From positions 1-21,297 of the IMG/VR virus record IMGVR_UViG_3300042565_000832: DNA of 21,297 bases. One strand, given 5' to 3'. Shown in pieces: positions 1 to 21,297 of this stretch (positions are counted from its first letter, which is position 1; the number at the start of each line of letters is the position of its first letter). Under the pieces are notes generated by a model. That model did not search any database. It saw only the letters and a list, made by a program, of their open reading frames with translations, and had not been told where the DNA came from. The position numbers and the translations under genes are program-made. Origin of the DNA: a virus.

Positions 1-1008
1 GGACATGCCGACATAGGCTTACGCTTGGCGGCGGCATATCTGACCGCTCCGCGATACTCCATCGAAGCCACCAACCTCCGCACCGCAGGGACAAACATTT
101 TCGCGGGCGTGCGGGCGGGATCATCCAGCGGCACGCAGAACGTCCTCATGGGCGTTCAATCCGGCACGGGCAACACCGGATCGGATGTTATCGGCATCGG
201 ATGGCTGGCGTTAGAAAATAACACTCAATCTTACGCCGTTGCGGTCGGAGCGCGGGCGGGCGAGGAAAACACCGGCACCTTTCCGACATGCGTTGGATAC
301 TCTGCTGGGCAAAACAACACCGCGAACAATCTAACATCAATAGGATATGCGTCAGGAATAAACAATACCGGCGTAAATTGCACGCTTGTAGGTGCTAGTG
401 CTGGACAATCCAACACTGGAGGATCGTCAACCTTAATCGGCTACCAATCGGGGCAGAACTCGACGGGGGGCAGCCTGACCGCCATCGGTGATGAGGCAGG
501 CAAAGGCAACACATCAACCAACAACACGTATGTCGGCGTAGATTCGGGCAGGTTAGCCATCACCGGAGCGCAGAAAGTCGGCGTCGGGGCGCTTTCGCTC
601 ACATCTGATCTATCAGCGGGATCTATCGGTATCGGATACAACGCTGGGTCTAACATATCATCTGCGGGTAACTATACCATCGCCATCGGCCACAACGCCG
701 GGAGATATAACAAGGCCGCGCAGGCAACATTCATCGGGAGGAGTGCTGGCCCACAAACGGACGGCGACGGAACAACCCTGAATTTCGCAAACGTCGTGGT
801 TCTCGGCTATGAGGCTCAGGCCAGCCGTGCGAATCAGGTGACGCTAGGCGGGGCAACCACCACGGAGGTCATCACACCCGCAACAAAAATCATTTTTGGC
901 GCACTCCCCAACTATGCCGACGACGCCGCCGCCGATGCGGACGCCGCGCTGATTTCCGGTAGCCTTTACCGCACGGCGGGCGGGCGACAAGTATTCCAAA
1001 AGCCATGA
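1..1008 (+). CDS. Tail fibre / adhesin with 16-residue head repeats (5' partial)
   Basis: The frame is open to the left edge, so the true start lies outside the window; the TTG at 25 is only an internal possibility. The visible part is dominated by about nine tandem repeats of roughly 16 residues with the pattern G-Y-x-A/S-G-x-N-N-T-x5-T-x-I/V (about residues 28-170 counted from the TTG), then looser IGIGYNAG and IAIGHNAG copies, and a C-terminal tip ending in ALISGSLYRTAGGRQVFQKP. Such Gly/Asn/Thr repeats are typical of trimeric left-handed beta-roll heads (YadA-like) and of phage tail fibres, so a trimeric host-binding fibre is inferred. No intramolecular chaperone (peptidase S74) domain is seen. 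It begins a run of virion genes on the same strand. Confidence 0.8.
   Translation, partial: GHADIGLRLAAAYLTAPRYSIEATNLRTAGTNIFAGVRAGSSSGTQNVLMGVQSGTGNTGSDVIGIGWLALENNTQSYAVAVGARAGEENTGTFPTCVGYSAGQNNTANNLTSIGYASGINNTGVNCTLVGASAGQSNTGGSSTLIGYQSGQNSTGGSLTAIGDEAGKGNTSTNNTYVGVDSGRLAITGAQKVGVGALSLTSDLSAGSIGIGYNAGSNISSAGNYTIAIGHNAGRYNKAAQATFIGRSAGPQTDGDGTTLNFANVVVLGYEAQASRANQVTLGGATTTEVITPATKIIFGALPNYADDAAADADAALISGSLYRTAGGRQVFQKP
106..534 (+). repeat. Tandem 16-codon repeats in the first fibre gene
   Basis: About nine consecutive units of 15-16 codons. Each starts with G-[YVAD]-x-[AS]-G, has N-[NST]-T near the centre and ends in a hydrophobic I or V. Examples are GYSAGQNNTANNLTSI, GYASGINNTGVNCTLV and GYQSGQNSTGGSLTAI. 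The units are divergent at DNA level, so this is an old array kept at protein level. Confidence 0.85.
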
Positions 1009-1046
1009 CCCACCCCAAACACCCGCCCCACCTGAACCCTTAATCC

Positions 1047-1075
1047 TTGACATCGAACCCCCTACCCTGTAACCT
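1047..1075 (+). promoter_or_regulatory. Putative sigma70-type promoter in the 73-bp gap before gene 1082
   Basis: A perfect -35 hexamer TTGACA (1047-1052) is followed after 17 bp by TAACCT (1070-1075), which matches the TAnnnT form of a -10 box. Transcription would begin at about 1082, the A of the next ATG, giving a leaderless or near-leaderless message; no Shine-Dalgarno sequence is present. The -10 match is weak. Confidence 0.35.
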
Positions 1076-1081
1076 ACACCC

Positions 1082-1360
1082 ATGACAAACGACATCGACA
1101 AACAATCCTTCGGCGAGGCTGGCTGCCAGCTTGTTGCCGCCAACACCGCGATTCCTGCTGGCCAATACTGCGCCCTTAGTTTCGTGGGCGGGGGTGGTGC
1201 TATCACCACAGCGTTCTCTGCGGCTGAAGTGCCACTACTCAGCGGCACGCAGACCAGCATCACCTTCCCTGACGGCTACACGCTGTTCACTCCACTCATC
1301 ATCGCGAGCGGTTCCTCAGCTCGTATCGCCTGCCCAGTAATCCTCTACAAAGCAATCTGA
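1082..1360 (+). CDS. Small phage virion-associated protein, unknown function
   Basis: This 92-residue protein is rich in Gly, Ala, Ser and Thr and predicted to be largely beta-stranded; I do not recognise a family. It starts with ATG 35 nt after a TTGACA box and its TGA overlaps the next ATG by one base (TGATG). It sits between a tail fibre and other tail-region genes, so a small structural or capsid/fibre decoration protein is plausible by position only. It has two cysteines (positions near 15 and 24) and a third near the end, with no clear metal site. There is no signal peptide or membrane segment. Confidence 0.7.
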   Translation: MTNDIDKQSFGEAGCQLVAANTAIPAGQYCALSFVGGGGAITTAFSAAEVPLLSGTQTSITFPDGYTLFTPLIIASGSSARIACPVILYKAI

Positions 1361-2187
1361 TGCGTTTAGGTCTCGGAAATATGCTGGTTAAAGGTGGGGC
1401 GTTGGCTTCACTTGACCCCGACGCAAGAGCCTACATCGCTGCGGTTGTCGCGGCTGGTGGGACGGTTAGCGGAGGGCAGAAAACTGCAATCAACACCTTC
1501 TACAAGACAGGGAAAAGTGATGGCTGGTATTCCTCGCTGAAACGTATGTATCTGCCGATCTGGGGAGTTGCCGCGCCTAATGCCATTGACATGATCGGAC
1601 TGACAAGCGGCACGTTTGTCGGGACGGTGACTCATGCAGCGGGATATGTATTTACAGACGGCAGCACGGGATATTTTGATTCAGGCGCAACCCCATCAGG
1701 CGACGGGATACAACTTGATTCCGCTTCTGTTTTCTTGTTTATTACGGGAGCCTCTGCATTGGCTCCACAAACCGCGACTTATGGTGGTAGACCGGGGCAA
1801 ACTGACCGATGGCTGAATGCAGGAGCCAGTGTATCTGGGGCTGGAGGGGTGTTTACGAGGTTGATTAGCAGCGCCAACAATGTCGTTACCAAAGCCGACA
1901 TTCGCGGAATAATACTTGGCAACCGAAATAGCAATTCAGAATACGACACACACCATCGCACGGGCAGCGGTGAAACCGTAGACAATTTCAGTAGTGCATC
2001 AACCACGGTTCCAACAATGAAAATGTTTGCGATGGCAGCTAGCCTGAATAATACAGCAGGCACTTTTTCCTCAAACAGCGTTTTCTACGGGGCATACGGG
2101 CACGGCTTGGGACTGAATAACGGATCAGGATTCACGATAGCACTCAAGAATCTTTGGGAAGGAACCACCGGACTGACATTGCCATGA
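1360..2187 (+). CDS. Putative tail / receptor-binding protein
   Basis: This 275-residue protein opens with a basic segment, then LDPDARAYIAAVVAAGGTVS and a following QKTAINTFYK segment. I recall this N-terminal helical module recurring in phage tail proteins, followed by YLPIWGVAAPNAIDM. The remaining ~200 residues alternate short beta strands with Gly/Ser/Thr turns, as in a LamG/jelly-roll-like binding domain. The likely role is a tail-tip or fibre component contacting the host surface. Its start overlaps the preceding stop by one base and its stop overlaps the next start (ATGA), which indicates translational coupling. The family resemblance is from memory; the receptor-binding role is inferred from context. 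Confidence 0.65.
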   Translation: MRLGLGNMLVKGGALASLDPDARAYIAAVVAAGGTVSGGQKTAINTFYKTGKSDGWYSSLKRMYLPIWGVAAPNAIDMIGLTSGTFVGTVTHAAGYVFTDGSTGYFDSGATPSGDGIQLDSASVFLFITGASALAPQTATYGGRPGQTDRWLNAGASVSGAGGVFTRLISSANNVVTKADIRGIILGNRNSNSEYDTHHRTGSGETVDNFSSASTTVPTMKMFAMAASLNNTAGTFSSNSVFYGAYGHGLGLNNGSGFTIALKNLWEGTTGLTLP

Positions 2188-2489
2188 TCGGATTCGTCGT
2201 TACTCCAGAGCAAGCAGAAGCTGCCAACGCTGCCATCGCGGAAGCGCAGACAAGCCGTGGAATGCCCGTGTTTTGGTTGGCTGGCAGCTACCCTATTTAC
2301 ACCGGAGAACACGCAGGAGATTGTTTTATTCCATGCGATGATGCGATACTTGCCACACCTCTTATCGGACACCCGCCACAGACTCCGCAGGATTTCCCTG
2401 AGTTCGCCGTAATCATTGATTCAATGGGTGGGCTAGACGCTCGCATTGATATTCCAGCCTCCGACATTGCCCCACCCGAACAACCATAA
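2184..2489 (+). CDS. Small tail-region protein, unknown function
   Basis: I chose the ATG at 2184 (101 residues) because it forms a 4-nt ATGA overlap with the preceding stop; an upstream in-frame ATG at 2154 would overlap the preceding gene by 34 nt. The protein begins MIGFVVTPEQAEAANAAIAEAQ, an amphipathic helix, followed by a mixed segment with two cysteines near its middle (DCFIPCDD) and a Pro/Ile-rich acidic tail. Position between fibre genes suggests a small tail or chaperone-type protein, but no family is recognised. Confidence 0.65.
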   Translation: MIGFVVTPEQAEAANAAIAEAQTSRGMPVFWLAGSYPIYTGEHAGDCFIPCDDAILATPLIGHPPQTPQDFPEFAVIIDSMGGLDARIDIPASDIAPPEQP

Positions 2490-2492
2490 CCA

Positions 2493-2855
2493 ATGCTCGC
2501 CGCCAACTACAACATCACGATTGATCGGGCAGCCGAATACACGTTCGTGCTGACGATCAATAATCAGGCTGGAACCGCCGTGAACATTGGTAGTGCTGCG
2601 TTCTACGCTGACATTCGTGATCTAACCACCCGTAGAAAAGCCACCTCGTTTACCCCAACAATCTTGGATAGCGGAGTAAACGGTCAGGTATCGCTCAACC
2701 TCACGGAAGCAAATACACTAGCGCTCCGGCCTTCGGGTAGATACGTTTACGACATCTTCATGCGCCGCAGCGGTGTAACGGATCGACTCATTGAAGGCTC
2801 CGTGACTGTGCGCGACAATGCAACCAAAGGTTCCCCCATAGATCCAACCGCCTAA
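2493..2855 (+). CDS. Putative baseplate/fibre-attachment beta-sandwich protein
   Basis: This 120-residue protein is almost all predicted beta strand: YNITIDRAAEYTFVLTI, AAFYADIRD, GQVSLNLTE, GRYVYDIFM, and a final EGSVTVRDN strand. The strand order and the 'tension between a default type and a range of motion' of typical BppU N-terminal (DUF2479-like) immunoglobulin folds are the closest resemblance I see, so a small Ig-like domain attaching fibres to the tail is likely. It lies 3 nt after the previous gene and 4 nt before the large repeat fibre, which supports a structural partnership with that fibre. No Shine-Dalgarno sequence is visible. Family assignment is tentative. Confidence 0.6.
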   Translation: MLAANYNITIDRAAEYTFVLTINNQAGTAVNIGSAAFYADIRDLTTRRKATSFTPTILDSGVNGQVSLNLTEANTLALRPSGRYVYDIFMRRSGVTDRLIEGSVTVRDNATKGSPIDPTA

Positions 2856-2859
2856 AACC

Positions 2860-4584
2860 ATGCCATCAGACACTTACACCTTAACCATTTCCGACGTCGG
2901 CGTTAGCACGCCATCCGCAGGTTCAGTTACGAATACATCCGTCGCTGCTGGCGCAGCAATCGCGTTTAGCAAGCTGGCAACCCTGACCAGCGGGAACATT
3001 CTTGTTGGCAGCAGCGCAAACGTCCCTACGTCCGTTGCGGTTACTGGTGCCATTACCATCTCCAATACTGGGGTTACTTCTATCGCCCCTTCTCCGACCT
3101 TAGTTACACCAATCTTGGGTACACCTACTTCTGGAACGCTTACTAGCTGCACGGGTCTTCCTTTAACCACTGGCGTCTCCGGGACTCTCCCAGCAGCAAA
3201 TGGCGGAACTGGACAGTCCTCTTACGCTATCGGAGACATCCCCTTCGCCAGCAGCTCTACGGCTTTGTCAAAACTTGCCGATGTAGCTACGGGCAACGCT
3301 CTTCTTTCTGGCGGTGTGGGCGCAGCCCCAGCCTACGGAAAAATAGGACTAACCACTCACGTCTCCGGGACTCTACCCGTTGCGAATGGCGGAACTGGTG
3401 TGACTACTTCGACCGGAAGCGGAGCCAATGCACTGGCTACTTCTCCGACCTTAGTTACACCAATCTTGGGTACGCCTACTTCCGGCACACTCACAAGCTG
3501 CACTGGTCTGCCTTTAACTACTGGTGTTACTGGAACTCTACCCGTCGCAAACGGTGGCACTGGTGTAACTACTTCGACCGGAAGCGGAGCCAACGCGCTG
3601 GCTACCTCCCCGACCTTAGTCACACCGATCTTAGGCACACCTACTTCTGGAACGCTTACTAGCTGCACTGGTTTGCCTTTAACCACTGGCGTCACTGGCA
3701 CTTTACCTGTTGCGAATGGTGGAACTGGCGTAACTACTTCGACTGGGAGTGGAGCTAACGCACTGGCTACTTCTCCGACTTTGGTTACGCCGATCCTAGG
3801 AACGCCCACTTCTGGCACGCTCACAAGCTGCACTGGTTTACCAATATCCACTGGAGTTTCTGGACTCGGCACCGGAGTGGCAACTTTCCTTGCAACTCCG
3901 TCAAGTGCGAATCTAGCTGCGGCAGTTACAGGTGAGACAGGATCAGGTGCGCTTGTCTTCGCTACCTCCCCGACTTTAGTCACCCCCGACCTAGGCACAC
4001 CTACTTCTGGCACGCTTACAGACTGCACTGGTTTACCAATATCCACTGGAGTTTCTGGACTCGGTACTGGAGTAGCAACTTTCCTCGCAACTCCTTCAAG
4101 TGCGAATCTAGCTGCGGCAGTTACAGGTGAGACAGGATCAGGTGCGCTTGTCTTCGCTACTTCTCCGACTTTGGTTACTCCTGTAATTGGAGCCGCCACA
4201 GGCACGAGTTTAGCGGCTACGGGCGCAATTACTTCTTCCGGCACAGCAGGTATAGGCTATGCAACAGGAGCGGGGGGAACAGTAACGCAACTTACAGACA
4301 AGGCTACTGATGTCACACTCAATAAGACTTGTGGTCGGATTATAATGAACGACGATTCATTAGCGCATGATACTACTGTTTCATTTACACTAACCAATAA
4401 CACAATAGAGGTTGGCAATGTCTTAATTCTTAATCATGTCAGTGGCGGCACCGCTGGTAAATACCTACTGAATGCTCAGTGCAGTAGTGGATCAGCAAGT
4501 ATTGACGTAACCAACATAACTTCGGGTGCTGAAGCAGAAGCCATTGTCATTGCCTTCGTAGTCATCAAAGCCGTAATAGCATAA
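2860..4584 (+). CDS. Large repetitive tail fibre protein
   Basis: This 574-residue fibre has three parts. Residues 1-77 form an N-terminal region likely to attach to the tail. Residues 78-441 are a shaft of repeats sharing SPTLVTPILGTPTSGTLTSC and PVANGGTG, a signature common in phage tail fibres. Residues ~465-574 form a globular tip of the GTVTQ-x-TDKATDVTLNK type, found at the ends of many phage fibres. The repeat cores start at residues 78, 195, 250, 305, 370 and 435, so two periods occur: 55 residues, then 65. Composition is Gly/Thr/Ser/Ala-rich with few charges, as expected for a trimeric beta-structured shaft. There is no S74 peptidase domain or collagen repeat. Confidence 0.88.
   Translation: MPSDTYTLTISDVGVSTPSAGSVTNTSVAAGAAIAFSKLATLTSGNILVGSSANVPTSVAVTGAITISNTGVTSIAPSPTLVTPILGTPTSGTLTSCTGLPLTTGVSGTLPAANGGTGQSSYAIGDIPFASSSTALSKLADVATGNALLSGGVGAAPAYGKIGLTTHVSGTLPVANGGTGVTTSTGSGANALATSPTLVTPILGTPTSGTLTSCTGLPLTTGVTGTLPVANGGTGVTTSTGSGANALATSPTLVTPILGTPTSGTLTSCTGLPLTTGVTGTLPVANGGTGVTTSTGSGANALATSPTLVTPILGTPTSGTLTSCTGLPISTGVSGLGTGVATFLATPSSANLAAAVTGETGSGALVFATSPTLVTPDLGTPTSGTLTDCTGLPISTGVSGLGTGVATFLATPSSANLAAAVTGETGSGALVFATSPTLVTPVIGAATGTSLAATGAITSSGTAGIGYATGAGGTVTQLTDKATDVTLNKTCGRIIMNDDSLAHDTTVSFTLTNNTIEVGNVLILNHVSGGTAGKYLLNAQCSSGSASIDVTNITSGAEAEAIVIAFVVIKAVIA
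3361..3855 (+). repeat. Three tandem 165-bp (55-codon) fibre-shaft repeats, synonymously diverged
   Basis: Units lie at 3361-3525, 3526-3690 and 3691-3855. Units 2 and 3 encode the same residues over their first 49 codons, yet by hand count 27 of those codons differ, all synonymously. Unit 1 differs from unit 2 by Ser/Thr at the second residue. A further partial core is at about 3091. Confidence 0.9.
3841..4160 (+). repeat. Near-identical 195-bp (65-codon) fibre-shaft duplication
   Basis: The segment starting at 3841 recurs 195 bp later at 4036. A 65-bp block is identical (3901-3965 and 4096-4160), encoding part of the ATPSSANLAAAVTGETGSG linker. The first 60 bp show only five synonymous third-base changes. 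This duplication is clearly younger than the neighbouring 55-codon units. Confidence 0.88.
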
Positions 4585-4588
4585 TGCC

Positions 4589-4990
4589 ATGACCAAGTTT
4601 CCCGATACCGCCATTTTCAAAGACGCAGGGATGCGGGGCGACTCACGCGTCTTTCAACTCACTGCGCCGTTCCGATACCACTCCCGTATCGGGTGGATTG
4701 AGTTACCTGCTGGCTTCAAGACGGACGGAGCGTCAGTCCCACGCGTGTTCTGGAACATCTTTTCACCGTTCGGCACTTACTTCCCCGCCGCACTCATTCA
4801 CGACTATCTCTACTCCAAAGCTAGTTCGTTTCACATTACCCGTGAAGAGGCGGATCAAATCTTCCTCGACGCGATGCACGACCTTGGTGTCGGCTGGCTG
4901 ACCCGCCGTATGATCCACCGTGCCGTTCGCCTTGGCGGATGGAAGGGATACAAAAAAAGCAAACTACAAGATGACTTCCAACCAGAATGA
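4589..4990 (+). CDS. DUF1353 family phage protein
   Basis: This 133-residue protein matches the DUF1353 (PF07087) pattern from memory: a strand-rich start, then LPAGFKTDGASVPRVFW, a central AALIHDYLYSK with conserved His-Asp-Tyr, EEADQIFLDAM, and a C-terminal helix RRMIHRAVRLGGWKGY. The family is common in tailed phages next to lysis genes, but its biochemical role is unknown. The stop overlaps the next ATG by 4 nt (ATGA), placing it in one operon with the holin-like and endolysin genes. The start used is the second of two nearby ATGs (4584 and 4589); the first is out of frame. Confidence 0.88.
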   Translation: MTKFPDTAIFKDAGMRGDSRVFQLTAPFRYHSRIGWIELPAGFKTDGASVPRVFWNIFSPFGTYFPAALIHDYLYSKASSFHITREEADQIFLDAMHDLGVGWLTRRMIHRAVRLGGWKGYKKSKLQDDFQPE

Positions 4991-5253
4991 GCGACACCGA
5001 AACAGCAGAGCTTTCCCGCGAGTGGCGGCAATCCGTCCGTGATGAAATGCGGAAGAATGGCGAAAAGCTGGATATGGTTCTTGTGGAGATTGGGAAAATC
5101 CGTAACGAGTTTGCCCCTGTTGACAGGCATGAGGACTTAGCAACCCGTGTCCGTAGCTTGGAGGAAAATCAAGCTCGCTTTCTTGGTGGGATTCTGATAC
5201 TTAACTTCATCGGCGGAATTGCTCTGGCAATCATAATGAGACTTTGGAAATGA
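4987..5253 (+). CDS. Coiled-coil / single-membrane-segment lysis protein (holin- or XhlA-like)
   Basis: This 88-residue protein has a charged N-terminal half with heptad-like helix (residues ~5-60, including VDRHEDLATRVRSLEENQAR) followed by one hydrophobic segment FLGGILILNFIGGIALAIIM (about 65-84) and a short basic tail RLWK. That architecture fits hemolysin XhlA-like or class III-type holin accessory proteins, which sit in the inner membrane and help endolysin reach the cell wall. It overlaps DUF1353 upstream and the endolysin downstream by 4 nt each. A role in lysis is inferred from topology and context; no specific family motif is visible. Confidence 0.7.
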   Translation: MSDTETAELSREWRQSVRDEMRKNGEKLDMVLVEIGKIRNEFAPVDRHEDLATRVRSLEENQARFLGGILILNFIGGIALAIIMRLWK

Positions 5254-5756
5254 AAAACCTCACAGAAGAAATCGTTCGCATCGCCAAGGCGGAAGTCGGC
5301 GTTCGTGAGGTCGGCAATACAAACTGCGGCGTTCGCGTGAACGAATACAAGGCGGCGACATGGCTGAACCCAAAGAGAGGATGGCCTTGGTGCGCGGCGT
5401 TCGTCTGCTGGGTAATCCGCGAGGCGTTGGCATCCTCCGGCACGAAACAGACAAAGACGTTCAAGCGTCCGAGAACCGCTGGCGCATGGGACTTTGAGAA
5501 CTGGTCTATCGAGCAAGACTCGACAACTTGGATGCGGCGTTCTCCGGGGAAAGACATCATGGCTGGCGACATCGTGGTATTCACCTTCTCCCATATCGGC
5601 ATCGCAATTTCCTCCCCCGACAAGAAGGGCAATGTGACTGTTGCAGAAGGAAATACTGACGACGCTGGATCACGCGAGGGCGGTGGTGTTTATTTAAAAA
5701 AGCGAAACATTTCCCGAATTCGTTCGCGTATTCGATTTAACATTCCGAAACAATAA
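5250..5756 (+). CDS. CHAP-domain endolysin (peptidoglycan hydrolase)
   Basis: The ATG at 5250 (ATGA overlap with the holin-like stop) gives 168 residues; an in-frame TTG at 5244 is less likely. The sequence contains GWPWCAAFVCWVIREAL with the predicted catalytic Cys48, a downstream VVFTFSHIGIAIS with His115, and VAEGNT with Glu133/Asn135 as the third active-site position, all in CHAP/NlpC-type order. The enzyme would cut peptide cross-links or the amide bond of peptidoglycan at the end of infection. No separate cell-wall binding domain or signal peptide is present. The C-terminal 24 residues (YLKKRNISRIRSRIRFNI then PKQ) are basic; a diverged second copy of this end lies at 6183-6239, beyond the HNH gene. 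Confidence 0.87.
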   Translation: MKNLTEEIVRIAKAEVGVREVGNTNCGVRVNEYKAATWLNPKRGWPWCAAFVCWVIREALASSGTKQTKTFKRPRTAGAWDFENWSIEQDSTTWMRRSPGKDIMAGDIVVFTFSHIGIAISSPDKKGNVTVAEGNTDDAGSREGGGVYLKKRNISRIRSRIRFNIPKQ

Positions 5757-6141
5757 CAGCATGAGTCGAACCTTTACTTTTTCTTCTGTTGATTTTTGCA
5801 AGTTCTTCTTTACACTTTTCAGTGTAAAACCTCATTCCTCGATCCCATGCCTCTTGTATATTTTGAGAGTGGTCGCCAACAGAAAGGTGAAGAGGATTTA
5901 CGCATTTTTTATTGTCGCAAGAATGCAATACAAGTTTTCCTTTTGGTATTTCCCCATTGTGAATTTCATAGGAAAATCTATGTGCCTTATGAAGTTTCTC
6001 GCCTCTTCGTCCTTTTTGAAAAACTCCGTAACCCGTTGTTGTCACAGCACCTGTCCAACTCCAGCAAGATTCACCTTTGCAAACCTTATCCCAAAATCTT
6101 TCTTCCGCTGTCTTTCTTAATTTTGCAAGTCCTTTAGCCAT
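5737..6141 (-). CDS. HNH homing endonuclease (HNH_3-like, free-standing)
   Basis: I chose the ATG at 6141 (134 residues) over an upstream TTG at 6174. The protein shows CWSWTGAVTTTGYGVF, then AHRFSYEIHNGEIPKG and LVLHSCDNKKCVNPLHLSVG, which is the usual order of the compact phage HNH family with paired zinc-binding cysteines and the catalytic His in LHSC. It would make a site-specific DNA cut in related phages lacking the gene. It is the only - strand gene inside the + strand block, its base composition is visibly AT-richer than its neighbours, and its 3' end overlaps the endolysin 3' end by 20 nt. All three points indicate an inserted selfish gene. Confidence 0.88.
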   Translation of the reverse strand: MAKGLAKLRKTAEERFWDKVCKGESCWSWTGAVTTTGYGVFQKGRRGEKLHKAHRFSYEIHNGEIPKGKLVLHSCDNKKCVNPLHLSVGDHSQNIQEAWDRGMRFYTEKCKEELAKINRRKSKGSTHAVIVSEC

Positions 6142-6297
6142 GCCGAATATTACCACATATCGGTCGTTGGTCAATACCGAATTACCTCAAAACTCGCAAT
6201 CTTTCCAAGATTCGTTCACGCATCCGATTTAATATTTGAGCAAACAATCGCGCAAAAAAAAGGCTATTCCGTCTAATTTGAGCAACATTACACGCAA
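6142..6297. other. Intergenic region after HNH gene, AT-rich
   Basis: This 156-bp gap is one of the longest in the window. It holds the diverged endolysin 3' remnant (6183-6239), an A8 tract (6254-6261) and two copies of an imperfect 23-bp direct repeat starting ATTTGAGCAA (6234-6256 and 6276-6298, 17 of 23 positions equal). No convincing promoter or Shine-Dalgarno sequence precedes the ATG at 6298. Confidence 0.6.
6183..6239 (+). pseudogene. Remnant: second copy of the endolysin 3' end
   Basis: Read in frame, these bases encode YLKTRNLSKIRSRIRFNI followed by TGA. The endolysin ends YLKKRNISRIRSRIRFNI (5691-5744) plus PKQ. Fifteen of 18 residues are the same, but only 39 of 54 bases match, and most differences are synonymous. 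There is no start codon and nothing endolysin-like upstream of 6183, so this is a 3' fragment cut off from its gene by the HNH insertion. Confidence 0.8.
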
Positions 6298-7098
6298 ATG
6301 AAACCACTGAAAAGTAAGTCTAAAATAATCGTCCTCCTTTCCGATTTGCATATCGGCTCAGTAGTTGGGCTATGGCCATCTGATTTCGTATCCACCGAAG
6401 GAGTCCCCATCGGGCAAAACGCATTCCAGCAATGGCTGTGGGCTTGCTGGAAAGACTGCCATGAGTGGATAGCCAAAACCGTAGGGGATGAACCTTACGA
6501 GTTGGTGATTAACGGAGACCTGGTGGAGGGAATCCATCATCGGACGACCCAAGTGATGAGTGCCGATATTGGGGATCAATCCTCCGCCGTGATCCAGATT
6601 CTTGAACCCGTGACAAGCAAAGCTGCTGGGGTTCACATCATCAAGGGAACGGAGTGCCACACGCGCAATGACGAGATTCGGTTGGGCAAAGTTCTAGGCG
6701 CATCGAAAAACCCAGAGAACGGGCAAAACGCTTGGGATAACCTCGACATTGAAATCAACGGGACGCTTATCAACTTCGCGCACCATATCTCAGCTACCTC
6801 CCGCCCGTATCTTGAGGCAGGAGCGCATTCCATTGCCTTGGGGACAATTACCCATTCCCGCGCAAGGGTAGGCAAGCGTGTCCCATCGGTGATCTGTCGG
6901 GCGCATAGGCATCGGCACGGAATCTGGACGGACGGCAACCAAGCATCGCTTATCACTGGCGCATGGCAGGGATTGACCCGCCACGGATACAAAGTTGTCC
7001 CTGACGCAATCTCAGAACCTTCCTGTATTATCCTTGACACAAGGACAACCGACAAGGGAGACTTGCCCCTGTTCCACCAACGTAAATACATACCATAA
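6298..7098 (+). CDS. Calcineurin-like metallophosphoesterase
   Basis: This 266-residue protein has the ordered metal-binding motifs of the calcineurin-like superfamily: LLSDLHIGS (Asp16, His18), INGDLVEG (Asp74), KGTECHTR (His121), a His pair at about 162-163, and ICRAHRHRHG (His203, 205, 207). The usual GNHE motif is replaced by G-T-E-C-H, a variant I have seen in other phage enzymes. It would bind two divalent metals and hydrolyse a phosphodiester or phosphomonoester; the substrate is unknown, with nucleic-acid ends or cyclic nucleotides being possibilities. The stop overlaps the ATG of the next gene by one base. No membrane segment is present. Confidence 0.85.
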   Translation: MKPLKSKSKIIVLLSDLHIGSVVGLWPSDFVSTEGVPIGQNAFQQWLWACWKDCHEWIAKTVGDEPYELVINGDLVEGIHHRTTQVMSADIGDQSSAVIQILEPVTSKAAGVHIIKGTECHTRNDEIRLGKVLGASKNPENGQNAWDNLDIEINGTLINFAHHISATSRPYLEAGAHSIALGTITHSRARVGKRVPSVICRAHRHRHGIWTDGNQASLITGAWQGLTRHGYKVVPDAISEPSCIILDTRTTDKGDLPLFHQRKYIP

Positions 7099-7328
7099 TG
7101 GCAAAGAGCATCCCGAAAGTTAGCGGCATGGACTGGATTGTTGAGCGACTCAGCCAGCAAGCCCTAGAGCCTGACGAGTTCACAGTAGAAATGGTCATGG
7201 AGAAAACCAAGGCAACTTCCTCGGCAATCCGTAGCAACCTGCAAAGAATGCGTAATGCGGGAGAAGTGACTAGCCGGAAACTGCTGATGAATGGTGTTTT
7301 TGTAAACGTCTACAAGCGTGTAGAATAG
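7098..7328 (+). CDS. Small winged-helix-like DNA-binding protein
   Basis: This 76-residue protein follows the metallophosphoesterase with a TAATG overlap. The pattern MDWIVERLSQQALEPDEFTV, then MEKTKATSSAIRSNLQRM and NAGEVTSRKLLMNGVFVNVY is that of a helix-turn-helix followed by a two-stranded wing: helix 2 and recognition helix at about residues 33-52, wing at about 56-74. It could regulate phage transcription or assist the neighbouring phosphoesterase. The assignment rests on predicted secondary structure and the buried hydrophobic pattern only. Confidence 0.65.
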   Translation: MAKSIPKVSGMDWIVERLSQQALEPDEFTVEMVMEKTKATSSAIRSNLQRMRNAGEVTSRKLLMNGVFVNVYKRVE

Positions 7329-7329
7329 C

Positions 7330-7350
7330 TTGACACGACCGTTCAGGTGT
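7330..7350 (+). promoter_or_regulatory. Putative promoter before the 7376 virion gene block
   Basis: TTGACA (7330-7335) lies in the 47-bp gap between genes 7098 and 7376. TATCCA follows after 15 bp, and TCCAAT after 17 bp; neither is a strong -10 box. It resembles the TTGACA at 1047 in position, just upstream of a new structural block. Confidence 0.3.
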
Positions 7351-7375
7351 TATCCAATTATCCCACAAACAAATT

Positions 7376-8641
7376 ATGGCCGCCTTCCCACGATCTCCCG
7401 TCCGCCAGTCCGAGGTCTCTTTTGTCACCCCGCGAATCGCGGATGTTCTGTTCACAGAGCTGGTAGACTGCACCCGCGTCGCAGTTCCGGCGTTTGGAAC
7501 CCCCCACCCAAATACCATCAAGTGGCCTCACCATGAGCTGGTGTTCGCACGGGAAGCCGCCGAAGGGGACTCCGGCCGAGATGGCATGTTCGAGTTCTTC
7601 TACGCGGCCAAGAGGGAGAATCAGGACGACTACAACTTCGAGCAGCTAGGCGGGGAGCAGGTTGTCCGCACCTACGTGGTAAAGCGGGATCTTTACTTTG
7701 CCAGACCTGTTGGTCACGCGAGCGCTGTCGAAGACGAGTTCCTCTACCCTCCGGCTGGAGCCGAGTCACCCGACATTCGCTACTCCGACTTCTGCTTTGC
7801 TGATGACACCCAACGTCGCTATGAGAAGGAATTTGATTCTGTGTATGTGGTGATCCAGCGAAGGTTCATCCGACCTGTTACCGTGGACTACGTTTACGAC
7901 GAGCAGTTCAGACGTATCGTTCGCATCACCAAGGACGTAATCCCACGGACTGATGCAGCGCCGTCTCTCCCATCGAATGGTTCATCTGTCGAGATCCAGA
8001 GCGGAAACAATTACCACTCCATCAGAATCACCAAAGAGCTCGTCTTGCAGGACGGGGAAGTTTACCCCTACCAACTCCCCACTCTTCCGGGAAATCAGGA
8101 TTTCAGGTTTCCCTCTAAACTTGAGTCTGTGTCGTTGGTCTCGGCATATGCTTATGCTGCTGCTGAAGGTTCTGCCGCATCTTACGCCCAAGATTCTTTT
8201 TTCAAGCCAAAAATCATAGACCCACGCCCCGGCCCTTATTCAGCTACCGTATTACGTTTCGTAACTGACGACCCTGAGCAAATCAAAGTCACGTATCCGC
8301 TGACCAAAGTCCCTCAACCCGTTCGTGAAGCCATTTCTGAAATTTCTTGGTGGTATTACGCGAGTGAAGATTACGGGAATAAGGCTCAGGCGTCCGCTAA
8401 AGAATGGGCTGTCCCGTCAACAATCCATGAAGCAATTACGCTAAACGAAGACGAGCAAGAAAACCCGATTATACCACCACCCGACGCTCAACGGTATGTT
8501 CCCACTATTGAGGCGACTCCGGGGGTTGCTGAATTTCTTGCCTTAACGGAGGCTACTATTGGCTACCAAGTTCGAGAAATGCCATTTGGTCTTTTTGAAG
8601 TTACCGTAATAAAAATAGACATTGAAGATCTTTATGGATAA
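7376..8641 (+). CDS. Virion structural protein, unknown (tail-region)
   Basis: This 421-residue protein has no motif I can name. It is soluble, mixed alpha/beta, rich in aromatic residues and acidic, with alternating segments such as TYVVKRDLYFARPV, SVYVVIQRRFIRPV and QFRRIVRITKDVIP that suggest repeated beta domains. An Ala-rich strand region (SLVSAYAYAAAEGSAASYA) lies near the middle. Position after the lysis cassette and before three further structural-type genes suggests a tail, baseplate or portal-associated virion protein. The next gene overlaps its end by 8 nt. The start ATG has no Shine-Dalgarno sequence. Gene size, strand and spacing make it certainly coding; function is unresolved. 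Confidence 0.7.
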   Translation: MAAFPRSPVRQSEVSFVTPRIADVLFTELVDCTRVAVPAFGTPHPNTIKWPHHELVFAREAAEGDSGRDGMFEFFYAAKRENQDDYNFEQLGGEQVVRTYVVKRDLYFARPVGHASAVEDEFLYPPAGAESPDIRYSDFCFADDTQRRYEKEFDSVYVVIQRRFIRPVTVDYVYDEQFRRIVRITKDVIPRTDAAPSLPSNGSSVEIQSGNNYHSIRITKELVLQDGEVYPYQLPTLPGNQDFRFPSKLESVSLVSAYAYAAAEGSAASYAQDSFFKPKIIDPRPGPYSATVLRFVTDDPEQIKVTYPLTKVPQPVREAISEISWWYYASEDYGNKAQASAKEWAVPSTIHEAITLNEDEQENPIIPPPDAQRYVPTIEATPGVAEFLALTEATIGYQVREMPFGLFEVTVIKIDIEDLYG

Positions 8642-9515
8642 TCCCCAAGGAAAAACTCTCAAAGACTACACTCCTACTCCTTCTGCTCCTCAAGGTAGTG
8701 TCCAGATTGACCAAGGAATAGGCTACGAACCCGTGGAGTATAATCCTTTTGGTTCTCAGCGTGGCAGCGATCAGAGCGATACGTCCAACGGGCCGGACGA
8801 GATTCCGAACAACCTCTGGCCAACCCTCACGGGTAGTGCCGCCACAGGCTACAAACTAGCAATGACCCTCGGGCATGTTGATGCGCGTCAGCATGTAGGG
8901 GACGCAGCGTTGCCTATCGCGATCACGGACATCCCCGGACAACCCGACCCAATCGCCAACGCCCTACCCGTGGCGAGCGGCGACAAGATATTCTGTGAGA
9001 TCGTCGAGGACGTACGTGGCGTAGCCACCGCCGCAGCGATAAAGAAAGCAGCCTCATGGCCTACGTCCACCGCTGCGAGTCTAATCGGCGGCGATGACCA
9101 GACAGGGACGGAAGGAAAAAGAAACGTACGTCTTTGCGAGATCGTCACCGAGTCAGGACTAGTGCAGGTGAAAGTTTACCACTCGGGGAACATCGCCCAC
9201 TTCGCACCGGAGCTATTGGATAACCTCATAAGTTACGCAAGCGCGGGATCAGCGCGGGTGATGAAGCAGTGGAACACTTCAACTGGAACTTGGGACTTGA
9301 GGTATCTTAGAAGTGGGTCAGGTATCACGATTACTGAGAATGCAGATGATATTGAGATCAAAATGAAGGACGGCGAGACAAATGGAGACATGCTGTATTG
9401 GGACGCAACTGAGGAGGAATGGGTTTTGCTCGCAGCGCCACCCAGCGGATACACCCACGTCCTAAGTCACGACGGCACTGCTCCATCGTGGATCGAAACC
9501 GAGGAGTGCTCATAG
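8634..9515 (+). CDS. Putative tail / virion protein with fibre-like C-terminus
   Basis: I chose the ATG at 8634 (293 residues), overlapping the previous gene by 8 nt; an in-frame TTG at 8622 is also possible. The first ~60 residues are low-complexity, Pro/Gly/Ser/Asn-rich, typical of a flexible virion tether. A middle domain (about 65-200) is mixed alpha/beta. The C-terminus carries SGSGITITENADDIEIKM and DMLYWDATEEEWVLL with a closing TH-x-LSHDGTAPSW, a module I recall at the tips of phage fibres and tail proteins, where short beta strands form a trimeric end. A tail or appendage protein is therefore likely. Ends one base before the next ATG. Confidence 0.65.
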   Translation: MDNPQGKTLKDYTPTPSAPQGSVQIDQGIGYEPVEYNPFGSQRGSDQSDTSNGPDEIPNNLWPTLTGSAATGYKLAMTLGHVDARQHVGDAALPIAITDIPGQPDPIANALPVASGDKIFCEIVEDVRGVATAAAIKKAASWPTSTAASLIGGDDQTGTEGKRNVRLCEIVTESGLVQVKVYHSGNIAHFAPELLDNLISYASAGSARVMKQWNTSTGTWDLRYLRSGSGITITENADDIEIKMKDGETNGDMLYWDATEEEWVLLAAPPSGYTHVLSHDGTAPSWIETEECS

Positions 9516-9516
9516 T

Positions 9517-10185
9517 ATGCCAACAATCAAACGCACAGCCGAGGGCAAGATCATCACGAAGTCGGGGAAAGTGAGTTGCTCTTGCTGCGCTATCGACTAC
9601 TGCTGCATGTATTCGTCTGCCCAGTTTCAAACTGAACCTAGCGACGAGGACGCGGACTTTTTTGATACAGATTTACCGGAAAAAATCAATGTGAACGGGG
9701 TCGAATTAACTCATACTGGCTTTGGAGATTACACTTGTGGCGAGGATCAGCCACGACTTTCCTACACGCCCTCTACTAATGTGTGGGTGGTATCTATTTC
9801 TGGTGATCACGGCGGTATCCAGTTTAGGACTTGTATGATCGGCGAGCAGGAAGGTATCACGGTCGAGGATCAGTTTGAGGCGTGCTACAAGATTTACCTG
9901 CAAGAACCTGACACGCCCCATCCCGGGTTTCTTTACGCCACAGTTTACCGGGTATCTTTGTGCAAGTGGACTAACTACGCTGACTACATTGACCCTTTCG
10001 GCAGTTCTCCTTATTTGGTTGACCTCATATTCAACCCAGACATTCAAAGATGGTATGCAGACCTTGGGGGTGTTCCGTTTTATTTTGAAAAAAGCCCACA
10101 TCAAGATACGCCTGTCGGGGCATATCCAGCGCAAAATCTTATGCCTGGTGAACCTGTGTACACCGTAAATGTCGAGCCGTGCTAA
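9517..10185 (+). CDS. Virion-region protein with dense N-terminal cysteine cluster
   Basis: This 222-residue protein begins one base after the preceding stop. Residues 22-33 read SCSCCAIDYCCM, giving five cysteines within ten residues; six further cysteines follow, including the penultimate-position VEPC terminus. The remainder is beta-rich with many aromatic residues (NVWVVSISGDHGGIQF, YATVYRVSLCKW, GGVPFYFEKS). The cysteine cluster could coordinate metal (zinc or Fe-S) or form disulfides in the mature virion; the sequence alone does not decide. No recognised domain. Its place among tail-type genes suggests a structural protein. Confidence 0.65.
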   Translation: MPTIKRTAEGKIITKSGKVSCSCCAIDYCCMYSSAQFQTEPSDEDADFFDTDLPEKINVNGVELTHTGFGDYTCGEDQPRLSYTPSTNVWVVSISGDHGGIQFRTCMIGEQEGITVEDQFEACYKIYLQEPDTPHPGFLYATVYRVSLCKWTNYADYIDPFGSSPYLVDLIFNPDIQRWYADLGGVPFYFEKSPHQDTPVGAYPAQNLMPGEPVYTVNVEPC

Positions 10186-10188
10186 CCC

Positions 10189-10425
10189 ATGACCTGCCCC
10201 CACCAATCCCAACCCTCCGGCAAAGACACAGGCCGCCGAATTTGCAAAATCGGACTTTATGGCAGCAAACCCTACCTTGGAAATTGCCACGCCTGTATCT
10301 CCGCAGGCGAGAACACGCCAGACTTCGCGGCAAAACTTACCGACCGAGCCGCACAATCACACCCGGCCAACCGCGCCAAGGTATCAGGCTGTTGCGACTC
10401 AGCCCTAAACCCGCCACCCGTTTGA
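10189..10425 (+). CDS. Small Cys-rich (zinc-ribbon-like) protein
   Basis: This 78-residue protein starts 3 nt after the preceding stop. It has CPH near its start, RRICKIGLYGSKPYLGNCHAC around residues 16-36 and a late GCCDS, so cysteines and histidines are spaced as in a small zinc ribbon (C-x2-C with a more distant C-x2-H or C). I recall similar short proteins placed next to Cys-rich virion proteins in phages. It may fold around one zinc ion and bind protein or nucleic acid. Other reading frames over the same stretch look like non-coding shadows: they lack this motif order and overlap the neighbouring gene. Confidence 0.6.
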   Translation: MTCPHQSQPSGKDTGRRICKIGLYGSKPYLGNCHACISAGENTPDFAAKLTDRAAQSHPANRAKVSGCCDSALNPPPV

Positions 10426-10485
10426 CACGCTCGCGTAATCTGCTCTTGCAAACAAATCAAATAGGGTGACAATCCCCGAACCACC
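10422..10485 (+). promoter_or_regulatory. Intergenic region with TTGACA box before gene 10486
   Basis: A TTGACA (10422-10427) overlaps the stop of the preceding gene. No acceptable -10 box lies 16-18 bp downstream. The remaining 60 bp is A-rich before the ATG at 10486 and has no Shine-Dalgarno sequence. A promoter is possible but poorly supported. Confidence 0.2.
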
Positions 10486-11424
10486 ATGGCTACAATGACC
10501 CTAGCGCAGATCTTCAACACCCTCGGAACCTACGTGGAACCGGGAGGTGACTTCATGGCGAGCTTGAATCAGGTTCTTTCCCGACTTTACGGGATGGGAA
10601 CCTACCGCGACCTCACCGTCCAATACAGCCTGCCCGTTGTGGATGGTGCCGTCACCCTCCCCGACGACGCGGCGGCCGTCCTGCACACGATGGTGGACGG
10701 ATACCCGTCCCCAGTCCGCAGCCTATGGCACGACTTCAAGAGCGTCGGAACCAACTCCCCCGACACGGGACCAACGTGGGGGCTGATCGACTCCGGGTTC
10801 TGGCCAACTACGCGTTTGATCCCGGAATCCGAAACGGTGGACACGCTATTTATTGTCCCATCTCTGCGTGGAGTATCCGCCGTGGACATTGATCTCGAAG
10901 AGGAAATCGTCACGGTGAACGCCAGTGACGGGGACAGGAACTACCAAGGCACTCCGGTGGTAGTTGACCAAGAGATCACCTTTACCGCACCAATCACCAG
11001 CATCACATCCATTTCTTTTGATGCCTTGCTGAGACCCTACGACATCCGCTACGATGCGGCCGACGCGTCCACCTGCATCGCCACGGTGGGTCCGGGTTCC
11101 GGTGTCACTCGCTATCGCAGGTTCCGGGTGAACAAAGCGGTTGACGGAACCACGATCGTTCATGTCCTCTGTAAGCGTGCGTTCATTCCTTTGCAGGCCG
11201 ATGGGGACATTGTCTACGTCACCCACCTAGGCGTTCTCAAGCACGGACTCCTCGCGAGAATCGCGGAGGATAACGCCGACCTTGAGCGTGCACAGTTTCA
11301 TTGGGGGCAGTGCTTCACACTTCTGGAGGAAGATGCCGCTTCCTCGCGTGGTGCTGCTCTTCCTCGTCCGGGGGTTGACCCATACGGCACAGGCAACGTC
11401 GACAAACTCCGTCAAATGTATTGA
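10486..11424 (+). CDS. Putative head-tail / tail tube adaptor protein
   Basis: This 312-residue protein has an N-terminal helical part (TLAQIFNTLGTYVEPGG, then LNQVLSRLYGMGTYRDLTV) followed by strands and loops such as VVDGAVTLPDDAAAVLHTM and PSPVRSLWHDFKSVG. It ends with a long helix (LKHGLLARIAEDNADLERAQ, then HWGQCFTLLEEDAA). A helix-strand-helix layout of this size resembles gp11-like tail tubular A or adaptor proteins of podo- and siphophages, which join the portal to the tail. Similarity is by pattern memory, not measurable here, so the role is tentative. The stop TGA at 11422-11424 precedes the next ATG by 5 nt. Confidence 0.55.
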   Translation: MATMTLAQIFNTLGTYVEPGGDFMASLNQVLSRLYGMGTYRDLTVQYSLPVVDGAVTLPDDAAAVLHTMVDGYPSPVRSLWHDFKSVGTNSPDTGPTWGLIDSGFWPTTRLIPESETVDTLFIVPSLRGVSAVDIDLEEEIVTVNASDGDRNYQGTPVVVDQEITFTAPITSITSISFDALLRPYDIRYDAADASTCIATVGPGSGVTRYRRFRVNKAVDGTTIVHVLCKRAFIPLQADGDIVYVTHLGVLKHGLLARIAEDNADLERAQFHWGQCFTLLEEDAASSRGAALPRPGVDPYGTGNVDKLRQMY

Positions 11425-11429
11425 TCGCC

Positions 11430-11849
11430 ATGGACAGCAAACTAAAGAGCGCAGGGGTTTCCGGTTACAACAAGCCGAAGCGGACACCGAACCATCCAAC
11501 CAAGAGCCACGTTGTCGTAGCCAAGGTGGGTAGCGAAACCAAGACCATCCGATTTGGACAGCAAGGGGTTTCCGGGTCCCCGAAAAAGGAAGGGGAGTCC
11601 AAGTCCGCCGAGCTGCGTCGGGAATCATTCCGCGCACGCCATGCGAAGAACATCGCCAAGGGCAAGATGAGCGCGGCCTATTGGAGTAACCTGACTAAAT
11701 GGGCCATTTTACCTATTGCTCCATTAGATCAAAATGGTAATATCATCCCATGGCTAAAGCAAGACCACTCCCCAATGGCGTCTTATTTGTTGGAATGCGT
11801 GCTAAGAAAAGCGGAGGCTTTGAGTATGCTTTTTCAATCCCTTGCCTGA
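11430..11849 (+). CDS. Basic phage protein (DUF6321-like) with disrupted 3' end
   Basis: I chose the ATG at 11430. Residues 1-91 (KSAGVSGYNKPKRTPNHPTK, VKTIRFGQQGVSGSP-like block, RRESFRARHAKNIAKGKMSA, AYWSNLTKW) resemble a family of ~90-110-residue basic phage proteins that I recall as ending shortly after a ...AAYWANKVKW-type terminus. Here the frame continues for 48 more residues (about 92-139) into sequence unlike that family, and from 11750 it overlaps the HNH gene in another frame by 100 nt. The natural stop therefore seems lost through the HNH insertion. The native protein is probably nucleic-acid or virion associated. Family name and normal end are from memory. Confidence 0.65.
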   Translation: MDSKLKSAGVSGYNKPKRTPNHPTKSHVVVAKVGSETKTIRFGQQGVSGSPKKEGESKSAELRRESFRARHAKNIAKGKMSAAYWSNLTKWAILPIAPLDQNGNIIPWLKQDHSPMASYLLECVLRKAEALSMLFQSLA

Positions 11850-12292
11850 AGTGCAGAAAGGACAGGGTTGTAAAAAGGAGGCAGCACGCAATTTCTATGT
11901 CTAAGAAACCCTGCAAAACGTGCTCGAATAAGGACAACAAACCGGTTGGACTTGTAGGGCAGATCAGGGCCTCCTTTTTCAATAAATTCACCATAGGGGC
12001 GTCCCAAAGAAACAAAATATGGAACATCGACATTTCTTATGCGGCTCAGAAATTCGACGAGCAAGGCGGTGTGTGCGCGTTGTCGGGACTTCAGATTGAC
12101 GCAGGAGGTTCTGGATGCGCCCTTAGTGAGATCACGGCGAGCCTTGATCGGGTAGACAACGCGGTTGGGTATGAGCCCGGTAATGTCCAGTGGGTCCACA
12201 AGGAATTGAATATGATGCGCGGCTCACTAACAGTTGATCGGTTCAAGGAACTGTGTGCATATGTGGCCTCCCACAATAAAGTAAGATGGTGA
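11750..12292 (+). CDS. HNH endonuclease with N-terminal zinc finger
   Basis: This 180-residue protein has a CLKC...CKTC pair (Cys32/35 and 55/58) suited to bind zinc, then CALSGLQID (from Cys109), ASLDRVDNAVGYEPGNVQWV, HKELNMMRG (His150, Asn154) and a final helix. That order matches phage HNH nucleases whose core reads SLDRID-x-GY-x-NVQWVHK-x-N-M. It starts inside the tail of the upstream gene and its last 7 nt overlap the next ATG. It belongs to a different HNH subfamily from the gene at 5737-6141. A free-standing homing endonuclease is the best reading; the final residues NKVRW may be the displaced end of the interrupted neighbour. Confidence 0.87.
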   Translation: MAKARPLPNGVLFVGMRAKKSGGFEYAFSIPCLKCRKDRVVKRRQHAISMSKKPCKTCSNKDNKPVGLVGQIRASFFNKFTIGASQRNKIWNIDISYAAQKFDEQGGVCALSGLQIDAGGSGCALSEITASLDRVDNAVGYEPGNVQWVHKELNMMRGSLTVDRFKELCAYVASHNKVRW

Positions 12293-12768
12293 TCCTCCGG
12301 ACAACACTCGAAGAGCGGCGTTTTGTTACCAGCACAGTGAAAAGGTTGACGGGCGTGCGCGGCTGTGACCTGTATCTGATAGGGGGTGTCGCTACCCAAC
12401 GCCACATCGGGGGGACGCTGGAAACCCCAAAGACGCCCGCAAAATTTAGCAGGATCTCTGGGGTCTATGGCCTGAACGTATTTGTTTTTACGGCAAAAAC
12501 AATAGAGCCAGAAGTGCAGCCGCACCACACCGCACGCGTCTATACCGACAATCCGGACGATCCGGCGTTTCGCGGAGCCGACATTTTCTATTTCACCAGA
12601 AGCAGCAGGGATATGACGGTGGTGACTTTGGTGGGATGGACAACCCCCTCACAATTTTTCAGTGAGGCGGTGTTCAATCCGGTGGGAGCCACCGACCCCC
12701 ACGGGGGCTACACCTGCCCCCGTGACGAGTTCTCGCTTCCGGTCAATCTTCTGATCCCTCCGGACTGA
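12286..12768 (+). CDS. Protein of unknown function (possible degenerate nuclease-like fold)
   Basis: This 160-residue protein starts with an ATG overlapping the HNH stop region by 7 nt. Its second half (DIFYFTRSSRDMTVVTLVGW, then SEAVFNPV and a YTCPRDEFSLPVNLLIPP end) recalls small phage proteins with a PD-(D/E)XK-like core in which a 'fvlvvG...vvGWi' pair and a 'y.vp...L.P' end recur. The expected catalytic D...(D/E)xK residues are not clear in the first half, so if related it may be inactive. It ends 26 nt inside the convergent - strand gene. Treat function as unknown. Confidence 0.55.
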   Translation: MVILRTTLEERRFVTSTVKRLTGVRGCDLYLIGGVATQRHIGGTLETPKTPAKFSRISGVYGLNVFVFTAKTIEPEVQPHHTARVYTDNPDDPAFRGADIFYFTRSSRDMTVVTLVGWTTPSQFFSEAVFNPVGATDPHGGYTCPRDEFSLPVNLLIPPD

Positions 12769-13003
12769 CTATCGGTCCGTAGATCGGGTGGTGGATTACA
12801 TCCTTGAGGTCCATGATCACCGCCTGCCATACGGCGGCTCTCGCACGCAGGCGCATTACTTGTGGGTTTGGGTTATCTACGTATTCAGATGAGCCGTATT
12901 TTTCTGCCGCTGCGAGTTCTCTTTCCCGTTGCGAATCATAGAATTCACAGAGAAAGATCAGCTCGTCGCGCATCAGGCTTACTCGATCGGTTTCGGTTGC
13001 CAT
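12743..13003 (-). CDS. Small helical protein, end of the replication operon
   Basis: This 86-residue protein is predicted to be mostly helical (SLMRDELIFLCEFYDSQRER, then RLRARAAVWQAVIMDLKDVI) and acidic at its C-terminus. The ATG lies one base after the primase stop (TAG-T-ATG), preceded by a GGGGGAGGAG stretch formed by the last codons of the primase gene, one of the few good Shine-Dalgarno sequences here. This supports translational coupling to the primase. It is the last gene of the - strand operon and its 3' end overlaps a + strand gene by 26 nt. No family recognised. Confidence 0.7.
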   Translation of the reverse strand: MATETDRVSLMRDELIFLCEFYDSQRERELAAAEKYGSSEYVDNPNPQVMRLRARAAVWQAVIMDLKDVIHHPIYGPIVSPEGSED

Positions 13004-13004
13004 A

Positions 13005-15164
13005 CTAGAACTCCTCCCCCTTGTCGATGTCGAACTCGTCGGACAGCGAGATTTCCCACACCTTCCCGCCGCCTTGCCCTTTGCTGCGGACGGGGCGGAT
13101 GGTCTTGTTATGAGCGCTCACCTCCTCCAGCACGGTCATCCCGCGCCGGACAAACTCAAGGTTTGTGGAGTTACCCACGCTGCGTCCGCCGTTGGCTTCG
13201 TGAAGCGTAACGGTGAAGTCGGTCAGGGTTCCACGCCACTTCTGTTGTCCGGAGTGCTCACGCACTTTGCGGGCGAAGAACTCAACCATTTCAGCAATGG
13301 CCGAGCGGCTTGAGTTGTCGTAGGCGGCAGCCTCGATCATCGGGTCGATGTAGGTGGCCACCCCGAATCGGCTGGAGTCCTTCACCCATTCCGGAGGGGT
13401 CCAGTCGGTGAGCCATTTCAGGAAGTGGGGGAGTTCATCCTTAATGGTTTTTTCAACAAACTCGTTAGAGCCGAACTTGGGCTTGTGCCGCTCGCTGATC
13501 CGCAGGGCGATGATCTTGTCCCGGTTCGATGAATCCAGTGACGGCAGCGCAGCGAGCGAGTTGGCGTCGAGGTTCAGGGACATCATTACTCGCCCCGCCC
13601 ACGGGAGCGGGATGGCGTCGGCATACTTGGCGTGATACTCCAGCCTTGGGTTTGCCACGCACCGCTTGGTCAGCTCGACGAACTTGCGTTGGTCGGCATA
13701 GGTGGCGGCCGCCATCTGGTCGTCGATGACCCACGCGGCGGAACCACACAGATCCTTGTTGAACGCGGTCTGCCCCGAGAGATAGGCGCTGGCGTCGCTG
13801 AATCCGCCCACCGCCTCACCCACGATCTTGTTGGTGAGCAGGGTCTTGCCGTGCCCCGTTGGACCCAGCAGGATGAGGAGCTGTCCTTGATCGAGGCGAT
13901 GTGCCACCACCGCCTTGTAGAGACGCTGAAACCACGCAAGAAAGTAGTCGAGGGTGTCGCGCCCCTGATCGTCGGGAGCGAAGAATGTTTCGAGGAAGTT
14001 CTTCATCCACGGCCACAGCGCTTCGTCCCCGTCGTTGGCGGCATGAACGATGGTGGTTCGGCAGTTGTTGAGAATCTTGCGCCCGTTGAACGATACCACG
14101 CGCTTGTCAGAGAACACCACCGGGGCGACCTCCTCCACGCGGTTGTCGTTGGAGATGCAGAGCACGGCCTGCTCCACCTCGGAAACCGTTTGGTTTTTCT
14201 TGAGCTTGGGGCTGAACCCGGCACGCCGAAGTTCTAGGACAAGCTGTTCCTTGGGGATGCCGACGGGAGCTTCTCCGAGCAACTTGTAGAAACTCTTGCC
14301 GTTGAACCAGTATTGATCGAGCAACACCCCGAGCTTCTTCTCCTCGAACTTGTCGACGAACTGCTTCCCGAAGATTTCCCTCCATGACAGGAACCCTTTC
14401 CCAGCGCGATCGGAATAGCAGATCATGCCATCCTCCCGCACTTGACAGCCGGGGCGGTCGATGCCGTCGGCGATCCAGAACAGAGGACCGCGCGTTCCGG
14501 ACGTGAACTCACCACTCCACCTTCCGGGGAACCTTCTCTCCACCTCCACCGCGATTTCATCGAGTGGGATGCTAGTGTCGTTGGTGCTGACCGGAGTATC
14601 GTTCGCGGCCTTGAGCAGCACGGTGCGGACAGTGTTCAGGGGAACCTGATCCCCGATCCGCGTCCAGTCGGTGCCCACCTCGAAATACTGGCTGACCTTC
14701 AAACTGGAACGGTCGAACCCGCCAATGATCATCGAAGCCTTGAATGCGTCGCACAGACGCTTCATGAAATTCGCGGCGATCTCTGGCGCGAGTGGTAGGC
14801 GGCCGTCGAACTCCCACACAAGGCGGATGTAGCCCGAGCGGGTTTTGCTCCGCCATGTTGGCAACGGAGCACCGTCGGCTCGCACCTTGATGATCTCGTC
14901 CACCTTGTCCCATTCGACCAGAACCCCGTCGTAATCTGCCACGAAACCGTGTAGGTAGTTGACCGGATTCTCGACCCCCACACGGGCGTTGGGGTTGTCC
15001 CCCTCCGCCATCGAGTAGAAGCAATGGTTGGTTTTGTCATCGGCGCACCACTCGCGGAACTCCGCTTTGGATGTGAATGTGGGGACGGGGAAGTTGCAGG
15101 TGGACATGTCGTCCACCGCTGTAACCGCCGTGTCCCGGTTGTTCTTGAGGTAGCGATATTTCAT
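13005..15164 (-). CDS. Primase / SF3-type helicase fusion
   Basis: This 719-residue protein has a C-terminal ATPase with GPTGHGKT (Walker A, residues 434-441), AAWVIDDQ (Walker B, ~476-483), RVMMSLNLD (motif C, Asn531) and an NRDK arginine (~548), the order of superfamily 3 helicases of the D5/P4 type. The N-terminal ~200 residues contain FVADYDG (Asp77, Asp79), TRSGYIRLVWEFD and GGFDRSSL, consistent with an archaeo-eukaryotic primase-like active site, although the exact third motif is not certain. It would prime and unwind phage DNA. It overlaps the polymerase stop by ATGA, so the two are translationally coupled. Confidence 0.83.
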   Translation of the reverse strand: MKYRYLKNNRDTAVTAVDDMSTCNFPVPTFTSKAEFREWCADDKTNHCFYSMAEGDNPNARVGVENPVNYLHGFVADYDGVLVEWDKVDEIIKVRADGAPLPTWRSKTRSGYIRLVWEFDGRLPLAPEIAANFMKRLCDAFKASMIIGGFDRSSLKVSQYFEVGTDWTRIGDQVPLNTVRTVLLKAANDTPVSTNDTSIPLDEIAVEVERRFPGRWSGEFTSGTRGPLFWIADGIDRPGCQVREDGMICYSDRAGKGFLSWREIFGKQFVDKFEEKKLGVLLDQYWFNGKSFYKLLGEAPVGIPKEQLVLELRRAGFSPKLKKNQTVSEVEQAVLCISNDNRVEEVAPVVFSDKRVVSFNGRKILNNCRTTIVHAANDGDEALWPWMKNFLETFFAPDDQGRDTLDYFLAWFQRLYKAVVAHRLDQGQLLILLGPTGHGKTLLTNKIVGEAVGGFSDASAYLSGQTAFNKDLCGSAAWVIDDQMAAATYADQRKFVELTKRCVANPRLEYHAKYADAIPLPWAGRVMMSLNLDANSLAALPSLDSSNRDKIIALRISERHKPKFGSNEFVEKTIKDELPHFLKWLTDWTPPEWVKDSSRFGVATYIDPMIEAAAYDNSSRSAIAEMVEFFARKVREHSGQQKWRGTLTDFTVTLHEANGGRSVGNSTNLEFVRRGMTVLEEVSAHNKTIRPVRSKGQGGGKVWEISLSDEFDIDKGEEF

Positions 15165-16945
15165 TTGGTGTAAGCGTCGAGGATGTGTGCTTCAGCGGAA
15201 AGGGGAATGTCAAGAATCCACTCCGGAGGGGTGGCCATAATTTCCATGATGTCGGAGTAGGCTTGCTCAGCCTGCTCTTCCGGGACTTCGCACACAAGCT
15301 CGTCGTGGACATGAAGGATGATCGGATACCCCGCCGCGTCAACACGAAGCATCATATCGGCGAAAATATCTCGGGCAAGCCCTTGGCTCAGATTTTCCGC
15401 GAGGATACCACCCCATAGAGACAGGTCTCGGGGAGCCCCGTTGCGTAGCATCTTGCAGAGGTATTTGAACCGGATCATGTCTCCGGTTTTCTTGGGAGCC
15501 TCCCTCATCCGGCGAAGCCTCCCGTAACGCAGCGTTCGGCCGGAGGGGAGTGAAAGCTCCAGAGGCTGGTTGAGCGCCACGCACATGGAAAGATCCTCGT
15601 TGAAGCTCTTCCAGTAGCGGACAACGGAAGACATGCGATCCCGATAGAGGGCAACAGCGGCTTCGGCTTCGGGGAGTGTCATGCCGCTGAACTCAGCGAA
15701 GCGGGCGGCTCCAATTCCGTAGCCACATCCAAGCACCATCGACTTCACCTTGTGCCGGAGCTTGGAGTCAAACTCCTTGAGGGGTCCGTTTGCTGGATCG
15801 TGCATCCCAAGCAGGACACCGAAGGCGTGGTAGATGTCGTCTGATTTGCGGATCAGGTCTAGCGCCTTGGTGTCCTTGGATAGCCAGCATAGGGTGCGCA
15901 CTTCGATCTGCGAAAGGTCGGCAACGATCAGCTTGTAGCCCGGCTTGGGCTTGATCATGTTCCTGAAACTAACCCCGAACATATCGCCGCGGGGGAGGTT
16001 CTGGAGATTGAGGTTCCCACCAGAACCGCTGAAACGCGCTGTTGGGTTTGCTCCGCAATACATTAAGCCGCCGTAGTAGCGCCCATCTGACATGGTTCCC
16101 AAGTCAAAGGCTTCCAGTTTCCGGAGGAAGGCGTTGATGCGACGGAAGTCCTGCACCGCACGCGCCCACGGACACTGCTCTTGGTTCTCGTCGAACCACT
16201 TCTCGGTATCGACGTTGTCCTTCGCCAGCGACGCGGGTGGGACGATACCGTCCTCTCTGCACTTCTGGTTAAACGCCTTGCGTGAAAGCGCAGTGCTTTC
16301 CCCGATCCAAGGTATGGACTGCTCGGCGTTGAACAGGGCGGTCTTGATGGTGATGAGGTTCTTCTCAAGAAGGTCGGTGTCGATAGGGATGCCGCGCTGC
16401 CCAATCCTTCGGTTCACTAGGCTGATCTGCCTCTCATGCTCCGGCCACTGATCGGAGAGGGCATCCCACAATTTAAGGCAAAGCTCGGCGTCGCCAATGG
16501 CGTAGGCGGTGACGGACTCGCGGAACTCGTCGGTCATTGCACTCCACTTTTTACCCTTCATGTTGTCGCGCACAGACTTGTCCACGGTGACTCCGAGGAC
16601 GGCAGCAGAAGCGTTCTTGAGAGAGCGTGGGAGTCCGAGGAAAGAACACATGTCGGAAGTGCATTGCCACTCGGCTGGAGACGTTGCAGGAAACCATCCC
16701 TTCTCGACCCCGAAGAGGTAGAGGGATTCGTCGAAAGATGCGTTGTGTGATAGAACCCGATGCCCGTTAAGGACTTCCCAGTTAAATCCGGAAGGGTGTC
16801 CGGCGTAGGTGAACCCGTCGCTCCCTACAACGGTCACCATGTAGGCGTCGAAGTCGGGATGGGAAAAGTAGCCGCGCGGGCCGAGGGTGGTGATGGAGCA
16901 TTCGTTGGAGTAGAAGCTCTCGAAGTCTAGGGCGTAGGTGTTCAT
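15161..16945 (-). CDS. Family A DNA polymerase with 3'-5' exonuclease
   Basis: This 594-residue enzyme carries exonuclease motifs YALDFESF (Asp7, Glu9), LSHNASFDE (Asn68, Asp72) and TAYAIGDAE (Tyr148, Asp152). Polymerase motifs follow: TARFSGSGGNLNLQNLP, motif A IVADLSQIEVR (Asp343, Glu348), motif B RHKVKSMVLGCGYG (Arg397, Lys401, Tyr409) and motif C ILHVHDELVCE (His547, Asp548). It is short, with no 5'-3' exonuclease domain, as usual in phages. The residue at the place of E. coli Pol I Phe762 is Leu405. Its start has no Shine-Dalgarno sequence and lies about 75 bp after an intrinsic terminator, so it likely has its own promoter or read-through. Confidence 0.96.
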   Translation of the reverse strand: MNTYALDFESFYSNECSITTLGPRGYFSHPDFDAYMVTVVGSDGFTYAGHPSGFNWEVLNGHRVLSHNASFDESLYLFGVEKGWFPATSPAEWQCTSDMCSFLGLPRSLKNASAAVLGVTVDKSVRDNMKGKKWSAMTDEFRESVTAYAIGDAELCLKLWDALSDQWPEHERQISLVNRRIGQRGIPIDTDLLEKNLITIKTALFNAEQSIPWIGESTALSRKAFNQKCREDGIVPPASLAKDNVDTEKWFDENQEQCPWARAVQDFRRINAFLRKLEAFDLGTMSDGRYYGGLMYCGANPTARFSGSGGNLNLQNLPRGDMFGVSFRNMIKPKPGYKLIVADLSQIEVRTLCWLSKDTKALDLIRKSDDIYHAFGVLLGMHDPANGPLKEFDSKLRHKVKSMVLGCGYGIGAARFAEFSGMTLPEAEAAVALYRDRMSSVVRYWKSFNEDLSMCVALNQPLELSLPSGRTLRYGRLRRMREAPKKTGDMIRFKYLCKMLRNGAPRDLSLWGGILAENLSQGLARDIFADMMLRVDAAGYPIILHVHDELVCEVPEEQAEQAYSDIMEIMATPPEWILDIPLSAEAHILDAYTK

Positions 16946-17019
16946 GGTATTCGATTTGTAAGTTATTTGGTTAGGGACGCAACGGCGTCCGGCGTTTGTT
17001 GTGTTAATATGTGGGCATG
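16946..17019 (-). promoter_or_regulatory. Leader of the polymerase gene: shared motif and small hairpin
   Basis: On the - strand the leader contains ACAAATCGAA (16950-16959), 4 nt before the ATG, which also occurs upstream of gene 17289. A 6-bp stem with a 4-nt loop (GGACGC/GCGTCC, 16975-16990) lies further upstream. Possible promoter -10 TACAAA, but no good -35 partner is seen. Confidence 0.35.
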
Positions 17020-17056
17020 AAAAAGCCGCGCGGAGGGAGTTACCCCGCCGCGCGGC
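17020..17056 (-). terminator. Intrinsic terminator on the - strand
   Basis: Read on the - strand, GCCGCGCGG pairs with CCGCGCGGC (17048-17056 with 17025-17033), with a further GGG/CCC inner pairing, and is followed by TTTTT (17020-17024). The hairpin lies just after gene 17066 and before the polymerase. On the + strand there is no T-run after the stem. Confidence 0.8.
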
Positions 17057-17065
17057 CTAGGGTGT

Positions 17066-17287
17066 TCATTGACTGAACGGGATGGGCTCTTCCGTATTAG
17101 GGATCGGAGGAGCATTCAGCGAAGCCTCGATGGCGGAGAGGACTACCTCAAGCCTGCGGCGTTGCATTACAGCGGTGGCGATTTGACCGTTAAGATCCTC
17201 GATCACTTTCATGATCGAGTTCGCCTCGGCTACAAGCAGGTCATCTCTGTGGACGAGACCTTCTGGGATAGTTGGTTCGTTGTCCAT
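17066..17287 (-). CDS. Small coiled-coil protein, unknown function
   Basis: This 73-residue protein has a helical centre (LLVAEANSIMKVIEDLNGQI, then MQRRRLEVVLSAIEASL) with a hydrophobic heptad-like pattern, and a Pro-rich tail. The ATG is preceded by AAGGAGGTAAC, a strong Shine-Dalgarno sequence with about 8 nt spacing, lying within the last codons of the preceding gene. The stop and this ATG are separated by one base. An intrinsic terminator follows directly. It is probably a small accessory protein of the recombination genes upstream, perhaps via oligomerisation; no family recognised. Confidence 0.7.
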   Translation of the reverse strand: MDNEPTIPEGLVHRDDLLVAEANSIMKVIEDLNGQIATAVMQRRRLEVVLSAIEASLNAPPIPNTEEPIPFSQ

Positions 17288-17288
17288 A

Positions 17289-17969
17289 TCAGTTACCTCC
17301 TTGGGTGAGACGTTCTGCGAACTCCAAGGCTTCCGCCGATGGGGATTCCTTGGTGATGCTCAGGGTTGGCACATACCAAGAGTATTTGCCCTTGGACATG
17401 AGCTCCGAGCCGAACGACCACAGGCGGGTCATCACGGAGATGTTCGGATTGAACGTCTGGAACGTGAACAACCGCTTGTAGGTGAGGCGGTAGGCGTCCT
17501 TCTGGACGGTGATCCGCGCCATCTGGTGGTTGACTCCACCGATCTCGTATGGGAATGCCTCGTCGTTGTTGCCCACCTGAGGGATGAGCAGCACGATCTC
17601 AGCGTATTCGATGATCGGGTAGTCGGTGTTCTCGGCGAGTGTATCGCGCTCCGCTTCGGTGAATGCTTGCTTTGGCATGTATTCGTCGCCGAACGGGACG
17701 TCCTCTTTCCACATCTTCGTCGCACCGATGACGATCACGGGGATCTTCTCTTCGGCAGCGGTGAGGACGTGCTCCTTGTCGAGAACGACGGAACCGAGCG
17801 GTCCCTCGATCTCCGACATCTTTTGGATGACGTTGAGGCGTGGGATGTCGATGTCGTCCGCTTTGAACGAGAGCGAGTGGTTTCTCTGCGGGGTGATAGC
17901 CGTAACGGCCGGGGCTTGCACTGGCAAGACTTCGGCGGCGGGCACTTCTACTGTTTCTGCTTTAGGCAT
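17289..17969 (-). CDS. Putative ssDNA-binding / annealing partner of the nuclease
   Basis: This 226-residue protein has an Ala/Pro/Val-rich, probably disordered first ~28 residues, then IPRLNVIQKMSEIEGPLGSV, VIVIGATKMWKEDVPFGDE, ERDTLAENTDYPIIEYAEIV and RLTYKRLFTFQTFNPNISVM. I recall this family in phage replication modules next to DUF2800 nucleases and family A polymerases, where an ssDNA-binding protein (DUF2815-type) often sits. An ssDNA-binding or recombination-mediator role is inferred from this context; no OB-fold motif is provable by eye. It is preceded by a leader with ACAAATCGAA and lacks a Shine-Dalgarno sequence. Confidence 0.65.
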   Translation of the reverse strand: MPKAETVEVPAAEVLPVQAPAVTAITPQRNHSLSFKADDIDIPRLNVIQKMSEIEGPLGSVVLDKEHVLTAAEEKIPVIVIGATKMWKEDVPFGDEYMPKQAFTEAERDTLAENTDYPIIEYAEIVLLIPQVGNNDEAFPYEIGGVNHQMARITVQKDAYRLTYKRLFTFQTFNPNISVMTRLWSFGSELMSKGKYSWYVPTLSITKESPSAEALEFAERLTQGGN

Positions 17970-17981
17970 ATTTTTTCTGTT

Positions 17982-18021
17982 TTCGATTTGTGTCCGGTAG
18001 AGGATTCCTGAGGGGCCGGAC
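17982..18021 (-). promoter_or_regulatory. Leader of gene 17289: shared ACAAATCGAA motif and inverted repeat
   Basis: ACAAATCGAA (- strand, 17982-17991) matches the polymerase leader exactly, here 12 nt before the ATG. Just upstream, GTCCGG (17992-17997) and CCGGAC (18016-18021) could pair as a 6-bp stem with an 18-nt loop. It may be a weak promoter/operator or a short terminator of the preceding gene; no T-run is present. Confidence 0.3.
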
Positions 18022-18034
18022 AGCTCCCTTATTC

Positions 18035-19177
18035 CTATTGTTGGGAAAGTGTGTAGCGGGTAGGCCCCTTCTCGATGATACCTAGGTCGGTGGCTTCGGC
18101 TAGGAAGGCATCCGCTTCCTGACCTTTTTTGCCCCGTGGCGCGTTGGCGCGGATTACATCGCAGAGCTTGTTTGCCGAGATGTCGGATGCCTCGATGAAC
18201 TCCTCGTCGGAGACGCCTTTGCTGAGAGCAAGGTTGCGCAAGTTGATCTTGTCCTTGGTGATGGTCAGCGCTCCCATGGAGCGGCGCTTGAGGGTCTCAA
18301 ACTCCACGCCAGCGTTGGACATACCCATCGCCTTGTGCTTGATGCCGCTTGCCCACTCCTCGACGATCTTGGCGACGACGAACAGACGTTCCATCGTAGC
18401 AGGGTCGCTGATGTCAGAGGAAGCAATGGAGCCATGAGGGAGAAGGTCGGGGCGGTAGCGTTTGGCAACTTCGATACACATGGCTCCGAGAGCAGGGCAC
18501 TCGTCTTCGTGGCGGCAGAATCGGCAGTTCACGGAAGGGGTCATGTCGTCAAGGTCCGGCCAAGACTTCTCCCACATCGGCCGAACTACTTCGGCGCGGC
18601 GGATCACCGCTTCGATCTCGCCCTTGAGGCGCGGGACGTCGGAACGATTGAATGTGCCGTAGAGGACCTCGTCGCGCTTGGGGACGAGGAAAGCGAAGTG
18701 GATTGTCTCAAGCTCGGCATCCATCTGGAATCCGGCAAGGACGTAAGCCTTGGCCTGCCAGTTGGTCTCAGGCGGGTCGATCTTGCTGATGCCCGTCTTG
18801 TAGTCGATCTGAAGTCCGACGTTACCTTTCTTGGACACGATGTCGGAAGTCCCGAATGTAGGGGTCTTCACGTCAAGGTCGAGGATCAAACGCTTCTCCC
18901 GCTCGACGGTAACGCCTTCGCGGCCACCGAACACGTTGTCGAAGACTTCATCCTCTTCGCGGACAAGGCGCTCGTATATCTCGATCTCCTCCTCGCTCTG
19001 GAGGGCAGACGGGTCGCGCACCTCAAGGGCTTCGTGGATGCGGGTGCCCATTTCGGAGGCGGCGGATGTGCCGTCTTTGCCGTGATAGCCGGGGCAGATC
19101 GCCACGTATTTCAGGCTGGACGGACCGAACTCGGCATGGGCGCGTTCGGAGTGGTCTATGGTTTCTACTGTTTGCAT
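18035..19177 (-). CDS. Cas4/DUF2800-type PD-(D/E)XK nuclease with Fe-S cysteines
   Basis: This 380-residue protein shows GTRIHEAL (His48), VEREKRL (~Glu94), TFGTSDIV (Asp112), LQIDYKTG (Asp125-x-Lys127) and TNWQAKAY (Gln141), the RecB-family nuclease order. Cys28 (AICPG) plus Cys218, Cys221 and Cys227 (NCRFCRHEDECP) match the four-cysteine arrangement that holds an Fe-S cluster in Cas4 and AddB. DUF2800 (PF10926) is the closest named phage family from memory. It would be an exonuclease producing single-stranded ends for replication-linked recombination, working with the adjacent putative ssDNA-binding protein and SF2 helicase. No CRISPR array or cas1/cas2 is nearby. Confidence 0.86.
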   Translation of the reverse strand: MQTVETIDHSERAHAEFGPSSLKYVAICPGYHGKDGTSAASEMGTRIHEALEVRDPSALQSEEEIEIYERLVREEDEVFDNVFGGREGVTVEREKRLILDLDVKTPTFGTSDIVSKKGNVGLQIDYKTGISKIDPPETNWQAKAYVLAGFQMDAELETIHFAFLVPKRDEVLYGTFNRSDVPRLKGEIEAVIRRAEVVRPMWEKSWPDLDDMTPSVNCRFCRHEDECPALGAMCIEVAKRYRPDLLPHGSIASSDISDPATMERLFVVAKIVEEWASGIKHKAMGMSNAGVEFETLKRRSMGALTITKDKINLRNLALSKGVSDEEFIEASDISANKLCDVIRANAPRGKKGQEADAFLAEATDLGIIEKGPTRYTLSQQ

Positions 19178-19183
19178 AGTAAT

Positions 19184-19363
19184 TTAGACCAAGGTGTTAG
19201 GGCAGAGGCGGAACTTGTGCCATCCGTTAAGGTGGCGTTCACGGGCAAGAGCCTTACGGTCCTTGTGATCTTGGAGCATGGCTTGGTGCCGCTCGTGGCG
19301 TTCCCTCCGGGAGTTGTATGCCTCCTCTACGGGCGCGGTTGGTGTGTCGATTTCTGTTGTCAT
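19184..19363 (-). CDS. Small basic/acidic helical protein (59 aa)
   Basis: This gene fills the gap between helicase and nuclease exactly: ATG at 19363 follows the helicase TAA by one base, and its TAA at 19184-19186 ends 6 nt before the nuclease ATG. The protein opens MTTEIDTPTAPVEEAYNSRR and contains RERHERHQAM, HKDRKALARE and NGWHKFRL, so it is a charged helix rich in Arg, His and Lys. No domain is recognised. Tight spacing on both sides makes coding likely; a small nucleic-acid-binding or helicase-associated protein is a guess. Confidence 0.65.
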   Translation of the reverse strand: MTTEIDTPTAPVEEAYNSRRERHERHQAMLQDHKDRKALARERHLNGWHKFRLCPNTLV

Positions 19364-19364
19364 T

Positions 19365-20768
19365 TTATGGTTCTGATTTGGTCATGCCGGGTTGGGCATG
19401 AAGCGTTTCCAGAGAGTGTCTCTTTTTCTCCATGCTGTCAATAATCTTTTCTTCAATAGTTTGCGAAGCAACCAGAACCCTTTGTAGCGCGGGGGTTTTC
19501 CCGGTGGCGCGGTGGATGCGGCCGAGGGTTTGGATGTAGGATTTCACGTCATAGGTGGGGGAGATCAGGCTCATGCGTGGGCGTCCGCCGTGGATGTCGT
19601 GGAGTGAGACGCCGACACCGCCCGCTGCCATGTTGCAGAGGATCACGCGCGTCTCGTTGGACTGGAACCGCTGCACGTTAGCTTCACGAACCATAGCTGA
19701 CTGACCACCGACAACGCACGACGCATCAGGAAACGATGCAGCTAGTGCTTTGACCGTATCCACAAAGTTGACAAACACAGCCACGCTGAACCCTTCGTCT
19801 ACCGCATCGTTCACCATGCTGATGATGTCTGGCACTTTTGCGGCCTCCGCGAGTTGGCGGGCGCGGAGGATGTCAGTGAGCACGTTCGCGCCAAGACCCG
19901 CACCACCGTGTTCAAGGAACCGATCCACGACTTCGGGGGTGACGCCATGCTGTTTGTAGAATCGGGCGATGTCCGAGAGAGCACTAAACGCGAGTGGTTC
20001 GGTGATGACTTGGTTTTCGGTGAAAGCCCCCGGTAGATCATCGGTGGTAAGCCTCACGCAGTTGGTGGTGTAGAGGCGGTGGTTGAGCGGGACGAGGTGT
20101 TTGGGGTTCCCGGCCACCCAGTTGTTCCAAGGGTCCTTGCGGCAGCCGTGCTGTTTCATCCACGAGAACCAGCTATGCAGTCCCCCCGCAGCGTTGTTGA
20201 GTGAGTGAACCCCCAGCACGTAGCCGATGGACCTCATCTCGGTGGGGTCTTGGCAGGCGGTGGCCGAGAGCAGCAGGTTGCGGAAACCTTGCGTCTTCGC
20301 CGCGACAAGCATCTGCGTGTTCTGGCTGAACGGCGCTTTGCATTTGTGGACTTCATCCCATATCAGGAGGGTATCGGGCGGTAGGTTCCATGTGAACAGA
20401 GTCTTACCTTTTTTGGCCACAAACGAATTACCGCGCCTGATCTTTTCGTAATTGGTCACGAAGATTGGTTTGACCCCCACCTCCGCCAGTTCCCGCTCCC
20501 AGTGCGGGATCACGATTTTGGGGCAGATAACGGCTACCGGAACCCCCATCTCGGCGGCGGTGCGGCAGGCGATAACGGTCTTGCCGACTCCGGTGTGGGA
20601 GCTGTCCAACGCCCCTCCGCGAGTGCGGAGAGCGTTCTTGAGGAAGTCAACGGACTCCCGTTGTTTGGGGAATAGTGTTTTCAAGGTGTGGTTAGTGGTA
20701 GAAATTGTGGAACGTTTTTTGGGATGCGTTACCTTCCCCCTTTGCCCCTGCTCGTCGGGTTCTCCCAA
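19365..20768 (-). CDS. SF2 (SNF2/DEAD-like) helicase
   Basis: The frame opened at a TTG (20768) gives 467 residues; the first ~28 are weakly conserved and TTG 20684 is an alternative start, since no in-frame ATG is available there. Motifs: Q-like FPKQRESVDFL, I SSHTGVGKT (56-64), II LLIWDEVH (DEVH, 138-141), III LLLSATAC (~166-172), and near the C-terminus ILCNMAAGGVGVSL (V) and IQTLGRIHRATG (VI). It would use ATP to translocate along or remodel phage DNA, together with the nuclease and primase of this operon. It is followed after one base by the 59-residue protein. Confidence 0.9.
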   Translation of the reverse strand: MGEPDEQGQRGKVTHPKKRSTISTTNHTLKTLFPKQRESVDFLKNALRTRGGALDSSHTGVGKTVIACRTAAEMGVPVAVICPKIVIPHWERELAEVGVKPIFVTNYEKIRRGNSFVAKKGKTLFTWNLPPDTLLIWDEVHKCKAPFSQNTQMLVAAKTQGFRNLLLSATACQDPTEMRSIGYVLGVHSLNNAAGGLHSWFSWMKQHGCRKDPWNNWVAGNPKHLVPLNHRLYTTNCVRLTTDDLPGAFTENQVITEPLAFSALSDIARFYKQHGVTPEVVDRFLEHGGAGLGANVLTDILRARQLAEAAKVPDIISMVNDAVDEGFSVAVFVNFVDTVKALAASFPDASCVVGGQSAMVREANVQRFQSNETRVILCNMAAGGVGVSLHDIHGGRPRMSLISPTYDVKSYIQTLGRIHRATGKTPALQRVLVASQTIEEKIIDSMEKKRHSLETLHAQPGMTKSEP

Positions 20769-20781
20769 TCTGCGAGGAAAT

Positions 20782-21174
20782 TTATTTACCGACTGGTCTT
20801 TTCATAATTGTTTGGAGATACCACACTGGGCGTGAGTCGTCACCACCATCCGGTTTCCTGTATCGGTCATCCTGTAACATGCCGCAGTGCTGGGCATCCA
20901 GTAGGATGTTGCAGCTACAAGCTACATGAGCAATGTGGGAGATACCGGATTCAGGATCGAGGTCTTCGCCGTCACGCCACGCATTGAGGTGTCGCATGAT
21001 GGCAGCTACATACGTGGTTGCACAGACGCCTGTATCGCGCCAGTTGAATGGCCCGTATTTCTCTGAGCCTAACTTGTGAACCCACGCGGTCTGCTCCATT
21101 GCATACGGTGGGATCAACGCTAGTGGTGTTTTGGTAGCGCCGATTGCGCCTTTAGGGTCATTTGGTGTGTTCAT
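20782..21174 (-). CDS. DUF5664 nucleotide pyrophosphohydrolase-like protein
   Basis: This 130-residue protein fits DUF5664 (dATP/dGTP diphosphohydrolase, N-terminal domain): a GAIGATKTPLALIPPYAM start, VHKLGSEKYGPFNWRDTG, IMRHLNAWRDGEDLDPESG and ISHIAHVACSCNILL. These helices carry the acidic residues that bind Mg in all-alpha NTP pyrophosphatases (MazG relatives). It may hydrolyse dNTPs to adjust nucleotide pools for the polymerase. The ATG overlaps the upstream partial gene by 4 nt (ATGA). No adenylosuccinate synthetase (purZ-like) gene is in the window, so a modified-purine genome cannot be claimed. Confidence 0.82.
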   Translation of the reverse strand: MNTPNDPKGAIGATKTPLALIPPYAMEQTAWVHKLGSEKYGPFNWRDTGVCATTYVAAIMRHLNAWRDGEDLDPESGISHIAHVACSCNILLDAQHCGMLQDDRYRKPDGGDDSRPVWYLQTIMKRPVGK

Positions 21175-21297
21175 GGTTCTGCGTTCTGGGTTAGGGATTG
21201 AAGTGCTTGCTGGGCTTTTTCAAATGCTTCTGGCATGGATACTGGCATAAAATCAACACTGTCAATACAGTTGCAAGATTCTATCAAGTCTTGTAGT
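21171..21297 (-). CDS. C-terminal end of an unidentified gene (5' partial)
   Basis: On the - strand the frame is open from the right edge for 41 codons and stops with TGA at 21171-21173, overlapping the DUF5664 ATG as ATGA. The end contains FMPVSMPEAFEKAQQALQSL followed by TQNAEP. It is too short to assign. The gene starts outside the window and belongs to the same operon. Confidence 0.55.
   Translation of the reverse strand, partial: LQDLIESCNCIDSVDFMPVSMPEAFEKAQQALQSLTQNAEP

Follow-up and report, generated by a model that had tools for sequence, protein, structure and literature searches.

A free-standing HNH endonuclease gene between two diverged endolysin ends in a phage record, and its probable movement together with a replacement gene end

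The endolysin locus and its nuclease gene

The stretch of DNA analysed here (hereafter the window) comprises 21,297 nt of the IMG/VR virus record IMGVR_UViG_3300042565_000832 (positions 1 to 21,297). Its endolysin gene (5250-5756, + strand) encodes an intact protein of 168 aa with a CHAP domain (PF05257, E 3.7e-7; PHROG endolysin families), and the 3' end of the gene is probably hybrid. On the opposite strand lies an HNH endonuclease gene of 134 aa (5737-6141, - strand), which matches HNH_3 (E 6.6e-10) and PHROG HNH families (down to 9e-29) and whose 3' end overlaps the endolysin stop. This gene sits between two copies of the endolysin end. Copy 1, the one in use (5691-5744, +), reads YLKKRNISRIRSRIRFNI and then PKQ before the stop; copy 2, the stranded end (6183-6239, +), reads YLKTRNLSKIRSRIRFNI followed by a stop. 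Copy 2 lacks any usual start, since its frame (open from 6138 to 6239) contains no ATG, GTG or TTG. Behind it lie an intergenic stretch (6240-6297, +) with 86-90% identity to related loci L002, L003, L004, L008 and L012, and the next gene (6298-7098, +), which has a weak PHROG exonuclease match (E 4e-4) and is present in 31 of 80 related endolysin loci (the best 80 of 405). Upstream of the endolysin, a long repetitive protein containing units of the LPVANGGTGVTTSTG type (2860-4584) appears fibre-like by eye.

The two copies share 15 of 18 residues and 39 of 54 bases, as the sequence-only reading of this DNA had described, and their identity ends on both sides (10/50 bases in the left flank, 15/46 in the right). 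Chance similarity was rejected: the pair scores 77 against a null from the flanks of other HNH loci (mean 25, sd 4.1, maximum 41), and the next-best ungapped match to copy 1 in the whole window, on either strand, reaches 32 of 54 bases. The differences between the copies comprise 10 synonymous and 5 nonsynonymous changes (pS 0.70, pN 0.13).

The nuclease possesses a homing-type domain and active site, the H, CDN, CVN and HL positions being invariant across 14 aligned sequences. Compared with the endolysin-linked HNH of locus L045 (L045a, 116 aa), pN is 0.18 and pS 0.78 across 101 aligned codons; judged by these substitutions, the gene is kept under purifying selection since the two diverged. 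By inspection, both proteins lack a C-terminal extension after the HNH core, presumably helix-turn-helix-like, that is present in 18 other chosen members and in a second HNH of L045 (L045b, 178 aa). The window HNH is thus not full-length in the sense of including the C-terminal DNA-binding part; its last codons extend into sequence antisense to the endolysin end, and without the extension it might be weak or inactive. A sigma-70-like promoter match (TTGACC-16-TAATAT; 6147-6174, - strand) lies within the insert, 5' of the HNH gene, and TTGACG-17-TATACT is readable in L045. These are consensus matches only and not evidence of function; the window region has three such matches, with 1.4 expected. 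A search of genome contigs with the HNH returned one Planctomycetota locus, and a PDB search with it gave no match up to E 1.

Relatives with and without the nuclease gene

Related endolysin loci were collected from IMG/VR (the best 80 of 405 qualifying stretches). Body and tail identities were tabulated for chosen subsets (22 sequences for the window comparison, 19 for the L045 comparison), endolysin ends were read out in 30 chosen loci of the 80, and a 40-base-window identity profile of the window endolysin was made with nine chosen relatives. Three of the 80 loci (L045, L046 and L055) carry a 72%-identical HNH directly 3' of the endolysin, and a more distant HNH occurs at other places in four further loci (L040, L042, L060 and L079). 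L045 and L046 probably represent a single phage recovered from two related samples; L055 comes from another sample, and the three HNH-bearing records (IMG samples 3300027733, 3300027734 and 3300032320) have the same junctions.

The endolysin of L045 is near-identical to that of L052 up to GACAAAAATGGCAA, where it switches abruptly before the HNH begins; after the HNH, the sequence becomes L052-like again within the native end, at ATCTCAAAGATTCGC. The insert replaces ~78 bp of native sequence and does not just abut it. Against 13 close relatives without an HNH at this position, the L045-type endolysin has 95-99% identity in the body and 59-60% in the last 97 bp, compared with a mean body-tail difference of -1.8 (sd 4.3, maximum 9.3) in a control of 120 pairs among 16 relatives lacking an HNH at the endolysin. 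Between L045 and L055, the unit of tail, HNH and stranded end differs at 2 of 556 positions versus 18 of 571 for the lysin body plus next ORF (Fisher p 3.7e-4), and identity further out is 64% (upstream), 89.9% and 96.4%. Since the bodies have different nearest relatives (L060 for L055, 1/380 differences; L052, L047 and L053 for L045, 7/380; L045 against L055, 10/380), the unit, end included, sits on two endolysin backbones. An FKLIRNVSK-type pattern was found in 17 IMG/VR stretches, and the three endolysins among these are those of the three HNH-bearing records. The stranded end of L045 was missed by the motif scan, which misses short remnants, and was found by reading the sequence; the L045a element, with a score of 44, also stays below its null maximum of 52 and rests on synteny.

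It had been proposed that one end was imported with the HNH gene, leaving the old end stranded, and that a simple duplication could be dismissed. For L045 and L055 the import and stranding are borne out by comparison with L052, L056 and other loci lacking an HNH at the endolysin, and a simple duplication is contradicted by the empty and filled sites around L045. The nuclease gene is optional: L045 and L055 are filled against L052, L056 and others that are empty, and the site is empty in L002 too.

L002 and L003 have no HNH at the endolysin, with protein identities to the window of 93% (endolysin) and 98% (next gene) for L002 and of 91% and 93% for L003. Window positions 4551-5744 and 6189-7226 align to the L002 record and overlap there by 48 bp: L002 has one endolysin end where the window has two, and both copies map to the same ~48 bp. 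The L002 sequence matches copy 1 as far as CGTTC; from there on it matches the downstream side of copy 2. L003 and L004, HNH-free and with endolysin bodies ~91% identical to the window, continue directly into LKT/FKT...SKIRSRIRF, which is copy-2-like; they supply the HNH-free relatives running straight into the 6183-type end that the sequence-only reading had named as support.

A divergent 3' tract of ~110 bp (5632-5744, +; left edge approximate), likely the imported arm, is marked by a shift in identity between these relatives. Scored in 40-base windows, identity of the endolysin body to L002, L003 and L004 ranges over 72-100% and is mostly >80%. From ~5630 onwards identity to L003 and L004 drops to 52-78%, and identity to L002 is 95-100% up to ~5710; over the tract, the former falls from ~90% and the latter climbs to 100%. 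The divergence from L003 and L004 begins near the same codons as the switch in L045. The step at ~5630 is not clear against six other relatives, because their bodies are already lower. Body and tail identities to the window are 91.5% and 64.6% for L003, 91.0% and 71.9% for L004, and 90.5% and 97.9% for L002, and the mean body-tail difference in 190 HNH-free pairs (L002 excluded) is -1.7 (sd 5.0). L003 (5390-5495) and L004 (5393-5504), both HNH-free, themselves have 93.7% body and 71.9% tail identity, so HNH-free phages, too, appear to swap ends.

We favour an origin of copy 1 by import, with copy 2 being the native end that was displaced, because the copy 2 peptide is of the common LKT..SKIRSRIRF kind and the DNA pattern of copy 1 (KKRNISRIRS) occurs in IMG/VR only in the L002 record. 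L002 would then be an excision product formed via ATTCGTTC, common to both copies, or the outcome of one-sided conversion. It also remains possible that an L002-like phage was the ancestor and copy 2 came in from outside. As HNH-free L002 shares the copy 1 tract, several orders of events remain possible in the window: an L002-like ancestor, later loss of the HNH, or conversion on one side only. For the L045/L055 unit, comparison shows flanks moving with the HNH; in the window, import and stranding fit, but with the copy 1 tract present in L002 and the ends of L003 and L004 also differing, import of an end together with the HNH is likely only and not proven. Searches found no HNH-free donor of any imported end, apart from L002 sharing that of copy 1. 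Separate intact genes carrying both ends, which would have counted against the reading, were sought in the 80 loci: the end motif matched once in 73, not at all in six (L028, L043, L073, L079, L080 and L081) and twice in L063 only. L063 has two endolysin genes on opposite strands (955-1440 and 3520-3975).

Other nuclease genes at gene ends

The second HNH of L045 (L045b; 8541-9077, +, 178 aa; element 8257-9144) lies 3' of a 602-aa gene that we take, from its motifs, to be terminase-like. The gene has no Pfam, PHROG or NCBIfam match, its best PDB profile match is a large terminase at a non-significant E of 0.18, and its AlphaFold model was uninformative (mean pLDDT 31). In L045 it ends KSSPLKKRFMSLASIYSN, with ~200 bp of its 3' end foreign relative to L055, and the native end, NKPNPLQKRFKQLAGLWAA, comes after the stop of the L045b HNH. 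All nine relatives examined that lack this HNH have the native end, and the imported-end pattern turned up in no records other than the two of the L045 phage.

The window itself holds a second candidate. A small conserved phage gene (11430-11849, +) has an altered native end and is interrupted by an Endo VII-like nuclease (11750-12292, +), with matches to phrog_3322 (endonuclease, E 6.4e-18) and phrog_1035 (endonuclease VII, E 4.2e-13). Six fetched homologues of the small gene end SAA[YFW]W[AS][NDS][KR][VTE]KW plus stop; the window reads SAAYWSNLTKW without a stop (left copy NLTKW, 11688-11702, +) and continues past LTKW, and the nuclease ends HNKVRW plus stop. A motif built from these ends matched 6 of 10357 ORF ends in the loci collected, exactly the six homologues. 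NKVRW plus stop (12275-12292, +), in frame with the nuclease, is probably the stranded native end of the small gene, putatively fused to the nuclease. The endolysin case is firmer, because here only five residues are involved, the motif is post hoc and no close relative, empty or filled, was found. The small gene is present in 48 records of the phage collection. The ATG of the following ORF (12286) overlaps the NKVRW end, as the ATG of the next ORF in L045 (5927) overlaps the stranded endolysin stop, and such overlaps may explain why stranded ends persist.

In a flank-pair survey of 109 HNH positions, 99 loci were testable, and among the best 22 of 179 tests only the window (77) and L045b stood clearly above their nulls; most HNH genes of the family of the window HNH are therefore without the pattern. 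Omitted from the survey were 6 of 32 loci in a first set (L082-L084, the L045/L055 element itself; L092, L098 and L107, near-copies by their match lines) and 6 of 80 in a second (L129, L144, L145, L189, L193 and L208, with the same records or match lines as others). L205 (45, null maximum 40), L150 (42, 37) and L156 (32, 31) slightly exceeded their nulls and are taken as chance, because their alignments stop 25, 11 and 43 residues before the gene stop. In a cruder flank scan the two L045 pairs (44 and 45) lay within the null (maximum 46, ~60 draws), L101 (51) and L112 (46) exceeded or reached that maximum, and only the window (77) stood out. A general scan of 3769 ORF ends across 225 loci gave further matches, of which the three inspected (L018, L066 and L184) were whole tandem genes and not stranded ends. 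In L042 (5418-6333) and L060 (2710-3641) an HNH directly follows a 75-aa minus-strand gene, the last codons of which depart from those of relatives (LGKYDGLE against LGKHEGLE); a stranded remnant is hardly visible, and this is a lead only.

A carried gene end, its alternatives and known systems

We consider it quite probable that the HNH gene is a free-standing homing gene in the endolysin 3' end that moves as a unit with a replacement end; its cleavage, mobility and cut site are inferred. On its left the unit would carry a diverged, protein-preserving endolysin end, which would join the recipient body in frame and keep the endolysin working without an intron or intein. The last codons of the recipient would end up on the right-hand side of the nuclease gene, without a start codon. 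The nuclease is predicted to cut HNH-free endolysin 3' ends, and repair would copy the unit through homology in the endolysin body on the left and the endolysin end on the right. The recoded end may then escape cutting, and recombination between the two ends could delete the nuclease and yield an L002-like product. A cut site near the endolysin 3' end, as suggested earlier, is a reasonable inference. The anatomy and, in the relatives, the movement as a block can be read from comparison of the records, whereas cutting, homing and immunity remain deductions.

An alternative that we hold to be unlikely, yet cannot set aside, is that the HNH entered by illegitimate recombination at a variable module boundary and that the ends reflect ordinary mosaicism not driven by the nuclease. 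The differing tails of HNH-free L003 and L004 suit this view, as does the region beyond the next gene, where L002 and L003 match the window only in short stretches (query to 12700), and nuclease genes are reported at exchange boundaries in the accessible part of PMC10448857. Ordinary mosaicism would not lead one to expect the same anatomy with sharp borders at two different genes, or a unit more conserved than its flanks and placed on two backbones; the purifying selection on the HNH and the finding that the three inspected matches of the general scan are whole tandem genes also weigh against it. A tandem duplication of the endolysin end, with later divergence and an HNH landing between the copies, would account for two in-register copies with the same final residues, but is very improbable: the HNH-free relatives examined or motif-scanned showed no stranded second end (the motif being blind to short remnants), the window copies differ by both synonymous and nonsynonymous changes, and one end of L045 is near-identical to relatives while the other is at 59%, which divergence in place cannot easily give. 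An intron- or intein-like insert that contains the HNH and whose splicing joins the body to copy 2 can scarcely be maintained, even though the gene end recurs after the insert: the HNH is on the opposite strand, copy 1 already yields a complete, stop-terminated endolysin, and no Rfam family reaches its gathering score in the window, L045, L055 or L002 (only two sub-threshold sRNA matches fall within window positions 5200-6400). An assembly chimera of two related phages is just as hard to credit, for although the window is an IMG/VR virus record whose junction is known from one assembly only, the homologous arrangement has the same junctions in three records, the first two probably from one phage, and the insert replaces native sequence instead of abutting it.

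Homing nucleases need conserved target genes and must not break them. The solutions known in phages are introns, inteins, gene splitting or a position beside the gene. Whether C-terminus replacement generally lets phage homing nucleases from different families reside inside essential genes without introns or inteins, with two examples in the window, is a proposition we regard as evenly poised. Under it, the recoded end would both repair the gene and hide the cut site, the displaced end would retain downstream start signals and serve as right homology arm, and recombination between the ends would remove the nuclease cleanly, as in L002.

A close parallel lies in the mobile ORFs with C-terminal duplications that the available text of PMC3630166 describes for atp6, atp9, cox2 and nad3 of Glomus and atp6 of Allomyces macrogynus mitochondria. 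There, too, an endonuclease ORF stands at the 3' end of a gene with a foreign in-phase C-terminus, and the displaced native C-terminus lies behind it. For Glomus atp6, identity between the ends is 63.5% in DNA and 91% in protein, with the displaced end matching a close relative (PMC3630166, as far as accessible). An in-frame end with a displaced native end is likewise the anatomy of the window, with import established in L045 and likely in the window. The fungal system, according to the same portion of that source, is mitochondrial and uses LAGLIDADG or GIY-YIG nucleases with an ORF sometimes in phase with the gene, whereas ours lies in a virus record with phage genes, employs HNH_3 (perhaps also an Endo VII-like nuclease) and has the endolysin HNH on the opposite strand. 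By analogy, the window element would work like the fungal mobile ORFs without being a member of them.

Among phage systems, the T4 Seg and Mob nucleases are free-standing and practise intronless homing with co-conversion of flanks (PMC2988022, accessible part). The window shares with them a free-standing nuclease gene without an intron, optional presence being the analogue seen here; the insertions discussed in the same part of that source break the gene they enter into two (mobE in nrdA, mobA in gene 60), unlike the replacement of the endolysin end. F-CphI of cyanophage S-PM2, an Endo VII-motif homing endonuclease that collaborates with the psbA intron, shares its nuclease motif class with the second nuclease of the window; it is free-standing beside its own target gene, and a gene-end duplication is not described for it in the available portion of PMC6083498. 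A replacement C-terminus accompanied by a stranded end is not described in the accessible portions of PMC2988022, PMC10448857, PMC12724721 and PMC6083498, and no report of a replacement C-terminus in phages was found among the papers listed in searches of the openly licensed PMC literature.

A carried replacement C-terminus would thus be a further solution to the problem of targeting conserved genes, one already described in fungal mitochondria (PMC3630166, in part). By that analogy, intronless homing nucleases carrying a replacement gene end, known before from these mitochondria, would now appear in phages. This leads to the predictions that the cut site lies in the native end, that immunity arises through recoding and that the new end is inherited together with the nuclease. 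It also cautions that gene ends in phages can be of hybrid origin, with consequences for trees and annotation.

Follow-up and report, generated by a model that had tools for sequence, protein, structure and literature searches.

A putative HNH homing element at the end of its presumed target gene in a phage, with an altered copy of that gene end

The window analysed here, the whole 21,297-nt stretch of a virus record, very probably contains an HNH homing element that inserted in its own target, a conserved gene for a small basic protein, and that carries an altered, probably cleavage-resistant replacement for the end of this gene. Judged by its sequence features, the window is a member, albeit an atypical one, of a class of loci with this arrangement. 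Comparisons among these loci give good support to a mechanism of homing in which the element brings a rewritten gene end. A DNA search for the window among named phages gave no near match.

The target gene is located on the plus strand at 11430..11849 and matches PHROG 7595 (profile E 3e-38). Its native-length part (11430-11702, 91 aa) ends in LTKW; the gene reads ...GKMSAAYWSNLTKW, with TGG at 11700-11702, and the protein reads AYWSNLTKW up to 11702. As the sequence-only reading had stated, the frame continues past LTKW without a stop for 48 codons (11703-11846, stop 11847-11849), and the neighbouring HNH ORF ends SHNKVRW-stop. The run-on overlaps this ORF (11750..12292, plus strand) in a different frame. 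The ORF encodes an HNH/PacI-like endonuclease of 180 aa, as assigned from PHROG profiles, the AlphaFold2 model and a structure match. Two copies of the gene end are present. The left copy, AGTAACCTGACTAAATGG (SNLTKW), defined against HNH-free siblings, occupies 11685..11702, and the right copy, AATAAAGTAAGATGGTGA (NKVRW-stop), occupies 12275..12292 and is the HNH C-terminus. The plus-strand insert of 587 nt (11703..12289), with ATGG at each edge, starts with a 47-nt leader 5′ of the HNH start (11703..11749). The next gene (12286..12768, plus strand) begins with an ATG that overlaps the TGGTGA of the right copy, and its start overlaps the gene end likewise in the HNH-free siblings.

Three sibling contigs, L108 and L109 (~ 90% DNA identity) and L110 (87%), have no HNH gene and lack the insert. 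Their gene end reads GCCAAC(C/T)TGACTAAATGG-TGATC (ANLTKW-stop), and this stop overlaps the start of the gene that follows. Because the siblings end in this way, the left LTKW of the window is native-like, the insertion point is TGG|TGA, and the empty site defines the insert as the 587 nt between the Trp codon and the stop. The siblings match the left copy, from which they differ by one codon (GCC to AGT in the window, Ala-to-Ser), and their LTKW differs from the window tail NKVRW. LT at positions -4/-3 is confined, among HNH-free genes, to the siblings of the window (2/210). In consequence, the join of 11690 to 12278 proposed in the sequence-only reading does not give this lineage its own end, ANLTKW-stop. 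The suggestion that the HNH gene captured the end of its host gene holds for the class, as the pair L368/L465 below illustrates; in the window itself two copies of the end are present, but the tail NKVRW is not the LTKW of the siblings. The target gene is not split by the HNH gene, as had been suggested, because the insert supplies a replacement end.

The window HNH matches the profiles of PHROG 3322 (6e-18) and PHROG 1035, and all 62 of the 62 aligned relatives match the same PHROG endonuclease families. Its sequence contains a CxxC...CxxC pair and a SLDRVD...GYEPGNVQ motif, and residues C109, S131, D133, R134, N145 and N154 are invariant in the HNH alignment. The AlphaFold2 model has a mean pLDDT of 92.3, with lower confidence over the last ten residues, tail included (mean 76). 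Among solved structures the best match was PacI (Foldseek E 0.008; Z 8.5, rmsd 3.0 over 98 residues), a Z that is near chance level for models without clear matches, and PacI and most of the lower-ranked structures are HNH enzymes. The profile matches of the 62 relatives, the PacI match and the invariant residues identify an HNH/ββα nuclease domain. An Endo VII-type (DHHRN) assignment was rejected, since the DHDH core is absent and SLDR[IV]D stands in its place, despite the PHROG endonuclease VII profile matches. Sequence searches of solved structures with the HNH and the target gene returned nothing convincing, and the target-gene model, of modest confidence (73), had no fold match.

The arrangement recurs well beyond the window. 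We scanned for family genes without a stop after KW and, separately, with the HNH family as the seed. A window-type HNH gene lay directly 3′ of the PHROG 7595 gene in 73 nonredundant cases, and 49/73 ended flush in W-stop, versus 0/21 related HNH genes elsewhere (p=8e-9). After two more scans the count at this site was 54/83, so that the W-stop end is not a chance feature. The flush tails are mostly a second copy of the last codons of the PHROG 7595 gene, and even odd gene ends are mirrored in the HNH tail (CNWSW in L357, DMAKW in L337). The gene-seeded scans found the HNH in 6/213 genes. The carriers are metagenomic contigs throughout, and no isolates were found among them.

The leader deserves separate mention. 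In the window it includes a gene-end-like string, AAAATGGTAA, at 11731-11740, and such strings were also seen in L008, L227, L228, L385, L372, L417 and L428. The pattern A[AG]TGGT[AG] occurs in the leader of 20/83 carriers versus 1.7 expected by shuffling and 7 in an internal control. It may represent an older copy of the gene end; alternatively, it may act as an operator in self-repression.

Several other extensions of the target gene were seen. The likeness among run-on peptides (TIVPIG...) was considered as a conserved peptide and rejected, because it stems from the conserved DNA of the HNH leader and start, read here in another frame. A subfamily of the target gene (L162, L165, L166, L171 and others) carries ~ 16 extra residues, SPSKTKSPSKKWKKGS, without an HNH gene, and some genes are longer by one residue and end KWS; both extensions were set aside as variants independent of the HNH. 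HNH-free genes also run on past KW in L178 (about position 335, 6 residues) and in L161 (about 5616, minus strand, 24 residues), and these are possibly remnants of older insertions.

Comparison with HNH-free relatives indicated which of the two copies is native. The carrier L368 and the HNH-free L465 are 100% identical over the gene body and 99% downstream. The native end of L465, GCTGATAAAATTAAATGGTGATC, is intact at the HNH C-terminus of L368, whose own gene ends GCCAACCGCGAAAAGTGG; the right copy is identical to the native end at 15/15 positions, versus 6/15 for the left copy. The pairs L363/L489, L176/L566, L483/L470, L409/L445 and L582/L537 agree with this. For 33 carriers there was an HNH-free relative with ≥ 75% identity; its gene end was closer to the right copy in 25 and to the left copy in 6 (p=7e-4). 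Moreover, in comparisons within single loci it is the right copy that retains the Lys and Val of the family, by 22 to 1 for K(-4) and 24 to 3 for V(-3). A carrier's own left and right copies showed weak identity in an 18-nt scan alone; it was the comparison of both with HNH-free relatives that was informative.

The left copy is changed systematically. The family end named in the sequence-only reading proved right on comparison of homologues: A[DN]KVKW-stop ends 80% of 203 nonredundant HNH-free genes versus 5% of 83 carriers (163/203 versus 0/5 in the gene-seeded scans alone), a difference to which lineage could contribute because carriers and HNH-free genes came from different seeds, and pairs matched on the gene body, which reduce this effect, had lost the native end in the carrier 49 times and in the reverse direction 0 times. 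Ser at codon -6 rises from 2% in HNH-free genes to 48% in carriers, and AAG at codon -4 falls from 54% to 6%. Codon divergence peaks at -6, -4 and -3 (z 13.2, 8.9 and 5.7) and is low over -25 to -9. Ser at -6 was found in 71% of carriers that keep the stop after KW versus 33% of run-on carriers, a set found partly by a pattern requiring no stop, and this is consistent with the run-on itself belonging to the change at the left end.

The unit has moved between diverged backbones. Between L388 and L386, the 530-nt unit that begins with the left copy and ends with the right copy is 100% identical. Identity is lower around it, at 96-92% in the gene body and 63% upstream, and downstream it declines from 93% to 86%. 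L415/L414 display a similar pattern. In L395/L397 the HNH genes are 96% identical and the flanks match poorly. The horizontal transfer in L388/L386 and L415/L414, together with the use of one site for which HNH-free alleles exist in the empty-site pairs, is the behaviour expected of a homing element.

We propose that the element is a free-standing HNH homing element aimed at the conserved 3′ end of the PHROG 7595 gene. The ancestral event would have been an insertion near AYW|ADKVKW-stop. The 5′ edge of the element would bring its own altered copy of the last six codons, so that the gene keeps a working end, and a short leader and the HNH gene would follow. The displaced native end and its stop would then become the HNH C-terminus, in frame or not. 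We infer that the HNH enzyme cuts this gene-end site and that the changes in the left copy prevent cutting, for which the systematic alteration of this copy is indirect evidence; the carrier would be protected despite its complete gene end because the altered copy is presumably no longer a good cleavage site. The target gene probably stays functional in carriers. In spreading, HNH-free alleles would be cut and repaired from the carrier, with left copy, leader, HNH and right copy copied as a unit. The window would have the element at this site, and its tail NKVRW would have arrived with the element.

Other explanations of the tail were weighed against this proposal. Taken alone, with its native-like left end and ATGG at both edges, the window could hold an ordinary free-standing HNH gene that entered between Trp and stop via ATGG microhomology and ends NKVRW by chance. 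We consider this very improbable and, on the comparative evidence, strongly disfavoured: the tail recurs in 54/83 genes at this site and in 0/21 elsewhere, it equals the native end in L368/L465, and it follows the odd ends of L357 and L337. The frequent in-frame position of the tail would suit an endonuclease that retains it because it needs these residues, but we judge such a need improbable. A gene-end string is found out of frame near the HNH stop (≤ 45 nt from it) in 11/29 carriers without a flush tail, and near the HNH stop in 14/34 genes of a second HNH family, and confidence in the HNH model is lowest at the tail end. Because the string also occurs out of frame, the HNH tail is repeated gene-end DNA and not a protein domain. 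More possible, if still doubtful, is that the main reason for keeping the right copy is to provide portable homology at the 3′ recombination junction, given that downstream genes differ among phages. The right copy does end where flank identity drops; however, the string is lost or decayed in several carriers. Such a role is compatible with our proposal and could be a further advantage of the right copy.

The remaining alternative, raised in the sequence-only reading as splicing or as two alternative ends, is a self-splicing intron or recoding that links the gene to its second end. Arithmetically, the join yields YWSN-KVRW-stop at family length. Nevertheless, no part of the window matched an Rfam intron family at the gathering threshold, the matches obtained for 11400-12400 with permissive settings were at chance level only, and 17 further carrier loci contained no Rfam intron family; no group I or II catalytic RNA core was thus found in the window. 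The HNH ORF takes up all but 47 nt of the 587-nt insert, and across the class the inserts measure 455-688 nt and are nearly all ORF. In group I introns, U ends the 5′ exon and G ends the intron. By our reading of the sequence, the shared 4-nt ATGG at the insert edges offers no group I-compatible junction position. We must also note that a stop directly follows the left KW in ~ 40% of carriers (34/83), so the gene is complete there without any join. We regard an intron or recoding as hardly credible.

The pair L370/L044 is a case similar to the window. L370 (HNH) and L044 (HNH-free) are 99% identical, and the HNH-free member shares the left copy and not the right. The gene in L044 ends in an altered form, SDRTKW; the sequence after it, GAAATAAATGG, is similar to the worn right copy of L370. 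The match of siblings to the left copy, in the window as in L370/L044, is consistent with element loss, and also with the native end having stayed where it was at insertion. The siblings of the window, whose ends resemble altered left copies, are probably ex-carriers. In the simplest reading, these siblings and L044 would have lost the element by deletion between the short repeats and retained the altered end. L044 compared with L370 is a possible candidate for a loss scar and a resistant allele.

An unrelated HNH of the GHYEPGNVRWAT type was found at the same gene end in 35 genes (L179, L186, L202, L203, L211, L217, L326, L339 and others among the 35 loci). It has the same two-copy layout, mostly with a run-on (by selection), and the left end is less altered. 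A gene-end string near the HNH stop was present in 15/35 versus none in the internal control; in the genes without a flush tail the string is out of frame (14/34), and the HNH stop is often formed within the out-of-frame right copy. Elsewhere in the window (5737-6174, minus strand), a different HNH (Pfam HNH_3, E 7e-10) abuts the end of the endolysin gene, which is on the other strand. In our view it is an evenly balanced question whether phages carry widespread natural recoded-rescue homing elements, in which two unrelated HNH families would sit at the end of one conserved gene, replaced by an altered copy, and in which loss would leave the altered end as a resistant allele, with the siblings of the window and L044 as scars.

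The closest known architecture is that of fungal mitochondrial gene hybrids, atp6 of Allomyces macrogynus and atp6, atp9, cox2 and nad3 of Glomus sp., in which an endonuclease ORF brings a foreign C-terminus and the native one is displaced (PMC3630166). As there, our ORF lies near the 3′ end of a conserved gene with a divergent replacement C-terminus, and the native C-terminus, displaced downstream, matches an insert-free relative (PMC3630166). This order, with the replacement end upstream and the displaced native end downstream of the ORF, was found for the class in L368/L465 and others. The fungal hybrids are mitochondrial, with long C-terminal pieces and enzymes of the LAGLIDADG or GIY-YIG type (PMC3630166), whereas here the enzyme is an HNH in phages, about six codons are involved, and the displaced end is usually the C-terminus of the endonuclease itself. 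Intronless homing in T4-like phages likewise employs promoterless free-standing endonuclease genes that overlap their neighbours (PMC2988022). In T4, the free-standing enzymes cleave at a distance of hundreds to thousands of bp from the gene that encodes them (PMC2988022), whereas the present gene is located in the presumed target itself and comes with a replacement end. F-CphI, Endo VII-type (DHHRN) and PacI-like HNH enzymes share the CxxC pairs and ββα-type nuclease domain (PMC6083498; PMC12724721), and the window HNH matches endonuclease VII by PHROG and PacI by structure. Self-protection of F-CphI depends on an intron at the target (PMC6083498; PMC12724721), while here the rewritten exon end is the presumed protection. 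HomeR, an engineered home-and-rescue drive, sits in the 3′ end of an essential gene and supplies that gene with a re-coded end; it resembles our element in this position and in its re-coded codons downstream of the cut (PMC7968924). HomeR is engineered, Cas9-based and operates in flies, in contrast to a natural phage element with some amino-acid as well as synonymous changes. Our literature search, with most subscription journals outside its scope, found no report of this architecture in phages.

If true, this would provide a natural phage precedent, in many independent copies, for the design of home-and-rescue drives, whose principle is to target the 3′ end of a conserved gene and to carry a rewritten end. 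The carrier/empty pairs show which bases change, and so indicate the recognition site without biochemistry. For annotation, the C-terminal end of the HNH and the run-on of the target gene should be taken as by-products of insertion, and not as a fusion or splice form. Finally, the possible loss scars would make the gain-loss cycle of a homing element readable in phage populations.
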